64,000 nucleotides of DNA, from positions 2,716,001 through 2,780,000 of the forward strand of contig NZ_CP011071.1 of assembly GCF_000963865.1 (NCBI RefSeq), read 5' to 3'. The position numbers were made by a program, and so were the translations under genes. The notes beneath the pieces were generated by a model. That model had not been told where the DNA came from. It did no database searches and saw only the letters and a list, made by a program, of their open reading frames with translations. Below, one piece after another: positions 1-64,000 of this stretch. This stretch comes from Flagellimonas lutaonensis (GTDB taxonomy: Bacteria > Bacteroidota > Bacteroidia > Flavobacteriales > Flavobacteriaceae). Numbering within the stretch: the first letter of the stretch is position 1; the number at the start of each line of letters is the position of its first letter.

Positions 1-67
1 GCTTTAGGGTCGGGAAAGGCAAGGGTAGCGATTGAACGGAACGAAACGATTGTTGGGGTGAAATGAA

Positions 68-155
68 GCAATTAATGGCTGTTGTTGGTGTAGGAGTATT
101 TGACATCTTAAATCACCTATCAAATACCAATTGAAGGTCAAACAGCCATATTGCT
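68..155. repeat. Nested inverted repeat (long hairpin)
   Basis: The outer arms contain ATGGCTGTT (75-83) and AACAGCCAT (141-149), extended outward by AGCAAT and ATTGCT. Inner arms are TATTTGA (97-103) and TCAAATA (120-126). Folded as single-stranded DNA or RNA, this gives a long interrupted hairpin. The general shape resembles a folded recombination site such as an integron attC, but I do not see the attC core triplets clearly. Confidence 0.5.
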
Positions 156-511
156 GAATGGAACTGTGTTGGCTCGTGTAGTGAAGTGAAAGAGCTACTC
201 TTGTGTGGGGTGCTGAAAGTGGCTGAATGCAAGGAAAGAGGAACGAGAGACTGAAATGAAGCGACTGCAGGCACTGGATTAACTGCAAAAAGCATGACAG
301 CCCGATCAGCCCGCAGCGACCCGCAGGCGAGCAAAAACAATAAGCAGCGGCAGACCTCCAATTATAAATTTGGTGAGTGTAGCGAACACCATAGAAGGGG
401 TTTGGGGGTATGAAATAGCTGCGAGTGAGGAGGAAGAGAGTGTGTGAAGCAAAGCAAGTGAACGGCAGTGAGTGAGCACCTACTGGAGCGCAAACGAGCT
501 GGTAAGTGAAC

Positions 512-560
512 GATATATGCAAGGGCGACCGTAGGGAGTTTATTGCACCCTTGCAGATAT
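512..560. repeat. Inverted repeat
   Basis: ATATATGCAAGGGCG on the left pairs with CACCCTTGCAGATAT on the right with about two mismatches, around a loop of about 18 bases. There is no T-tract on either side, so it is unlikely to be a simple terminator. Confidence 0.5.
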
Positions 561-878
561 GTTTTTGCGGAACAAAACGGAACGACTGACGAACACCGCT
601 TTACCTGCGTTGGGGTGTGCGTTGGGAAAAGCAAGTGTGGCACGGTATGGAATGCAGCCTTGCGGAATGGAATAACGGGCTACTCTTGCTGTGCGGTGCA
701 GGAAGTGGGTGAATGAAGAGAGTGAGGCACGAACGAACGTAATGAGCCTACTGGAAGCACATGGGTGAGGGAGGGGAATAAATTAGGCTTAGTAAGTGTT
801 TATAAGTATTTGGAATACCACATGTTCAAATTATCGATGATTTTTTATTATACTAAATGAAATAAACAAGGTGTTGTT

Positions 879-1307
879 ATGAAAGAATATTTAGAAGCTA
901 CTCGGGATTCTGGTAAACAGTTTTATCAAAGCTTTAATGGGAAAGGAGAAATTGTAATGCTTAATTTACTCAAATTTAAGGAGAAAGCTGATTATAAAAC
1001 CCTAGCACACTTAAGACCCGGACAAGAGATAAGTGGAGAGGAAGCATATCAATTATATCTTGATAGTACTTTGCCACAACTTCAAGAGGCAGGAAGCGAG
1101 ATTCTTTATTTCGGCAAAGGGAGAGACTTTTTAATTGGACCTGAAACCGAAAAATGGGATGCTATTTTATTGGTTAAACATGAATCAGTAAAAACGTTTA
1201 TGGAATTTGCACAAAGTGAGGGTTATTTAAAAAGTGCTGGTCATCGAACTGCTGCGCTTGAAGACTCTCGCCTTTTGCCAACAACTGAAATTAAAGAATA
1301 CTTATAG
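879..1307 (+). CDS. DUF1330-like small protein
   Basis: A 142-residue cytoplasmic protein with no signal peptide or membrane segment. The phrase IVMLNLLKFKEKADY near residue 25, followed by a GEEAYQLY segment and a later WDAILLVKHESVKTFMEF segment, matches the DUF1330 / dimeric ferredoxin-like (antibiotic monooxygenase-like) fold as I remember it. The function of this family is not established. The gene stands alone, with unassigned DNA on both sides, in the accessory region left of mnmE. The ATG at 879 follows an AT-rich leader and no upstream in-frame start looks better. Family call is fairly sure, role unknown. Confidence 0.65.
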   Translation: MKEYLEATRDSGKQFYQSFNGKGEIVMLNLLKFKEKADYKTLAHLRPGQEISGEEAYQLYLDSTLPQLQEAGSEILYFGKGRDFLIGPETEKWDAILLVKHESVKTFMEFAQSEGYLKSAGHRTAALEDSRLLPTTEIKEYL

Positions 1308-1492
1308 AAAGAAGACTTCAAGCCGGATTATTAAGGAGTAAGGACTATGTGAAATAGTATTGGTTCATAAGTAGGGTGTATGAAGCTCACAGGCTGGAGA
1401 GAAAAATAGGATCAGTAGTGAAGCATCGGCATTGATGGAAAGGAGATTAAACCGTTTCTTTGCAGTAAAAAAAAAGAAAACACCTTTTGATC

Positions 1493-3229
1493 ATGGAATC
1501 AGAAAATATTACCATTGTCGTACAGCCAATTGAGGGTCATGGTGCAAATGATTCGCTGCCAATATTCTGCAAAGCCCTTACGGCTGATTTAATTACTGAG
1601 TTAGCTCAGTTTAAGCAATTCCTTATTAAAAGTAGATCAGCTGACATACTGACTAGTTTACAAAGAGAAGGTGATTACTTGGTGCAGGGCTCGATAACTC
1701 AATTGGGCAATGAAGTTAACCTTAATATACACCTGACCAGGCTTAGGGATGATTCTATTGTTTGGGCATACCGAAACGGTGGCAATATTACCTCTATTCA
1801 GCAGGTACAGCAGCAAATGATAGGTAATCTGGTCGCGTCTCTTCAGCAGCAGCTTGACTTGGATTTGCTCAATCAAATTAGGAAACGAAATGTTACAGAT
1901 TTCAAAGCCTATGAGTATTGGCTATATGGATTTGAAGCTTTGAAGAAAGGTTCTGTAACAGCTGATGAGGAAGCTAGAGTTTATTTTACCAAAGCGCTGC
2001 AAATAGATCCCAATTATTCATTGGCATATTCTGGAATGTCCTTATCATATTTCAATGAGTGGAGTTGTCAGGTGTGGGATCGGTGGGAGCTGAACCAAAA
2101 TGGTGCTAAGGAGTGGGCCATGAAAGCCCTTGAGCTGGATCCTGATAATTATATCGCAAATATGATCCTTGGCAGGGTACTCTTATTTGAGCATTGTTTT
2201 CAAGAAAGTGAGATATATCTAAGAAAGGGGCTAAGGTTCAATAGAAGTGATCCGTTTAATCTTATCCAGATAGCTGGTGCCTTTATTTATCTTAATTATT
2301 TGGAAGAAGCAGAGGATTTGTATAAAAAGGCTTTGTTACTGAACCCGGAGCATGAGGAAAAGTATCATCCAATTGGGGCATATATCTATTTTGAACAAAG
2401 GGATTTTGAGAAGAGTATTAAAACAGGTGAGCGATTTGTAAAAATGGGTTGGGTGGATTATCCGGTGATTATGGCAGCTTCCTATTTTTATGAGGGAAAC
2501 CTGAATCAATCAAATCATTATTGGAAACAATACCTATGCAATTTTTCAGAACGCATTAGCAGGGATAGAGTAAACCTTGAAAGCGAAGCTTTGCAATGGA
2601 TGATCAACCTAAATCCTTACCGATATAAGTCTGCTTTTCAACCTTTTTGGGATTACATATGCAATAAAACGGGAATAGTTATAATTAAACCTGAAGAGGA
2701 TTTAAATATATCTAACTCCTTCCAAAAAGAAGAACACACCTGGAAATTGGCATACCTAGGGAAGGAGGCTCATTTACCTCATAGCAAAGGAATGCTAGAT
2801 ATTGCTTATTTACTGAAAAATGCAGGGGAGGCAATCAAAGCTGAAGTACTCCTTGGTGGACAAGTGCGTCAGACTACTGTAGAACTGACAGACAAGGAAG
2901 CACTTCTAAATATTAAAAGTCGACTTGAAGAAATCGAAGCATTGCTTGCAGATGCCCGGGATGAGGATATGAATGAGACTGAAAGTTTGAAAAGGGAATA
3001 CGATCAGCTTACTGAATATATTAGCTCTGTTTTAGATAATAAAGGCCGGATCAGGGTTAAAGGCTCGACCTCCGACAAGGCCAGGTCAGCCGTTACCCAG
3101 AGAATAAGAAGTGCCCTAAGGAAAATTGAGCAGGTACATCCGGAGCTTTACCAACACTTAAGCTCCACGATAAAGACAGGAAATTATTGCAGTTATCAGC
3201 CGGAGAAAAAAATCGACTGGGATCTTTAG
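1493..3229 (+). CDS. TolB-like/TPR protein, possible remnant of a larger regulator
   Basis: About 578 residues from the ATG at 1493; a TTG at 1487 is also in frame. The first 115 residues (ITIVVQPIE, then TADLITEL and YLVQGSITQLGNEVNLNIHL) match the TolB-N-like domain seen behind the DNA-binding or cyclase domain of CadC and adenylate-cyclase-like regulators. TPR repeats follow at about 150-310 (for example FTKALQIDPNYSLAYSGMSL). The C-terminal part has WKLAYLGKEAHLPHSKGM and ends with a TQRIRSALRKIEQVHPEL segment like the tail of some large ATPase/TPR regulators. No DNA-binding, kinase or cyclase domain precedes it. A stop at 1466-1468 closes the frame upstream, just before a run of nine A bases. 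It may therefore be a gene that lost its effector domain, or a stand-alone sensor. Confidence 0.6.
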   Translation: MESENITIVVQPIEGHGANDSLPIFCKALTADLITELAQFKQFLIKSRSADILTSLQREGDYLVQGSITQLGNEVNLNIHLTRLRDDSIVWAYRNGGNITSIQQVQQQMIGNLVASLQQQLDLDLLNQIRKRNVTDFKAYEYWLYGFEALKKGSVTADEEARVYFTKALQIDPNYSLAYSGMSLSYFNEWSCQVWDRWELNQNGAKEWAMKALELDPDNYIANMILGRVLLFEHCFQESEIYLRKGLRFNRSDPFNLIQIAGAFIYLNYLEEAEDLYKKALLLNPEHEEKYHPIGAYIYFEQRDFEKSIKTGERFVKMGWVDYPVIMAASYFYEGNLNQSNHYWKQYLCNFSERISRDRVNLESEALQWMINLNPYRYKSAFQPFWDYICNKTGIVIIKPEEDLNISNSFQKEEHTWKLAYLGKEAHLPHSKGMLDIAYLLKNAGEAIKAEVLLGGQVRQTTVELTDKEALLNIKSRLEEIEALLADARDEDMNETESLKREYDQLTEYISSVLDNKGRIRVKGSTSDKARSAVTQRIRSALRKIEQVHPELYQHLSSTIKTGNYCSYQPEKKIDWDL

Positions 3230-3232
3230 TTG

Positions 3233-3247
3233 TCTTACACTGTAAGA
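3233..3247. repeat. Short perfect palindrome after the TPR gene
   Basis: TCTTACA, one C, then TGTAAGA, followed a few bases on by another ATCTTACG half-site. It sits in the 62-base gap before the fatty acid hydroxylase gene, so it could be an operator or a weak terminator without a T-tract. Confidence 0.35.
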
Positions 3248-3291
3248 TACAATCTTACGCATAGCAGGGTAAAGGTAAAAGACTCTGATTT

Positions 3292-4047
3292 ATGCAAAAT
3301 TCATTTGAAATTCTAATTGACCCACTGGCTATTTTGCTTTATATGTATGTGGGTTTGTGGGTTTGGGAGAGTGTTGCCCCGGCCAAGCCGCTCCCAAAAA
3401 TGAAGTATTGGAAACTGAGGGGCATTATATTTTTCTTCTTCAATTTCACTCTGGCTTCCATACTGCCGCTAGTGGTAGATAATCATCTGGCCAACTATCA
3501 GTTGCTAGATTTATCTGCTTTTAATCCTGTCCTGGGAGCAATAGTTGGGGTAACTATTTATCAGGGCATACTTTATTTCTGGCATAGGGCTATACACAGG
3601 TATAACGTCTTATGGAGGTTTTTTCATCAGATGCATCACAGTCCTGAGCGGCTCGATATACCTAGTGCATTTTATACAGGTCCCTGGGATACCATCATGT
3701 TTACTCTGATTGGAAGTGTGAGTTTTGTGTTAATTCTTGGTTTATCATCTAAGGCGGCAACTATTGGTGTTTTGTTCCTTACTTTTCTGAGTCTATTTCA
3801 GCATGCTAACATCAAGACACCTGTTTGGTTGGGATACTTTATTCAACGACCTGAATCTCACAGTCTGCATCATGGGAGGGGCATTCACCGCTATAATTAT
3901 TCTGATTTTCCTATATACGACATGGTCTTCGGCACCTTCAAAAACCCTGAAAAACATGTAGAGGAAACCGGTTTTTATGATGGGGCATCATCCAGGGTGT
4001 TGGATATGCTGGTAATGAAGGATGTTTCAAATCCCAAGGAATTGTAG
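3292..4047 (+). CDS. Sterol desaturase / fatty acid hydroxylase family membrane protein
   Basis: A 251-residue integral membrane protein with several hydrophobic segments. It has the histidine clusters that bind the di-iron centre in this superfamily: HRAIH (about residue 103), HQMHHS (about 116), and HSLHHGRGIHRYN (about 190). Known members hydroxylate or desaturate lipids at the membrane; the substrate here cannot be read. It is the first gene of a tight three-gene run, with 2 bases to the hydrolase and 4 bases from that to the SnoaL-like gene, so the three are probably co-transcribed. Family call is solid, substrate unknown. Confidence 0.85.
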   Translation: MQNSFEILIDPLAILLYMYVGLWVWESVAPAKPLPKMKYWKLRGIIFFFFNFTLASILPLVVDNHLANYQLLDLSAFNPVLGAIVGVTIYQGILYFWHRAIHRYNVLWRFFHQMHHSPERLDIPSAFYTGPWDTIMFTLIGSVSFVLILGLSSKAATIGVLFLTFLSLFQHANIKTPVWLGYFIQRPESHSLHHGRGIHRYNYSDFPIYDMVFGTFKNPEKHVEETGFYDGASSRVLDMLVMKDVSNPKEL

Positions 4048-4049
4048 AC

Positions 4050-4895
4050 ATGGGAAGGTTTAAAGTATTAATAGCGATGATTATGACCATACTGGCGAAC
4101 ACAACTATTTTGGCTCAACAAAGCGAGCATCAAAAAGTTAAAGGCGAAAATTTTGTCACCGTTGACGGGGTGAAATTGCACTACCGGAAAGGAGGGCAAG
4201 GGCCTTATCTGTTGCTATTTCATGGCTTTACCTTATCAAGCCATCAGTGGTCGGAGTACTTTAGTGAGTTGAGTGAAAACTATACTGTGATTGCATTTGA
4301 TTTTCCCGGACATGGTCAATCAGAAAGAACAGGTAAGGAATTTAGTTTTGACCACTGGACTAAACTGATGATCAAAGCTATTGATAAACTGGGGGTTAAT
4401 AGGGCAAAAGCGATTGGTCATAGCTACGGAGCAATTACACTTATGTCTATTGCCATGCAACAACCGAAACTTATTGAGTCGATGGTGCTGATCAGTGGTG
4501 CGCACCGGCTTGATCCGGCCATGCAGGAGATACTGCTGGAAGATTCTTTTGAGAAGGCAGATGCGGATTTTCAGGAGTACTATCGCAAAATCCACAACAA
4601 TGACATGCAGCAAATCGATGGAATATTTTCAGATATTCGGAAATTTGTAAGAACCAGAGAAGTTTTTTCCGTAGATGAAATCAGAGAAATTCAAATTCCG
4701 ATACTATTGATTTTCGGAGATCGTGACACTTTCTACCCTATGGAAATTCCAATCGAAATGTACAACGCCCTGCCCAATGCGAGCTTGTGGGTCCTGCCGG
4801 ATCAGGGACATACACCGGTTTGGAAAACCATGGGAGCTGATGACATGATCGTTGGAGTGTTCTCAAAGAGAGTTCACAGGTTTCTAAGCAAATGA
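4050..4895 (+). CDS. Secreted alpha/beta hydrolase
   Basis: A 281-residue alpha/beta hydrolase. The N-terminus (about 23 residues, hydrophobic, ending near TILAQ) looks like a signal peptide, so it probably acts in the periplasm. Visible landmarks are the oxyanion-type HGFTLSSHQW, FDFPGHGQS, the nucleophile elbow GHSYGA (Ser near residue 129), an acidic residue in LLIFGDRDTFYP, and the catalytic His in DQGHTPVW. It is flanked within a few bases by the fatty acid hydroxylase and the SnoaL-like gene. Substrate not predictable; an ester or lipid is a guess from context. Confidence 0.85.
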   Translation: MGRFKVLIAMIMTILANTTILAQQSEHQKVKGENFVTVDGVKLHYRKGGQGPYLLLFHGFTLSSHQWSEYFSELSENYTVIAFDFPGHGQSERTGKEFSFDHWTKLMIKAIDKLGVNRAKAIGHSYGAITLMSIAMQQPKLIESMVLISGAHRLDPAMQEILLEDSFEKADADFQEYYRKIHNNDMQQIDGIFSDIRKFVRTREVFSVDEIREIQIPILLIFGDRDTFYPMEIPIEMYNALPNASLWVLPDQGHTPVWKTMGADDMIVGVFSKRVHRFLSK

Positions 4896-4899
4896 TACA

Positions 4900-5331
4900 A
4901 TGGTTGTTGCGAAAAAGTTAATCGTAGAGCAGTTCATCAGGGCTACCAATGAGCAAGATTGGGAAAGAGCAAAGTCATTGCTCCATGAAAATGTCCAAAG
5001 ACATTCAAGTACTCATGGAATGGAACCGGTATCGAATAGTGAGGAACTCATTGAGTTTCATAAGCAGGAAGTACTGGCTTTTCCCGATTTAAAAGAAACG
5101 GTGCTTTTTATGGTAGAAGAAGGAGATAAGGTGGCCGCACGTATTCACTTTCGGGGGACTCAACTTGGTCACCTTGGAGATTTTCGACCTTCAGGAAAGG
5201 TGCTGGATGCCTGTTTTCATTGTTTCTTTAAGGTTATTGATGAGAAGATTGCGGAAATATGGGTGGAGTATGATCAGCTAAATGGGTTGATTCAGTTGGG
5301 GCACTATTCACTACCTCCTAACAAAAACTAG
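4900..5331 (+). CDS. SnoaL-like (ester cyclase / NTF2-fold) protein
   Basis: A 143-residue protein without a signal peptide. The pattern EQFIRATNEQDWERAKSLLHENVQRHS, then VAARIHFRGTQLG and an IAEIWVEYDQLNGLIQLG end, is typical of the SnoaL-like polyketide cyclase/ester cyclase group with the NTF2 cone fold. Many members have no assigned reaction. It is last in the run with the fatty acid hydroxylase and the hydrolase, 4 bases after the latter. A role in modifying the same small molecule is inference only. Confidence 0.75.
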   Translation: MVVAKKLIVEQFIRATNEQDWERAKSLLHENVQRHSSTHGMEPVSNSEELIEFHKQEVLAFPDLKETVLFMVEEGDKVAARIHFRGTQLGHLGDFRPSGKVLDACFHCFFKVIDEKIAEIWVEYDQLNGLIQLGHYSLPPNKN

Positions 5332-5344
5332 GGCCTTGTTAGCC

Positions 5345-5527
5345 ATGCAAAACTATATAGATTTTGCACGAAAAAACGGAGTAGGACTTAATGGCACAGG
5401 AAGCTGTCAGGTTTGTGGTAGGATCACTCAGCGAGGTGTTAACGAATGAGCCAGTGAAGTCTATCAGATTTGGAATAGGTATCATTCTATAGTGGATGCA
5501 ATAACAAGTAGCTTTTTAATTCAGTAA
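5345..5527 (+). pseudogene. Small CxxC protein gene interrupted by an in-frame TGA
   Basis: Reading from the ATG at 5345 gives 34 codons with the motif GSCQVCGR, then TGA at 5447-5449, then 25 more codons in the same frame (containing VYQIWNRYHSIVDAITSS) to a TAA at 5525. The text on both sides of the TGA looks like one coherent small protein of about 60 residues. The TGA sits where a third cysteine (TGT/TGC) would be one base change away. Most likely this is a nonsense mutation in a decaying gene. Selenocysteine is possible in principle, but I see no stem-loop that I would call a SECIS. The protein family is not one I can name. Confidence 0.5.
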
Positions 5528-5528
5528 G

Positions 5529-5957
5529 ATGAGCAGTAAGAGAAAAATAAATCATTCCTTTCCAACCATCGTTACCGATCGGTTTGTAATGAGAGAAATA
5601 GTATCCGATGATCAGCCATTCATTTATCAGGGATTATCGCACCCTGAGGTGATCCGGTACTATGGAATAAGTTTTGAGGATCTGGAAGCTACTAAGGAAC
5701 AAATGGATTGGTTTGAAAGGCTGAAAAAGGAAGAAACAGGTATCTGGTGGGCGATTTGTTCAAAAACGGATCACTCCTTTTTAGGAGCTGGAGGTCTCAA
5801 TGATATCGACCATACACATCGTAAGGCAGAGGTTGGGTTTTGGTTGTTACCACAACATTGGGGTAAGGGTATTATGAGGGAAACCATGCCTGAAATATTG
5901 AAATATGGTTTTGGGCGATTAAACCTTCATAGAATAGAAGGATTTGTGGAGCATGAG
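5529..5957 (+). pseudogene. GNAT acetyltransferase, 3' end removed at the IS21 boundary
   Basis: The first 143 codons are a RimJ/RimL-type GNAT: TDRFVMREIVSDD start, VIRYYG, WWAICSKTDHSFLGAGGL, then KAEVGFWLLPQHWGKGIMRE (the acetyl-CoA pyrophosphate loop is QHWGKG) and LNLHRIEGFVEHE. In this family the last phrase is normally followed by an N-x-x-S helix and the C-terminal strand, about 25-30 residues. Here the reading enters the IS terminal repeat at 5958 and stops at 5973-5975. The missing 3' end is not found beyond the other end of the IS. The product would lack part of the fold and is probably non-functional. Confidence 0.8.
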
Positions 5958-6053
5958 TGGAAACGCCGGACATAGTATACCACCCTCGCCGGGTTAAAGT
6001 GACCATAGCTGGCCGGACGAAACTGACCCCCCCGCGCCGGGCCAAAGTGTACC
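5958..6053. repeat. IS21 left terminal repeat array
   Basis: Four related units: GCCGGACATAGTATACC (5965-5981), GCCGGGTTAAAGTGACC (5988-6004), GCCGGACGAAACTGACC (6012-6028) and GCCGGGCCAAAGTGTACC (6036-6053). The 23-24 base period would place transposase sites on about every second helical turn. Confidence 0.8.
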
Positions 6054-6111
6054 ACCTTTAGATTAGATCTATCTCTAAATGGCGAAGTGCTTTTTTTGCT
6101 AAAAAAGCACC

Positions 6112-7656
6112 ATGGCGAACAAGCAGATAGATATGCGAAAAATAAAACTGATTTATAAGCTCTACACCTCTGGTGTAAGCAAGCGACGGATAAGCCAGCA
6201 ATTGGGCATATCCCGCGTTACCATTAGAAAGTACATCGAATTCTTCAAGCGGTACCGTTTCACGGGGTACGAAGTGGAGAAGATGACCCTGGAGGAACTC
6301 CACAATCTTTTTAAGGACGGGCAAAGGCCGAAGAGCCAACGCCTGCTGACCCTAAGGCAGTACTTTCCCCACTTTGACAAGGAACTCCGCAAGACGGGCG
6401 TTACGCGACGATTGCTGTGGGAGGAATATTATGCGAAGCACCCCGATGGGTTCAGGCTCTCACAGTTCAAGTATTGGTACGCCGAATGGCGCAAGGAGAC
6501 CTCGCCCGTGATGCACATGGAGCATAAGGCCGGCGACAAGCTCTTTATCGACTTCACGGGAAAGAAACTCCATATCGTCGACAGGGACACCGGCGAACTT
6601 CAGGAACTGGAAGTGTTCGTGTGCATACTGGGCAGCAGCCAGTATACCTATGTGGAGGCCTGCGCAAGCCAAAAACTGGAAGATTTTATACGTTGTACCG
6701 AGAACGCCCTATGGTTCTATGGCGGCGTGCCAAAGGCCTTGGTGCCCGATAACCTCAAATCGGCCGTGACAAAGAGCAGTCGTTACGAACCTAGTTTGAA
6801 CAAGGTATTCGCGGACTTTGCCGAACATTACGAAACAGCCGTACTGCCCACACGTACCTACAGGCCAAGGGACAAGGCCATAGTGGAGAACGCCGTGAAG
6901 ATAATCTACACTAGGGTGTTCGCCCCTTTACGGAACCGGACCTTCCATAACATCACAGATATCAACAAAGCGATATGGGAGCTGTTAGAGAAGCACAATG
7001 GAATGTCATTTAGGGGGAGGGAATACTCCCGTTGTTCATTGTTCCTTGAGATAGAGAGGCAAGAACTGATGCCCTTGCCCGAAAAACGCTATGAGATAAA
7101 AAGGTATGCCCGAGGTACCGTGCACAAGAACAGCCATATCTATTTTGGGAAGGACAAGCACTATTACAGTGTTCCCTATCGCCATATCGGCAAACAGGTC
7201 AAGCTGGTCTATACCGACAGCATCGTCGAGATTTACCATAAACACGAAAGGTTCGCGGTACATAAAAGGAACAAAAAGAAATATGGCTATACCACCCTGG
7301 CCGACCATATGCCATCGCACCACCGCTTTGTGAGCGAATGGAGCAGTGAGAGGTTCATTGGTTGGGCAGGCAATATCGGCGAACACTGCAAAGGGTACAT
7401 CATCGCCATATTGGAAAAGAAACAGCACCCGGAACAATCCTATAAATCCTGTCTTGGCATATTGCACCTTGCCAAAAAGTATGGAAGGGAACGTCTTGAG
7501 AACGCCTGCAAACGTGCCTCGGAATATGGAGCGTACAATTACAATATGGTCGAGCGCATCTTAAAGAAGGGATGGGACCAAATTGATGAAGGTATCGACG
7601 GGGATCTGGAAATGCCCGAGCACAAGAACATAAGGGGCGGAAAATACTATGAATAA
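6112..7656 (+). CDS. istA: IS21-family transposase IstA
   Basis: A 514-residue DDE-type transposase. Its N-terminus has a helix-turn-helix (KLYTSGVSKRRISQQLGISRVTIRKY). The catalytic core is an integrase-like fold with LFIDFTGKKL (first Asp near residue 148), VPDNLKSAV (second Asp near 208) and KAIVENAVKI (Glu near 259). A C-terminal region follows that in IS21 contacts IstB. The reading frame is complete and looks intact. The ATG at 6112 fits the HTH position, and istB starts 24 bases downstream. Without a working IstB the element is probably not autonomous. Confidence 0.9.
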   Translation: MANKQIDMRKIKLIYKLYTSGVSKRRISQQLGISRVTIRKYIEFFKRYRFTGYEVEKMTLEELHNLFKDGQRPKSQRLLTLRQYFPHFDKELRKTGVTRRLLWEEYYAKHPDGFRLSQFKYWYAEWRKETSPVMHMEHKAGDKLFIDFTGKKLHIVDRDTGELQELEVFVCILGSSQYTYVEACASQKLEDFIRCTENALWFYGGVPKALVPDNLKSAVTKSSRYEPSLNKVFADFAEHYETAVLPTRTYRPRDKAIVENAVKIIYTRVFAPLRNRTFHNITDINKAIWELLEKHNGMSFRGREYSRCSLFLEIERQELMPLPEKRYEIKRYARGTVHKNSHIYFGKDKHYYSVPYRHIGKQVKLVYTDSIVEIYHKHERFAVHKRNKKKYGYTTLADHMPSHHRFVSEWSSERFIGWAGNIGEHCKGYIIAILEKKQHPEQSYKSCLGILHLAKKYGRERLENACKRASEYGAYNYNMVERILKKGWDQIDEGIDGDLEMPEHKNIRGGKYYE

Positions 7657-7680
7657 AAACAACACTTAAAAACAGAACAT

Positions 7681-8419
7681 ATGAACGAAAAAACAATGGA
7701 ACTGATGAAACAAATGAGGTTCTTTGGAATGCACAGGGCCTTCGCCACAACAATGGAAACCGGAGGTGCCGATACCACCTACACCAATGACGAGCTCATC
7801 GCCTATCTCATCCAGAGCGAATGGGACGACCGCCGCAACCGCAGGATAGAGCGATTGACCAAGTCCGCAAGGTTCAGGTACACGGCCGTTATGGAGGCCT
7901 TGGACTACCGTCCATCGCGCCAACTGGACAAAAATCTTGTACAGCGGCTCGGCTCCTGCGGCTTTATCCGAAAAAGGGAGAACATACTTGTCACGGGCAG
8001 TACGGGCGTGGGCAAAAGTTATCTGGCCTCCGCCATTGGCCACCAGGCCTGCTCGATGGGGTATAGAACAATGTACTTCAACACCCGCCAAACTATTCAC
8101 CCTGCTAAAGACCTCCAAGGCCGACGGTTCCTACCTGAAACAGATAAACCGATTGGAAAGACAGGACTTGCTCATATTGGATGATTTTGGGCTGAAGCCC
8201 CTGGACAACATAAACCGCCACTCCCTGATGGAGATCATCGAGGACAGGCACGGCAAAAGATCCACCATAATAGCATCACAGCTACCTGTCGAAGTATGGC
8301 ACGACATTATAGGTGAAAAAACACTGGCCGATGCCATCCTGGACCGTTTGGTGCACACGGCACACAGAATAGATATAAAAGGAGAATCAATGAGAAGAAA
8401 ATTGAAAAATAAAAACTAA
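7681..8419 (+). pseudogene. istB: IstB helper ATPase, single-base frameshift
   Basis: Codons from 7681 give the N-terminal helices and the Walker A loop GSTGVGKS (near residue 117). At 8083-8089 the reading ACC-C-GCC contains one extra C compared with the expected FNTAKLF. After it the first frame runs out of family sense and stops at 8184. The correct continuation (TLLKTSKADGS, Walker B LLILDDFG, then an AHRIDIKGESMRRK end) is in another frame and ends at 8419. Walker A and Walker B are therefore separated. A sequencing error in the CCC run, or a real inactivating insertion, would look the same; programmed frameshifting is less likely because no slippery heptamer is evident. Confidence 0.85.
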
Positions 8420-8463
8420 GTTTAACCCACGGATAGATCAAATCTGAGCAGTTCGTTTACACT

Positions 8464-8510
8464 GGTCACTTTCATCCGGCGAAGGTGGGTCACTTTACCC
8501 GGCTTATCCA
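8464..8510. repeat. IS21 right terminal repeat array
   Basis: On the - strand two units read GCCGGGTAAAGTGACC (8503-8488) and GCCGGATGAAAGTGACC (8480-8464). They align with the left-end units and define the right boundary of the IS. Confidence 0.8.
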
Positions 8511-8839
8511 CCTTTGGATTCGTAACGTTCTTCTTGAAGTGTTTTATAGAAGTCAAAAAGAAGGATATTCCCTTTTTTGTTATCCTTAAGTTTATACTTT
8601 CCCTGATAGAATTCTGATTTACGTATAGAAAGGATTTTTTCAGCCAATTCATAAATCTCCTTATTCTTTCTTTTTTCCTCTATGTTTTTTGGATCGTCAA
8701 AAATATACTGTTTTAGATATTCAAATTTCCTAAGATGTTTTTTGACTCCATTTTTATCTATTCGGTATCCATTATAGAATTCAAGAAATAAACTTGATTT
8801 GCCATTTGTCAACTTTTTTTGCTTCAGGCTGATTTTCAT
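8511..8839 (-). pseudogene. Tyrosine recombinase (integrase), N-terminal stump
   Basis: From the ATG at 8839 about 109 codons encode the start of a Bacteroidota phage/island-type tyrosine integrase: MKISLKQKKLTNGKSSLFLE, a basic arm-DNA-binding domain, then the beginning of the SAM-like core-binding domain (NILLFDFYKTLQEERYESKG). The frame then runs into the IS21 end and stops at 8504-8506. The catalytic domain with the R-H-R-Y residues is absent. Full-length relatives are usually around 400 residues. The stump lies just beyond the 3' end of mnmE in the same orientation, as expected for an integrase next to its attachment site. Confidence 0.75.
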
Positions 8840-8865
8840 ATCCAAAGGCTTTCGAGGTGGAAAAA

Positions 8866-8913
8866 TTACACCTCAAGATGAAAAAAATTTTGTGAGGTGT
8901 AAAAAAGGTGTAA
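8866..8913. promoter_or_regulatory. Inverted and direct repeats upstream of the integrase
   Basis: TTACACCTCA (8866-8875) and TGAGGTGTAA (8893-8902) form a perfect 10-base inverted repeat. A further AGGTGTAA follows at 8906-8913 and a GAGGTG precedes at 8854-8859. The cluster lies between the integrase start and the mnmE 3' end. It could be arm-type integrase binding sites or an excisionase/regulator operator. There is no T-run to suggest a terminator. Confidence 0.5.
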
Positions 8914-9022
8914 TAAATGTATGAAAATTGGCTATTAAAAGAAATCAAGAAACAAAATATTTTTCAACACCTTGTTGATAATCAATTAAATGAAAACAAA
9001 TGAAAATAAAAAATCAACTTAT

Positions 9023-9040
9023 TTATTTCCCGATGCAGAA
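9023..9040 (-). other. Candidate island attachment site in the mnmE 3' end
   Basis: The last 18 bases of mnmE encode the invariant C-terminal end FCIGK plus stop. The same end of mnmE (trmE/thdF) is the known attachment site of Salmonella genomic island 1, whose att core is the last 18 bases of that gene. With an integrase stump right next to it, this is the probable att site of the accessory DNA on the left. I do not see a second copy of this 18-mer within the window, so the far att site would lie left of base 1 or be lost. Confidence 0.55.
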
Positions 9041-10420
9041 ATTCGAAAAGATATTGCCCAAAAGATCATCGGTTGTCACTTCACCGGTTATTTCCCCAAG
9101 ATGGAAAAGTGCTTGTCTAACGTCGATAGCCAATAGGTCACCGCTCAATTCTTGTTGCATTCCTGCCCTTACCTTTTGAATTTCTTCCAGGGCCTTTAAA
9201 AGTGCGCTGTAGTGGCGATTATTTGTAACAATCGTGTCGTTGCCGCCCAGCGCACCCGTGTTTACGAGATTGAGCAACATTTTTTTTAGGTCATCCACGC
9301 CATCGCCCCTTTGGGCTGAAAGCAAGTGTACTTTTGCCCCGCTATTTTTTGGGAGAAGTGAAATTAGTTTTGACTTTTCATTTTCCGATAGCTTGTCGGC
9401 TTTGTTTACGACCAATACAAATGATTTCTTCGGAAATTTTTCTAGCAGGCCATCAATTTCATCAAACGATTTCCAATTTTTTGCCTTTTCGGCATCCAAC
9501 ATATAGAGCACCACCTTGGCCTGTTCAATTTTCTGAAGGGTACGTTGTATGCCAATGCCCTCAACCACATCAACCGTTTCGCGAATACCAGCGGTATCGA
9601 TAAATCGAAAGTTGATGCCGCCGATCGCTAGTTGGTCTTCAATGGTATCGCGGGTAGTGCCAGGGATATCGCTGACAATGGCGCGTTCTTCTTTCAACAG
9701 CGTATTTAAAAGTGTCGATTTGCCCACATTTGGTTCACCCACTATGGCAACCGGAATACCATTTTTGATCACGTTGCCCAAGGCGAAGGAGTCGATAAGG
9801 TTTTTGAGCACTTTTGAAATCTCTGCCAAGAGACCCTCGAACTTTTCGCGGTCGACAAATTCCACATCCTCTTCTGAAAAATCAAGCTCTAGCTCCAAAA
9901 GGGAGGCAAAATTCAAAAGCTCATCGCGAAGACGGTTGATTTCGTTGCTGAAGCCCCCTCGCATTTGCTGCATGGCAATTTCGTGCGATGCCTCACTATC
10001 ACTCGCTATTAAGTCGGCCACCGCCTCTGCTTGGCTCAAATCCATTTTGCCATTTAAGAAGGCACGTAACGTAAACTCACCCGCCGACGCTGTTCGGCAA
10101 CCGTTTCTCAAAAAAAGTTGAATGATTTGTTGTTGTATGTAGGGTGAGCCGTGGCACGACACTTCTACCACATCTTCTCCCGTATATGAATTGGGGGCTC
10201 TAAAGATGGAAACCAGTACCTTATCCAAAACCTTTTCACCATCAATAATATGCCCCAAATGAATGGTATGGGTCTTTTGCTTTGTTAGATCTTTACCTGA
10301 AATCGATTTAAAGACGATGGCTGCACGGGCAATGGCCTCTGGGCCTGAAATGCGTATCACAGCTATCGCCCCTACGCCTGATGGGGTGGCCAAAGCAACT
10401 ATGGTATCTTGGTGTGACAT
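9023..10420 (-). CDS. mnmE: tRNA uridine-5-carboxymethylaminomethyl modification GTPase MnmE
   Basis: A 465-residue protein of normal family length. It has the N-terminal tetrahydrofolate-binding domain (MSHQDTIVALATPSGVGA), the helical domain, an inserted G domain with GEPNVGKST (about 227), the switch DTAGIRE, NKADKL, and the conserved C-terminal FCIGK whose Cys is required. With MnmG it modifies U34 of several tRNAs. The ATG at 10420 matches the family start. The gene is complete although its 3' end borders the accessory region, as expected if an island restores the gene end on integration. Confidence 0.97.
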   Translation of the reverse strand: MSHQDTIVALATPSGVGAIAVIRISGPEAIARAAIVFKSISGKDLTKQKTHTIHLGHIIDGEKVLDKVLVSIFRAPNSYTGEDVVEVSCHGSPYIQQQIIQLFLRNGCRTASAGEFTLRAFLNGKMDLSQAEAVADLIASDSEASHEIAMQQMRGGFSNEINRLRDELLNFASLLELELDFSEEDVEFVDREKFEGLLAEISKVLKNLIDSFALGNVIKNGIPVAIVGEPNVGKSTLLNTLLKEERAIVSDIPGTTRDTIEDQLAIGGINFRFIDTAGIRETVDVVEGIGIQRTLQKIEQAKVVLYMLDAEKAKNWKSFDEIDGLLEKFPKKSFVLVVNKADKLSENEKSKLISLLPKNSGAKVHLLSAQRGDGVDDLKKMLLNLVNTGALGGNDTIVTNNRHYSALLKALEEIQKVRAGMQQELSGDLLAIDVRQALFHLGEITGEVTTDDLLGNIFSNFCIGK

Positions 10421-10503
10421 GCCGACAAAAATACGAAGAAGTGCTTTCTTGTAACATTTTGGTAAAAATTGCTACATATAGGTAAATCATCAATCACAAT
10501 ATC

Positions 10504-10863
10504 ATGGAACTTGTCAATCAAAATGTTTTACGAAAGGATACCACATTACTTTCCATTACCCATCTAACGCAATTGCTGCATTATGTTACCGGGTTCGGGG
10601 GCTTTATAGTGCCCTTGATCATTTGGCTGACCTCGCGCAACAGCGTTGAGGGAATGGACGAACATGGGAAGGCCATTATAAATCTGCAATTGAGCCTTTT
10701 ACTCTACATTGTTTTGAGCATACCGGCCATTCTGTTGTTGGGCTTGGGAATTCTAACACTAATAGGAACGGGAATTTTAGGCTTTGTATTGCCGATAGTC
10801 AATGCAGTAAAGGCTGCCAATGGTGAAGCACCTTCTTACTTCATGACCATAAAATTCATTTAA
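10504..10863 (+). CDS. DUF4870 membrane protein
   Basis: A 119-residue protein with the DUF4870 layout: THLTQLLHYVTGFGGFIVPLIIW as first membrane segment, a conserved DEHGKAIINLQLS stretch, two further hydrophobic segments, and a short polar end. Family function is unknown. It is transcribed divergently from mnmE with an 83-base gap, and ends in a strong hairpin shared with dnaN on the other strand. Confidence 0.8.
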   Translation: MELVNQNVLRKDTTLLSITHLTQLLHYVTGFGGFIVPLIIWLTSRNSVEGMDEHGKAIINLQLSLLLYIVLSIPAILLLGLGILTLIGTGILGFVLPIVNAVKAANGEAPSYFMTIKFI

Positions 10864-10870
10864 AAAAAAA

Positions 10871-10896
10871 GCCAGGGTTGTTCCCTGGCTTTTTTA
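10871..10896. terminator. Bidirectional intrinsic terminator
   Basis: GCCAGGG (10871-10877), loop TTGTT, CCCTGGC (10883-10889), with an A-run on the left and T-run on the right. It can end both the DUF4870 transcript (+) and the dnaN transcript (-), which converge here. Confidence 0.85.
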
Positions 10897-10916
10897 TCGT
10901 AATGTCAAGCTTTCTT

Positions 10917-12035
10917 TCAACTGTTGAGCATCACCGGCATCACCAACATAGTGATGTGCTCGCCCTCATCAAGGCCATCAGAGGGGGTCAGTATTCCAGC
11001 CCGATTGGGCAAGCTCATTTCCAACGTTACTTCTTCAGATGACAGGTTGTTCAGCATTTCAATCAGAAAACGCGAGTTGAAACCAATTTGCATATCATCC
11101 CCTTGGTATGAGCATGAAAGCCGCTCTTCGGCCTTGTTGCTATAATCGATATCCTCGGCAGAAATATTCAGTTCCGCACCCGCGATTTTCAAGCGAATTT
11201 GGTGTGTTGTCTTGTTGGAGAAGATGGAAACCCTTTTCACCGAACTCAAGAACTGACTCCTTGAAATTGTTAATTTATTGGGATTTTCCTTCGGGATGAC
11301 CGCCTCATAATTCGGATACTTTCCATCTATCAATCGGCAGATAAGCTCTGTGTTCTCAAATGAAAACTTGGCGTTGCTTTCGTTGTATTCGATTTTTACA
11401 TCAGATTCCGATCCCGCCAAAATACCTTTCAAAAGGTTCAAAGGTTTTTTGGGCATAATGAACTCGGCCACCTCAGAAGCAGTAACATCGGCTCGTTGGT
11501 ATTTGACCAGTTTATGGGCATCTGTTGAGACAAAAGTCAGGTTCTCAGGTGAAAACTGAAAAAACACCCCGCTCATTACAGGTCTTAGGTCATCGTTGCC
11601 TGCTGCAAAAATGGTTTTCTCGATGGCCGTTGCCAAAATGTCACCCATGAGAGTGGTGGAACTCGGGTTTGAAAGTTCAATGGCTTTTGGAAACTCAGCA
11701 CCATCGGCATACGCCAAGGCATACTTACCATGGTTAGAGCTTATTTCAACTGTATTGTTGTCTTCGACCACAAAGGTCAAGGGCTGTTCTGGAAAAGTCT
11801 TTAGCGTATCCAACAAAAGCCGTGCAGGAACGGCAATAACCCCTTCAGAATCTGAATCCACCTCCAAAACCGAACTCATGGTGGTCTCAAGGTCAGATGC
11901 CGAAACGGTCAGCTTATTCTTCTTTAGGTCAAAAAGAAAATTATCCAGTATAGGCAGCGTATTACTGTTGTTGATTACTCCACCCAATACCTGTAATTGC
12001 TTCAATAAATAAGTGCTCGATACTATAAACTTCAT
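10917..12035 (-). CDS. dnaN: DNA polymerase III subunit beta (sliding clamp)
   Basis: 372 residues from the ATG at 12035 (an in-frame TTG lies one codon upstream). It begins MKFIVSSTYLLKQLQVLGG, has three repeats of the clamp fold including NDDLRPVMSGVFF and LIDGKYPNYEAVIPKE, and ends with VMPVMLNS, the typical C-terminus that contacts the polymerase. It forms the ring that tethers DNA polymerase III. It lies downstream of gldFG on the same strand with its own probable promoter. No dnaA or DnaA-box cluster is next to it, so this is not a classic origin layout. Confidence 0.97.
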   Translation of the reverse strand: MKFIVSSTYLLKQLQVLGGVINNSNTLPILDNFLFDLKKNKLTVSASDLETTMSSVLEVDSDSEGVIAVPARLLLDTLKTFPEQPLTFVVEDNNTVEISSNHGKYALAYADGAEFPKAIELSNPSSTTLMGDILATAIEKTIFAAGNDDLRPVMSGVFFQFSPENLTFVSTDAHKLVKYQRADVTASEVAEFIMPKKPLNLLKGILAGSESDVKIEYNESNAKFSFENTELICRLIDGKYPNYEAVIPKENPNKLTISRSQFLSSVKRVSIFSNKTTHQIRLKIAGAELNISAEDIDYSNKAEERLSCSYQGDDMQIGFNSRFLIEMLNNLSSEEVTLEMSLPNRAGILTPSDGLDEGEHITMLVMPVMLNS

Positions 12036-12112
12036 CAAACAAAATTTTGTGGTATCTCGTGTACGAGAATTAAAAATTGGTTATATCGTAAATCCAATAC
12101 AACTGAACCAAG

Positions 12113-12139
12113 CAAATATATTTTAAAACTGCTTGTCAA
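12113..12139 (-). promoter_or_regulatory. Probable dnaN promoter
   Basis: On the - strand a TTG (12139-12137), 16 bases, then TATATTTG (12120-12113), a full match to the Bacteroidota -7 consensus TAnnTTTG. The spacer is slightly shorter than the usual 17-19. It lies between the gldFG stop and the dnaN start. Confidence 0.5.
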
Positions 12140-12159
12140 CGAAACTAACTTATCAACAC

Positions 12160-14556
12160 TTAGGCCGAATACTTCCGCTTTCTTGTAAAGGTGAAAAGCC
12201 AACCAAAAAGTAAGGTTGCCAACAGGGGAAGTCCAATGGCAATCAACTGCCACTTGTTTTTCTGGGCGACTACCTTTTGTGGGTCGAGCAGCGGAATCGA
12301 AACTTCTTTGTTTCGAATGTTTATAAGTCCAGAATCATCCAAGAGGTAATTCAGGCTATTTAGCAAAAACTCTTTGTTGCCATACGAGCTATTGGTCCAC
12401 TTGTCATAGCCCAGTTCCAAAGGCCGTCCGTTTCTGAGTTGGTTCTTGATAATGTCACCATCGGCCACGACCAGCATCTTGTTTTCACCGCCTTTTTCCT
12501 GTGCACCTTCCAAAGCGATGGGTTTAATACGGTTGGTAAAGGCCGAATTGAACTTTCCTTCGATCAGCACGGCAAGCGGCAGGTTGCCCTTGCCCTCGTA
12601 TTGGGTACGGTCAGGCGGTCGGTTGATGATATCCAGACTTATTGGTTTTGGCACCCCCTCGGCCCTGGATAGGGGTGAGGACCGTAATAGAATGGTTTTC
12701 TTGTTGTTATTTGAGAGCGTGTCAAGGGTATTGGCAAACTGCAACCGCAACGCTTCTATGTTTTTGTTGATAGGATGGTCGTTTCTTGAAAACACCATTG
12801 GATGGTACACCCAGGGAAGCGGGTTGTACTGTGAGTCGTTGCCTTCTCCTGTGGCCAACACAATCGGCGTATTGTACATATCGTTCACCAACTCAGGATT
12901 TACCCGTACCCCGTACCGGAAAAAAAAGTCGTTCAATTTTAAGTCGCGCAACAAAGCAACATTGCTGCCCTGTTCATTAAAAAGACTGTCAAGTTCAATG
13001 GCAACTTGGTCAATAAGCCACATGGTCTTGCCCCCGTTGACCACAAATTGGTCCATTACATATTTTTCTTCATCGCTAAAGGGCTCTGTAGGTTTGGCGA
13101 TGAGTGCCAAATCATAGTTTTTGAGCTGGTCAAAGACATTTTGGGGATTGCTTGAAACGGAATCCAACGTAATGGCCCCGATGTTGTAATAATCACGAAT
13201 GGTGGTCAGAAAATCGGCGATATATGGGTCGCCCAACTCGCCATTGCCCTTTATGACCGCAACCTTTTTTTTCTGTTCTATGCCCAGTTTGGCAAACGCA
13301 TCTGCAAAAGCATATTCCAATTGCTGTACCGAGTTGTTGATGCGCTCCTCGGACGAGCTTCCGAGTTTGTTCTTCAGCAATGGCACTTTCACCGTTTGGT
13401 TGTTGTAATTTGCCATGGCCCACGGAAAGACCAGCTCTTGTGACACCTTTCCATCTTCTTCGATGGTTACCGAAGCAGGGGTAAGGCCTATGCGCTGCAA
13501 TTCCTTTAATGTCTCTTCCTGCATAGAGATATCCTCCAAGGGGTCGACCAGTGTATATTTTATATTCTGATTTTTATCGGCGAACTGCTCTAACAACAAC
13601 ACTGTTTCGGTTCTCAGCCTTGCAAACTCAGCGGGAATATTGCCATCCAACAATATGTCGACAATTACGGGAGCGTCAAATTTATTGGCCACTGCAATGG
13701 CAGGCTCCGACAGGGTGTAGCGTTGGTCTTCGGTTAGGTCAAAACGTTTGTGGGTTAACGACCCAAGCATATTGATTGCCAATAACAACGGAAGCCCCTT
13801 TAAGAGAGCCAGCCCTATGTGCTTGGGTTTCAGCCCGTGTTTGATGACCTCTTGGCTAAGGTAAAGAAAAAAGAGGGCCAGCGTTAAAAAGTAAATAATA
13901 TCGCGGGTGTCGATGATGCCCCGAGCAATGCTTTCAAAATGGGCCTTTGCCCCGAGCGCTTTAATGTTTTCTTGCAAGTTCCCGTCTGTGGTAAGGGTGG
14001 CCAGTGCTTCAAATCCGTAGAAAACAAAGAAACTAAGCACAATGCCCACTATAAAGGCGACAATTTGGTTATCAGATAGAGACGAGGCGAACAGACCTAT
14101 TGCCGTATAGGCGGCCATTAAAAAAAACAGGCCAAAGTAGGATCCCGCTACAATGCCAGCATCGTAATTTCCTTCGGTGGTACCTAGCGCTGAGATGGCA
14201 AAAACATAGATTATGGTGGGTACTACCGCAATGACACTGAGGATAAGGGCTCCCCAAAATTTTCCGAGTACGACCTGGCCAATGGAGATTGGTTTAATGA
14301 GCAAGAGCTCAAGGGTGCCCAGTTTTTTTTCCTCCGAGAACCCTTTCATGGTTATCGCTGGAATCAAAAAGAGGAAGACCCAGGGAGCCAATAAAAAAAA
14401 GCTGCTCAAATCGGCAAATCCGTTATCGAAAATATTGAAGCTGCCTTTGAACACCCATAAAAAGAGTCCGCTCAGCAACAAAAAAAGGCCGATGATCAAA
14501 TACCCGATAGGCGACGCAAAAAAAGATGAAACCTCTCTTTTAAAAATGGCCAGCAT
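12160..14556 (-). CDS. GldF-GldG fusion, gliding-motility ABC transporter membrane/auxiliary protein
   Basis: A 798-residue protein joining two proteins that are separate in Flavobacterium johnsoniae. Residues 1 to about 240 are GldF-like: an ABC-2 permease with six hydrophobic segments, start MLAIFKREVSSFFASPIGY and the EEKKLGTLELLL motif. From about 245 onward it is GldG-like: a membrane segment (LALLKGLPLLLAINMLGSL), a long extracytoplasmic ABC-auxiliary domain (RFDLTEDQRYTLSEPA, then a GGKTMWLIDQV core), and a C-terminal membrane helix near 772-790 followed by TRKRKYSA. GldF, GldG and the ATPase GldA act together in gliding. No gldA is adjacent here. The gene lies 6 bases after the monooxygenase-like gene upstream. 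Confidence 0.9.
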   Translation of the reverse strand: MLAIFKREVSSFFASPIGYLIIGLFLLLSGLFLWVFKGSFNIFDNGFADLSSFFLLAPWVFLFLIPAITMKGFSEEKKLGTLELLLIKPISIGQVVLGKFWGALILSVIAVVPTIIYVFAISALGTTEGNYDAGIVAGSYFGLFFLMAAYTAIGLFASSLSDNQIVAFIVGIVLSFFVFYGFEALATLTTDGNLQENIKALGAKAHFESIARGIIDTRDIIYFLTLALFFLYLSQEVIKHGLKPKHIGLALLKGLPLLLAINMLGSLTHKRFDLTEDQRYTLSEPAIAVANKFDAPVIVDILLDGNIPAEFARLRTETVLLLEQFADKNQNIKYTLVDPLEDISMQEETLKELQRIGLTPASVTIEEDGKVSQELVFPWAMANYNNQTVKVPLLKNKLGSSSEERINNSVQQLEYAFADAFAKLGIEQKKKVAVIKGNGELGDPYIADFLTTIRDYYNIGAITLDSVSSNPQNVFDQLKNYDLALIAKPTEPFSDEEKYVMDQFVVNGGKTMWLIDQVAIELDSLFNEQGSNVALLRDLKLNDFFFRYGVRVNPELVNDMYNTPIVLATGEGNDSQYNPLPWVYHPMVFSRNDHPINKNIEALRLQFANTLDTLSNNNKKTILLRSSPLSRAEGVPKPISLDIINRPPDRTQYEGKGNLPLAVLIEGKFNSAFTNRIKPIALEGAQEKGGENKMLVVADGDIIKNQLRNGRPLELGYDKWTNSSYGNKEFLLNSLNYLLDDSGLINIRNKEVSIPLLDPQKVVAQKNKWQLIAIGLPLLATLLFGWLFTFTRKRKYSA

Positions 14557-14562
14557 ACGATG

Positions 14563-14859
14563 TCAGTTAACGGTTTTTATTGGTGTCATGCTATAGGCTT
14601 CTGGTTTTGCATCGAACAGCTGTTTGGTCTTGGCCCAAACTGTTTTAAAGAATTCAGAATTTCGATAGGCCTGCAACGCCTGTTCGTTGCTCCAATGTGA
14701 TTGGGTATAAAAAACGTTCTGATTGTCAACATCGCGGTACAACGCCAAAAATGAACATCCCTCAAAATTTCTGATGCCCTCTTTGGTATTTTCAAAAATG
14801 CGTTCAAAACTAGCAATATTTTCGCTTTTGAAGGTCAGTTTTACTATCCGTACCAGCAT
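14563..14859 (-). CDS. Antibiotic biosynthesis monooxygenase-like (ABM) domain protein
   Basis: A 98-residue single-domain protein: VRIVKLTFKSENIASFERIF, then CSFLALYRDVDNQNVFYTQSHWSNEQALQAYRNSEFF. This is the dimeric alpha/beta barrel of the ABM/quinol monooxygenase group. The actual reaction is not known for most such stand-alone proteins. It starts immediately after the stop of the SAM hydroxide adenosyltransferase gene and is followed 6 bases later by gldFG, so the three are probably one transcript. Confidence 0.8.
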   Translation of the reverse strand: MLVRIVKLTFKSENIASFERIFENTKEGIRNFEGCSFLALYRDVDNQNVFYTQSHWSNEQALQAYRNSEFFKTVWAKTKQLFDAKPEAYSMTPIKTVN

Positions 14860-15690
14860 TTATATAAAATTAATGGTTATCATATCACGATAGCCCAGGC
14901 CGAGCAGGGTCGAGGCACCGCCAACCGTTTTCAGATCGCTTTTGTAAATGGCCAGCTCTATGTAGCCCGATGCGTTGAACAGGGCAAGGGCATCGCCGGG
15001 GCCTTTTCGTTGGTTCTTGTCCAACCCATAATTGATAATGCCGTTGTAGTTGTTATATATATTGCGAATCTTGTTGGTGCGGGCTATGATCTCAAAGTCT
15101 CGACCATTTCTATAGGCCTCGAAAAGGGCCTTTTTTATGTTGGTGACCACGTTTCCGTAATTGTCGATATAGATGACATTGCCAACGATGGTTCTGCCCT
15201 CGTTGGTGACCCGGGGCTCAAAATCTTTGAGTTTTTTAAAGTTTTCGAACGGTTTACTGACCACTTCGAGTTTTCCGCCCCTAGCCAAGTGGCAGGCCAC
15301 TTGGGCAAAAACCTTTAGTTCAGGGAAGGAATCTGTTTCAGCGTTCGGCAAATTGATCTCGACAACTTTCTCAAGTTCAGAATCTGAAGCAATCAATGAC
15401 ATGACACCATTGTTGGCACTTACAAAATAATGTCCATCGAGTACCACCACCAAATGTTCGTTTTCTGGTGATTTCTCCGAATCGACACCCACTATATGGA
15501 TACTCCCTTTTGGAAAATGTTGGTAGGCGTTCTTGAGCACATAGGCACATTCTTGGATATTGAAAGGTGATATGCCATGCGAGATATCAACGATGTCAAC
15601 TTCGTCAAGGGCACCTAATATTGTTCCCTTCAAGGCAGCAACAAAGTGATCTTTATGACCGAAATCTGTGGTCAGGGTTATAATTGGCAT
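14860..15690 (-). CDS. SAM hydroxide adenosyltransferase (DUF62 family)
   Basis: A 276-residue cytoplasmic enzyme. ITLTTDFGHKDHFVAALKG at the start, VDISHGISPFNIQECAYVL, GSIHIVGVD, FVSANNGVMSL and GNVIYIDNYGNVVTNI are the landmarks of the DUF62 / fluorinase-related family. Characterised prokaryotic members split S-adenosylmethionine into adenosine and methionine using a water-derived hydroxide. It is first of a run with the ABM-like gene and gldFG and is divergent from phoH. Confidence 0.88.
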   Translation of the reverse strand: MPIITLTTDFGHKDHFVAALKGTILGALDEVDIVDISHGISPFNIQECAYVLKNAYQHFPKGSIHIVGVDSEKSPENEHLVVVLDGHYFVSANNGVMSLIASDSELEKVVEINLPNAETDSFPELKVFAQVACHLARGGKLEVVSKPFENFKKLKDFEPRVTNEGRTIVGNVIYIDNYGNVVTNIKKALFEAYRNGRDFEIIARTNKIRNIYNNYNGIINYGLDKNQRKGPGDALALFNASGYIELAIYKSDLKTVGGASTLLGLGYRDMITINFI

Positions 15691-15816
15691 GCCGTAGTGT
15701 TGATATGTTTTTGCCTTTTGAGAATGATTTTTGGTTAAGTTTGTTGGGTAAAATTACACAAAAGGGAAGAAGTATAAATCATTCTTTCACCCGAACACGT
15801 TAATATCCAATTTTCA

Positions 15817-16770
15817 TTGAACGAACTTATAATTGAACTTACCGAAATAAGCCCTAGGGAATTTTTTGGGCAGCGCAATGAAAACATAGAATTGCTCAAG
15901 AAATACTTTCCGAAACTGAAGATAGTTGCGAGGGGCAACAAAATCAAGGTATACGGTGACGAAGAGCTCTTGGAGGAGTTCGACCGTCGATTCGATATGC
16001 TTACCGAGCGCTTTGCCAAGTACAACAAACTTGACGAGAACATGATCGAACGCGTTTTGACAAGCAACGGCAAAGAAGACTATGAAGGGTCTGGCAATAG
16101 TGGCGATGTGCTGGTACACGGTGTGAGCGGCCGCTTGATCAAGGCCCAGACCGTTAACCAACGTAGGCTGGTTGATGCCTGTTCAAAGAACGATATGGTT
16201 TTTGCCATTGGGCCGGCCGGTACCGGTAAAACCTATACAGGGGTCGCTTTGGCCGTGAAGGCCTTAAAAGAAAAGCAGGTAAGAAGAATCATTTTGACGC
16301 GCCCAGCTGTGGAGGCCGGTGAAAATTTGGGATTTCTACCAGGAGACCTAAAGGAAAAACTAGATCCCTACATGCAACCACTTTATGATGCGCTGCGCGA
16401 TATGATCCCCGGTGAAAAGTTGATGAAGTACATCGAAGACGGCACTATACAGATTGCCCCCATGGCCTTTATGCGCGGCCGTACGCTCGACAACGCTTTC
16501 GTAATTTTGGACGAGGCCCAGAACACCACACATGCCCAGATGAAAATGTTCTTGACCCGAATGGGTAAAAATGCCAAATTCTTGTTGACGGGCGACCCTG
16601 GGCAGATTGATTTGCCGCGTAGGGTCATTTCGGGGCTCAAAGAAGCATTACTCATCTTAAAAAATGTAAAGGGCATTGAAATCATCCACTTAGATGATAA
16701 AGATGTTATTCGCCACGGGCTCGTCAAAAAAATCATTTCGGCCTACAAAACCATTGAACACCAAAACTAA
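15817..16770 (+). CDS. PhoH-like ATPase
   Basis: A 317-residue cytoplasmic ATPase. An N-terminal KH-like segment (LKKYFPKLKIVARGNKIKVYG) is followed by the PhoH domain with Walker A GPAGTGKTYTG (near residue 131), RPAVEAGENLGFLPGDL, Walker B VILDEAQNTT, and LLTGDPGQIDLP. PhoH proteins are linked to RNA metabolism and often sit near ybeY in other phyla. The start is a TTG at 15817, which fits the family N-terminus; there is no better ATG. purC follows after 6 bases, so the two are likely co-transcribed. Confidence 0.93.
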   Translation: MNELIIELTEISPREFFGQRNENIELLKKYFPKLKIVARGNKIKVYGDEELLEEFDRRFDMLTERFAKYNKLDENMIERVLTSNGKEDYEGSGNSGDVLVHGVSGRLIKAQTVNQRRLVDACSKNDMVFAIGPAGTGKTYTGVALAVKALKEKQVRRIILTRPAVEAGENLGFLPGDLKEKLDPYMQPLYDALRDMIPGEKLMKYIEDGTIQIAPMAFMRGRTLDNAFVILDEAQNTTHAQMKMFLTRMGKNAKFLLTGDPGQIDLPRRVISGLKEALLILKNVKGIEIIHLDDKDVIRHGLVKKIISAYKTIEHQN

Positions 16771-16776
16771 GTTTGC

Positions 16777-17733
16777 ATGCCCAATACCTTGATGCACACC
16801 AACTTCACCTTTCAGGGCCAGCTATCGGTGTATAAGGGAAAGGTTCGAGAAGTGTACCGCCTTAAAAACGATATTTTGGTCATGATCGCCACTGATCGGC
16901 TTTCGGCCTTTGACGTGGTAATGCCGAAGGGGATTCCGTACAAGGGGCAGATTTTGAACCAGATTGCCACAAAAATGATGAAGGCCACCGAAGATTTGGT
17001 GCCGAATTGGCTACTGGCCACCCCAGACCCCAATGTGGCGGTCGGCAAGGCCTGTGAACCCTTCAAAGTAGAAATGGTGATTCGCGGTTACCTTTCGGGG
17101 CACGCTGCAAGAGAGTACAAAGCAGGTAGGCGAATGTTGTGTGGGGTGCCCATGCCCGAGGGCATTAGAGAGAACGACCCATTTCCTGAACCGATCATCA
17201 CCCCAGCTACCAAAGCGGAAAAAGGCGACCATGACGAGGACATCTCCAAAGAGGAAATCCTTTCGCGCGGCATTGTATCAGAACTCGATTATACGGTTTT
17301 GGAAGAGTATACACGAAAACTATTTCAACGTGGCACCGAGATTGCGGCCGACCGCGGATTGATCCTTGTTGATACCAAGTATGAATTCGGAAAGACAAAA
17401 GAAGGGGAAATCGTTTTGATAGATGAAATACACACACCAGATTCCTCACGTTACTTTTATGCGGAAGGATACCAAGAACGTCAAGAAAAGGGTGAGCCCC
17501 AAAAGCAGCTTTCAAAAGAATTTGTGCGACAGTGGTTGATTTCCAACGGATTTCAGGGGCTTAAAGGTCAGAAAGTTCCTGAAATGGGCGATGAATATAT
17601 CACATCCGTCTCAGAACGGTATATTGAACTCTACGAAAGCATCATGGGAGAAACCTTTCAAAAAGCCGATGTCTCGAACATACATGAGCGTATTGGCCAA
17701 AATATTGCCTCCTATTTGAATTCTATTTCTTGA
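16777..17733 (+). CDS. purC: Phosphoribosylaminoimidazole-succinocarboxamide synthase (SAICAR synthetase)
   Basis: A 318-residue enzyme of the longer Bacteroidota/yeast type. [14 protein letters not shown] (nucleotide-binding loop), [41 protein letters not shown], and [32 protein letters not shown] are signature stretches. It joins aspartate to CAIR with ATP in purine synthesis. It lies 6 bases behind phoH on the same strand. Confidence 0.97.
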
Positions 17734-17792
17734 TAGGCCCATTCAAGAAGACTTTACCAGTGTTTTTATATCTTTCAGCATAAATCAATTCA

Positions 17793-18047
17793 GTGAAGAA
17801 TTCCAACCACAAAAAATACTGGCGTGAGAACCTAAAATACCTTGCCATCCTGCTTTCCATTTGGTTCTTGGTCTCTTACGGCTTCGGTATCCTTCTTGTC
17901 GATGAATTGAACACGATTCGCTTGGGTGGTTTTAAACTCGGTTTTTGGTTTGCCCAACAGGGAAGCATCTACGTGTTTGTAGTCCTCATTTTTGTGTATG
18001 TATGGTTGATGAACAGACTTGATAAAAAATACAAACTCAACGAATGA
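17793..18047 (+). CDS. DUF4212 small subunit of a sodium/solute symporter
   Basis: An 84-residue protein with two membrane helices (LAILLSIWFLVSYGFGILL and a YVFVVLIFVYVWLM segment), starting KNSNHKKYWRENLKYL. DUF4212 proteins precede SSS symporters of the acetate-permease type and are taken as their small subunit. Its stop overlaps the symporter start by 4 bases (ATGA), which implies coupled translation. The start appears to be GTG at 17793. Confidence 0.9.
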   Translation: MKNSNHKKYWRENLKYLAILLSIWFLVSYGFGILLVDELNTIRLGGFKLGFWFAQQGSIYVFVVLIFVYVWLMNRLDKKYKLNE

Positions 18048-19822
18048 TGGATATTCAAACTTGGACGTTCATTATCGTTGGTCTCACATTTGCCCTATAT
18101 ATAGGCATTGCTATTTGGTCACGTGCCGCTTCTACCAAAGATTTCTATGTGGCCGGTGGTGGCGTATCGCCTTTGGCCAATGGGCTTGCAACCGCAGCCG
18201 ATTGGATGTCGGCCGCCTCTTTTTTGGGCATGGCCGGGATTATCGCGTTTTCAGGTTATGACGGCTCTGTCTATCTGATGGGCTGGACTGGCGGTTATGT
18301 GCTCTTGGCATTGCTATTGGCCCCTTATCTTAGAAAATTTGGCAAATTCACGGTTCCAGATTTTATAGGTGACCGCTATTATTCGAATGTGGCACGCACG
18401 GTTGCGGTAATTGCCGCTTTGTTTGTATCGTTTACCTATGTGGCCGGGCAGATGCGTGGAGTAGGGGTAGTCTTTTCAAGATTTTTGGATGTTGAGGTGA
18501 ATACCGGGGTCTTTATCGGTATGGCGGTAGTGCTTTTCTATGCTTTTTTGGGAGGAATGAAGGGCATCACCTATACCCAAGTGGCCCAATATTGTGTACT
18601 GATTTTTGCCTTTATGGTGCCGGCCATTTTTATTTCGTTGATGGCCACCGGCAATCCAGTGCCCCAAATCGGCTTCGGCTCCACCGGAAGCGATGGGGTC
18701 TATTTGTTGGACAAGCTTGACGGACTTATGACCGAACTGGGCTTTACGGCCTATACTGATGGGTCAAAGGCCAAAATCGATGTCTTTTTTATCACTGCCG
18801 CGTTGATGTTGGGTACGGCAGGATTGCCACATGTAATCATTCGTTTTTTTACAGTACCCAAGGTAAAAGACGCCCGAAAGTCTGCGGGTTATGCCCTATT
18901 GTTCATCGCTATTCTGTACACAACGGCACCCGCCATTGCGGTCTTTGCCCGCACCAATCTGATGGAAACGGTGCAAGACACACCGTATCAAGAAATTCCG
19001 GCGTGGTTCACGAAATGGGAAGATACAGGACTCATAGCATGGACAGATAAAAATGATGATGGCAAAATACAGTACCTGCCCGGTACCGCCATCAACGGAA
19101 AAAAGCCTGAGTTTATTGAAACAAGGGGCTTGTTGGGGCAACGAGTCATTAGAAATGCCAGTACCTCGCCAAATGAGCTTTACATCGATCGGGATATTAC
19201 GGTGCTGGCAAACCCTGAGATTGCCGGGCTGCCCAACTGGGTGATTGCCTTGGTGGCCGCAGGTGGATTGGCAGCGGCGCTTTCCACAGCAGCAGGCTTA
19301 TTATTGGTGATTTCGACCTCAATTTCACATGACCTGATCAAAAAACAATTTGCCAAGAACATGTCGGATAGAAAAGAATTGTTGATTGCACGAATTTCTG
19401 CTTTTTTCGCAGTAATCGTGGCCGGATATTTTGGCATCAACCCTCCAGGGTTTGTGGCCTCTGTGGTGGCCCTGGCCTTTGGTCTTGCCGCTTCTTCGTT
19501 CTTTCCGGCCATTGTCATGGGTATTTTCAGTAAGCGCATGAACCGAGAGGGCGCCATTTCAGGTATGGTGGCAGGTCTGGCCATTACCACCTACTACATT
19601 GCCCGTTTCAAATTGGGTTGGATTGGCAACCCAGAAACCAGTACTGCCGATGATTGGTGGTTTGGCATTTCGCCCGAAGGGTTTGGTACCTTGGGTATGT
19701 TGGTGAACTTTGTAGTGGCCATTGCCGTATCACATTTTTTTCCTGCGCCGCCACAAGATGTTCAAGAAATAGTTGAAAACATTCGAATACCCAGTGGTGT
19801 GGGTGAGGCCCAAGGACATTAA
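18044..19822 (+). CDS. Sodium:solute symporter, acetate-permease-like (VC_2705 type)
   Basis: A 592-residue SSS-family transporter with about 13 hydrophobic segments: ASTKDFYVAGGGVSPLANG, AADWMSAASFLGMAGII, and GGLAAALSTAAGLLLVISTS are family signatures. A hydrophilic insert near residues 320-390 is typical of the VC_2705 subfamily. It should import a small carboxylate such as acetate or propionate with Na+. It pairs with the DUF4212 gene, and acetyl-CoA synthetase lies nearby on the same strand. Acetate as substrate is inferred from that context. Confidence 0.88.
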   Translation: MMDIQTWTFIIVGLTFALYIGIAIWSRAASTKDFYVAGGGVSPLANGLATAADWMSAASFLGMAGIIAFSGYDGSVYLMGWTGGYVLLALLLAPYLRKFGKFTVPDFIGDRYYSNVARTVAVIAALFVSFTYVAGQMRGVGVVFSRFLDVEVNTGVFIGMAVVLFYAFLGGMKGITYTQVAQYCVLIFAFMVPAIFISLMATGNPVPQIGFGSTGSDGVYLLDKLDGLMTELGFTAYTDGSKAKIDVFFITAALMLGTAGLPHVIIRFFTVPKVKDARKSAGYALLFIAILYTTAPAIAVFARTNLMETVQDTPYQEIPAWFTKWEDTGLIAWTDKNDDGKIQYLPGTAINGKKPEFIETRGLLGQRVIRNASTSPNELYIDRDITVLANPEIAGLPNWVIALVAAGGLAAALSTAAGLLLVISTSISHDLIKKQFAKNMSDRKELLIARISAFFAVIVAGYFGINPPGFVASVVALAFGLAASSFFPAIVMGIFSKRMNREGAISGMVAGLAITTYYIARFKLGWIGNPETSTADDWWFGISPEGFGTLGMLVNFVVAIAVSHFFPAPPQDVQEIVENIRIPSGVGEAQGH

Positions 19823-19971
19823 TAATGAATTGATTTCAAATTCTTTTTGATCAGGAGGTAGAATTTCCCAATAATTTTTAAATTGACAAGGCCTAACCAC
19901 ACTTCATTAAATAAACAAAACGGGTATACACTATGATTGAATTAAGGCCCCTGAGGAAGCAGGGGATTTCA

Positions 19972-21447
19972 ATGGTTTACAAAGTCTTTTTGATTGCTTT
20001 TTTGTGCATCGCGGTATTGGGGTGCAAAGAAAATAAGGAGAAAGCGGAGAACTTGAGCATAACTGGTATTGAAACACCCAAAGGTGTTGATAACATTGCC
20101 TATAAATGGGGAGAAATGGCGTTGACAGCAACCGCCAAAGATACTGATAGGTTTCAGCCAAGGCCAACGGTCACCTCAAGATATTTAGGATTGATTTTTG
20201 TTTCGGTCTTTGATGCATGGTCTCGATATGATGATAAAGCGATTCCGGTTTATCTCGAGGGAGTTGAAAGAAGACCTGAAAGTGAACAAACCTTGAAGAA
20301 TAAAGAAATCGCTATTAGTTATGCCGCCTTTCGTGCCATGAACGAGTATTATTACTCTGACAAAGAATTGTTTGCTGGTTTTATGGAAGAATTGGGGTTG
20401 GACCCCTCAAACGAGTCTTTGGACCCAACAACGCCAGAGGGTATCGGAAATTTAGCCGCGAAGGCAGTCATTGAGGCCCGCAAAGGCGACGGTTCAAATC
20501 AATACGGGGAAGAAGAGGGTTCAAATGGGGAGCCCTATTTCAACTACACTGGCTACGAACCCGTTAACTCTGCAGATGAAAATGTAGACCCCAACCGTTG
20601 GCAGCCCAAATACTTTTCTGATGGAAAAGGAGGTAAATTTGCTCCCGGTTGTCTTACGCCTTTTTGGGACAAGGTGGAACCGATAGCTCTAAAATCAGCA
20701 GACCAATTTAGACCTGGCCCTCCACCCATGATAGGATCTGAGCAATTGGAAAGAGAGGTCAAAGAGGTCATTGAGATGCAGGCAAATTTGACTGACGAGC
20801 AAAAAGCATTGGTGGAGTTTATGAGAGATGGTCCACAATCAGTGCAGCAAGCTGGACATTGGTTGAAATTTGCTCAAGATGTTTCGCGAAGAGACAACCA
20901 CACTCTTGATGAAGATGTAAAAATGTATTTCTACAACCAAGTGGTGGCCATGGATGGCTTTATTGCCTCTTGGGATTCAAAAATGTACTATGACTATGCC
21001 AGACCCTACGCTTTGGTTCATAAATACTACGAAGATCAAAAAATCAAGGCATGGGGCGGTGAAGGTAAGGGTATGATGGAGATAGATGGTTCGCAATGGC
21101 GGCCTTACTCTCCAGAAACTTTTTTGTGTCCTCCTTTTCCAAGCTATGTGTCGGGTCATAGTACGATAAGCGGTGGCTGTGCGGAAGCTTTGAAGCTTTG
21201 GACGGGTAGTGATCATTTTGGAGAGGAGGTCGAATTGGTCGCAGGGGCGCTCACCGAACCCGATAATTTGGGCGATACGGTAGTCCTTAAGTTTCCAACC
21301 TTCACTGAAACTGCTGAGATGGCCGGTATATCAAGGGTTTTGGGCGGTTATCACATTCAGGCCGATAATGTTGCCGGTCTTGAGCTTGGGCGAAATGTAG
21401 CCAAAGAAGTTTGGAAGTTCTATAAAAAGCATGTGGGCGAAGAATAG
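19972..21447 (+). CDS. Vanadium-dependent haloperoxidase-like (PAP2) lipoprotein
   Basis: About 491 residues if read from the ATG at 19972, which puts a lipobox (CIAVLGC) right after a hydrophobic helix; an ATG at 19933 adds 13 charged residues and fits less well. The C-terminal half has the PAP2/VHPO pattern: PPFPSYVSGHSTISGGCAEAL and then SRVLGGYHIQADNVAGLELG, with the two His residues that would bind vanadate or act on phosphate. The N-terminal part is helical. Proteins of this group are often annotated as vanadium haloperoxidase, but activity is unproven for most lipoprotein members, and phosphatase activity is possible. It sits between the symporter and acs. Confidence 0.75.
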   Translation: MVYKVFLIAFLCIAVLGCKENKEKAENLSITGIETPKGVDNIAYKWGEMALTATAKDTDRFQPRPTVTSRYLGLIFVSVFDAWSRYDDKAIPVYLEGVERRPESEQTLKNKEIAISYAAFRAMNEYYYSDKELFAGFMEELGLDPSNESLDPTTPEGIGNLAAKAVIEARKGDGSNQYGEEEGSNGEPYFNYTGYEPVNSADENVDPNRWQPKYFSDGKGGKFAPGCLTPFWDKVEPIALKSADQFRPGPPPMIGSEQLEREVKEVIEMQANLTDEQKALVEFMRDGPQSVQQAGHWLKFAQDVSRRDNHTLDEDVKMYFYNQVVAMDGFIASWDSKMYYDYARPYALVHKYYEDQKIKAWGGEGKGMMEIDGSQWRPYSPETFLCPPFPSYVSGHSTISGGCAEALKLWTGSDHFGEEVELVAGALTEPDNLGDTVVLKFPTFTETAEMAGISRVLGGYHIQADNVAGLELGRNVAKEVWKFYKKHVGEE

Positions 21448-21830
21448 GGTTTATTGTGATCTTTACATTATAAAAATTCCTTCCCTTCAGATGAGTGAAG
21501 GTGGATTCCGCACATGCGTAAGACGGAAGGATTGACTTTTTACAATCCTTTCCGACCTTACTTTGTTCGGCCACTTTTCCCTGACCAGGGGAAAGGAGCT
21601 GAAATCTGATTCTCGAAGTCATTCGTGTACCAAGCGGGAATGGTGAGGCAAAAATAAGTTTAACAGTTTCCCCACTTTTTCCCGCCAAAGGCGAAAAACC
21701 ACCCCTTGCCATATGCGGCCAAAACTCGAATAGGTTGGCGGACAGGTTTGTCTAAAGAAGAGAGCCCGAAATGGTTGAAAATTCTTCTTTTTCCCTATTT
21801 TTAAGGTTCACGAAAATCCAATAAAGACGC
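21448..21830. other. Intergenic region with a cluster of hairpins
   Basis: No gene seen. Three hairpins can be drawn: CGGAAGGATTG paired with CAATCCTTTCCG (one bulge) near 21523-21553; CTTTTCCCT with AGGGGAAAG (one mismatch) near 21582-21600; and a TTTTTCCCGCC/GGCGAAAAA pair near 21675-21700. The strip before the acs start is AT-rich and probably holds its promoter. The hairpin strip could be a small repeat element or a structured leader; I cannot decide. Confidence 0.45.
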
Positions 21831-23738
21831 ATGAGCAACTACCATATCAAACACCTCGAAGAATATTTTCAGGTCTATCGCAAGTCGGTTCGCAATCCCG
21901 AGGCCTTTTGGGAAGAAATAGCCGAAGAACACTTTGTTTGGCGAAAACGCTGGAACAAGGTGCTCAAGTGGGATTTTTCCAAACCTGAAATTAAATGGTT
22001 TAATGGGGCCCAACTCAATATCACCGAAAATTGCCTTGACCGCCATTTGCACATACGGGGCGACAAAACGGCCATATTGTTCGAGCCAAACGACCCGAAA
22101 GAAGAGGCGCAGCATATTACCTACAGGCAATTGCACCAACGGGTATGCAAGATGGCCAATGTTTTAAAGGATGAAGGGGTAAAAAAGGGCGATAGGGTCT
22201 GCATTTACCTCCCAATGATTCCTGAACTTGCCGTTTCGGTCTTGGCCTGTGCCCGTATCGGGGCCATACATTCAGTGGTGTTCGCCGGTTTTTCATCCAC
22301 GGCATTGGCCACACGTATCAATGACTGCGATGCCAGCATGGTCATTACCTCCGATGGTTCTTTTCGGGGAAACAAGACCATTGATCTCAAAGGTATTGTA
22401 GACGAAGCACTTAATCATTGCCAAGGCATTAAAACGGTATTGGTCGTTAAGCGAACAGGTGGAAAAGTTGATATGAAAAAGGGGCGCGACCATTGGTTGC
22501 AACCATTGTTGGACAAAGCCTATGCCGATTATACGGCTGAAATCATGGAAGCCGAAGACCCATTGTTCATTCTCTATACCTCTGGCTCAACAGGAAAGCC
22601 AAAGGGAATGATGCACACCACGGCAGGTTATATGGTCTACACGGCCTATACCTTTAAGAATGTTTTCCAGTACCGAGAAGATGATGTGTACTGGTGTACG
22701 GCCGATATTGGCTGGATCACTGGTCATTCGTACATCGTTTACGGTCCGTTGGCCAACGGGGCCACAACGGTCATGTTCGAGGGCGTGCCCTCCTATCCCG
22801 ATTTTGGACGTTTCTGGGAAGTCGTAGAAAAGCACAAGGTCACACAATTTTATACCGCACCTACGGCCATTCGGGCCTTGGCAAAAGAAAACCTTGATTT
22901 TGTGACCAAACACGATTTGTCAAGCCTAAAGGTGCTCGGCACGGTGGGCGAACCCATTAACGAAGAGGCATGGCATTGGTACAACGATCATGTCGGCGAG
23001 AAGAAATGCCCGATAGTCGATACGTGGTGGCAAACCGAAACAGGGGGTATATTGATTTCGCCCATTCCGTTTTCAACACCGACCAAACCAACGTACGCCA
23101 CACTCCCCTTGCCAGGGGTTCAACCGGCTTTAATGGATGAAAACGGCAATGAAATTACCGGAAACCAAGTAGATGGCCGTTTGTGCATCAAATTTCCGTG
23201 GCCGGCAATAGCGCGAACCATTTGGGGCGACCATAAGCGTTATAAAGACACCTATTTTTCAGCATTCAAGAATATGTACTTTACCGGAGATGGTGCTTTG
23301 CGCGATGAGGTGGGCTATTATCGCATCACGGGGCGTGTTGATGATGTAATTATTGTCTCGGGTCATAATTTGGGAACGGCACCTATAGAAGATGCCATCA
23401 ACGAACACCCTGCCGTTGCCGAGTCTGCCATCGTGGGCTTTCCCCACGATATCAAGGGCAATGCCCTTTATGGTTACATCATTTTGAAGGAAACAGGCGA
23501 GTCTCGCGACCGTGAAAACCTAAAGAAAGAAATCAACCAGGTCATTACCGAACATATTGGCCCGATTGCCAAGTTGGATAAAATCCAGTTCGTGCCCGGA
23601 CTGCCCAAAACGCGAAGTGGCAAGATCATGCGGCGTATCCTCAGAAAAATTGCCTCTAAAGACACCTCCAATCTCGGGGATACCTCCACGCTGTTGAACC
23701 CAGAGGTGGTGCAAGAAATTATGGACGGAGCCCTCTAA
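21831..23738 (+). CDS. acs: Acetyl-CoA synthetase
   Basis: A 635-residue AMP-forming ligase of usual length. An ACAS N-terminal segment (EEYFQVYRKSVRNPEAFWEE) is followed by the P-loop-like YTSGSTGKPKGMMHT, WCTADIGWITGHSYIVYGPL, DTWWQTETGG, and the C-terminal PKTRSGKIMRRILR whose Lys is the conserved acetylation-regulated residue. It makes acetyl-CoA from acetate, ATP and CoA. Together with the upstream symporter and the DUF294/DnaQ pair facing it, the region looks like an acetate-use group. It ends 2 bases from the end of the convergent exonuclease gene. Confidence 0.96.
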   Translation: MSNYHIKHLEEYFQVYRKSVRNPEAFWEEIAEEHFVWRKRWNKVLKWDFSKPEIKWFNGAQLNITENCLDRHLHIRGDKTAILFEPNDPKEEAQHITYRQLHQRVCKMANVLKDEGVKKGDRVCIYLPMIPELAVSVLACARIGAIHSVVFAGFSSTALATRINDCDASMVITSDGSFRGNKTIDLKGIVDEALNHCQGIKTVLVVKRTGGKVDMKKGRDHWLQPLLDKAYADYTAEIMEAEDPLFILYTSGSTGKPKGMMHTTAGYMVYTAYTFKNVFQYREDDVYWCTADIGWITGHSYIVYGPLANGATTVMFEGVPSYPDFGRFWEVVEKHKVTQFYTAPTAIRALAKENLDFVTKHDLSSLKVLGTVGEPINEEAWHWYNDHVGEKKCPIVDTWWQTETGGILISPIPFSTPTKPTYATLPLPGVQPALMDENGNEITGNQVDGRLCIKFPWPAIARTIWGDHKRYKDTYFSAFKNMYFTGDGALRDEVGYYRITGRVDDVIIVSGHNLGTAPIEDAINEHPAVAESAIVGFPHDIKGNALYGYIILKETGESRDRENLKKEINQVITEHIGPIAKLDKIQFVPGLPKTRSGKIMRRILRKIASKDTSNLGDTSTLLNPEVVQEIMDGAL

Positions 23739-23740
23739 AA

Positions 23741-24415
23741 CTAAAAGAAAGAGGTTTTTGGTTTTTTGAACAGGTCCGAGAGCTTTTCGGGTTTGAGAAT
23801 ACCAACGATTTCCATAAAGGCAATGGCCGTTATATAGGCATCTCCCAAGGCGGTATGGCGGTCTTCCATCGGTATGCTGAATTTTTGTGCCAGATCATCA
23901 AGTGTATAATGTTGCTTTTTGTACACCATGGGGCTGGGCAATAGGGTTCTTTTGTACAGGTCAGCAGTGTCGAGCACTTTGTTCTTTAGTTTCGGCAGCC
24001 CCTTGCGCTGCAACATCTGATTGATCATTTCAACGTCGAACATTACATGGTGGCCCACGATGATGTGGTTTTTGATATAGGAGAGCAGCAGTTTGATGGC
24101 CTCTTTTTCAGAAATCTTTTTTTCCTGCTCTTTTTTAAGGATGCCGTGCACCTTGGCATTTTGGCCTTTGTAGTTTTTGCGCTTGATGAATACCTCTAGA
24201 CTATCACCTACCCGAAACTGCATATTTTGAAGCTTGAGAAGACCGATCGACAGTATCTTGTGCCGTTTTGGGTTCATGCCGGTGGTTTCTGTATCGAGAA
24301 CTACAAAAACAGCCTCTTCAAGTGTTTTTGGTGGATCGCTCTCAAAACAGGCCGTGTACGCTTTCCAGAATTCTGGATGTTCTTTCGTCTCTTTTTTCTT
24401 GAACAGTTGCATCAT
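23741..24415 (-). CDS. DnaQ-like 3'-5' exonuclease domain protein
   Basis: A 224-residue DEDDh exonuclease: VVLDTETTG (Exo I, near 36), HHVMFDVEMI (Exo II), and HTALGDAYIT (Exo III). In several bacteria such a stand-alone DnaQ-like protein is encoded with a DUF294 protein near acetate transport genes, as here. The start overlaps the end of the DUF294 gene by 4 bases, so the two are translationally coupled. Whether it acts on DNA or on a small nucleotide is unknown. Confidence 0.88.
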   Translation of the reverse strand: MMQLFKKKETKEHPEFWKAYTACFESDPPKTLEEAVFVVLDTETTGMNPKRHKILSIGLLKLQNMQFRVGDSLEVFIKRKNYKGQNAKVHGILKKEQEKKISEKEAIKLLLSYIKNHIIVGHHVMFDVEMINQMLQRKGLPKLKNKVLDTADLYKRTLLPSPMVYKKQHYTLDDLAQKFSIPMEDRHTALGDAYITAIAFMEIVGILKPEKLSDLFKKPKTSFF

Positions 24416-26334
24416 ACCGAGATAGCTGAGGTTTGAAAACGTACCGAGATCAGTTCCTGCAATTCTTTGATGGTCTTAAAGGTACGCTTCAACTTTACTT
24501 TTTCTTCTTTTGAAAGCTTGTCCAAGGCAATAAACCGACCCGAGTCGTTGTGCAATAGTCCTTGCTTGGTACGAAATTTCAACAGGGCCTTGCTAGCGTA
24601 CGAACAGGCCATGTACAGTTCTTTGTTCTGGGGCTCTAACGTTGCCAATTTTTCAAAGCGCTCTGCTGTATTGTTGATGGATTTTACCGCATGCGATAGA
24701 ATCAACACACGGGCACCATCTACCAAGGGCATCAAGGCCCGCTGCTTAAGGTCGAAGAAATCTTTGTGGGCACCGTCTTGTTCTACCAAAAAAGAACGGA
24801 AAAAACCAGAGGGCGAAGGGTTCTGAAGTGCTCCTTTTGCCAATCGTGCCAGAAACAAGGGATGTTTTTCAACATTCTCAAAGATGAAATTTGACAGGTC
24901 GTTCACCAAATCTTTATCACCGTAGGTAAGGTTGTAATCGAAAAAGATGGAAGATAGCAGCACCTCATCAGGGCCCGGATTTTTCATCCAATGCAGCACC
25001 ACCTCTTTCCACTCGTTCAAGCTATGGCACCACAACGGATTTGAGGCCATCATGTTGGCTGGGCAATATTCGTAACCAATGGCTTTTAGGCCTTCGTTCA
25101 CCTTTTTGGCAAATTGATGAAAATATTCAGAGGTTTTTTTGTGCAGCTTTTTTGGTACATTTTCGAACAATAGTGCATTGTCTTGGTCGGTGTGCAGCAA
25201 CTGCTCGCTGCGACCTTGGCTTCCCATGGCCAGCCAAGCAAAGCCCACTGGAGGTTCGGTGGGCATTTGATCCAAAGATAGCTTGATAATCTGTTTGGTG
25301 CAGGCATCATTGAGTTCTGAAATGACCTTAGAGGTCAGGGTCATGGGTATGTTCTGATCCAAATACCCCTGCAACAATTGGGTGACACCATTTCTTATAC
25401 GCTTTAACTCTTTGGTGGTCTGCGCTCTTTTTATGGCATTCATCAGTTCTACGGGATTGTTACCCAAGGCCACCACGATATCGTGTTTTGAAAGAATGCC
25501 TATTACCTCTGAGTCAGGAGTGCCGTCCGATGTCAAGATTAGATGGTCGATGTCGCTTTTCATCATGGCCATTTGGGCCTGGGTAATGGTGAGTCCCGGG
25601 CGATAGGTAATTACAGGCGAAGTCATCACATCTTTGGCCGGGGTTGTAATGGGTACTTTTCCCGTGACCACTTTATCCCTCAGGTCGTTGTCGGTAATGA
25701 TTCCGACAAGGCGGTCATCTTTCATTACCAAAACACAGCCCACCTTATTTTTGCTCATCAGTACTGCGGCCTCTTTGATGGGGGTCTGCTCATCTGCGAA
25801 AATCAAATCGGTAAAATAGGGTACCGGTTGTAAAGCCAATAACTCGGCAGAGGCCTCGTTTGATGTAGGTTGCTTGCCATCGCCGAACAAACGTCCTTTG
25901 TAAACATCTGAATAGGGGTTTCGTGTATTCGAAGCAAAGCTTTCTATCAAGAATTGCCCCACCTCGGTATTTTTCTGGGCCAAAGGCCTGAACAATTCAA
26001 TGGGAACAGCGTAGAGTATGCTTTCTTCCTTTGTAGTCGCCCTTAGGTAGTAGTCGTCTTTGGCCATCAAAGGGCGCAATCCGAAAATATCGCCTTCATC
26101 ACAAATGTCAATAACTTCTTTGGATTCTTTATCGGTAAGGGTAACGGCGCCTTTGTGCACCACATAAAAATGATCGTGGGCCTTCTCACCTGCGTTGAAT
26201 ATGATAGAATTTTTTTCTTTATAGATTACTGTTACGTTCTCGGCCAATTTACAAAGCACCTTTTTTTCAAGAAGGGAGAAGGGCGGAAAATCCTTTAAAA
26301 AATCAGCTATCCGTTCTGAAATTACATTGCTCAT
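24412..26334 (-). CDS. Cyclic-nucleotide-binding / CBS / DUF294 nucleotidyltransferase-like regulator
   Basis: 640 residues from the ATG at 26334, which fits the MSNVISERIADFLKDF start; an upstream in-frame ATG adds five residues. Domains in order: a cNMP-binding domain (about 10-125, AGEKAHDHFYVVHKGAVTL), a CBS pair (about 165-290, MSKNKVGCVLVMKDDRLVG), a DUF294 nucleotidyltransferase-like domain (WLAMGSQGRSEQLLHTDQDN near 370), and a DUF294 C-terminal helical domain. Such GlnD-like proteins are thought to sense small nucleotides and have been linked with acetate transport and metabolism. The exonuclease gene follows with a 4-base overlap. Confidence 0.88.
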   Translation of the reverse strand: MSNVISERIADFLKDFPPFSLLEKKVLCKLAENVTVIYKEKNSIIFNAGEKAHDHFYVVHKGAVTLTDKESKEVIDICDEGDIFGLRPLMAKDDYYLRATTKEESILYAVPIELFRPLAQKNTEVGQFLIESFASNTRNPYSDVYKGRLFGDGKQPTSNEASAELLALQPVPYFTDLIFADEQTPIKEAAVLMSKNKVGCVLVMKDDRLVGIITDNDLRDKVVTGKVPITTPAKDVMTSPVITYRPGLTITQAQMAMMKSDIDHLILTSDGTPDSEVIGILSKHDIVVALGNNPVELMNAIKRAQTTKELKRIRNGVTQLLQGYLDQNIPMTLTSKVISELNDACTKQIIKLSLDQMPTEPPVGFAWLAMGSQGRSEQLLHTDQDNALLFENVPKKLHKKTSEYFHQFAKKVNEGLKAIGYEYCPANMMASNPLWCHSLNEWKEVVLHWMKNPGPDEVLLSSIFFDYNLTYGDKDLVNDLSNFIFENVEKHPLFLARLAKGALQNPSPSGFFRSFLVEQDGAHKDFFDLKQRALMPLVDGARVLILSHAVKSINNTAERFEKLATLEPQNKELYMACSYASKALLKFRTKQGLLHNDSGRFIALDKLSKEEKVKLKRTFKTIKELQELISVRFQTSAISV

Positions 26335-26408
26335 TGCACAAAGGTACATCTAATCGAAAAAGAAGGGAACTATTGGGGTTGTTAGTTATTCGATTGCAGT
26401 AGAATTGT

Positions 26409-28451
26409 TTAATTCACTACAATCTCATCAATGAAGATAAAACTATCACCGCCCGGGTTTTGGTGCCAATCGGGATTTTTCAGTTGGTTCTCGACCTTGA
26501 TCCGAACGCTTTTGAGTTTTGTCTTTGGAAAATCGATGGCAAATAGGTTTCGTTCAATGCCCGTGGTCGGTGCATTTGGTGGCAAATCAATGGTTTTGAT
26601 ATGTTTGAAATGCTGTCCATCTACCGATCCCCAAACCTTATAGCCGACCGGGGAAAAAATCCAACTATCCGCTGCCGATAGATACCCGACCGCCACACTT
26701 GATATCTCGGTTGGCTGCTGTAGCTCGATGGTGGCCAACAGGTGTGAGCGTTCATAACCGAGCCAATTGCCGTCAACAAAATTGTCCGTGCCCCTTTTTT
26801 TGTCAAACAGGGTCTTGGCACCTGCCGCGCTGTACTTTTTGTGGGGCGGGACCGCGTAAGAGGCGTTGGCGATCACAGCGCCACTTTTTAAGAACATACG
26901 CCTGCTGGGGGCACTGGGCTGCCATCCCTCTTTTGCCGCATAGGCCGCCACGAAACCGGATTGCTTAAGATAGAAGGATCCATGGTATTCAAACTCCAAC
27001 GTATCTTTTTGCGGCCGCTCTATGCGGTAAAACGTTTTTGAATCTTCAAAAACATTGTTGATGGTTATTAAAATCGAGTCATTAAAAATCTCGCCATCTG
27101 CCACGATAATGGGAGGTGTCAACACGCTGGATGCAAATAGACTGTCCAATTCCTTTCCGTGCAGGCTTATCTGACTTGCGTGCAGTGAGGCAAATTCTTT
27201 ATTGGATAGGGTAGTGGGGTCTAGGTAAACATCTCTCAGATTGGGCATTTTTGTGATGTTGCCAACCACCCTTTCTGAAACCGAAGTGCCGAAAAGGTTT
27301 AGTGATTCTAAATGCACAAGTTTGGGGAGCTTCTTCAGCCCCTCATCTGTCAGGGCAGAGTACTGCAATTGTAGCTTGGTGAGGTGTTTGAAGCTTTTTA
27401 GTTGTTTGGCCAGGTTATCGTCAAAGTTCGAATGGGCAAGGTTCAGTTCAACCACATGGTCATCGACTTCTTTTAAAATATCAAAATCGTCTTCTGTCAG
27501 GTCTTTTCTTCGTGATAGGTTCGCAATCAACAAAGGGCTATCGGCGGCCAATGGTGCCACATTGATACCCTGTTGCCGAATCTTTTCAAGGGTTTCTGGG
27601 TCTACAGCCTCCAATTTTTTGGCAATAAGGGCCCTTGTTGAGCGGTCAACCTCAAGGCTGGCCAGTGCCTCTTCGGTTCTTTTATCAGCTTGAAGGTCGG
27701 CCACAATACAATCAAAACAGTTTTGGTTTTTTACCCACCATTGCAATAGCAACTTTTCTTCGTCGGTCAATTGAAGCTTGCCCTTGGGCGGCATGTGGTC
27801 TTCATTTTCAATCGGCAGTATGAGGCGATGGGCCAATAGATTATTTGCGATATCGTTCAGGGTGTCAAAAAGGCTTCCTGAATCACCACCCTTTAAAATG
27901 GCTGCTTTTGAGGTCAGCAAAAGTCCACCTTTTGTTTTGTTGGCGTTATGGCAACTGACACATTTGTTGTTGAAGATCGGCTGTACGATATCGGCATATA
28001 CCTTTGCTTTGTCCACATCTTCAATTTCGATGGTCGCGCTAGTGCTGTCTTTGAACAAAAAACCTTCTCCATGGGTAATATTTCCCCCAAAATGACCTGT
28101 GATGATCAGTAGGATTACGGTAACCGCAAAAAGAGGATGGTATATTTTTTTGGCCCAAAGGGCATCTCTTCTTTTGATGAAAAACAGGGCGCTGCAAGCA
28201 ATCGTGAAGGCAACGGCCATCCATTTATGGTCGCTTAGAAGATTGGGGTCGTAGCTACCGTTGTCACCCAGCAGCAACCCAGTGGCCAGCGAAAAAATGG
28301 CCGATAGTGCCCCTACGCCCAAAACGAACTGTATGGTTTCATCTTTGGTGTTCGAAGGCTTACGAAGTCGCCAGAGCTCCATAAGAAAGGCCAAAATGAT
28401 GATGCCGATGGGAAGATGTACCAATAAGGGATGTAAATTGCCTATCTGCAT
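26409..28451 (-). CDS. DUF2231 membrane protein with cytochrome c, LRR-like and carbohydrate-binding-like domains
   Basis: A 680-residue protein. The N-terminal 140 residues carry four membrane helices of the DUF2231 type (NLHPLLVHLPIGIIILAFL). A PSCyt1-like haem site CVSCH follows near residue 168, then MPPKGKLQLTDEEKLLLQWW. Residues of about 310-410 look like leucine-rich repeats (LTKLQLQYSALTDEGLKKLP). A chitobiase-like/FN3-associated stretch and a galactose-binding-like domain ending IFIDEIVVN come last. The last domain is clearly related to the end of the next gene upstream (shared GYLSAADSWIF/GVLADHNSWIF and PDWH...FIDEI). It is the last gene of the leftward SusCD-linked locus. Function unknown; electron transfer near a bound glycan is inference. 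Confidence 0.75.
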   Translation of the reverse strand: MQIGNLHPLLVHLPIGIIILAFLMELWRLRKPSNTKDETIQFVLGVGALSAIFSLATGLLLGDNGSYDPNLLSDHKWMAVAFTIACSALFFIKRRDALWAKKIYHPLFAVTVILLIITGHFGGNITHGEGFLFKDSTSATIEIEDVDKAKVYADIVQPIFNNKCVSCHNANKTKGGLLLTSKAAILKGGDSGSLFDTLNDIANNLLAHRLILPIENEDHMPPKGKLQLTDEEKLLLQWWVKNQNCFDCIVADLQADKRTEEALASLEVDRSTRALIAKKLEAVDPETLEKIRQQGINVAPLAADSPLLIANLSRRKDLTEDDFDILKEVDDHVVELNLAHSNFDDNLAKQLKSFKHLTKLQLQYSALTDEGLKKLPKLVHLESLNLFGTSVSERVVGNITKMPNLRDVYLDPTTLSNKEFASLHASQISLHGKELDSLFASSVLTPPIIVADGEIFNDSILITINNVFEDSKTFYRIERPQKDTLEFEYHGSFYLKQSGFVAAYAAKEGWQPSAPSRRMFLKSGAVIANASYAVPPHKKYSAAGAKTLFDKKRGTDNFVDGNWLGYERSHLLATIELQQPTEISSVAVGYLSAADSWIFSPVGYKVWGSVDGQHFKHIKTIDLPPNAPTTGIERNLFAIDFPKTKLKSVRIKVENQLKNPDWHQNPGGDSFIFIDEIVVN

Positions 28452-28454
28452 AAA

Positions 28455-29279
28455 TTAAGGTGCTATGAGTATTTCATCAATAAAAGTCCATGGTGTGGTT
28501 CCCTTGCCTTCGTGCCAATCAGGAATTGCCGGCAGTGCCATGATTTCAATCGACAATTCATCGTATGTGTCCTTTTCCACAGCCACCTCAATGAATTTGG
28601 AATTCGGGTTTTCGCGTTCGGCCGGTTCGGGCATTTCGATATCGCCAATAACCCGTTGATTGGCAGAAACCTGTATGGAACGCGGAACAAAAATCCATGA
28701 ATTATGGTCTGCCAGCACACCCAACATTACTTTTGAAACCGTTGTGGGATTGGGAAGCGTGACCGTGATAATGATTTTCCCATTTTGAAAACCTAACCAT
28801 TCTGAACCCTTTCGAAAATTTATACCTCCCTTTGCTAGGTCTGTCAAGGTTTCGATTCCTTTCCCTGGATAGTTGGGGTGTGGCCCGGGCTGCACTGTCA
28901 GCTGTAATTTGCCGAGGTCTGTCCGTACTTTTACAAGCTCAATTTCCTGTGGATGGCTAGCAAGATATTCGTTGTGCTCTGCCCAATATCTTATTCGAGT
29001 CGATTTGTCAATGATCAAGGGGCCCTCAAACTGCAATTTCTGGTGTGGGTACGCGTCTTCATACAGATAGTAGATCTTGCTGTTCGGCTGTTGAAACAAA
29101 AGATTCACGGTGGCCTTGTGACGGAATAGGAGTGAGTCGACCTGTACGACCGGACTTGCCAGTTGTATGTTGCCTGCCGGGGTATATGCTTTCTTTTCTT
29201 CTTTACAGGAAACCAATGCCGGCAATAGTGAACCCCATAGCAGTAATATCAATAGGCTCTTTCCATATTTAAGTATCAT
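28455..29279 (-). CDS. Lipoprotein with FN3-associated and galactose-binding-like domains
   Basis: About 274 residues from the ATG at 29279, chosen because it directly precedes the hydrophobic helix and lipobox (PALVSC); an upstream in-frame ATG at 29306 exists. Residues of about 50-110 (VNLLFQQPNSKIYYLYED...IIDKSTRIRYWAEHN) fit the FN3-associated/chitobiase C-terminal fold. The rest is a beta-sandwich ending in WTFIDEIL, a paralogue of the C-terminal domain of the next gene downstream. It is probably a surface- or periplasm-facing carbohydrate-binding lipoprotein. It sits 3 bases before that gene. Confidence 0.65.
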   Translation of the reverse strand: MILKYGKSLLILLLWGSLLPALVSCKEEKKAYTPAGNIQLASPVVQVDSLLFRHKATVNLLFQQPNSKIYYLYEDAYPHQKLQFEGPLIIDKSTRIRYWAEHNEYLASHPQEIELVKVRTDLGKLQLTVQPGPHPNYPGKGIETLTDLAKGGINFRKGSEWLGFQNGKIIITVTLPNPTTVSKVMLGVLADHNSWIFVPRSIQVSANQRVIGDIEMPEPAERENPNSKFIEVAVEKDTYDELSIEIMALPAIPDWHEGKGTTPWTFIDEILIAP

Positions 29280-29312
29280 GATGAAACCACTAGTCATTTT
29301 TTCCATTAAAAA

Positions 29313-30350
29313 TTATACCCTGAAAAGTTTGATGGGATAGGTCTTCCCTGAATTCCATTGCGCCACATAGATATTTTCATCTGCATCGACACAGACATCG
29401 TGTGGATGCTGAAATACTTTTAACGTCTGGTACATGGGCTGCAACTGGTTGTCTTGGTAAACAGGGGGGCAACCTCCCGGTGCCGAGACCAATTGGTCGT
29501 TTTCGTCCAGTATTGAGATGAAGCCCGTGTCGGCTGAACCATCGCCCGACCAAATCGTAGCCAGATACACCTGTTTGCCATGAACAACGGGTCGGCATAT
29601 AAACGAGCCCGGTAGATCAATGGTATTGATATGGTTTCCGTCTAGGTCAAATCGCTTCAATTTGTTCTGCTGCCTTGCCGTTATGAGCAGTGAAACGTTA
29701 TTGGGATTACGATCATCAATGCAGATACCGTGGGCATTGTTGAACAGGTGGTCTTCATCGCCCTTGCCGCCAAAAACGTTCAACAGCTCTCCTTTGGCAT
29801 TGTAATGCAAGATGTACTGGGCACCGTAACCATCGGCTATGTACACGTCACCATTGGCGGATATGGCTGTTTCGGTAGGAATGTACTGTTCCTTCTTTTG
29901 ATATTTTTCAGATTCTTCCGGAAAAGGAAAAACCTGTACCACTTTGCCCTCTATGCTTGTTTTTATGACCTCATGCCGGGCATTGTCTGCTATGTAGAGA
30001 AATTCTTCCCCATTTTCATCATGGAGTGTCAGTCCGTGTGCCCCGGGATATTCTGTGCCCCAGGCATCGAGCAATTGCCCGTCTTTGTCATAGACGAGGA
30101 TATTGTTCTTTGTATGGTTGGTCAACAGCAGAATCCTTCCCTTAGAATCGATGACCATTTCATGGCAATCGTTAACGGGATAGTACCTACTGTTCAACGC
30201 GCCCCAGTTCAAATCGATTTTATAGCGATAATCACCATGGCCTATAATGGCATCCTCAACATTCCATAAACCATTTGCAGCAGTTGGAAACGAGGCCAAC
30301 CCCAAACCTGCGAGAGCAGAGGTTTTGATGAAATGTCTGCGCTGCATCAT
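29313..30350 (-). CDS. Tat-exported NHL-repeat beta-propeller protein
   Basis: A 345-residue protein. The N-terminus RRHFIKTSALAGLGLASFPTAANG is a twin-arginine signal. The body has NHL-type blades: GAHGLTLHDENGEEFLYIADNARHEV, ETAISANGDVYIADGYG, NNAHGICID, and PHDVCVDADENIYVAQWNSG. Propellers of this type bind ligands or act as lyases; no catalytic site can be assigned. The start overlaps the end of the DUF1501 gene by 4 bases. Its neighbours suggest a folded, possibly cofactor-dependent periplasmic component of the SusCD-linked locus. Confidence 0.8.
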   Translation of the reverse strand: MMQRRHFIKTSALAGLGLASFPTAANGLWNVEDAIIGHGDYRYKIDLNWGALNSRYYPVNDCHEMVIDSKGRILLLTNHTKNNILVYDKDGQLLDAWGTEYPGAHGLTLHDENGEEFLYIADNARHEVIKTSIEGKVVQVFPFPEESEKYQKKEQYIPTETAISANGDVYIADGYGAQYILHYNAKGELLNVFGGKGDEDHLFNNAHGICIDDRNPNNVSLLITARQQNKLKRFDLDGNHINTIDLPGSFICRPVVHGKQVYLATIWSGDGSADTGFISILDENDQLVSAPGGCPPVYQDNQLQPMYQTLKVFQHPHDVCVDADENIYVAQWNSGKTYPIKLFRV

Positions 30351-31843
30351 GCCAAGATTGATTTTACCACATGGCCCTCTACATCGGTCAATCTGAACCT
30401 TCGGCCCTGGTATTTGTAGGTGAGCTTTTCATGGTCGATGCCCATTAGATGTAGCAGTGTCGCTTGAAAATCATGCACGTGTACTGGGTCTTTGACAATG
30501 TTATAGCCAAATTCGTCGGTTTCGCCATACACGAACCCCGGTTTTATGCCCCCACCGGCCATCCACATGGTAAAACATCGTGGGTGGTGGTCACGGCCGT
30601 AATTGGTGTCGGTCAGTATGCCTTGGGAGTAGTTTGTTCGCCCAAATTCACCCCCCCAGATGACAAGTGTATCTTCTAATAGCCCCCGCTGTTTCAGGTC
30701 TGCCACCAATGCCGCTGAGGCCTGATCGACGTCTTTGGCCTGCTTTTCAATGGCCATGGGCAGGTTGGCATGTTGGTCCCATCCCATGTGGTACAATTGT
30801 ATGAACCGTACATCTTGCTCCGCCAACCTTCTTGCCAATAGGCAATTGGCGGCATACGTACCCGGTATTTTGGCATCGGCCCCATACATTTTGTAGATAT
30901 AATCAGGTTCGTTACTGGTATCGATCACTTCGGGCACCGAGGTCTGCATGCGATAGGCCATCTCGTATTGCGCAATGCGCCCCTGAATTTCGGGGTCACC
31001 AAACTCGTGATACTGTTTTTCGTTCAATTCTGCCAGCATATCGAGCATTTCACGTTTGCTCTCTTTTGAAATGCCCTCTGGGTCGTTCAAATACAGCACG
31101 GGGTCTTTGGCGGCCCTGAACTGTACACCTTGGTGCATCGAGTGCAAAAACCCATTGCCCCATAGACGGGTATAAAGGGGTTGTCCATTGGGCCGGCCGC
31201 TACCACGGGATAGTAGCACCGTAAAAGCAGGAAGGTTTTCATTTTCACTGCCCAAACCGTAGCTTAACCAAGAACCTATGCTTGGTCTTCCGGGCTGTTG
31301 CGACCCTGTTTGAAAAAAGGTGACAGCGGGATCGTGGTTAATGGCCTCTGTATACATCGATTTGATGATACAGAGTTCATCGACCATTTTGGCGGTGTAG
31401 GGGAGAAGGTCACTAACCCAAGTACCGTTCTTTCCATATTGTTTGAAGCCGAAGAGCGATCCCACCAGTGGAAAACTGTCCTGACCTGAAGTCATACCCG
31501 TAAGCCGTTGCCCTTGGCGCACGGACTCGGGCAGATCTTCGCCCCGCCGTTTGTTCAGCAACGGTTTGTAATCGAAAAGTTCCAATTGCGAGGGGCCGCC
31601 ACTTTGAAACAGGTAAATGACCCGCTTTATTTTGGCAGGATGGTGCAGGGTGTTCAGAACGCCCTTTGCCCCCAATGGCATCTCAGTTTTTGTGAGCAGC
31701 CCCGTTTGTTCATCGCGCGAGAAAAAATTGCACCCCAATAAAGTGGATAGTGCCATACCTCCAATGCCGAGGGCCGATTTTCCTAAAAAGGTTCTTCTGT
31801 TGCAGTGCAACAAATTTTCTTCCAAGATTTTTTTCTCGCTCAT
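30347..31843 (-). CDS. DUF1501 family Tat-exported protein
   Basis: A 498-residue protein with a twin-arginine signal (NRRTFLGKSALGIGGMALST) leading to a possible lipid-anchored cysteine (LGC). The rest follows the DUF1501/sulfatase-like (alkaline-phosphatase fold) pattern: AKIKRVIYLFQSGGPSQLELFDYKP, GSWLSYGLGSENENLPAFTVL, HMGWDQHANLP, and VIWGGEFGRTNYSQG with GRDHHPRCFTMWMAGGGI. DUF1501 proteins are abundant in Planctomycetes, paired with PSD1 cytochromes, as here. Their activity is not known. It overlaps both neighbours by 4 bases, so the core trio is translationally coupled. Confidence 0.88.
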   Translation of the reverse strand: MSEKKILEENLLHCNRRTFLGKSALGIGGMALSTLLGCNFFSRDEQTGLLTKTEMPLGAKGVLNTLHHPAKIKRVIYLFQSGGPSQLELFDYKPLLNKRRGEDLPESVRQGQRLTGMTSGQDSFPLVGSLFGFKQYGKNGTWVSDLLPYTAKMVDELCIIKSMYTEAINHDPAVTFFQTGSQQPGRPSIGSWLSYGLGSENENLPAFTVLLSRGSGRPNGQPLYTRLWGNGFLHSMHQGVQFRAAKDPVLYLNDPEGISKESKREMLDMLAELNEKQYHEFGDPEIQGRIAQYEMAYRMQTSVPEVIDTSNEPDYIYKMYGADAKIPGTYAANCLLARRLAEQDVRFIQLYHMGWDQHANLPMAIEKQAKDVDQASAALVADLKQRGLLEDTLVIWGGEFGRTNYSQGILTDTNYGRDHHPRCFTMWMAGGGIKPGFVYGETDEFGYNIVKDPVHVHDFQATLLHLMGIDHEKLTYKYQGRRFRLTDVEGHVVKSILA

Positions 31844-34212
31844 CCTCTTGTGATTGTTTCGTCCAAATTAAGAATGGCATGCGCCGTCATGGCCAGGCCC
31901 GCCCACTCTTCTTGCGATTTTATATCGTCTTTTGCAAACGCTCCTATCGATAGGTATTCATCTATATTGATTTCGCCCTTTTCAATCTTTGCCATTGAAT
32001 TTTCGTAAAACGTCTTGAGCGCTGTCACTTCTTCTTCGCTAGGAAACCGTGAAGTGGCCTTTCTGAACATCTGCACTATTCGTGGTTCGATATCATTCTT
32101 TTCTTTGATGGTATGGTAGGCCAATGCACGTGCCGCCTCTATCAATTGCGGATCGTTGAGCAGAACAAGTGCCTGTAAGGGCGTATTGGTCTCTTCGCGC
32201 TTTACCGAGCACAGGTCACGTGAAGCGGCATCGAAAGTCATCATGCTGGGCGGGGGCACGGTACGTTTCCAAAATGTATAGAGACTTTTTCGATACAGGT
32301 TTTTGCCGGTGCTGGGTATATATCGGGCCGTACTGCCACCACCACCACCGGTAGTTTCTTCCCAAATGCCTTCGGGTTGATAGGGTTTTACGCTGGGGCC
32401 ACCAACGGTCTTGTTCAACAATCCGCTTACCGCCAGTGCTTGGTCTCTAATGGTCTCTGCCGCTAACCGTAGTCTTGGTGCTCTTGCCAATAATCGGTTT
32501 TCGGGGTCTTTTTTGAGCAGATCCTGCGTGGTGCGGGTAGTTTGCTGATACGTTGCCGATATGGCGATATATTTTGTCAGTTGCTTGAGGTCCCAGTTCT
32601 CTTCCATTAACTTGACAGCCAAGAAATCAAGAAGTTCTGGGTGGGTGGGCAACGAGCCCTGATTGCCAAAATCGTACGAGCTTTCTACCAACCCCTTGCC
32701 GAACATCTTTTGCCATACGCGGTTTACCACTACTCTCGCCGTCAACGGATTGTCTTGATGAAAGAGCCATTTTGAAAGGCCCAATCTGTTTTTTGGATAG
32801 TCTTTGGGAAATGGCAGGATACGCTCTGGGGTTGCCGGAAAGACCTGCTCTGTGGGTTGGTCATATACCCCTCTGTCCAGCACATAAGTGGGCCTCGGTC
32901 GTTCCATTTCCTTCATAACCATAACAGGTACCTCTTCTACCGTTGCCTCGTTCATATTTACAAATTGCAGTACGCCCTCGGCCTCTTCTTTGGTGATGGT
33001 GATATAGGGTTCGGGTATCTCATCGGCGCTGGAAAGCAATCCCTTTTCATTGATATTGTTGAAAAAACTGAAAAGCTGAAAATGTTCTTTTTGGCTTATG
33101 GGGTCGTATTTGTGGTCATGGCATCGGGCGCACTCCATCGTTAACCCTAAAAATGCCGTGCCGAAGGTGTTGGTGCGGTCTTCAACATATTCTACACGAT
33201 ATTCTTCTGGAATTACCCCTCCTTCTGCTGTGATTTTGTGGTTTCGGTTGAAACCGGTGGCCAGAATGGTCTCTTTGGTGGCATTTGGCAAAAGATCTCC
33301 TGCCAATTGCACGGTGACGAACTCATCATAGGGCATGTTTTCGTAAAATGCCTTGATGACCCAATCACGCCAGGGCCACATGGTACGCTCAAAATCATCT
33401 TGGTAGCCATGGGTGTCGGCATAGCGCGCCACTTCCATCCAATCAGTGGCCATATTTTCGGCATAATCCATAGAGTTCAGCAAGGTATCTATCATGTCTT
33501 CATAGGCCGAAGGGGAATCGTTTTCCACAAAGGCCTCTATCTGCCCCAAACTGGGCGGCAGCCCCGTAAAATCGAAAGAGATACGCCGAACCAGCCGTTC
33601 TTTGGTTGCCCTTGGGGAAGGCTCAAGACCGTTTTCTTGCAATTTTCTAAGGATAAATGCATCGATTTCATTTTTGCACCAATCGTTGTCGATTGTTTTG
33701 GGAATGGAAGGCATTGAAGGCTTCAGGAAAGCCCAATGTTCTTTATATTCAGCACCCTGGGCCACCCATTTTTTCAACAATTCCTTTTCATGTTCGGAAA
33801 GGCTCAGGTTCGCCTCGGGCGGTGGCATCAGCACGTCCGGGTCTTCGGAAAAGATGCGTTTGACCAGTTCGCTTTGTTCCACATTGCCGGGCACAATGGC
33901 ATGCCGTTCGGCCCGTTCGGCCCGTTTGCCCAATGCCTTGTAAGCACCTTCTGCGGTGTGGAGCGAGAGCCCTGCTTCAATGGCATTTTCATCAGGACCG
34001 TGACATTTGAAGCACCTATCTGACAAGATGGGTTTTATGTGAAGTGAGAAATCGACTGTGTCGGGCAGTTTGCCCATGGTTTCGACTTTTTCTAAAGAGG
34101 CAAATGGTTTTTTGTTTTCTGATTGGCAGGCCATGGTCACAAAGAGCAGTACAAAGCTGAACCAAAACAAAGGGCCTTTGGTTTTTATAAAGTATGTGTA
34201 TCGTCTGGTCAT
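31840..34212 (-). CDS. Planctomycete-type cytochrome (PSCyt1-PSCyt2/DUF1549-PSD1/DUF1553) lipoprotein
   Basis: About 790 residues from the ATG at 34212, which precedes a hydrophobic helix and the cysteine of FVTMACQS; ATGs further upstream in frame put a long unlikely tail before the signal. Domains: PSCyt1 with haem site CFKCH and MPPPEANLSL; DUF1549 (DAFILRKLQENGLEPSPRA, FDFTGLPPS), with a second haem motif CARCH in ECARCHDHKYDPISQ; and DUF1553/PSD1 (RVVVNRVWQKMFGKGLVES to TNTPLQALVLLNDPQLIEAA). These are probably periplasmic or surface redox proteins; no member's reaction is established to my knowledge. It overlaps the DUF1501 gene by 4 bases. Confidence 0.88.
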   Translation of the reverse strand: MTRRYTYFIKTKGPLFWFSFVLLFVTMACQSENKKPFASLEKVETMGKLPDTVDFSLHIKPILSDRCFKCHGPDENAIEAGLSLHTAEGAYKALGKRAERAERHAIVPGNVEQSELVKRIFSEDPDVLMPPPEANLSLSEHEKELLKKWVAQGAEYKEHWAFLKPSMPSIPKTIDNDWCKNEIDAFILRKLQENGLEPSPRATKERLVRRISFDFTGLPPSLGQIEAFVENDSPSAYEDMIDTLLNSMDYAENMATDWMEVARYADTHGYQDDFERTMWPWRDWVIKAFYENMPYDEFVTVQLAGDLLPNATKETILATGFNRNHKITAEGGVIPEEYRVEYVEDRTNTFGTAFLGLTMECARCHDHKYDPISQKEHFQLFSFFNNINEKGLLSSADEIPEPYITITKEEAEGVLQFVNMNEATVEEVPVMVMKEMERPRPTYVLDRGVYDQPTEQVFPATPERILPFPKDYPKNRLGLSKWLFHQDNPLTARVVVNRVWQKMFGKGLVESSYDFGNQGSLPTHPELLDFLAVKLMEENWDLKQLTKYIAISATYQQTTRTTQDLLKKDPENRLLARAPRLRLAAETIRDQALAVSGLLNKTVGGPSVKPYQPEGIWEETTGGGGGSTARYIPSTGKNLYRKSLYTFWKRTVPPPSMMTFDAASRDLCSVKREETNTPLQALVLLNDPQLIEAARALAYHTIKEKNDIEPRIVQMFRKATSRFPSEEEVTALKTFYENSMAKIEKGEINIDEYLSIGAFAKDDIKSQEEWAGLAMTAHAILNLDETITRG

Positions 34213-34358
34213 GTTGCCATTCATTTTGCCCGTAGGGAAAATACGGATCACACTGTACCGAATGAAAATATAATACTGTATGGGCAGGTACAACTAATTT
34301 CGACTGATAGCATGAGGCTTTCGCCAAAAGCAGTAAGATAAACCGTAAGTGGTACAGG

Positions 34359-37300
34359 TCAGTTTAGCATTGTAAAGCCCTGTAGCACATCATCGTTGTT
34401 GGCGATGAACAGTATCTGTTGGTTGCCAACCCCTACTTTTACAATCTTTTTGGCGTCTTTTCGGGCAATTAGACCACTTTCATAACTCGGTACGGTTTTG
34501 AAAGCCCCTTTTCCACTTCCCAAAAGCAAGATTCCGGTACCCGCGTCGTTTCTTGGGGTCTCAATTTCTGAAACGAACAGATTACCAATAGCCAGTATGT
34601 CTAAGTTTCCATCTTCATTGAAATCGTCAACCAACATATCGTTGATATTCGATAGCTGGGCCATGTTCGGTAGTTTGTGGATCTTGAAACTTCCGTTGCC
34701 CAGGTTTTCAACAAACGATGAGGCAAAGGTGTCTGCTTTGTAGTGAAGCGCGCGTTCAAGATTTTGGCCACCATATACCTCTTCGAGTTCCAATGAGGCG
34801 AACACGTTATATTTCTTGAATTTCTTCTTTAGCATGGGTACCTGTTCAGATGAACAGGAAAAGCCCCTTAGGGGATAGTGCTTGTCTCCGTTGTAATAGC
34901 CCAATACAATATCGTACTTTCCGTTACCGTCAAAGTCGTTGTAATAAATGTCAAAGGGTTTTTCCTTAGATGTTTTGTATTTGTAGTTCAACCCAAGGTT
35001 TCCGGCTATGAAATCAATGTCCCCATCATTATCGAAATCACCTTTTTCGATACTGAACCACCAACCCGATGATTCTGAAAGGTCGGTCTGGCCGTCTTTT
35101 ACCAGCTGCCCATTTTCGTTTTTAAAAAAGGTAATGGGCATCCATTCACCGACAATGGCCAGATCTTCGTCACCGTCACCATCGTAATCGGCCCATGTGG
35201 CATCGGTGACCATTCCTATGTTTTCCAATTCGGGGGCAATACTTTTGGTGGCGTTCACCAGTTGCCCCCCATTGTTCTGTAAGAGCATACTGCTGGCCGG
35301 CATGGGGTACTGGTGGGGCCAGTGCCTACCGCCTACAAATAGATCGATATCACCGTCATTGTCATAATCGGAAGCCTTAACTATAGAGCCACTGTCTCTT
35401 CCGATGTTTGGAATAGCGGCCTTTTTAAAATTTCCATGGCCATCGTTTATATAGAGTCGGTCAACGTAATGGAAATCGTTTACAGAGTATTCATTGCCAC
35501 CACTTACCACAAAGAGGTCTTGATGACCATCCCCATTGATATCGACGAACAGCGCGTCAACATCTTCATAGCCGCTTTCGCCTTGCCAGAAATCTTCATT
35601 GGCCTTTTTGAAACCACCGTTTGGTATTTGTATAAAAAGCGCGGCACTGAAGCCTGTGGCCCCTCCGACAAAAACATCTTCAAGTCCGTCGTTGTTTACA
35701 TCGCCTTTGGCCAATGCAGGGCCGAACTGCGATAGCTTATGGGGAAGCAGTACCTGATGGGCATAGTCATCAAAATCGTTTTCTTGATGTTGGTATTCGA
35801 TGAATGGCTCAGGGGAATGCCCGAAGAAATAATTTTGATTTTCGGTAGCCAAAGGCACTTTACCGCTTTCGTCGGCCTCACTCATTTTTAGATGCAAAAC
35901 TTGGTTTGTCGGTATATTGCGCAAAATGGTCTGCTTATCATTGGGCCATTGTACCACAAGGCTATCAACAACCGTTTTGCTGCCCACCCCAAAATGGACC
36001 AAGGGTTCACTGGTAGAGTAGATGCCCCGAACGTTTGTGGTTTCGCTTACCTGTTTCCCAACACTGTCATATAGGGTCAGTCTTGTGCCAAAAACCGGTC
36101 TGTTGTTGACGTCAGAGAGTTCTACCCGTAGAAAATTGGTGTTCTGCATCGTTTCTGCATTGTTACGGTAGATAAAGGCCTCTTTATTGATGTTGTTGAC
36201 CACAAGGTCGAGATCACCGTCGTTGTCGAGGTCAGCATAGGCAGCACCATTTGAGAACGATTCTTGGTCAAGACCCCAGTCTTCAACCATTTTTTTGAAC
36301 TCGAGTTGCCCCATGTTTTTATAGGCATAGTTCTGTAGCGGTTGTGAGGGAATCAGTGAAACCACATGGTCGATGTCGATGATGTTCCATATGCTCTCTA
36401 TTTCCGCTGCATTCGGATTGTTCTTCAACCATTCATACCGCACCTTGTTGATGTATTCGGCCACTTTTTTATCGGCATCGGTATTTCGTATGTCCCTCAA
36501 CAGACCATTTGTAACAAAAGCATCTTTGAGGCCATCGTTGTCAAAGTCGGCCAAAAGGTTGGCCCAGCTCCAGTCGGTGGCGGCCATACCGGCTATTTGG
36601 GCCACATCGCTAAAGGTTGTATTGCCGTTGTTCAGATGAAGCGTATTGTACATGTATTGGTAGTGCCCACCATCGTTTACCACTTTCCAAAAAATATCGG
36701 GGTTCATGCCGCTCATATTCGATTTCAGGCGAAAATTGTCTTCGGCGACCATATCCAGTACAAAAACATCCAACCAGCCATCATTGTTGATATCGGCCAC
36801 ATCAACCCCCATGCTGTAGTACGAAATATGGTTCAATGCCTCTTTCATCACCTCCCTAAAAGTACCATCTTGGTTGTTGATGAAAAGAAAATCGGGCGCC
36901 TGAAAGTCGTTGGCGATGTACAGGTCGGGCCATCCATCATTGTTCAGATCACTGGCCGAGACGGCATTGGGGAACCCGGTCATTTTGATGCCCGCTGTTT
37001 CGGTTGCCTCAATAAAGCGGCCATTACCAGTGTTTTTAAATAATTTGATGTGATATTCAGGTCGTAACAGTTCTTCCCCATAAAGCTCCGATAGGCTTCC
37101 CGGGTTTGGGGGTTGGGTCAACAGCAAAAGGTCTAAATGCCCATCTTTGTCATAATCAATAAAGGTGGAATGGCGGGTTCTGCCCGGGTCGGCCACCCCA
37201 TACTTTTTGGCCGATTCTTCAAACGTTCCATCGCCTTTGTTGATATACAGGAGATTGGTTCGCCAGTCGGGCCTATTGTCATATAATTCTCTGCTTACGT

Positions 37301-37697
37301 AAATATCATCAAGGCCATCGTTGTTCACGTCTGCCACGGTTACCCCGGTCGACCAGCCGCCATCATCTATGAGCCCGGCCGCTTCTGAAAAGTCTTTGAA
37401 CTTTATATTGCCTTGGTTTATATACAATTTGTCGGACACCAAGTTTCCCGCAAAGTACAGATCTTGAAGTCCATCGTTGTTGAAGTCGCCAATGCCCACA
37501 CCGGCACCTCCATAGAAATTTGAGTAAAGTAGAATGTTTTGGTCGGGGGTATCCTCAATTGTGTTCTTGAACTTAATTCCTGTTCGCGAAGTGCCCAACA
37601 AGGTGAACAGCTCGGTTTTTGCACTGTTTGGCAGGGGTGTGTTATTGCACGTAAATGCGGCAAATAATAGTATGGCAAATAAGTTCTTAACTCTCAT
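34359..37697 (-). CDS. FG-GAP/VCBS repeat lipoprotein with ASPIC/UnbV domain
   Basis: A 1112-residue protein. It starts with a signal and lipobox-like cysteine (FAAFTC, near 17). It is filled with FG-GAP/VCBS propeller repeats carrying Ca2+-type loops such as DFNNDGLQD, DVNNDGLDD, DLDNDGDLD and DYDGDGDED, in two blocks split by an ASPIC/UnbV domain near 520-610 (GTRLTLYDSVGKQVSE, VQWPNDKQTILRNI). In Bacteroidota such proteins are often encoded directly after SusC/SusD and are taken to be surface-exposed binding proteins. A strong hairpin separates it from susD, so its expression is probably lower than that of susCD. Confidence 0.88.
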   Translation of the reverse strand: MRVKNLFAILLFAAFTCNNTPLPNSAKTELFTLLGTSRTGIKFKNTIEDTPDQNILLYSNFYGGAGVGIGDFNNDGLQDLYFAGNLVSDKLYINQGNIKFKDFSEAAGLIDDGGWSTGVTVADVNNDGLDDIYVSRELYDNRPDWRTNLLYINKGDGTFEESAKKYGVADPGRTRHSTFIDYDKDGHLDLLLLTQPPNPGSLSELYGEELLRPEYHIKLFKNTGNGRFIEATETAGIKMTGFPNAVSASDLNNDGWPDLYIANDFQAPDFLFINNQDGTFREVMKEALNHISYYSMGVDVADINNDGWLDVFVLDMVAEDNFRLKSNMSGMNPDIFWKVVNDGGHYQYMYNTLHLNNGNTTFSDVAQIAGMAATDWSWANLLADFDNDGLKDAFVTNGLLRDIRNTDADKKVAEYINKVRYEWLKNNPNAAEIESIWNIIDIDHVVSLIPSQPLQNYAYKNMGQLEFKKMVEDWGLDQESFSNGAAYADLDNDGDLDLVVNNINKEAFIYRNNAETMQNTNFLRVELSDVNNRPVFGTRLTLYDSVGKQVSETTNVRGIYSTSEPLVHFGVGSKTVVDSLVVQWPNDKQTILRNIPTNQVLHLKMSEADESGKVPLATENQNYFFGHSPEPFIEYQHQENDFDDYAHQVLLPHKLSQFGPALAKGDVNNDGLEDVFVGGATGFSAALFIQIPNGGFKKANEDFWQGESGYEDVDALFVDINGDGHQDLFVVSGGNEYSVNDFHYVDRLYINDGHGNFKKAAIPNIGRDSGSIVKASDYDNDGDIDLFVGGRHWPHQYPMPASSMLLQNNGGQLVNATKSIAPELENIGMVTDATWADYDGDGDEDLAIVGEWMPITFFKNENGQLVKDGQTDLSESSGWWFSIEKGDFDNDGDIDFIAGNLGLNYKYKTSKEKPFDIYYNDFDGNGKYDIVLGYYNGDKHYPLRGFSCSSEQVPMLKKKFKKYNVFASLELEEVYGGQNLERALHYKADTFASSFVENLGNGSFKIHKLPNMAQLSNINDMLVDDFNEDGNLDILAIGNLFVSEIETPRNDAGTGILLLGSGKGAFKTVPSYESGLIARKDAKKIVKVGVGNQQILFIANNDDVLQGFTMLN

Positions 37698-37729
37698 CTC
37701 TTACCAAATTACTAAAAATGGATGAAAAA

Positions 37730-37757
37730 AATAAAGGAGAGTTTCCTCTCCTTTATT
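37730..37757 (-). terminator. Intrinsic terminator or attenuator between susD and the FG-GAP gene
   Basis: AATAAAGGAGAG and CTCTCCTTTATT form a perfect 12-base stem around TTTC. On the - strand the hairpin is followed by a run of seven T. It lies after the susD stop, inside the operon, and should lower read-through into the rest of the locus. Confidence 0.8.
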
Positions 37758-37806
37758 CAACTTAAAACTAACTCAATTAATCAAAAATTAGCGCTCAACT
37801 AACAGA

Positions 37807-39300
37807 TTATTCAACATCCCACCATACGCGTGTAGTCAACGCATCGGGACCTTGTCTGCTGACAGCTTCGTTATAGTTCTCTAGATTGTTGCTCTGCTCA
37901 CTGGTGGAGTAGGTGAGCCTTCTCGGTATGGTTCCGTTGGTAACATTCCCAGGATAATTCACCGGAATCAACACCGGAAAACCACTACGTCTCCAATTGG
38001 CGAACGCCTCATACTCATTTAGGAAGGTTGCTGCCCAATATTGGGTGTTTATCTGCTCTAGGGCGTTGGCGGCGTCAAAGGGATTTGCCGCTAAGTAAGC
38101 ATCGATGTCAGCATCGGCTATGGCAGCCTCAGGGCCATATAATTCCAACATTTTCATGGCCGCCCGCACACCGGCATTGTAATGTGGTACGGGATCACCT
38201 CCAGCAAGTCCCCAACGTACTGCCGCTTCTGCCAATAAAAATTCTACCTCTGCATATGTTTGGAAAAACATAGGGGTGTCTTCGGCCGTGATCAACGGCC
38301 TTCTTGGTTCTGCATAATTGTCAGTGTTTTCTTCACCGGTCGATTCCATCAATAAATTTGAATCCAAACCATTTGGAAGGCCAATCAAATCAGCAGGATT
38401 GGTGCTGCCATCCCCTCTTCTGGCTGCCAAAATGGGAAGCCTTGGATCGTTTCCAGCTTGCAAGAAATCGATAAAGGTCTTGCTCATTCTGGGGTTGCCA
38501 TCTGCAGTGAAAACTTCTCCATTGCCATTCTTGTTTATTCCCTCTGGACCCAATTGGTGTTGTATGTAGGCGATATCATCATTTGATTCCATGACTCCAC
38601 CTGCTATGGCCTTTGTAACCCAACTCTGGGCGCCGGCGGGGTCTACCTTAATCAACCTAAAGCCAAGACGCAACATTAGTGAATTTGCAAATCTCTTCCA
38701 TTTGCCCTGGTCACCGTTGAACATAATATCGGCCGAACCAAAACCAGAAGTACCGGAGCCAAGGGCTGCGGCAGATTCTTCCAATTCTTTCAGCATATCG
38801 GCGTATATCTCGCTCTGGGGATCGTATTTGGGCTTTAGGATACCTGCAATGACCGCCTTGCCAGCTTCACTGTAAGGAATGTCACCATAAAGATCGGTTA
38901 GCCTGCTGTAGATAAAAACCCGTAATATTCTGGTAATGGCCTTCATCTCTTCGGGGGCACCTTCTTCGTCTAATTGTACCAACATGTCTTCAATGGATTT
39001 CACCGCACTATCATAATAACGGTCCATCAACGAAGAGGCGTAGCCCATGTTCCAAAGGTATTTGTCCCCTGACCAATATCCTGGTAGGGCAGCGATATGC
39101 TGCATCATGGTCGATTGATAAATGAGGTTGGCCCTCCAATTTTCATAACGTCCACCAGAGGTATGCAAAAGTGTGGCGGTCAACTTCGTGTCAACACCTA
39201 CCTGAGATGGTTTTAACGGGTTCACGTTCAATTCTTCGAACCCTTGGTCGCACGCGCCCAATAAAAAGGCGAATACCAAAATATATATCGATTTTTTCAT
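37807..39300 (-). CDS. SusD/RagB family outer-membrane lipoprotein
   Basis: A 497-residue lipoprotein with lipobox LLGAC (Cys near 17) and the start CDQGFEELNVNPLKPSQV. It follows the SusD-like type 2 pattern with helical TPR-like parts (ITRILRVFIYSRLTDLYGDIPYSEA, KWKRFANSLMLRLGFRLI, FLLAEAAVRWGLAGGD) and a C-terminal QYWAATFLNEYEAFANWRRSG. It caps the SusC transporter and binds the ligand at the cell surface. It starts 10 bases after susC ends. The ligand cannot be read from the sequence. Confidence 0.93.
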   Translation of the reverse strand: MKKSIYILVFAFLLGACDQGFEELNVNPLKPSQVGVDTKLTATLLHTSGGRYENWRANLIYQSTMMQHIAALPGYWSGDKYLWNMGYASSLMDRYYDSAVKSIEDMLVQLDEEGAPEEMKAITRILRVFIYSRLTDLYGDIPYSEAGKAVIAGILKPKYDPQSEIYADMLKELEESAAALGSGTSGFGSADIMFNGDQGKWKRFANSLMLRLGFRLIKVDPAGAQSWVTKAIAGGVMESNDDIAYIQHQLGPEGINKNGNGEVFTADGNPRMSKTFIDFLQAGNDPRLPILAARRGDGSTNPADLIGLPNGLDSNLLMESTGEENTDNYAEPRRPLITAEDTPMFFQTYAEVEFLLAEAAVRWGLAGGDPVPHYNAGVRAAMKMLELYGPEAAIADADIDAYLAANPFDAANALEQINTQYWAATFLNEYEAFANWRRSGFPVLIPVNYPGNVTNGTIPRRLTYSTSEQSNNLENYNEAVSRQGPDALTTRVWWDVE

Positions 39301-39310
39301 AACTAACTTT

Positions 39311-42300
39311 TTAAAATTTTGCGTTTAGACTGATTCCGTAGCCCCTACTTGAAGGTACACCATAATATTCCAATCCTTGTGCATTACTCACGTTATAAGC
39401 ACTTTCAGGGTCAATGTTGTCAACACTTCTTTTTAAGAAAAATAGGTTGTTGCCAATAAGCGAAACATTTACACTTTGCAGAAACGTTCTATCCAACAAA
39501 TTTCGAGGCAAACTGTAGCCAATGCTCAACTGTCTAAAGCTTATAAAATCAGAATCTTCGACAAATTGCTCTGCTATATCATTGATTCTGCCATAATAGG
39601 TTTGAAGATTTTCAGGGTCCACAGTTGTGGTAAAAGGTTGGCCGGTTGCCCCATCAATTCCAGAGACTGTAAGGCCATTCTCTCGTCCTTCCAAAGTTGC
39701 CTTGTGAAGTCCGTTGCCATAAGCCACAGTATTGGTGCCAGAGAAAATTTGGCCACCAAACTTACCATCGATCAAGAAATACAATGAAAAATCTTTATAG
39801 GTAAAAGTGTTGGAAAAGCCAACAATCCATGGGGGCACACCTTCTCCTAAAATTTTACGTTCACCAATTTGAGCCAAGGGCACCCCATCGCTGTCTATAT
39901 CGTAAATGATATTGCCATTGTCATCCCTTACATAAGAGACCCCATAAATAACTCCATAGGGTTCCCCAACAATTTGTCTGATCTCGACATTCCGTGTTCG
40001 TGGCTCTCCAAGACCAATCGACCCTTCTTCTTCATTGGTTGCCAGCACCTTTCCCTCGTTAAAGGTCAGATTAAAACTTGCGTTCCATCTAAAATCTGCT
40101 GTTTGGATCGGTGTCCCGGTCAATAAAAGTTCAACACCTTTATTTTGTACTTCACCTATGTTGGCCAGTGCGCTTCCATACCCCGAAGCAACTGAAGTGG
40201 TCACTGGCACGATGTCATTGGTGGTCTTGTTTGTGTAATATGCAATATCAATTCCCAAACGATTGTTAAAGAACCTGGCATCGACCCCTATCTCCGTTTC
40301 ACTTTTATTGAAAGGAACAAGATTTGCGTTTGGCACCGAATTTCCATTAATTCCACCAAGTGGCTGCCCTAAATGACCTTGACCGAAAATTTGGTATGTC
40401 AAAGCAAGCTGGTAAGGTTCTTGCGCCCCACCGGCTACTTCAGAATACCCTCCCCTTAACTTTAGGAAGCTTATTGGCTCTGGCAAATCCAATGCATCGG
40501 AGAGCACCAAACTGGCATTTACCGAAGGATAGAATTGATCGTTGGGTGTTTCCTTTCCAGGGAAAGACAGTGTTGAGAACCAGTCATTTCTACCCGTAAA
40601 GGTAATAAAGGCCCAGTTATCATAAGAAAGCTCCAAAGAGCCGTAAACAGAACCAATTTTTCGTTCGCCGAAATTTCTGCTTCTTGATTGGTTTTGTGTG
40701 TTGCCAACATCCTCAAGGCCTGGAACAATAAAATTCTCTCCTCGTTGTCCTAAAAACTCATCTTTGATATGGTTGCTGTTGGCACCCACAAAGGCAACGG
40801 CCCCGATTTTGTCGGTAATATCTTTCTCGACCCCCAAAATCAAATCAGCATCAATTTGGGTGTACCTGGTTTCATTTTCATTGATGGCACCAAGGGGGCG
40901 GTAAGCCGTACCGAATGGTTCAACCGAGGTTCCCCTTATGGTATAATGGTCAATACCGGCCCTTCCTGTTAGGTATAGCCAATCTGTAATATCGTATCGA
41001 AGTGTGGTAGAAGCGATCAAACGGTTTCGAACATCTTCATTTCTGAAGTTGTACGCCGCGAAATATGGATTTTGTGAAAAGGTGTTGGAAGAATATTGTC
41101 TTTCAGTACCATCAGGGTTGGTACCTGGATCCATAGTGCGAACATCGACATTCGGAGGCAGGTTCAAGACCGTGAAGTTCGGGTTACCAGGGGCATCCGA
41201 AAGTCTCGGCCTGTTATTGGCCTCTTCCAATATATACTTAACATTAACCTGGCTGGTTAGCTTTTCACCAAGATTGGCACCTGCATTCAAAGAAAAGGTT
41301 TTTCTGTTCACCTTTGAATTGGGAACCACATCATTTGCGGTCAGGTCAGAGGCAGCAAAACGATAATTCATTTGCTCAGAGCCACTGGTAAGTGCCACGG
41401 TGTTTATAAAGGTTGTCCCCGTTCTATAGAAGTGGTCCAGATTGCTTCCAACATATGAGTATGGTCTTTCAACCCCGTCCCACTGAACTACCGGTGAGCC
41501 ATCCAATCGTGCTCCCCAAGAAGAAAGGCCAATGTCGAACGCTTCTTCTTGGTTGGCAGGCTTTCTGCCGAAGCGGCCTTGACCGTACTCCGTCTGAAAA
41601 TCTTGTATATCTGTATTTACCCTGTTAAAGGTTATTTGGCTGCTGACCTCAACACCCAAGCCTTGTCTTCTTTGTCCGGCTTTGGTGGTCACCAATATAA
41701 CACCGTTTGCTGCTCGTGATCCGTAAAGGGCAGATGCGGCCCCCCCTTTAAGAACACTGACAGATTCGATTTCATCAGGGTTCAAACTCGATACGCCATC
41801 ACCTCCGTCGTTGCCGCCCCAGAGACTGGCCGAGCCATTGTTTTCGTTACTAATAGGAATACCATCAACCACATAAAGGGGTTGGTTGTTTCCCGTTAAT
41901 GAACTGGAACCACGAATAATAACCCTACTTGAACCGGCAGCACCGGTTGCGTTTTGTGAAATATTTACACCCGCAATCTTACCTTGAAGCGCATTGATGG
42001 CATTCGGCTGTTTGATCGTTGCCAATTCTTCACCGCCAACCTCGGTCAACGAATAACCAAGTGCCTTGGTCTCTTTTCTGATACCAAGTGCGGTCACCAC
42101 TACTTCATCGAGCAGTTCCGTATCAGGATTCAAGGTTACATTGATCGTTCTCTGCGAGCCTACGGCAACCTCTGTTGACGTAAAGCCCAACGAAGAAAAC
42201 TCTAGGATCGCTGAGGGCCCTGAAACCGTGATTGTGTAATTACCATCGAAATCGGTGGAGGTACCATTGGCGGTACCCTTCTCAATAACGTTGGCGCCAG

Positions 42301-42421
42301 GTAGGGGAGCCCCACTCTCTCCATCCGTGACTGTACCTGAGACGGTCACGTTCTGTGCCATTATACTGCTTGTCAGCAGTACACCGGCAACCATTAAAAA
42401 GTAACGAAGTTTTTTGTACAT
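39311..42421 (-). CDS. SusC/RagA family TonB-dependent transporter
   Basis: A 1036-residue outer-membrane protein. A signal peptide ends near MAQ; then a carboxypeptidase-like CNA-B domain (VSGTVTDGESGAPLPGANV), the TonB box region (LDEVVVTALGIRKETKALGYS), the plug (INALQGKIAGVNI, NQPLYVVDGIPI, SVLKGGAASALYGSRAANGVILVTTK, the SusC signature), and a long beta-barrel ending in a typical GYGISLNAKF. With SusD it imports a ligand using TonB energy. It is the first gene of the leftward locus. No ECF sigma/anti-sigma pair, hybrid two-component sensor or AraC-type regulator is next to it. Confidence 0.95.
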   Translation of the reverse strand: MYKKLRYFLMVAGVLLTSSIMAQNVTVSGTVTDGESGAPLPGANVIEKGTANGTSTDFDGNYTITVSGPSAILEFSSLGFTSTEVAVGSQRTINVTLNPDTELLDEVVVTALGIRKETKALGYSLTEVGGEELATIKQPNAINALQGKIAGVNISQNATGAAGSSRVIIRGSSSLTGNNQPLYVVDGIPISNENNGSASLWGGNDGGDGVSSLNPDEIESVSVLKGGAASALYGSRAANGVILVTTKAGQRRQGLGVEVSSQITFNRVNTDIQDFQTEYGQGRFGRKPANQEEAFDIGLSSWGARLDGSPVVQWDGVERPYSYVGSNLDHFYRTGTTFINTVALTSGSEQMNYRFAASDLTANDVVPNSKVNRKTFSLNAGANLGEKLTSQVNVKYILEEANNRPRLSDAPGNPNFTVLNLPPNVDVRTMDPGTNPDGTERQYSSNTFSQNPYFAAYNFRNEDVRNRLIASTTLRYDITDWLYLTGRAGIDHYTIRGTSVEPFGTAYRPLGAINENETRYTQIDADLILGVEKDITDKIGAVAFVGANSNHIKDEFLGQRGENFIVPGLEDVGNTQNQSRSRNFGERKIGSVYGSLELSYDNWAFITFTGRNDWFSTLSFPGKETPNDQFYPSVNASLVLSDALDLPEPISFLKLRGGYSEVAGGAQEPYQLALTYQIFGQGHLGQPLGGINGNSVPNANLVPFNKSETEIGVDARFFNNRLGIDIAYYTNKTTNDIVPVTTSVASGYGSALANIGEVQNKGVELLLTGTPIQTADFRWNASFNLTFNEGKVLATNEEEGSIGLGEPRTRNVEIRQIVGEPYGVIYGVSYVRDDNGNIIYDIDSDGVPLAQIGERKILGEGVPPWIVGFSNTFTYKDFSLYFLIDGKFGGQIFSGTNTVAYGNGLHKATLEGRENGLTVSGIDGATGQPFTTTVDPENLQTYYGRINDIAEQFVEDSDFISFRQLSIGYSLPRNLLDRTFLQSVNVSLIGNNLFFLKRSVDNIDPESAYNVSNAQGLEYYGVPSSRGYGISLNAKF

Positions 42422-42473
42422 AGTCTGTAGTTATTAATTAGTTAGTTGTAGGAAGTATTGTCAACGTTGTGGC

Positions 42474-42501
42474 CAAATACAACCTGATAAGCAGGGTACA
42501 A
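42474..42501 (-). promoter_or_regulatory. Probable susC operon promoter
   Basis: On the - strand TTG (42501-42499), 17 bases, then TGTATTTG (42481-42474), a one-base departure from the Bacteroidota TAnnTTTG box. It lies about 50 bases upstream of the susC ATG. Confidence 0.5.
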
Positions 42502-42728
42502 TATTTAAAGAGCGGTATGGACAGCAAAAAAATTTCGACCAGTAACAATGTTCAAAAGCTAAAGAACAGAATAGCTGAAATTAATCTAAAGCGGCTTTGA
42601 CCCTATTAAAGGGGACTGGATTTGTGTGCCAAAAAACGGTGGTATTTGTAGTTGTGCCGTTGTAAGAGGCAGCACCTAAGGTGAAAACCTGAAAGGGAAG
42701 TACCTATGAAATGTAGTAGGTTCAATGC
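42502..42728. other. Intergenic DNA upstream of susC
   Basis: No gene, RNA or clear repeat recognised. A short CACCTAAGGTG palindrome near 42676-42686 and a GCCGTTGTAAG stretch stand out weakly. Frames on both strands are closed by stops. Confidence 0.4.
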
Positions 42729-42730
42729 AT

Positions 42731-42760
42731 AAAAAAAGCCCTCGATTTTCGAGAGCTTTG
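42731..42760 (-). terminator. Terminator copy behind the GIY-YIG gene / partial tRNA
   Basis: On the - strand GCTCTCGA, AAA, TCGAGGGC followed by a T-run. It is identical to the terminator behind the intact tRNA-Met and belongs to the duplicated 60 bases. Confidence 0.8.
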
Positions 42761-42762
42761 AG

Positions 42763-42815
42763 TAGCGAGAGGGGGACTTGAACCCCCGTCCGCCTCAGGC
42801 GGATATGAATCCTGC
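42763..42815 (-). pseudogene. Partial tRNA-Met: 3' half copy from the anticodon arm onward
   Basis: On the - strand it begins GCAGGATTCATA, the same anticodon arm as the intact tRNA-Met. It then has TCCGCCTGAGGCGGA, a perfect palindrome around CTGAG, where the tRNA has ACCCTGAGGT. From there the T arm and acceptor strand are identical. The 5' half of the tRNA is absent. The first part doubles as the last codons of the GIY-YIG gene (AGFISA, stop). Confidence 0.8.
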
Positions 42816-43067
42816 TTCCCGGTCAAAGCGCTCTCTGATCCATGCCCTGCCCACCCCTGATTTAAAGTACTTCTCCCTTTGCCGTGCCTCTTCTTTGGTT
42901 CTGTAGAATTCTACATGAATGACCTTCCATGGCCTGAATTTGACCGTATAGCCCTTGTTTGCTAGTTCGTTGTGCGATTTAAACCTTTCGACCAATGAGG
43001 CGGTATGCCCCTTGTAGAATATGTCATGTTCAGCGGAGTATAATATGTAAACTACGAATTCAGCCAT
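42795..43067 (-). CDS. Small GIY-YIG nuclease (UPF0213/YhbQ-like)
   Basis: A 90-residue single-domain protein. The motif elements are VYILYSAEHDIFYKGHT (the GIY and YIG positions), R in VERFKSHN, and E in ARQREKYFKSGVGR. Stand-alone GIY-YIG proteins of this size are very common in Bacteroidota. In some groups this fold works as a homing endonuclease and in others in DNA repair. Here the 3' end of the gene is tRNA-derived, so its last six residues come from a tRNA anticodon arm. It lies 42 bases downstream of the intact tRNA-Met on the same strand, behind the tRNA terminator. ATG at 43067 is the only sensible start. Confidence 0.85.
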   Translation of the reverse strand: MAEFVVYILYSAEHDIFYKGHTASLVERFKSHNELANKGYTVKFRPWKVIHVEFYRTKEEARQREKYFKSGVGRAWIRERFDREAGFISA

Positions 43068-43079
43068 GTTATCAAATAA

Positions 43080-43107
43080 AAAAAGCCCTCGATTTTCGAG
43101 AGCTTTG
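43080..43107 (-). terminator. tRNA-Met terminator
   Basis: On the - strand, just past the tRNA discriminator base: GCTCTCGA, AAA, TCGAGGGC and a T-run. It also lies between the tRNA and the GIY-YIG gene. Confidence 0.8.
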
Positions 43108-43109
43108 AG

Positions 43110-43183
43110 TAGCGAGAGGGGGACTTGAACCCCCGACCTCAGGGTTATGAATCCTGCGCTCTAACCACCTGAGCTACCTCGCC
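43110..43183 (-). tRNA. tRNA-Met (CAT)
   Basis: 74 bases fold as a cloverleaf: acceptor GGCGAGG with UCUCGCU (two G-U pairs), D arm from AGCTCAGGTGGTTAGAGC, anticodon arm CAGGATTCATAACCCTG with CAT anticodon, and T arm GGGGGTTCAAGTCCCCC. The discriminator is A and CCA is not encoded. An elongator tRNA-Met is most likely. A CAT-anticodon tRNA-Ile matured by TilS is an alternative that anticodon alone cannot exclude. Confidence 0.95.
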
Positions 43184-43313
43184 ATGGTCGTAAAGCGGGT
43201 GCAAATATAAACGTTAATTTTGGCCCATCAAAAAAGGATATAATTTTATTATTTGGTTTTTATTTTTTTATATTACCGAATCATATATATTGCCGACAGA
43301 AAAATGACCATAT

Positions 43314-43697
43314 ATGGGCGATAAGGTAAAATTTGAAATTGAGTTTGTGATCCAGTCATCACCCCAATTGCTCTATCAATATATTTCTACCCCCTCCGGG
43401 CTTTCTGAGTGGTTTGCCGACAATGTGAACTCCCGAGGCGAAATCTTCAATTTTATATGGGATGGCGCCGAAGAAAGTGCCAAACTATTAAAAAGGAAAA
43501 GCGACGAGTTTGTCAGATTTGCTTGGGAAGAAAACGAAGATGATAGCTTTTTCGAAATGCGGATAATCGTTGACGAAATCACCAAAGATGTTTCGTTGTT
43601 CATAACAGATTTTGCCGAAGAGGATGAACTTGAGGAGGCCAAAATGCTTTGGAAAAACCAGATTTCAAGCCTTAAGCAAGTACTGGGCTCAACCTGA
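43314..43697 (+). CDS. START-like domain protein
   Basis: A 127-residue cytoplasmic protein. KFEIEFVIQSSPQLLYQYISTPSGLSEWFADNVNS and the later FEMRIIVDEITKDVSLFITDFAEEDEL match a START/SRPBCC-like family found widely in Bacteroidota. Its ligand is unknown. An intrinsic terminator follows directly, so it appears to be a single-gene unit. The start at 43314 fits family members. Confidence 0.8.
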   Translation: MGDKVKFEIEFVIQSSPQLLYQYISTPSGLSEWFADNVNSRGEIFNFIWDGAEESAKLLKRKSDEFVRFAWEENEDDSFFEMRIIVDEITKDVSLFITDFAEEDELEEAKMLWKNQISSLKQVLGST

Positions 43698-43729
43698 TAA
43701 TGAATCTATTTCTATACAGTATCTTTGGC

Positions 43730-43752
43730 CCCGATAAAATCGGGACTTTTTT
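43730..43752 (+). terminator. Intrinsic terminator abutting the next start codon
   Basis: CCCGAT (43730-43735), AAA, ATCGGG (43739-43744), AC, then six T up to 43752. The ATG of the aminotransferase gene is the next base. It ends the START-like transcript, and any read-through RNA would fold right at the aminotransferase start. Confidence 0.75.
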
Positions 43753-44598
43753 ATGGTCAATTTCAACGGTAAACTGCTAGAAGAAGAAACTGTTTTTCTC
43801 AATCAAGGCAACAGGGCTTTCAAATACGGAGATGCCCTTTTTGAGACCATGAGAGTGGTCAACGGAAAGGTGTTTTTTTTAGAGGATCATTATTTTCGGT
43901 TGATGGCCTCGATGCGCATTCTTCGAATGGAAATCCCCATGGATTTCACCATGGAATTCATTGAGGAACAAATAAAAAAAACCTTATCCAAAGCGGATTA
44001 TGGGAGCGGTGCCGCCCGGGTGCGGATGACGGTCTTTAGAAAAAATGGCGGGCTATATGTTCCGTCGACAAATGAAGTTTCTTGGGTAATCGAGGCCTCG
44101 CAACTGAACAGTCCTTTCTATGCCATCAACGAAGAAACCTATAGAGTCGAACTGTTCAAAGACTACTTTGTCAATGCCGATATGCTATCCAACCTAAAAA
44201 GTACCAACAAGGCCATCAACGTAGTGGCAGGTGTTTTCGCCAAAGAGAACGGTTACCAGAATTGTTTGTTGCTCAACCATAAAAAGCAGGTGGTCGAAGC
44301 CATAAATGGCAACCTTTTTTTGGTGTTCAAGAATGAGGTGGTAACACCGCCTTTACCAGATGGGTGTCTCAATGGTGTTTTAAGGAAAAAACTGATCGAG
44401 ATCTTACATCGGTCAGAAGAATTCGAGATTCTTGAAAGGTCGGTTTCGCCTTTTGAGTTACAGAAGGCCGACGAGGTGTTCATTACCAATGTAGTAATGG
44501 GAATTGTACCGGTGACCGATTACAGAAAAAAGAACTACGGCAGCGATGTCGCCAAAAAAATATTGGGCCGCTTGAATGCGATGGCCAGACTGGCCTAA
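43753..44598 (+). CDS. Class IV aminotransferase (PLP fold type IV)
   Basis: A 281-residue enzyme. NQGNRAFKYGDALFETMRVVNGKVFFLEDHYFRL is the usual N-terminal pattern; the PLP-binding Lys is probably in LKSTNKAINV (near 155); ENGYQNCLLLNHKKQVVEAINGNLF and ITNVVMGIVPVTDY follow. The family includes aminodeoxychorismate lyase (PabC), D-amino acid and branched-chain aminotransferases. A PabC-like role is plausible but not decided by sequence alone. The start codon sits directly on the T-run of a terminator hairpin. It converges with yqgE, overlapping 4 bases. Confidence 0.85.
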   Translation: MVNFNGKLLEEETVFLNQGNRAFKYGDALFETMRVVNGKVFFLEDHYFRLMASMRILRMEIPMDFTMEFIEEQIKKTLSKADYGSGAARVRMTVFRKNGGLYVPSTNEVSWVIEASQLNSPFYAINEETYRVELFKDYFVNADMLSNLKSTNKAINVVAGVFAKENGYQNCLLLNHKKQVVEAINGNLFLVFKNEVVTPPLPDGCLNGVLRKKLIEILHRSEEFEILERSVSPFELQKADEVFITNVVMGIVPVTDYRKKNYGSDVAKKILGRLNAMARLA

Positions 44599-45155
44599 TT
44601 CAAAATAGGGTTTTCAGGAGCGTTGGACCACAATAAATAGTCGCCGCCCAATTCCAACATTTTTTCTTTCCAAAAGGCAGAGGTGGGTTTACGAATAATA
44701 TCGCTCTCATATTTATTGTTGACCACTACCCACGATTTTGAAGTGAGTTCATGGTCAAGCTGAAGAGAGGCCCAGCCTGAGTAACCTAGAAAGAAACGAA
44801 TGTCGTCTTCGGTGATCATACCGTTGTTGATGAGTTCGATGATACGTTCAAAATCGCCTCCCCAGTAGATTCCGTCTGAAATCTCGATACTGCCATCTAT
44901 CAAGTGGGGCACCTTATGAATGAAGTACAGGTTATCTTGTTCTACGGGCCCACCATTGAAGACCTTAAAGGGCACGTTTATCTCTGAAACAAGTTCGGTA
45001 ATGTCATATTCCAAGGGTTTGTTTAGGATAAAGCCCACCGACCCCTCTTCGTTGTGCTCGGCCAAAAGCACCACAGACCTATTGAAAGAAACGTCTCCTG
45101 TAAGAGAGGGCTCCGCAATCAATAATTTTCCTTTTTTGGGTTTTGAACCGACCAT
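44595..45155 (-). CDS. YqgE/AlgH family protein
   Basis: 186 residues from the ATG at 45155. The longer frame to 45218 adds 21 residues that are not family-like. PKKGKLLIAEPSLTGDVSFNRSVVLLAEHNEEGSVGFILNKP, VFNGGPVEQDNLYFIH and IRFFLGYSGWASLQLDHEL are hallmark stretches. The molecular function of the family is unknown. It ends against the aminotransferase gene on the other strand. Confidence 0.92.
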   Translation of the reverse strand: MVGSKPKKGKLLIAEPSLTGDVSFNRSVVLLAEHNEEGSVGFILNKPLEYDITELVSEINVPFKVFNGGPVEQDNLYFIHKVPHLIDGSIEISDGIYWGGDFERIIELINNGMITEDDIRFFLGYSGWASLQLDHELTSKSWVVVNNKYESDIIRKPTSAFWKEKMLELGGDYLLWSNAPENPILN

Positions 45156-45218
45156 GTTTCGATGATTGAGACTTTTAAATGTAAGATAATATCCTATAAA
45201 AGCAAAAGTATCAAACAA

Positions 45219-45246
45219 AAAAGCACTTCCGGAAGGAAGTGCTTTT
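45219..45246. terminator. Bidirectional intrinsic terminator
   Basis: AAGCACTTCC, loop GGAA, GGAAGTGCTT, with A-run on one side and TTTT on the other. It follows the HU gene (- strand). Confidence 0.8.
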
Positions 45247-45268
45247 CAATGTATATTGTCGCTGAATA

Positions 45269-45541
45269 TTAGTTTACCGCGTTGCTCAATTCGGCACCTG
45301 CCTTGAACTTTACAACATTTTTGGCAGCGATCTTAATAGTCTGGCCAGTTTGTGGGTTTCTACCTTCTCTGGCGTTTCTTCTAGATACAGACCAAGATCC
45401 GAAACCTACTAAAGAAACCCTATCTCCTTTTTTAAGTGATTTTTCAACGTTGCCTAGGAAAGATTCCAACGCTTTTTTGGCAGCTGCCTTGGTGATGCCA
45501 GCATCTGCAGCCATTGCATCGATTAATTCTGTTTTGTTCAT
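45269..45541 (-). CDS. HU family DNA-binding protein
   Basis: A 90-residue histone-like protein: MNKTELIDAMAADAGITKAAAKKALESF, VSLVGFGSWSVSRRNAREGRNPQTGQTI (the DNA-gripping arm) and VVKFKAGAELSNAVN. It bends and compacts DNA as a dimer. A near-perfect Bacteroidota promoter lies upstream and a terminator downstream, so it is a single-gene unit. Confidence 0.96.
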   Translation of the reverse strand: MNKTELIDAMAADAGITKAAAKKALESFLGNVEKSLKKGDRVSLVGFGSWSVSRRNAREGRNPQTGQTIKIAAKNVVKFKAGAELSNAVN

Positions 45542-45586
45542 AATGGAATAAAATTAATTGTTGTTAAAATAATTTTAAATGCTGAA

Positions 45587-45616
45587 CAAATTTATAGGGA
45601 TTTGCCAGCGAAGCAA
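45587..45616 (-). promoter_or_regulatory. HU gene promoter
   Basis: On the - strand TTG (45616-45614), 19 bases, TAAATTTG (45594-45587): a full match to the Bacteroidota TTG-N19-TAnnTTTG pattern. It lies about 45 bases upstream of the HU start. Confidence 0.75.
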
Positions 45617-45640
45617 GTAAAACCAAGGGAAATTGCCATT

Positions 45641-45672
45641 TTTGTTGATAACTTGAAACGTTTGTTGATAAC
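45641..45672 (-). repeat. Two TTATCAACA direct repeats (DnaA-box-like)
   Basis: TTTGTTGATAAC occurs exactly at 45641-45652 and again at 45661-45672, a 20-base period. On the - strand each contains TTATCAACA, one base from the DnaA box TTATCCACA. They lie just upstream of the HU promoter. Confidence 0.55.
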
Positions 45673-45713
45673 CAGCATGCGTTTTGGGCGAAATTCGCCA
45701 GCCCAATGCTGGT
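45671..45713. repeat. Nested palindrome between fmt and HU
   Basis: Outer arms ACCAGCAT (45671-45678) and ATGCTGGT (45706-45713), inner arms GGCGAA (45687-45692) and TTCGCC (45694-45699), nearly the same centre. No T-run follows on either strand, so it is not a plain terminator for fmt. It directly adjoins the TTATCAACA repeats. Confidence 0.6.
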
Positions 45714-45719
45714 GCGACT

Positions 45720-46685
45720 TTAGCGAACATAAGCCTTTTTAGACAGTTCGTGTCCGTTCAAGAAGTTAGTAACGGTCATTTTTCGTTTGCCCGCAAGTTG
45801 AATTTCCTTGAGCTTCAAAAAACCATTTTTGACGGCTACCTTCATTTCTTTGGGGCCAAAAACAATTGCGCCCACGGGTTGATCGCTAGCACTGGGTTCT
45901 GGTACCGCCTTGTATATTTTCAAGGTCAATTCCCCACCTTGGTCAAATAAGGTAGTCCATGCCCCGGGATAGGGCGATAGGCCACGTATTTTGTTATGGA
46001 TGCTTTCAAGAGGGTCATGCCAATCAATCTGGCAAGTTTCCTTGAATATTTTAGGGGCCAATTTCAACTCTCCTTCCACCTCTTGTTGAGTCGTTTGGAC
46101 ATTGCCCTCAGCTATTTTTTCAACGGTTTCAAGAACTAATTCCGCACCCATGGCCGCCAAGCGGTCATGTAGCTCGCCGGCCGTTTCTTGGGGACCGATA
46201 GGAGTGGACTTTTGCAGGATTATTTCACCGGTGTCTATTTTCTCGTCTATAAAAAAAGTGGTGACCCCGGTCTGGGTCTCCCCATTGATGATGGCCCAAT
46301 TGATGGGGGCCGCCCCTCGGTATTCTGGCAACAATGAGGCATGCAGGTTGAACGTGCCGTACTGTGGCATTTGCCAAACAACTTTCGGAAGCATCCTGAA
46401 AGCGACCACCACTTGCAGATTGGCGTTGAGGGCTTCAAGCTCTTTCAAAAAGTATGGGTCTTTCAGGTTGCTTGGCTGTAAAATGGGCAGTTTTTCTTGC
46501 TTGGCGTATTTCTTGACAGCTGATTCCTGTAGCTTTCTGCCACGGCCAGCGGGCCTATCAGGTGCAGTGATGACCCCTACCACTTGTTGTCTGCGCTCAA
46601 CCAGCTTTTTGAGACTGGAGACCGCAAATTCTGGGGTTCCCATAAATACAATCCGTAGGTCTTTTTCATTATTTTGCGATGTCAT
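45720..46685 (-). CDS. fmt: Methionyl-tRNA formyltransferase
   Basis: A 321-residue enzyme: RIVFMGTPEFAVSSL near the start, the catalytic Asn and His in FNLHASLLPEYRGAAPINWAII, the Asp in FIDEKIDTGEII, and a C-terminal tRNA-binding domain (IRGLSPYPGAWTTL). It formylates initiator Met-tRNA. Its start overlaps the end of recQ by 17 bases, so it is co-transcribed with recQ and the AAA ATPase gene. Confidence 0.96.
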   Translation of the reverse strand: MTSQNNEKDLRIVFMGTPEFAVSSLKKLVERRQQVVGVITAPDRPAGRGRKLQESAVKKYAKQEKLPILQPSNLKDPYFLKELEALNANLQVVVAFRMLPKVVWQMPQYGTFNLHASLLPEYRGAAPINWAIINGETQTGVTTFFIDEKIDTGEIILQKSTPIGPQETAGELHDRLAAMGAELVLETVEKIAEGNVQTTQQEVEGELKLAPKIFKETCQIDWHDPLESIHNKIRGLSPYPGAWTTLFDQGGELTLKIYKAVPEPSASDQPVGAIVFGPKEMKVAVKNGFLKLKEIQLAGKRKMTVTNFLNGHELSKKAYVR

Positions 46686-48570
46686 ACTGGTTTCTAGTGT
46701 TTATCATTATTTCTTCTTCATCGAGCAATTCTTGAATGGATTCCAAGATAATTTTTTCGCTGTAATTTAGATGGTTTGCCAATTCTTTGGAAGATAAGGA
46801 CCGTTGTTTTAAATGCCTTAATACCTCTTTTTTCGCCTTCGCCAAACTTTGGGTCGGTCGTCTTTGGTCTTTTTGACAAATATCGCACTGACCACATGGG
46901 TTTGTCGCTGTTTGGCCGAAATATTCGAGTAAAAACTGGGCCCTGCATTTTTCTTTATTGTCTATATAGGCGAGCATATCAGCAAACCTGCGTTGCCTGT
47001 TCTTGTTCAGATCTTTAAGTTTGTGGGCAAAGACATTGATAACCTTGTCATCTTCCCGTGGCACGAGAAAGGTCAGTTCCATATCACTTTTTGAGGCATT
47101 GTAGGCCAGAATGCCATCATTGTGCAATTTTTGCAATAGGCTATCAACCTTATCTTCTGTGAGGGAATTTTTTTTGGCGATGAGCGATGTGTTGATGGGG
47201 GTTTCATAATCAAAAATGCCCCCATATGTGCGCAATATCGATTTGATGGTCCCTTCCAAAGAGGGATTTTTGTCGAGGTATTTGAACAACTCATGTTTTT
47301 TTGCCAAAAATTGCACCGTGGATGTTTGTCTGGAGGCATTGGACCATGCGATGACAGAGTGTTGGTCCAAGATTCTAAGACCGTTATAGGCCAAAAGCGT
47401 ATTCAACTGATATTGTTGGCAGAATTCGTTGAACAAAAATGTAAAGGTCTGTCCATCACCCTCACCGTAAGCTATTTGAAAATACGCATTCAGTTTTTTA
47501 TAGAGCAACTTGATAAACAGAACATCGGGTTGGCTCCCCAAAAACTGTTTCTTGGCTTGTAGCCTATCATGTGCATTCGTCAATAGCACGGCTTTAGCGG
47601 GCAGGTCGTCGCGGCCTGCCCGGCCCACTTCTTGAAAGTAGCTCTCAAGACTATCGGGTATATGGTGGTGTACAACAAACCTAACATCGGCCTTGTCGAC
47701 CCCCATGCCGAATGCACTGGTGGCAACCATTATTTTGGTCTCGTTGTTTAACCAGTCTTCTAATTTCTTTTTCTTTTCGTGGTGTAAAAGTCCACCGTGG
47801 AAGTAATCCGTACGACAGCCCTTACTTTTAAGAAAAGTTGACAATTCGATCGTTGCCCTTCTGGTGTTCACATAAACTATTCCACTTTGGTCATTTTCGC
47901 CCACCAATTGTAGAAGGTGATATCTTTTGTCTTCCACATCCCTAACAAAAAAGGTGATATTCTCCCTGGCCAACGAATCTTTGAAGGTGATGGGATTATC
48001 GAGCTCAAGAAGTTCAACGATGTCTTTGGCCACAGTTGCGGTTGGGGTAGCGGTAAGGGCTATTACCGGGGCTTGGGGGGCCAATCTTTTCAATTCATGG
48101 CATTGTAGGTAGGCAGGTCTGAAATCATGGCCCCATTGAGAGATGCAGTGTGCCTCGTCAATCGCGATCAAACAGACGTTCATTTCTTTGATACGGTCAC
48201 GCACCAGCTGCTGTAGCAATCGTTCGGGCGACAGGTACAAGAACTTATAGCCCCCATACAGACAGTTGTCGAACTGCTCTATCAGTTCTTCCGGTTTCAA
48301 GCTTCCTGTTAGGGCAATGGCCTTTATGCCCAGTCTTTTGAGTCGTTGTACCTGGTCTTGTATGAGCGATACCAATGGTGAAACCACTACGCAGATACCA
48401 TCCATCGACAGGGCCGGTACCTGGTAGCAAATCGATTTGCCTCCCCCGGTGGGCATCAGGGCCAAAACATCATTCTGTTGAAGCAGCGCGTTGATGACCT
48501 TTTCCTGTGATCCCCTGAAACTGCTATGGCCCCAGTATTGCTTTAATATTTCAATGGGATTTTTTTGCAC
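46669..48570 (-). CDS. recQ: RecQ family ATP-dependent DNA helicase
   Basis: A 633-residue helicase. Walker A LMPTGGGKSICYQVPAL, DEAHCISQWGHDFRPAY, YFQEVGRAGRDDLPA (motif VI), then a RecQ-Ct zinc site (CRAQFLLEYFGQ...CGQCDIC) and a winged helix. It unwinds DNA 3' to 5' in repair. The start is GTG at 48570, overlapping the TAG stop of the upstream ATPase gene by one base. Confidence 0.94.
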   Translation of the reverse strand: MQKNPIEILKQYWGHSSFRGSQEKVINALLQQNDVLALMPTGGGKSICYQVPALSMDGICVVVSPLVSLIQDQVQRLKRLGIKAIALTGSLKPEELIEQFDNCLYGGYKFLYLSPERLLQQLVRDRIKEMNVCLIAIDEAHCISQWGHDFRPAYLQCHELKRLAPQAPVIALTATPTATVAKDIVELLELDNPITFKDSLARENITFFVRDVEDKRYHLLQLVGENDQSGIVYVNTRRATIELSTFLKSKGCRTDYFHGGLLHHEKKKKLEDWLNNETKIMVATSAFGMGVDKADVRFVVHHHIPDSLESYFQEVGRAGRDDLPAKAVLLTNAHDRLQAKKQFLGSQPDVLFIKLLYKKLNAYFQIAYGEGDGQTFTFLFNEFCQQYQLNTLLAYNGLRILDQHSVIAWSNASRQTSTVQFLAKKHELFKYLDKNPSLEGTIKSILRTYGGIFDYETPINTSLIAKKNSLTEDKVDSLLQKLHNDGILAYNASKSDMELTFLVPREDDKVINVFAHKLKDLNKNRQRRFADMLAYIDNKEKCRAQFLLEYFGQTATNPCGQCDICQKDQRRPTQSLAKAKKEVLRHLKQRSLSSKELANHLNYSEKIILESIQELLDEEEIMINTRNQYDIAK

Positions 48571-49148
48571 TACTGTAAGTTAAAGGCTTCGATTATAAAA
48601 TGGAGCCGTTCTTGTACCGATGTCTTAGGCACCAATATCGGTTCGTAACCAAATCTTTGGTAGGTATCAAGCAGCTGTTCGTGCAGCTTCTCGGCCTCAT
48701 CATAGCTTTCAAGGCGTTCGTTGTCTGAAACGTAGATTTCTTTCCAGGGGGGCAAGATCAGTACCGAATCATATTGGTTTTTTCTGCATGCTTCTTCAAA
48801 CTCAGCGGGGTATGGCTGGTCGAAAAAATCCATATAGGCGAGCACGTCGGGAATTCCCCTATCAAAAAAAAGAATGGTATCCGAAGCATTTTTTGATTCC
48901 ATGTAATGTTGTACCCGACCCGACAGCAAATTTTTGTTGAATTGAAGAGGATCTTCAACAAACATCAAGGGGTTCGACACGGGCTTTTTTGATCCCTTGT
49001 TTTTGGCCTTCGCCGTCATTGAACGGATTACTTCATGAAAGCACCGATAACCATTGGCCTCAAGGCTATTGATCACAGAGGTCTTACCGGTGCCAGGTGC
49101 ACCGGTCACCACGATTCTTTTTTGCTTCACTTCGTAAGTTTGCCACAA
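48570..49148 (-). CDS. AAA ATPase / NadR-like P-loop protein
   Basis: Up to 192 residues: Walker A VVTGAPGTGKTSVI near the N-terminus, then ILFFDRGIPDVLAYMDFF and YDSVLILPPWKEIYVSDNERLES. This is the AAA_28 type of small P-loop protein, similar in outline to the NadR ribosylnicotinamide kinase part, but the substrate is unknown. The first possible start is TTG at 49148. A GTG at 49130 would give MKQKRIVVTG, which fits relatives better. It is first in the run with recQ and fmt. Confidence 0.8.
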   Translation of the reverse strand: MWQTYEVKQKRIVVTGAPGTGKTSVINSLEANGYRCFHEVIRSMTAKAKNKGSKKPVSNPLMFVEDPLQFNKNLLSGRVQHYMESKNASDTILFFDRGIPDVLAYMDFFDQPYPAEFEEACRKNQYDSVLILPPWKEIYVSDNERLESYDEAEKLHEQLLDTYQRFGYEPILVPKTSVQERLHFIIEAFNLQ

Positions 49149-49191
49149 AGTAATGAAATCACGTTAAGCCAGAAAAATGCGCAGCATGGAA

Positions 49192-49199
49192 TATATTTG
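49192..49199 (+). promoter_or_regulatory. Possible -7 box for the DUF493 gene
   Basis: TATATTTG matches TAnnTTTG 15 bases before the DUF493 start. No TTG at the right distance upstream, so only half of the promoter is supported. Confidence 0.35.
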
Positions 49200-49213
49200 C
49201 AAAAAATAACCTG

Positions 49214-49501
49214 ATGGAAAAGAACAAATCCGAAGAATTCTATAAACGCTTACGGGCACAATTGATCGATGACACCGATTGGCCCTCAAACTACCTTTAT
49301 AAATTCATAGTACCCACCGATAAGGAAAAGATTGAAGGTATCAACAGGATCTTTGACAATACGGGGGCCGTTATCGAGTCTAAATTGTCGAATAAGGGCA
49401 CCTATACCAGTATTTCTGTCATGGTGCATCTGAGCGGACCTGATGAAGTGATTGAAAAATATATCGAAGTTTCGGCAATTGAAGGGGTTATTTCACTTTA
49501 A
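49214..49501 (+). CDS. DUF493 (YbeD-like) protein
   Basis: A 95-residue protein: DDTDWPSNYLYKFIVPTDKEKIEGI, then SNKGTYTSISVMVHLSGPDEVIEKYIEVSAIEGVISL. This is the ferredoxin-like DUF493/YbeD family, which has no assigned biochemical role. It is followed by DUF4290 and murA on the same strand, an arrangement I associate with Bacteroidota core genomes. Confidence 0.9.
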   Translation: MEKNKSEEFYKRLRAQLIDDTDWPSNYLYKFIVPTDKEKIEGINRIFDNTGAVIESKLSNKGTYTSISVMVHLSGPDEVIEKYIEVSAIEGVISL

Positions 49502-49577
49502 CACCCTTCGACTGGTATAATTTTATTATTTTGCACCCGTTAACTTCCTTAGCGAATTAATCATAAACTTTCCTAAT

Positions 49578-50225
49578 TTGAATCCAGTAGAAAACCTAGA
49601 GTACAATACCGAACGGCCAAAACTTATCATTCCCGAATATGGCCGACATTTTCAAAAAATGGTTGACCATGCGGTCTCCATTGAGGATAGGGACGAGCGC
49701 AACAAAGTCGCCCAGGCGATCATTAGTGTAATGGGCAACCTTCAGCCCCATTTACGCGACGTTCCCGATTTTCAGCACAAGTTGTGGGACCAGTTGTTTA
49801 TCATGGCCGATTTTAAATTGGACGTGGACTCCCCATTTCCTATTCCCTCGAAAGAGTTGCTCCAACAAAGGCCAGATCCTTTGGAATATCCGCAAAACCA
49901 TCCTAAATACCGATTTTACGGAAATAATATTAAAAGGATGATCGACGTGGCGGTCAGCTGGGAAAAGGGCGATATGCGCGACGGCCTTGAATATGCCATT
50001 GCCAATCACATGAAAAAGTGTTATCTCAACTGGAACAAAGACACTGTTGAAGATGCTGTAATTTTCAAACACCTGAAAGAGTTGAGCAACGGGGAGATTG
50101 ACCTGGCTCCAGATGGTGAAAACCTTACCGAAAGCAATCAATTCTTGAAGAACCGAATCCAAAAACCGAATAGGGGCCCTACCAATAAAAAAGGGCAGCG
50201 AAACAATCGCAAGAAAAGGTTTTAA
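49578..50225 (+). CDS. DUF4290 domain protein
   Basis: A 215-residue cytoplasmic protein restricted to Bacteroidota. NLEYNTERPKLIIPEYGRHFQKMVDHAV, HKLWDQLFIM and KYRFYGNNIKRMIDVAVSWEKGDMRD are family stretches. The C-terminal 30 residues are basic (PNRGPTNKKGQRNNRKKRF), which hints at nucleic-acid contact. The start is TTG at 49578. It lies 12 bases before murA, and the pairing suggests, but does not prove, a link to cell-wall synthesis. Confidence 0.88.
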   Translation: MNPVENLEYNTERPKLIIPEYGRHFQKMVDHAVSIEDRDERNKVAQAIISVMGNLQPHLRDVPDFQHKLWDQLFIMADFKLDVDSPFPIPSKELLQQRPDPLEYPQNHPKYRFYGNNIKRMIDVAVSWEKGDMRDGLEYAIANHMKKCYLNWNKDTVEDAVIFKHLKELSNGEIDLAPDGENLTESNQFLKNRIQKPNRGPTNKKGQRNNRKKRF

Positions 50226-50237
50226 GAGTTACATTTT

Positions 50238-51545
50238 ATGGGAACATTCAAAATTGAGGGTGGCCACCAGCTTCATGGCGAGATAATTCCTCAGGGAGCC
50301 AAAAACGAGGCACTTCAAATACTCTGTGCCGTTCTGTTGACACCTGAAGAGGTCACCGTTAACAACATACCCGATATCATCGATGTCAACAAATTGATTG
50401 ACCTTTTAAAAAATCTTGGGGTCAAGGTCAAAAAGTTGGGCAAGGGTACTTATAGCTTCAAGGCGGATGATATTGATTTGGACTACCTTCAAACAGAGCA
50501 GTTCAAACAAGATGGCCGCGGTCTCAGAGGGTCCATTATGCTGGTGGGTCCATTATTGGCACGGTTTGGCAAAGGCTATATCCCCAAGCCGGGCGGCGAT
50601 AAGATTGGCCGTAGAAGATTGGACACCCACTTTGAAGGGTTCATAAAATTAGGGGCCAAATTCAGGTACAACCGCGAAGAACATTTTTATGGTGTTGAGG
50701 CACAGAAACTGAAAGGCACCTATATGCTGTTGGATGAAGCCTCGGTTACCGGTACTGCCAATATTGTAATGGCAGCGGTTTTGGCCGAAGGTACCACCAC
50801 CATTTACAATGCGGCCTGCGAACCCTATTTGCAACAACTTTGCAAAATGTTGTTGAGGATGGGCGCAAAGATTTCAGGAATCGGCTCTAACCTTTTGACG
50901 ATTGAAGGGGTCGACAGTTTAGGTGGTACCGAGCATACGATGCTGCCCGATATGATCGAGATTGGTAGTTGGGTCGGTCTGGCTGCCATGACCCAGAGCG
51001 AGTTGACCATCAAAGATGTAAGTTGGAAGGATTTGGGGCAAATACCCAATGCTTTTCAAAAACTCGGAATCACTCTTGAAAAGAAAGACGACGATATTTA
51101 CATACCGAAACACACCAATGGTTATGAGGTTCAGAATTATATAGATGGTTCGATATTGACCTTGGCCGATGCACCGTGGCCAGGGCTTACGCCCGACCTT
51201 TTGAGCATCTTGCTTGTAGTGGCGACCCAGGCCAAAGGTGAGGTGGTAATTCACCAAAAAATGTTCGAGAGCCGCCTTTTCTTTGTTGACAAACTGCTCG
51301 ATATGGGGGCAAAAATCATTTTGTGCGATCCCCATCGGGCCACCGTAATCGGGCATGACTTTAAATCTACCCTAAAGGCCACAACAATGGTGTCACCCGA
51401 CATACGGGCAGGTGTTTCCTTGCTAATTGCGGCACTCTCTGCAAAAGGCACCTCCATCATACACAACATAGAACAGATCGATAGGGGGTATGAGAATATT
51501 GAAGAGCGACTTCGTAATATTGGGGCTCGTATTGAGCGCATTTAA
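50238..51545 (+). CDS. murA: UDP-N-acetylglucosamine 1-carboxyvinyltransferase
   Basis: A 435-residue enzyme of the first committed step of peptidoglycan synthesis, with PQGAKNEALQILCAVLL, RGLRGSIMLVGPLLARFGKGYIP and the C-terminal TMVSPDIRAGVSLLIAALSA. In E. coli the flexible loop reads PGGC and its Cys115 is attacked by fosfomycin. Here the loop is PGGDKIGRRRLDTHF with Asp at about residue 121. Such Cys-to-Asp MurA enzymes are active and fosfomycin-insensitive in other bacteria. It closes the DUF493-DUF4290-murA run. Confidence 0.96.
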   Translation: MGTFKIEGGHQLHGEIIPQGAKNEALQILCAVLLTPEEVTVNNIPDIIDVNKLIDLLKNLGVKVKKLGKGTYSFKADDIDLDYLQTEQFKQDGRGLRGSIMLVGPLLARFGKGYIPKPGGDKIGRRRLDTHFEGFIKLGAKFRYNREEHFYGVEAQKLKGTYMLLDEASVTGTANIVMAAVLAEGTTTIYNAACEPYLQQLCKMLLRMGAKISGIGSNLLTIEGVDSLGGTEHTMLPDMIEIGSWVGLAAMTQSELTIKDVSWKDLGQIPNAFQKLGITLEKKDDDIYIPKHTNGYEVQNYIDGSILTLADAPWPGLTPDLLSILLVVATQAKGEVVIHQKMFESRLFFVDKLLDMGAKIILCDPHRATVIGHDFKSTLKATTMVSPDIRAGVSLLIAALSAKGTSIIHNIEQIDRGYENIEERLRNIGARIERI

Positions 51546-51762
51546 GCACATTTTTCATATAGGCGTTTGACGCTATTTCCCTCTTTTTTAGCCTTTTCTG
51601 TGAGATTTTGGTTCGGTCTTTTGGATCGATGAACTGCAAATCGGTAATAGTGTAACTACATTTATCGTTGTGCTCACCACACTTTTGAAAGTTTACACAA
51701 CAAAGATTGAAGCTGTATAGATTAATTACAAAAATTGTAGGAAAATTCTAAAGATTCATCCA

Positions 51763-53598
51763 ATGTCATCCAAAATTACCCAAGAAAACAATTCCACCAA
51801 ATGGCTCGAACACATGGGCTCGGCCATTGCGCTGCTAGACTCGAAATTCAACTTTGTTGCCGCATCCGATAGTTGGCACAAGAGTTTTCAACTAGGGAAA
51901 ACAAACAAAGAACTGAACGGTAAAAACATACTTTCAATATTCAAAGACCAAGGCGATGAACTTAAAACGCGTCTCGAATATGCCCTTGACGGACTGAAAG
52001 ACATTCAACTGATGCAGCGTGCCATTTTGCCCGATGGAGGCATGGATGAAAAAATATGGTATCTAAACCCATGGAAAGATGGCTACGGAAATAATATCGG
52101 GGTGGTCATTAATGTAAAGGAAATTTCTGAGCGCAAAAGCTTGGAGCTCGATTTGAAACGAACCCAGCACCTGCTGCACCAAAAAAGCGAGATCGCCAAA
52201 ATTGGCAGTTGGGAATATGATTTGACCTCCGATAGACTTTTTTGGTCTGATAAGGTGAAAGAAATACATGGCGTTTCGCAAAAATATGCACCAAATTACT
52301 CAGAAGCCTTGGGTTTCTTTAAACAGGGCGATTCGCGCAACCGAATGGTGAATGCCTTTAAGGAGGCCATCAATAATGCTAAACCATGGAACGAGGAGGT
52401 ACAGATAGTAACCGCAGAAGGCAAGACCGTTTGGGTCAATAGTATTGGGCGGCCAAAATTCAAAGAGGGGAAATGTACCCGCATTTTGGGCACGCTACAA
52501 GAGATTCAACCAAAGAAAAGTGCCGAACCCGATCGAGAAGGCTCTTTGCCCTTGGGTTACGAAGAACTTTTTTACCACGCTCCGGTGGCCATGGCAGTTT
52601 GCGATTATAAGAGCGGTAAAATAATGAACGTCAATGACCAACTGTTGCACATGGTCGGAAGTGATAAAGATGACCTATTTCATAAACCCTTTGCAAGTTT
52701 CTTGTCACTTGATAAAGCGCAACGGTTGCCACTTGCCAAAGAATTGATCACCACAAAAAAGGTGGAAGCCATTGTGACGCGTTTCACAAAAACGGGATCA
52801 AGGCCGATTTCCATTACGATTGACGCAAAACTGTTGGGCTCACCAGAGGGCCAAAACGTTATTTTGGCCACCATAGCTGTTGCTCAGACTGATTCTAAGA
52901 AAAATGATAGAACTGCTGTTGATGAGAATGAAGAATTGAAGAAGCTGGTCAACTTTGACCATCTGGTATCACACAATTTAAAATCGTATGCAACGAACAT
53001 TTCCCTATTGTTGGGCTTCTTGGACAAAGAAAGTGAGGATGCAGAGCGTAAAAACCTAACAAAGTTGCTCTTTAAGTCCACCGAGAACCTAATGGGCGAA
53101 ATCAGGGGACTTAGAGAAATGGTGGCCATTGGAGAGAACAAGGGGCTGAAAAAGGTAAGCCTGCCGCTAAATGATTTCATCTTTAGCGCTGAGCAAAAAT
53201 TATCGGGGCTGATAAAAAAGGAGGGCGTTAAAATTTTCAACGGTATATTGGAAGATGTCAAGGTGAAAGTTGTTCCGGTCTATATGGAGAGTATATTGGG
53301 AAATATCTTGTCCAACTCAATCAGGTTTAGGCAAAACGACAAAAGCCCTGTTGTGGTTTTTAATGTGGCTGAGACAAAAAAATATACGGTGTTGTCAATT
53401 GAAGACAATGGAGTGGGCATTGATTTGAGCAAGCACCAAGACAAGATATTTGGGCTATACAGAACTATCAATAGCAGCAAATCGAACGGAGTAGGCCTTT
53501 ATTTGGCCAAATATCAAATGGAACTGATGAAAGGGCATATTGAGGTCGAAAGCACTGTGGGGGTGGGAACCACCTTTAAGCTGTATTTTCCTAAATAA
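51763..53598 (+). CDS. PAS-domain sensor histidine kinase
   Basis: A 611-residue protein without membrane segments, so probably a cytoplasmic sensor. Three PAS-type regions can be drawn: about 15-120, 135-265 (LHQKSEIAKIGSWEYDLTSDRLFWSD, a PAS-3-like fold with following PAC), and 270-385. The phospho-acceptor is in FDHLVSHNLKSY (His near 404). The HATPase domain has ILGNILSNSIRF (N box), IEDNGVGID and SNGVGLYLAKYQMELM. No response regulator lies next to it, so it is an orphan kinase. A weak AAAACC/GGTTTT hairpin follows its stop. Confidence 0.9.
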   Translation: MSSKITQENNSTKWLEHMGSAIALLDSKFNFVAASDSWHKSFQLGKTNKELNGKNILSIFKDQGDELKTRLEYALDGLKDIQLMQRAILPDGGMDEKIWYLNPWKDGYGNNIGVVINVKEISERKSLELDLKRTQHLLHQKSEIAKIGSWEYDLTSDRLFWSDKVKEIHGVSQKYAPNYSEALGFFKQGDSRNRMVNAFKEAINNAKPWNEEVQIVTAEGKTVWVNSIGRPKFKEGKCTRILGTLQEIQPKKSAEPDREGSLPLGYEELFYHAPVAMAVCDYKSGKIMNVNDQLLHMVGSDKDDLFHKPFASFLSLDKAQRLPLAKELITTKKVEAIVTRFTKTGSRPISITIDAKLLGSPEGQNVILATIAVAQTDSKKNDRTAVDENEELKKLVNFDHLVSHNLKSYATNISLLLGFLDKESEDAERKNLTKLLFKSTENLMGEIRGLREMVAIGENKGLKKVSLPLNDFIFSAEQKLSGLIKKEGVKIFNGILEDVKVKVVPVYMESILGNILSNSIRFRQNDKSPVVVFNVAETKKYTVLSIEDNGVGIDLSKHQDKIFGLYRTINSSKSNGVGLYLAKYQMELMKGHIEVESTVGVGTTFKLYFPK

Positions 53599-53634
53599 AA
53601 AACCACTGGTTTTAATGTAAAAAGCGCTAGGGCC

Positions 53635-54072
53635 TTATGGCACGGTCTGAAAGGGGTATTTGTGCCAAAGTCTTGATAGCGTCCACGAAAAAAGCACGGT
53701 ATACACTACAATTCTCAAACGATTGGCCACTAGCAGCTTAACAGCCATTTCATGGGCGTTCTCGGCACCTGCTATAATTTTGCGGTAAAAACGTATTGTA
53801 AATTGTAGGGTATAGGCCCACATGAGTACAATGGAAACAAAAGAGCAAACGGTATAAAAACTGATTTTCTCCAACAATTGAAGGCCACTAATGACCAATT
53901 GCCCAGGTGCCAGAAGCACAATGATCCACACAATGTTCTCTGCACCATTTCTGAACCAGGTCACCAGCTCTTTTCTCGGAAAGAATTTCAAACTGGGGTA
54001 GTACGCAACCTGCAGTAGACCGAGCACCGACAAAATTGCAAAATCGAACATGAGCCGCAAAACATCAAGCAT
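53635..54072 (-). CDS. Small membrane protein of unknown function
   Basis: A 145-residue protein with about four hydrophobic segments (FAILSVLGLLQVAYY, IVWIIVLLAPGQLVI, FYTVCSFVSIVLMWAY, LRIVVYTVLFSW). I do not recognise the family. It converges with the histidine kinase gene (36-base gap) and stands alone. Compositional flow and the clean start support it as real. Confidence 0.65.
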   Translation of the reverse strand: MLDVLRLMFDFAILSVLGLLQVAYYPSLKFFPRKELVTWFRNGAENIVWIIVLLAPGQLVISGLQLLEKISFYTVCSFVSIVLMWAYTLQFTIRFYRKIIAGAENAHEMAVKLLVANRLRIVVYTVLFSWTLSRLWHKYPFQTVP

Positions 54073-54105
54073 AAACGGTACGGGTTTGATAGTTATTTCA
54101 GATAT

Positions 54106-54138
54106 ATCTAAAAATTATCTAAAAATTATCTAAAAATT
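54106..54138. repeat. Three perfect tandem copies of an 11-mer
   Basis: ATCTAAAAATT repeated at 54106-54116, 54117-54127 and 54128-54138, just upstream of the small membrane protein gene. The period of one helical turn could present a regulator site on one face, or this may simply be slippage. Confidence 0.85.
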
Positions 54139-54233
54139 GGTTCGATTAAAGTTTTCGTTTACAAAAATATAAAGATAACCTTGCTGAAACTGGGGTATTG
54201 GCAATCGCACATCTAAAGAAAACCATTATTAAA

Positions 54234-55238
54234 TTACGGCTTTTTTATCAAAGTCCCATCAGGGTATTGGGCAAAACGGCCACTTTCCTTATCATGTACA
54301 TTGTCGGCATAAGGCCACGGCCAACCGCCGAATTGGGTGGTACGGTATTCTTTCATGGCCTGTTGTATCTCTTCTTCAGTGTTCATAACAAAAGGGCCAT
54401 ATTTGGCAATGGGTTCATCAATCGGTTTGCCCTGCAACAATAGAAAATGGGCGTTTTTACCCCCAATTGTTATTTCTGCCTCCAACGAAGCATCCAATGC
54501 GATGCCAAAATTGGGATTTATCTTTTTGTCCCCGATAAAAATTTCCGATCCTTCGTAGAAATACAAGGTTCTGGTCACCGGTGTCTTGGCTTTTGGAAGC
54601 ACGTATTCAGACTCGGCATCGACATGTATGTTCCAAATGGCTACTTCGTTTTTAGGATTGGCCGCCCATGAATCGGGTGCTGGATCATTGGCTTGGGTGC
54701 CCCTGTAATTGCCGGCAATAACCTTGATGGTAGCACTTTCTTCCTTAACAATGGGAATATCCTCGTGCCAGAGCATTTTAAAATGGGAATCCACAAATTT
54801 GTCTTTCTTCGGAAGGTTGAGCCAAATCTGGAACAATTCCAGCGTATTTTCGCTGTCCGTATTCAACAGGGGAAACATCTCTGAGTGCTGCACACCACGC
54901 CCAGCGGTCATCCATTGTACATCGCCTTGGCCGAAGCGCGCCGCGGCACCCAGTGAGTCAGAATGATCACAGAAACCCTTGTTTACAATGGTAATGGTTT
55001 CAAAGCCACGGTGAGGGTGATACGGGAACCCGGGTATCGTATGCCCATGGTACATTCGCCAACCATCCTTTAGGGTAAAATCGTTGCCCAAATTCCTCCC
55101 TTCGAGGAGCTTTGGATCGGGCCCCATGTTCTCGTTTCCTTTTGGGTAATGGTCTAAATGGTAAACACAGAACAGAAACGGATCTTGTGTCTGCCATGGA
55201 AATCCCAAAGGAAAGGTTTGTAGAACGGGGTTGCCCAT
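54234..55238 (-). CDS. Pirin family protein
   Basis: A 334-residue bicupin. GWRMYHGHTIPGFPYHPHRGFETITIVNKGFCDHSDSLG holds the metal-binding His residues, and VQWMTAGRGVQHSEMFPLL is the second hallmark. Pirins bind iron; some act as quercetin dioxygenases or redox-sensing co-regulators. It appears monocistronic. The start MGNPVLQTFPLGF fits relatives from Bacteroidota. Confidence 0.9.
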   Translation of the reverse strand: MGNPVLQTFPLGFPWQTQDPFLFCVYHLDHYPKGNENMGPDPKLLEGRNLGNDFTLKDGWRMYHGHTIPGFPYHPHRGFETITIVNKGFCDHSDSLGAAARFGQGDVQWMTAGRGVQHSEMFPLLNTDSENTLELFQIWLNLPKKDKFVDSHFKMLWHEDIPIVKEESATIKVIAGNYRGTQANDPAPDSWAANPKNEVAIWNIHVDAESEYVLPKAKTPVTRTLYFYEGSEIFIGDKKINPNFGIALDASLEAEITIGGKNAHFLLLQGKPIDEPIAKYGPFVMNTEEEIQQAMKEYRTTQFGGWPWPYADNVHDKESGRFAQYPDGTLIKKP

Positions 55239-55425
55239 TTGTATATATGATCAACAAGTTACCAATAAAACATCTATGACGGCCACCCACGCCGCCAGTA
55301 ATTATGTTTCTGATTGTGGCCAGCATGAAAACCGCAGACCTGGCAGATGCATTATTGCACCTTTCTTTTGGGCGTGTAAAGCAGCAACCAATACGCAACC
55401 ACCCGAACCTATCTTTTTGACCTTT

Positions 55426-55596
55426 TCAGGCGTTGGTCAATTGCCCAATCCGTTTTTGTACCTCGTCGGCCAGTGCGTATTTGTCATCGCTTGCCGAGCG
55501 GTCTATTTTTGATAGCTCAAAAGCTTCTTTCATGAGCTTTTGGTATTGGTCCTGTAGTTTTTCGAGTTCTGTTTTTTTCTTGAATAATTTGAACAT
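55426..55596 (-). CDS. Lacal_2735-type small protein
   Basis: A 56-residue protein: MFKLFKKKTELEKLQDQYQK, LMKEAFELSKIDRSASDDKY, ALADEVQKRI and a short end. It is highly charged and helical, with no signal or membrane part. It matches what I remember as the Lacal_2735 family, small proteins seen across Flavobacteriaceae with no known role. It lies 17 bases beyond the start-distal end of the M20 gene's stop, on the same strand, so it may be co-transcribed with it. The 187 bases between it and the pirin gene hold nothing I can name. Confidence 0.75.
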   Translation of the reverse strand: MFKLFKKKTELEKLQDQYQKLMKEAFELSKIDRSASDDKYALADEVQKRIGQLTNA

Positions 55597-55613
55597 AGCA
55601 ATTTTTAAGAGGA

Positions 55614-57041
55614 TTAGTTGCCTCCGATGGGAGGTGGGCCATCAATCATTGGCTCATATTTTTCATCGCCTTTGCGGGTCTTGAATTCTTCCTTGACCTT
55701 TTCTACCAATTTCGGATTCTCAAAAAGATCGACCATTGTCATGGCCATTGCCTTTGAGGCGTAGACCATGCCCTTGTGCCCGATGCTCATGCCACCACAG
55801 GCCACTACGGCCCACGAATGCCATGGCGTGTCTTTCGGGGCTACCGTTACACTGAGGTTGATGTTGGGTACGTTCCAGCTTACATCACCCACGTCGGTAG
55901 AACCTCCACCCGGATTTTCTTCTGTTTCGCGCAATGGTTTTATTTCACTATCCATGCCCACCTCTGGTTTTCCGGTGGCCTTCTGAATGGCCTTGCCGAA
56001 GGCGATTTCTTCCTCGGTATAGGAAATGGGCCCCAACAGCTCTAGATTTTTCTGCATGATCTCTCCGCCTGCGCGGTTCACCAAGGTCTCATAAATTCCC
56101 GAAACCAGTGAAATCTTATAATCTACATTGGCCATAATGGCGGCCCCTTCGGCCATTTTTTTGACCTGCTCGTAAGTGGGCAGCATGATTTTTCGTTTTG
56201 GGTCGCGTACCCGCACCCAAATTTTTGAATAATCCGGCACCACGTTGACCACCTGCCCACCGTCTTGAATGTGATAGTGGATGCGCGAGGTGGGCCTGAT
56301 GTGTTCGCGATAATAGTTTATGCCGGTGGTGTAGAGCTCGAGGGCGTCTGAGGCACTACGGCCGTTCCATGGGTCAGCGGAAGCATGTGCCGCCTGGCCA
56401 TAGAATTCAACAATAAAGTCGATGAGCGACAACCCGCTCTGTACATCGGCTTCTATGTTTGCACCTGGGTGCCAACTGATGTTGACATCGACGTCGTCCC
56501 AAAGTCCGGCTTTAACCATCCATACTTTTGCAAAGTACTTTTCTTCGGCCGGAGTACCCAAAAATTTTACCGTTCCCTTTAACTTTCCCGCCTCAATGAG
56601 TTCTTTGATGGCGATGGCCGACCCCAGACTTGCCGCACCGAACATGTTATGTCCGCACCCATGTCCGGCAGCCCCGTCCTTTAACGGTTCTTTGGTCGGT
56701 TGTGCTTTTTGCGATATGCCGGGTAGGGCATCGAACTCACCCAAAATACTGATTACAGGCTTTCCAGAACCATAAGTAGCTGTAAAAGCGGTAGGTATGT
56801 CTGCGACACCACGGGTTACCTTCATGCCATTCTTTTCGGCATAGTCAGCTAAAATCTTTGATGATTGGTTTTCTTCAAAGGCCGTCTCTGCCAGTGCCCA
56901 AATCGAGTCGCTGATTTTGATAAGGTTTTCTTTATGGCTTTCCACCGAGGCGATAACAGCTTTTTTGTTGGTATTCATTTTTTGTGCCGAAAGGGTAATG
57001 CTTGCACTTATTAAAATCCCTAAAAGTAGTGCTCTCCTCAT
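55614..57041 (-). CDS. Exported M20 amidohydrolase (AbgB-like)
   Basis: A 475-residue metallohydrolase with a signal peptide (RRALLLGILISASITLSAQ). Metal and catalytic landmarks are ILGEFDALPG, GAAGHGCGHNMFGAASLGSAIA, TPAEEKYFAKVWM and HPGANIEADVQSG; the dimerisation domain contains AAHASADPWNGRSA. The closest named relative is AbgB, a p-aminobenzoyl-glutamate hydrolase subunit. Many exported Bacteroidota members have unknown substrates. It probably acts in the periplasm on an N-acyl amino acid or peptide-like bond. The 299 bases upstream contain no gene; they are AT-rich and should hold two divergent promoters. Confidence 0.88.
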   Translation of the reverse strand: MRRALLLGILISASITLSAQKMNTNKKAVIASVESHKENLIKISDSIWALAETAFEENQSSKILADYAEKNGMKVTRGVADIPTAFTATYGSGKPVISILGEFDALPGISQKAQPTKEPLKDGAAGHGCGHNMFGAASLGSAIAIKELIEAGKLKGTVKFLGTPAEEKYFAKVWMVKAGLWDDVDVNISWHPGANIEADVQSGLSLIDFIVEFYGQAAHASADPWNGRSASDALELYTTGINYYREHIRPTSRIHYHIQDGGQVVNVVPDYSKIWVRVRDPKRKIMLPTYEQVKKMAEGAAIMANVDYKISLVSGIYETLVNRAGGEIMQKNLELLGPISYTEEEIAFGKAIQKATGKPEVGMDSEIKPLRETEENPGGGSTDVGDVSWNVPNINLSVTVAPKDTPWHSWAVVACGGMSIGHKGMVYASKAMAMTMVDLFENPKLVEKVKEEFKTRKGDEKYEPMIDGPPPIGGN

Positions 57042-57340
57042 CTTTATAATTGAATTAGATTTTCATTGATGTAGTGTAATTTTAGTTTCGAAACTAAAAA
57101 ACAGGTTAGGTAAATATAGCATTTTCAAAGCTTACAAAGAAGTGTTAGCAATTGAAGGAACATGAAGGGTTCAAAAAAAACGTATTGCCGGTTTATCCCA
57201 TTTCTATCAATCTAAAAGACTTTAGGGTGCATTTTGTCGAGAAAAGTATTCGAAATGCAATATTAAATTCTTTTATATGTTAATAATCAAGTATTTATGA
57301 GACGTACAAAAATTGGAAAACAATTTAACTTCTTCTGTAT

Positions 57341-58390
57341 ATGAAACTATTAAATCGAATAACATTACTACTCTTTATCGGATTGCTATTTGGTGGGTGC
57401 AGTGCCACAAATAGACTTACCTTAAGTGCCCCGGAGCCGGCACGTATTGCCATTCCATCTGATGTAATGAAGATTGGCATCATCAATCGAAGTATTGCTT
57501 CGGAAGAAAATAAGAATATAGACCAAATCGATAAAATTCTGTCATTGGAAGGCCTTAAACTTGACAAAGAAGGGGCAGAGGCAGCCATTACAGGTTTACA
57601 AGATGAGCTATCACGATTTGTGAAGTATGAACGGGTTGATATTATTGAGAACAGCAATGTGCAACGAAAAGGTCTTGGGATATTTCCTGCTGCGTTAAGT
57701 TGGCAAGATGTAGATAGAATCTGTAGTGAGAACGACGTGGATTTGTTGATTTCCTTGGAATTTTTTGATACTGATACAAAGGCCAATGTTGCGGCCACGT
57801 TGGTAGAGGTTCCCAATAATATTGGTGTTAAGGCTAAGGTACCGCATACAAAGGTTACTTTGAATACTGTTATTAAAAGTGGTTGGCGCGTATATTACCC
57901 ACGAACAAAGGTTATTTTGGATGAATTTGCCTCCAACAACCTAGTAACTTCTACAGGACAAGGAATAAATCCCGTTAAAGCTTTGGAAGCGGTAATTGGA
58001 AGAAAGGAGGCTGTTTTGCAGAACAGTACCTACATTGGCAATCTCTATGGCTTGGATACTAGGCCTAAAAGTAGAAGAGTCTTGAGGGACTATTTTGTTG
58101 CTGGCACGGATAATTTTGTCGTGGCCCGCAGAAGGGCACAGGCCGGTGACTGGGAGGGCGCCGCACAATTATGGGAACAAGATGTGAACAATCCTAAAGG
58201 CAAAATTGCTGGTCGGGCCTGTTACAATATGGCGATTATCAATGAAATAAATGGCAATTTAGAGGCAGCCATTGATTGGGCCTCAAAATCGTACTCTGAC
58301 TATGGAACCAAGGAGGCATTGCGCTACATTAACGTTTTGAGAAATAGAATCAATGACGAACGAATGGTAAATCAGCAATTATCCAAATAA
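57341..58390 (+). CDS. DUF6340 family lipoprotein
   Basis: A 349-residue lipoprotein: signal plus lipobox (LLFGGC, Cys near 20), then RLTLSAPEPARIAIPSDVMKIGIINRS. A TolB/CsgG-like mixed region (WQDVDRICSENDVDLLISLEFFDTDT) and C-terminal TPR-like helices (GDWEGAAQLWEQDVNNPKGKIAGRACYNMAIINEINGNLEAAIDWA) follow. The family is Bacteroidota-specific with no known function; an outer-membrane-linked role is likely from the lipid anchor. Confidence 0.85.
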   Translation: MKLLNRITLLLFIGLLFGGCSATNRLTLSAPEPARIAIPSDVMKIGIINRSIASEENKNIDQIDKILSLEGLKLDKEGAEAAITGLQDELSRFVKYERVDIIENSNVQRKGLGIFPAALSWQDVDRICSENDVDLLISLEFFDTDTKANVAATLVEVPNNIGVKAKVPHTKVTLNTVIKSGWRVYYPRTKVILDEFASNNLVTSTGQGINPVKALEAVIGRKEAVLQNSTYIGNLYGLDTRPKSRRVLRDYFVAGTDNFVVARRRAQAGDWEGAAQLWEQDVNNPKGKIAGRACYNMAIINEINGNLEAAIDWASKSYSDYGTKEALRYINVLRNRINDERMVNQQLSK

Positions 58391-58431
58391 CATTCCAGTC
58401 CAAGGTTAATATTTGCAATTAAAATTGCTAC

Positions 58432-59742
58432 TTATAACAGCGCCTTCTTATAGGTTTGAAGACAGCGTTCACGTGCTTCTTTATGGTCGACCATCTTGGA
58501 AGGATATGCACTGGTACCATATTCGGGCACCCATTCTTGAATGTATTTTTTGTTTTTGTCAAATTTTTCTACTTGGGTCATCGGGTTAAAAATACGAAAG
58601 TAAGGTGCGGCATCTACGCCACTGCCGGCGGCCCATTGCCAGTTGCCCACGTTGCTGGCCATTTCATAATCCAACAGTTTCTCGGCAAAATACGCCTCGC
58701 CCCATCGCCAGTCTATCAAAAGGTGTTTGCATAGAAAACTGGCCACCAACATGCGCACCCGGTTGTGCATGTAACCTGTATTGTTCAGTTGCCGCATACC
58801 TGCATCTACCAATGCAAAACCGGTTTTGCCCTCTTTCCAGCGTTCAAACTCTTCTTGGTTGTTGCGCCATTCGATGCGGTCGTATTTTGGTTTGAAGGCT
58901 TTGTCGACAGTTTTTGGATAGTGCCAAAGGATCTGCATAAAAAATTCGCGCCAAATGAGTTCGCTCCAGAACACTTCTTTTTTTTCGGCAATGGCCTTCT
59001 TGACCATCTTTCTGATGGATACCGTTCCGAAACGTAAATGGGGCCCTAGGCGAGAGGTGCCGTTTTGCTTGGCTGGGTAGTTTCTGGTATCTTCATAATT
59101 GGCGATAAGCTCAGACGATACGTTGTAGTCGGGAACTTTTATTCCGGAAGTTTTAAAGCCCAAATCACTTAACGAAAGATTTGGCAGACGGCTATGTTCC
59201 ACAAAGTTTTTAAAAAGTGGTTCGATGGCATGTTCTCTCAGGTGTTTGTCGGGGTCAAACACCTCTTTCCACTTATTTTTGTAAGGGGTGTACACTACGT
59301 AGGGGTCGCCATCACTTTTCAGTACTTCGTCCTTTTCAAAAATAACCTGATCTTTAAAGGTTTTGAAAGAGCCCCCTTTTTCTTCAAGCAGTTGTTTTAT
59401 GGCAGCATCACGCTTTTTGGCATAGGGTTCATAATCGTGGTTGGTGAACACTGTGTCAACATCGTATTCTTCAATCAATCTAGAAAATACTGCATCGGGC
59501 TTGCCCTGATAGATGGCCAAACTGCTTTGCACCCTGTCTTGTAGCTCAGAGCGCATCTTTTGCAAGGTCTCAAATATAAAGGTGACCCGGGCATCGTCTT
59601 CTGGCAGGAAATCCAAAATTTCTGTATCAAATATGAAGATGGGCATCACGGGCCGCCTACTGGTCAAAGCTTGGTAGAGCCCCACATTGTCATGTAGTCT
59701 TAAGTCCCTTCGAAACCAAAAAACATTGATCTTATCGCTCAT
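58432..59742 (-). CDS. Cryptochrome / deoxyribodipyrimidine photolyase
   Basis: 436 residues from the ATG at 59742; the longer frame adds 20 unrelated residues. INVFWFRRDLRLHDNVGLYQAL opens the antenna domain. The FAD-binding half has RLGPHLRFGTVSIRKMV, WSELIWREFFMQIL, GMRQLNNTGYMHNRVRMLVASFL and ASNVGNWQWAAGSGVDAAPYFRIFNP. It should repair cyclobutane pyrimidine dimers with blue light; a cryptochrome role cannot be excluded. Its ATG overlaps the TGA of the SDR gene by one base, in an SRPBCC-SDR-photolyase run. Confidence 0.93.
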   Translation of the reverse strand: MSDKINVFWFRRDLRLHDNVGLYQALTSRRPVMPIFIFDTEILDFLPEDDARVTFIFETLQKMRSELQDRVQSSLAIYQGKPDAVFSRLIEEYDVDTVFTNHDYEPYAKKRDAAIKQLLEEKGGSFKTFKDQVIFEKDEVLKSDGDPYVVYTPYKNKWKEVFDPDKHLREHAIEPLFKNFVEHSRLPNLSLSDLGFKTSGIKVPDYNVSSELIANYEDTRNYPAKQNGTSRLGPHLRFGTVSIRKMVKKAIAEKKEVFWSELIWREFFMQILWHYPKTVDKAFKPKYDRIEWRNNQEEFERWKEGKTGFALVDAGMRQLNNTGYMHNRVRMLVASFLCKHLLIDWRWGEAYFAEKLLDYEMASNVGNWQWAAGSGVDAAPYFRIFNPMTQVEKFDKNKKYIQEWVPEYGTSAYPSKMVDHKEARERCLQTYKKALL

Positions 59743-60434
59743 CAATTTATGTTCAAAGTTGAAATGCCCCCATCGACACCCAATATTTGGCCGGTAATCC
59801 AACTACTGCCGCCATTTAGTAAAAATACCGCGGTTTCTGCGATATCCCCGGGTTTGCCCACCCTTTTCAAAGGATGTCTCTCAGACATGGTCTCTTTCTT
59901 TTTGTCGTTGTTGAGCAAGCGACTTGCCAATGGGGTATCGACCAACGAGGGGGCAATACAATTAACCCTGACCTTTGGGGCATATTCAGCGGCCAAAGCT
60001 TTTGCAAAACCCTCAATAGCTCCCTTGGCGGCGGCGACACTTGTATGAAAAGGCATTCCCACCCCGACGGCAACGGTACTGAAAAAGACCATACTCGAAT
60101 GTTCGGCCATTTTGGGCATGATGGTCTTTACGACCTTTACCATTGAAAAGAAGTTGATATCCATGTCTTCTTTGAAAGTTTCCATGGATAACATTTTCAA
60201 AGGCTTTAAATTGATCGTACCCGGACAATAGGCAAAACCGTGGATTTTTTCAGGTATTTGGTCGCTGTCCAGTTCGTCACGGGTGGCATCAAAGGGTATG
60301 TGGGTAGTATTTGAACCATCCAGCCCTTCCTTGGTTCTAGAGGCGACGCATACATTGTGATTTTGCGAAAGTTTATTGGCCATTTCCAGGCCAATGCCAT
60401 GCGAGCCACCTATCAACACTATATTTTTTTTCAT
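59742..60434 (-). CDS. Short-chain dehydrogenase-like protein lacking the catalytic Tyr
   Basis: A 230-residue Rossmann protein: LIGGSHGIGLEMANKL (NAD(P) loop), FAYCPGTINLKPL, VFFSTVAVGVGMPFHTSVAAAKGAIEGFAKALAAEYAPKVRVNCIAPSLVDTPL, and GGSSWITGQILGVDGG. The usual YxxxK reads VAAAK here, so the active-site Tyr is replaced by Val while the Lys stays. This may alter or abolish ordinary dehydrogenase chemistry. It lies between the SRPBCC gene (2-base gap) and the photolyase gene (1-base overlap), a grouping also seen in other bacteria. Confidence 0.88.
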   Translation of the reverse strand: MKKNIVLIGGSHGIGLEMANKLSQNHNVCVASRTKEGLDGSNTTHIPFDATRDELDSDQIPEKIHGFAYCPGTINLKPLKMLSMETFKEDMDINFFSMVKVVKTIMPKMAEHSSMVFFSTVAVGVGMPFHTSVAAAKGAIEGFAKALAAEYAPKVRVNCIAPSLVDTPLASRLLNNDKKKETMSERHPLKRVGKPGDIAETAVFLLNGGSSWITGQILGVDGGISTLNIN

Positions 60435-60436
60435 CT

Positions 60437-60928
60437 TTATGTTAGTTCAAATTCACTTTTATATCCTTCGAAGGCACCAAAAAGTTCAATCAATTTTTCT
60501 AGTCGGTATTGAAAAATTTCATTCAATTGCTTTTTTACCAGCCATGGCTGTACCCATTGTCCAATGATTCCGAAAGGTATTTTGTAGTCAATGAGGTCTT
60601 CCATTTCAACACCGCCCTCAATTTCCCTAAGAAAATGTTTGTGGTGCCATAGGTCATAGGGGCCAAACCGCTGCTCGTCAACAAAATATTCCCCTTCTTT
60701 CACATGGGTGATTTCGGTGACCCATTTGGTTGAATAGCCCTTAAAAGGCTTTACGACATATTGGATGATCTGGCCTTGGTACATGGGCCTGTCGGCCCCG
60801 GACAAAATTTGAAAACCCATATGGTCTGGCGTAATTACCTGTAAGTTTCTAGGGTCTGATAGAAACTCCCATGCTTCAGACTTCGAGATGGGGAGGGCTT
60901 GTTTGGCCCAAAGACGGTATAGCTTCAT
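60437..60928 (-). CDS. SRPBCC family protein (photolyase-linked)
   Basis: A 163-residue cytoplasmic protein: LWAKQALPISKSEAWEFLSDPRNLQVITPDHMGFQIL, then WVTEITHVKEGEYFVDEQRFGPYDLWHHKHFLRE and a final helix. This is the START/Bet v 1-like SRPBCC fold, which binds hydrophobic ligands. It is first in the three-gene light-repair run. A carotenoid- or flavin-related ligand would be speculation. Confidence 0.88.
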   Translation of the reverse strand: MKLYRLWAKQALPISKSEAWEFLSDPRNLQVITPDHMGFQILSGADRPMYQGQIIQYVVKPFKGYSTKWVTEITHVKEGEYFVDEQRFGPYDLWHHKHFLREIEGGVEMEDLIDYKIPFGIIGQWVQPWLVKKQLNEIFQYRLEKLIELFGAFEGYKSEFELT

Positions 60929-60953
60929 TTTTAAGTTTTAACAAAAATAGCGA

Positions 60954-61002
60954 GCATTTTGTTTAATAAAAATATTAAATAGTTAAACAATTAATAAAAT
61001 GC
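60954..61002. promoter_or_regulatory. Inverted repeats in the promoter region of the photolyase run
   Basis: TTGTTTAA (60959-60966) and TTAAACAA (60983-60990) are a perfect inverted repeat. GCATTTT (60954-60960) and AAAATGC (60996-61002) form a second, outer pair with a slightly different centre. They lie about 30 bases upstream of the SRPBCC start, in the gap to a divergent gene. An operator for a regulator of one or both genes is a fair reading. Confidence 0.5.
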
Positions 61003-61099
61003 GGAGCAGACATCATCGTTCACCGTAAATCTTGAATATTCAGCGGATTGCTAAGGTGGCTATGCCGCTTGTTTGTATCTTTCAGCAGTAAAATTGGTC

Positions 61100-62254
61100 A
61101 TGAGAACACTGGTTTACATTGTCATATTTCTTGGTTCTGCGTTTTCGTGGGCGCAAGGCGACATTCAGGTGGTTGGCGATTTGCCTCAACAGATTTTTGA
61201 AACATCTGGGTTGATTTATTACGACGGTAAACTGATAACCCATAACGATTCGGGCAATTTGGCCCAATTGTATGAGTTGGATACCGTCAGTTTAGAAATT
61301 ACCCGAACGGTTACCATTGAAAACGCGACCAATGTTGATTGGGAAGATATCGCTCAAGACGATGCATATATTTATGTGGGCGATATTGGCAACAACAATG
61401 GCGATCGGCAGAACCTCGCCGTCCTCAAAATAGCCAAACAAGACTACTACACCTCGGATACCGTGGTCGCAGAACGGATTGATTTTTTTTATGAAGACCA
61501 AGAAGATTTTACCACTACGCCCAACAGCGATTGGGATGCAGAAGCCCTTTTTGTGTTGGGCGAAGATTTGGTGATCCTTACAAAACAGTGGCAGGCGCAA
61601 GGTGCCGTTGCGTATCGAATTCCCAAATTTCCCGGGGCCTTTTTAGCAGAGCGTTTGGGTAGCTATCCGGTAAACGGCCTGGTGACCGGGGCAACCTTTG
61701 ACCCGCAATCCAATGAACTCTATTTGGTGGGCTACAACCAATTTTTGGCACCTTTCTTTATGTTTTTTGATGGGGTTGGGGAGCAGGATATTTTTTCAGG
61801 CGAGGTAAAGAAAACAAATCTTAATGTGGGTTTTGCCCAGATAGAGGCCATTGAAAAAGTGGATTCGTTGTTTTACGCCACTTCAGAACAGTTTAATAAT
61901 TCGAATCCGCCCATTAGTTCAGCATCCAGACTGTTCCGGTTTTCATTGGATACCGATGAGGTTCCCGTTGAGGAGGAGGAAGAACCGCAAAATCCTCCTA
62001 AGATGGCCAATGACAATGACCAATTACTTCTTTACAAGCCTTTTGAATCCAATATGTTAAATTATCGATTGAATACCAACCGGGCCATATTTGGCATGGG
62101 TATTTTTGATGCCAGTGGCCGACAAGTACAGTTTGTGCCACTTGAAGAATTACGAAACGACACAATAGACTTATCCACCTTGGGACCATCCGTATATTAC
62201 TTCACATTTTTCTTGAGGGGAAAAACGCTTTCCAAGCCCTTTTTCAAGTACTAG
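61100..62254 (+). CDS. Exported protein with T9SS type A sorting tail
   Basis: 384 residues from the ATG at 61100, which gives a clean signal peptide (MRTLVYIVIFLGSAFSWAQ). The body resembles a beta-propeller-like protein (SGLIYYDGKLITHNDSGN, VDWEDIAQDDAYIYVGDIGNN, DAEALFVLGEDLVILTK). After an acidic linker (EVPVEEEEEPQNPP) the last 70 residues look like a type A C-terminal signal of the type IX secretion system (MGIFDASGRQVQF, IDLSTLGPSVYYFTFFL). It is therefore probably moved to the cell surface or released. Substrate unknown. Confidence 0.75.
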   Translation: MRTLVYIVIFLGSAFSWAQGDIQVVGDLPQQIFETSGLIYYDGKLITHNDSGNLAQLYELDTVSLEITRTVTIENATNVDWEDIAQDDAYIYVGDIGNNNGDRQNLAVLKIAKQDYYTSDTVVAERIDFFYEDQEDFTTTPNSDWDAEALFVLGEDLVILTKQWQAQGAVAYRIPKFPGAFLAERLGSYPVNGLVTGATFDPQSNELYLVGYNQFLAPFFMFFDGVGEQDIFSGEVKKTNLNVGFAQIEAIEKVDSLFYATSEQFNNSNPPISSASRLFRFSLDTDEVPVEEEEEPQNPPKMANDNDQLLLYKPFESNMLNYRLNTNRAIFGMGIFDASGRQVQFVPLEELRNDTIDLSTLGPSVYYFTFFLRGKTLSKPFFKY

Positions 62255-62316
62255 GCATGGCCTTTTACAGATATACTTTAAGCTTATTTTAACAAATATG
62301 CCATGTCAATATTGGT

Positions 62317-62324
62317 TAGCTTTG
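62317..62324 (+). promoter_or_regulatory. Possible -7 box for the DUF2911 gene
   Basis: TAGCTTTG fits TAnnTTTG about 30 bases before the ATG at 62355. No clear TTG at the matching upstream distance. Confidence 0.35.
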
Positions 62325-62354
62325 CTGTACTAACAATTTAAAAACACTATCAAA

Positions 62355-63206
62355 ATGAAGAGATTAGTCTTGTTTGCATTTGTGGGGCTGTTGTCGATGA
62401 CGCTTTCCGCCCAACTTATTCAGACACCACAACCGAGTCCGTCTGCAAAAATGGAGCAGACCGTGGGCTTGACAAACGTGACCGTTGAGTACTCACGACC
62501 TTCAATGAAGGGTAGAACCATTTTCGGTAACCTTGTACCGTATGACAAATTATGGAGAACAGGCGCCAACAAGAACACCACTGTTACGTTCAGTGACAAT
62601 GTTACCATTGACGGCAAAGAACTGAAAGCCGGCTCGTATGCCATTTTCACCAAGCCGGGCGAGGCCGTTTGGGAGGTCATTTTTTATTCGGATACCAACA
62701 ACTGGGGCACACCACAAAAATGGGATGACTCAAAAGTGGCCCTGATGACGAAGGCCCAGGTACAAGAAATGCCCATGCCCATTGAAACATTTACCATTAC
62801 AGTCAATGACCTCCATAACAATGGGGCCACCTTGGGCATGCTTTGGGAAAATGTCTATGTAGGGGTGCCCTTCACGGTACCAACCCAAGAAAAGACTGTA
62901 AAAAGCATAGAGACTGTCATGTCTGGCCCATCGGCAAATGATTATTATGCGGCCGCTTCATATTACTATGATGAAGGAAAAGACCTTGAAAAAGCCAAAG
63001 AGTGGATCGATAAGGCTGTTGCCATGGATAAAGAAGGAAGAGCCTTTTGGGTCATGAGAAAGCAATCATTGATCTATGCCAAGTTGGGAGACAAGCAGGG
63101 TGCCATTGAGGCCGCCAAAAGGTCTCTGGCCTCTGCCGAAGCGGCCAAAAATGCCGACTATGTAAAATTGAACAAAGATTCATTGAAAGAGTGGGGCGCT
63201 TTATAG
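62355..63206 (+). CDS. DUF2911 family exported protein
   Basis: A 283-residue protein with a signal peptide (RLVLFAFVGLLSMTLSAQ). The DUF2911 domain spans about 25-170: PQPSPSAKMEQTVGLTNVTVEYSRPSMKGR, FGNLVPYDKLWRTGANKNTTVTF and AGSYAIFTKPGEAVWEVIFYSD. A helical TPR-like part (LEKAKEWIDKAVAMDKEG, GDKQGAIEAAKRSL) completes it. The family is common in Bacteroidota and its role is unknown. A strong terminator follows 21 bases after the stop. Confidence 0.9.
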   Translation: MKRLVLFAFVGLLSMTLSAQLIQTPQPSPSAKMEQTVGLTNVTVEYSRPSMKGRTIFGNLVPYDKLWRTGANKNTTVTFSDNVTIDGKELKAGSYAIFTKPGEAVWEVIFYSDTNNWGTPQKWDDSKVALMTKAQVQEMPMPIETFTITVNDLHNNGATLGMLWENVYVGVPFTVPTQEKTVKSIETVMSGPSANDYYAAASYYYDEGKDLEKAKEWIDKAVAMDKEGRAFWVMRKQSLIYAKLGDKQGAIEAAKRSLASAEAAKNADYVKLNKDSLKEWGAL

Positions 63207-63227
63207 ACCCAGAAACGTTAAAAGAGA

Positions 63228-63255
63228 CCCGGCACTTATACTGCCGGGTTTTTTT
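63228..63255. terminator. Intrinsic terminator
   Basis: CCCGGCA (63228-63234), loop, TGCCGGG (63242-63248), then seven T. It ends the DUF2911 transcript; the stop codon of the convergent symporter gene overlaps the T-run. Confidence 0.85.
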
Positions 63256-64000
63256 ATGCTTCTATGGGAGGGTTTCGCAGCAAACGGTCAAAACTTTCGA
63301 TGATAAAGGCGATTGAAATGACCAAGGCGCAGCCAAAGGCATTTAGCCACAGATATGACATCCAATCTTGGCTCCAACCTATGATAACGATCAATTGGGT
63401 TATAATGGCCGCAATGAACACGGCATTGCCCTTCACAAACTTGAAAAAGAAGGCCAAAAGAAAAATACCCAAGACATTTCCGTAGAAAATAGATCCGATG
63501 ATATTCACCAATTGAATAAGGTTGTCGAATAGATCTGCCACGCAGGCAATAATGATCGCGATGACCCCCCAAAGCAGTGTGAACCATTTGGTGACCGATA
63601 CAGATTGCTGGTCGGTCATTTCGCCTTTTTTATTGCGATTGTAGAGGTCAATGGCCGTAATGGTGCCCAAGGAGTTCAGTTCTGAAGCCGTTGACGACAT
63701 GGCTGCCGACAGGATTACGGCCAAAAGAAGACCTACAAGTCCGACGGGTAGATTGTGGATTATGAAGTGTATAAAGACATAATCTTTGTCATTGGTCTCG
63801 ACCACGCTGTCAGCCTTGGCAATCAAGTTGCGTGCGACATCACGGTTGTTGCGTTCACGGTTGTTCAACTCGACCATTTTAATACGTGCCTCTTCAATGG
63901 CATTATAATCTTTCATGTTCCAGGCCTCTGAAAATTCGTTCTGGGCAAGTCGTTTTTGCACCTCAAGCTCTTTATGGCCTTGCTGCAGGCGTTTGTAGTC
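63254..64000 (-). CDS. Sodium:solute symporter (SSS family), C-terminal part
   Basis: The frame is open to the right edge (DYKRLQQGHKELEVQKRLAQ at the edge), so only the last 249 codons are present. A long hydrophilic helical stretch (NEFSEAWNMKDYNAIEEARI) precedes at least six membrane helices, with GLVGLLLAVILSAAMSSTASELNSLGTITAIDLY as the SSS signature. It differs from the acetate-type symporter at 18044-19822 and resembles the sodium/sugar- or proline-type Bacteroidota members. The substrate cannot be told from this part. Confidence 0.88.
   Translation of the reverse strand, partial: DYKRLQQGHKELEVQKRLAQNEFSEAWNMKDYNAIEEARIKMVELNNRERNNRDVARNLIAKADSVVETNDKDYVFIHFIIHNLPVGLVGLLLAVILSAAMSSTASELNSLGTITAIDLYNRNKKGEMTDQQSVSVTKWFTLLWGVIAIIIACVADLFDNLIQLVNIIGSIFYGNVLGIFLLAFFFKFVKGNAVFIAAIITQLIVIIGWSQDWMSYLWLNAFGCALVISIAFIIESFDRLLRNPPIEA

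Follow-up and report, generated by a model that had tools for sequence, protein, structure and literature searches.

Small GIY-YIG genes with second copies of their host tRNA genes: a probable family of homing-like chromosomal elements in Flavobacteriaceae and beyond

The element described here is a unit of one small GIY-YIG gene and a second copy of the host tRNA gene, which is usually partial and in many cases disrupted by a hairpin. Units of this kind probably constitute a large family of chromosomal, homing-like, tRNA-specific minimal GIY-YIG elements, a reading to which we assign, mechanism included, a probability of about 0.68. The layout, its recurrence at many tRNAs, the fidelity of lineages to particular tRNAs, the empty sites in congeners, and the tandem arrays are all seen directly in the genomes.

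The window, a 64-kb stretch of the Flagellimonas lutaonensis chromosome, contains a single tRNA gene according to ARAGORN, a tRNA-Met(CAT) on the minus strand at 43109–43183 (Rfam RF00005, 64 bits). Read along the minus strand, the intact tRNA-Met is followed by a terminator-like hairpin and T-run (43076–43108, evident from the sequence and lying within a repeat), the GIY-YIG gene (42795–43067), a partial second copy of tRNA-Met (42762–42815), and, from the repeat comparison, a second copy of the terminator-like sequence (42729–42761). The initial annotation had reported a perfect 60-base direct repeat and a cassette length of 347 bases, and the comparison agrees: 42729–42788 on the remnant side equals 43076–43135 on the side of the intact tRNA, both read on the minus strand, with perfect identity over 60 bases, 62/63 matches when extended, and a spacing of 347. 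The remnant corresponds to tRNA positions 27–75 (87% by blastn over 54 columns, and by the repeats), and the anticodon-arm block said to be common to both copies is located at 42801–42815 on the remnant side. The remnant is broken by a 15-nt GC-rich perfect hairpin, TCCGCCTGAGGCGGA on the minus strand (42789–42803; TCCGCC-TGA-GGCGGA), which folds as DNA and, judged by eye, occupies the place of the anticodon-stem 3′ strand and variable loop of the intact tRNA-Met. The stop codon of the GIY-YIG gene (42797–42795), already placed within the tRNA-derived copy, lies more exactly inside this hairpin, which is absent from the initial annotation. The pattern CCGCCTSAGGCGG occurs once in the 64-kb window versus zero times in 100 shuffles, and the duplication of tRNA-Met is far beyond chance.

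The single gene between the repeats, as first described, is indeed a GIY-YIG gene, encoding 90 aa (Pfam PF01541, E 1.7e-16; AlphaFold mean pLDDT 87). It is the only ORF of at least 50 aa in the 347-bp unit, which bears out the earlier statement that the cassette lacks a recombinase. A group I intron or IStron around the nuclease gene was rejected, since an Rfam gathering scan of the window and five loci of this genome for self-splicing RNAs returned tRNA only. The cassette is flanked by a plus-strand gene of 127 aa at 43314–43697, presumably START/SRPBCC-like, which served as the synteny anchor for the empty-site comparison, and by a minus-strand gene at 39311–42421, which we take to encode a TonB-dependent receptor/SusC-like protein.

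Residues Y7, S11, Y18, G20, R28, H32, E65, and K69 are invariant across 20 diverse members, and the PF01541 match together with Y7, Y18, G20, R28, and E65 places the protein in the GIY-YIG superfamily. The Tyr, Arg, and Glu of GIY-YIG enzymes have catalytic roles, and the invariant residues are those expected of an active nuclease. The window protein matched PF01541 only, with no HUH (Y1) transposase domain. An AlphaFold model built from 19 sequences (mean pLDDT 87) predicts a bare GIY-YIG domain with a C-terminal helix, and the protein of ~90 aa is modeled without a separate DNA-binding domain. By both sequence and fold, the closest solved relatives are UPF0213 (1zg2, 1ywl) and SLX1 (7cq2, 6seh), with Foldseek E values of only ~1e-3; SLX1 is a eukaryotic repair nuclease that acts on branched DNA and works with its partner SLX4. 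When the protein from the tRNA-Arg site of this genome was compared with phage genes, the matches were confined to genes of Rhizobium phages (10 among 50,697 records, with 42% identity across 73% of the query), and it gave no match in plasmids and no confirmed viral contig. On these searches with the Arg-site protein alone, a phage or plasmid origin was rejected.

The 3.27-Mb genome of F. lutaonensis has nine GIY-YIG matches, six of them small, and three of these six lie at tRNAs with partial second copies, namely Met, Arg(TCG), and Asn. None of the three sites is occupied in the congeners G001 and G002, while congener G003, a fragmented draft, gave no match at any of them. The empty site expected of relatives, with one tRNA and one terminator, is found at the Met site of G002, where both run straight into a relative of the downstream receptor gene (39311–42421). 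In the alignment to this site, the segment from tRNA position 27 up to and including the terminator appears twice in the F. lutaonensis genome. Across 30 of the 37 matching genomes, tRNA-Met and the neighbor at 43314–43697 occur together in 28 loci, F. lutaonensis included, and occupancy is 1/28, in F. lutaonensis only (locus L127 ends 2 bases after the tRNA, where an element would not be visible). Synteny on the expected strand holds for 16 of 29 loci at the Asn site and 16 of 28 at the Arg site, with F. lutaonensis again the one occupied locus among each 16; at the Asn site, L297 ends 99 bases after the tRNA, beyond which an element would escape view. Occupied and empty alleles thus exist at one defined site, as for a homing element.

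At the Arg site, the remnant still has its native flank upstream, and the intact tRNA lies downstream of the gene. The two Met 3′ halves and their terminators are identical within the F. lutaonensis genome, so a half supplied by a foreign donor is not demonstrable there. The intact tRNA-Met is likewise identical to the empty allele of G001, and the self-immunity of a homing endonuclease is therefore not evident. The occupied tRNA-Asn (L276, 1996–2070) differs at several positions from the alleles of both congeners (L277, L278) and resembles those of other genera, a difference that, judged from the sequences, could be due to co-conversion with the insertion or to ancestry.

A profile made from the three F. 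lutaonensis proteins matches 106 of 149 genomes of the family. From the matches listed, all but three of which were used, 118 stretches were taken (29, plus 9 array stretches, plus 80, with one overlapping pair), and a tree was built from 95 columns of 120 genes, including six F. lutaonensis genes and one gene of G002 and omitting four short or broken genes (L028, L038, L146, and L190). A fork that separates 85 genes from 35 has a support of 100/92; with 95 columns only, many inner forks are unresolved. Within the clade of 85, 76 genes lie no more than 250 bp from a tRNA or a fragment of one, versus 0 of the 35 in the sister clade. The nine without one in reach are L050, L145, L157, L176, L184, L193, L195, L167, which ends at a contig edge, and L191, where a tRNA-Phe lies just beyond the 250-bp limit. 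The initial annotation had named GIY-YIG genes at non-tRNA sites as evidence against itself; the tree contains 44 such genes, but 35 of them form the separate sister clade.

The same layout, which had been anticipated at other tRNAs with the matching halves, recurs at many tRNA species: 14 isoacceptors are represented among the 76 tRNA-linked genes, and the wider set of loci adds Arg(CCT), Arg(CCG), Ser(GCT), Ser(GGA), Leu(GAG), and Glu. The isoacceptor changes 22 times on the tree, versus a mean of 55.8 and a minimum of 50 in 300 shuffles, and the side on which the intact tRNA lies changes 7 times, versus a mean of 22.4 and a minimum of 15. Leu, Ser, Pro(GGG), His, and Phe are each confined to a single group that spans genera, Met has a group of eight and two outsiders (L045 and L093), and Pro(TGG) a group of four and a single outsider (L201), while Arg, Asn, Val, and Asp each appear in more than one place. 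Sub-clades thus largely keep to one tRNA across genera, and the elements show the lineage-specific target sites of homing elements, with outliers such as the three just named.

The anatomy of the elements was examined in 142 loci, comprising the 85 clade loci, the four short genes, and 53 phylum-wide or named loci off the tree, after the removal of two duplicates (L030, identical to L101, and L253, identical to L023); further species overlap is possible within this set. An intact tRNA lies within 300 bp in 114 of the 142 loci and is on the strand of the gene in 114/114. It precedes the gene in 69 loci (type A), follows it in 43 (type B), and lies between genes in 2. A second copy of the same tRNA is present on the far side in 93 of the 114, against ~3 expected by chance, with a cut-off that demands a score above all 40 simple shuffles of the far-side region. 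Most second copies are partial and a few are nearly complete (e.g., L235, L257, and L258). The 28 loci without an intact tRNA divide into 15 with a fragment and 13 with none. Lineages fall into two sets by their leftover, some with a 3′ piece of the tRNA and others with a 5′ piece. The earlier proposal that the element would supply a replacement 3′ half so that one tRNA survives needs correction on this point: one complete tRNA is kept, but in type B the leftover is a 5′ piece. The type-B ORF ends inside the intact tRNA in 26 of 43 loci, at tRNA position 10 in 14 cases and at position 23 in 8.

Tandem arrays of at least two genes occur in 42 of the 142 loci, with up to six genes per stretch, and tRNA remnants lie between the genes in most mapped arrays. 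Several draft contigs (G021:C4, G021:C5, G030:C12, G106:C63, L245, L252, and L255) terminate at these genes or next to them, and the number of arrays may therefore be underestimated in short-read assemblies. Nuclease-free arrays of hairpin-broken pseudo-tRNAs also precede intact tRNAs at L026 (983–1327 of the reverse complement) and L046 (857–1173), with spacings of 94 and 78, respectively, and one array copy in L026 resembles a hybrid of broken and intact tRNA.

With hairpins next to T or A runs excluded, a GC hairpin accompanies the gene in 52 of 85 clade loci, compared with 2 of 35 sister-clade loci and 22 of 374 background windows placed at least 500 nt from the gene. Because 52/85 remained under this exclusion, the hairpin as a mere terminator was rejected. 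The other 33 clade loci have no hairpin near the gene. The second copies contain 58 insertions of at least 8 nt, 34 of which fold better than simple shuffles (z < −1) and 24 of which do not. The hairpin is thus common but not universal. Nor do the counts support a hairpin in every partial copy; of the first 29 loci, 21 have a tRNA in reach. Type-B insertions are often clean, with zero tRNA bases lost (e.g., after position 22 in Arg, Ala, and one Met), and clean hairpin insertions occur in Leu after position 8 and/or 23; assigned by eye, the clean insertions sit in tRNA loops or junctions. Hairpin classes change 15 times on the nuclease tree, versus a mean of 31.1 and a minimum of 25 in shuffles.

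Hairpins are also found beyond the elements. The TCCCGATNNNNATCGGGA hairpin is present in 67 of 149 genomes at 0–90 copies per genome, with 15 copies in F. lutaonensis, while control matches occur in two genomes only. It is found in 61 of 106 genomes with a GIY-YIG match versus 6 of 43 without (p 7e-7), and among genomes of at least 2.5 Mb (rounded sizes) in 56/96 versus 5/26 (p 7e-4); the GIY-YIG matches behind this association mix both clades, and ancestry may account for part of it. None of the eight TCCCGAT hairpin copies examined in F. lutaonensis is near a tRNA; in two of them, L268 and L273, the hairpin TCCCGATAGCTATCGGGA (1501–1518) appears by eye to lie in the middle of a different repeat, as though hairpins were entering the loops of other hairpins. 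The CCTG-type hairpin is rare, with 17 places in 8 genomes, a count on which its candidacy as a high-copy REP was rejected; six of the 17 lie within 100 bp of a GIY-YIG gene. Sister-clade genes have flanks that are alike on both sides in 26 of 35 loci, versus 42 of 197 mismatched pairs, and these flank repeats, which include those of F. lutaonensis (L001, L002, and L003), look REP-like by eye. A perfect inverted repeat of 26 bp surrounds the gene domain in L002, and the tRNA-Ser remnant 5′ of the gene in L035 contains a row of four similar hairpin-like repeats.

The elements extend beyond the family. The initial annotation had proposed a search of Bacteroidota for GIY-YIG genes beside tRNAs; a profile of 20 clade members matches 249 of 395 genomes of the phylum, and all of the 30 best loci (30/30, two of them already known) lie beside a tRNA or tRNA fragment. 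Among 26 named loci matched by the window protein, 16 of which are labeled Flavobacterium, 23 have a tRNA or fragment; the other three are L246, L255, and L266, the last two at contig starts. A metagenome bin labeled Patescibacteria contains an element at tRNA-Leu(GAG) (L264, 760–1260), with a hairpin cleanly inserted after tRNA position 8, the same place as in the tRNA-Leu(CAA) of G002, which suggests either cross-phylum spread or mis-binning.

From these arrangements we infer how cleavage, movement, and the hairpin may work together. The nuclease would cut the cognate tRNA gene in an uninvaded chromosome, and recombinational repair from an element-bearing copy would then bring in the gene together with half a tRNA to replace the displaced one, the 3′ half in type A and the 5′ half in type B. 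One complete tRNA would remain, with the displaced half persisting as the remnant, and further rounds of cleavage and repair at the intact tRNA would give rise to tandem arrays. The likeliest role of the hairpin is either to prevent the remnant from serving as a target or as a functional tRNA, or to be itself a structure on which the enzyme acts. Several features speak against this reading: the identity of the intact tRNA-Met with the empty allele of G001, the identical Met 3′ halves, the predicted bare domain of ~90 aa, small for a protein that would have to tell tRNAs apart, the nine clade genes with no tRNA in reach, the 33 clade loci lacking a nearby hairpin, and the Met (L045, L093) and Pro (L201) labels outside their main groups.

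The hairpins invite a different account, in which a palindrome-associated GIY-YIG enzyme spreads small hairpins and tRNA genes are its stem-loop landing sites, with the tRNA duplication a by-product that allows the host to survive. RAYT enzymes, on which such a lifestyle is modeled, are HUH transposases. The present elements may resemble RAYT/REP (REPIN) systems in having a small nuclease gene with short palindromes and dispersed non-autonomous hairpins, and they differ in their GIY-YIG protein, as opposed to an HUH transposase, and in the involvement of tRNA genes. Clean insertions in tRNA loops or junctions without loss of a tRNA base agree with this account, as do hairpin classes that track the nuclease tree (15 versus 31.1 changes), the dispersal of TCCCGATNNNNATCGGGA in 67/149 genomes with enrichment where GIY-YIG matches occur, the like flanks of 26/35 sister-clade loci, and sequence and fold neighbors that include a branched-DNA nuclease, SLX1. 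However, 11 of the 17 CCTG-type hairpins lie away from any GIY-YIG gene, 0/8 of the TCCCGAT copies are by a tRNA, the association with genomes may be phylogenetic and mixes the clades, 24/58 insertions fold no better than shuffles, and perfect GC hairpins are few in the sister clade (2/35); on balance, we consider this account rather improbable. A broader version is somewhat better placed but still tentative: a bacterial GIY-YIG superfamily whose members are paired with their own DNA hairpins, in which one clade would be associated with REP-like palindromes and the other with tRNA genes, and structure-specific nucleases would move tiny palindromes, or bring about their movement, into stem-loop DNA. 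As part of the same tentative proposal, the carried replacement tRNA half would make tRNA genes safe landing sites. If so, a RAYT-like lifestyle would have been invented a second time by an unrelated nuclease.

The remaining alternatives are far less probable. A resident tRNA-directed nuclease, such as a defense or addiction module for which the tRNA copy is an expression platform or decoy, might explain why 26 of 43 type-B ORFs end in the intact tRNA, an arrangement that would couple mRNA decay to tRNA maturation, and the pseudo-tRNA arrays do resemble decoys; patchy occupancy at the Met, Asn, and Arg sites and decayed copies with internal stops make such a function quite unlikely. Slightly less credible still is a passive history, in which a tandem duplication of the tRNA preceded the arrival or origin of a small gene between the two copies and the decay of one of them. 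Plain duplications of tRNAs do occur, as do arrays of pseudo-tRNAs (L026, L046), but an old tandem tRNA array, listed in the initial annotation as a possible refutation, is contradicted by the single-tRNA empty sites in congeners and was rejected on them, and the presence of one gene clade at 14 isoacceptors in 76 loci with lineage fidelity, as well as strand agreement in 114/114, also argues against passivity. Integrase islands are typically recognized by direct repeats of tRNA 3′ ends, which favors integration of this type at the tRNA 3′ end by a recombinase acting in trans or since lost. This is the least plausible of the explanations weighed here: the 347-bp unit has no recombinase, the intact tRNA follows the gene in 43 of 114 loci where the leftovers are 5′ pieces, many copies are hairpin-interrupted, and the GIY-YIG gene is the constant part. 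A recombinase island was rejected on the first two of these points.

Homing-like spread, the preferred reading, has precedents. SegB of phages T4/T6 is a free-standing GIY-YIG homing endonuclease that cuts in tRNA genes, drives tRNA-segB tandem repeats by recombination, and has a gene whose 3′ end shares microhomology with the 5′ end of the tRNA (PMC13096335). The present elements share with it a GIY-YIG gene beside tRNA genes and tandem repeats; unlike these chromosomal elements, SegB is phage-borne and, in the part of the source available, reported without isotype preference, and the same part of the source does not mention the hairpin-interrupted half-tRNAs and one-tRNA chromosomal lineages seen here (PMC13096335). 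Mobile ORF elements of Glomus and Allomyces mitochondria provide a second parallel, as an endonuclease element enters an essential gene, supplies a replacement 3′ end, and leaves the displaced native end behind, with a GIY-YIG enzyme in the atp9 case (PMC3630166). Those elements invade protein genes in fungal mitochondria, whereas the targets here are tRNA genes, and the available part of their description covers only 3′ ends and mentions no hairpins, while 5′ halves are also found here (PMC3630166). In the open-access literature, preprints being outside the scope, none of the matches listed describes chromosomal GIY-YIG genes with tRNA remnants or REP-like hairpins. The elements are probably best placed with the free-standing homing endonucleases, although their pairing with hairpins could make them a separate kind.

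If the homing-like reading is correct, these elements are selfish units of ~300–400 bp with one gene of ~90 codons that invade chromosomal tRNA genes without a recombinase of their own and spread by carrying half of the tRNA gene that they break. Such units would account for many of the solitary small GIY-YIG genes and partial repeats of tRNAs that these genomes contain. They would also link the duplication of chromosomal tRNA genes to nuclease activity, as is the case for SegB in phages, and provide a family of very small nucleases, every one with a tRNA gene of its own, as a natural test set for how tiny GIY-YIG proteins choose their targets.
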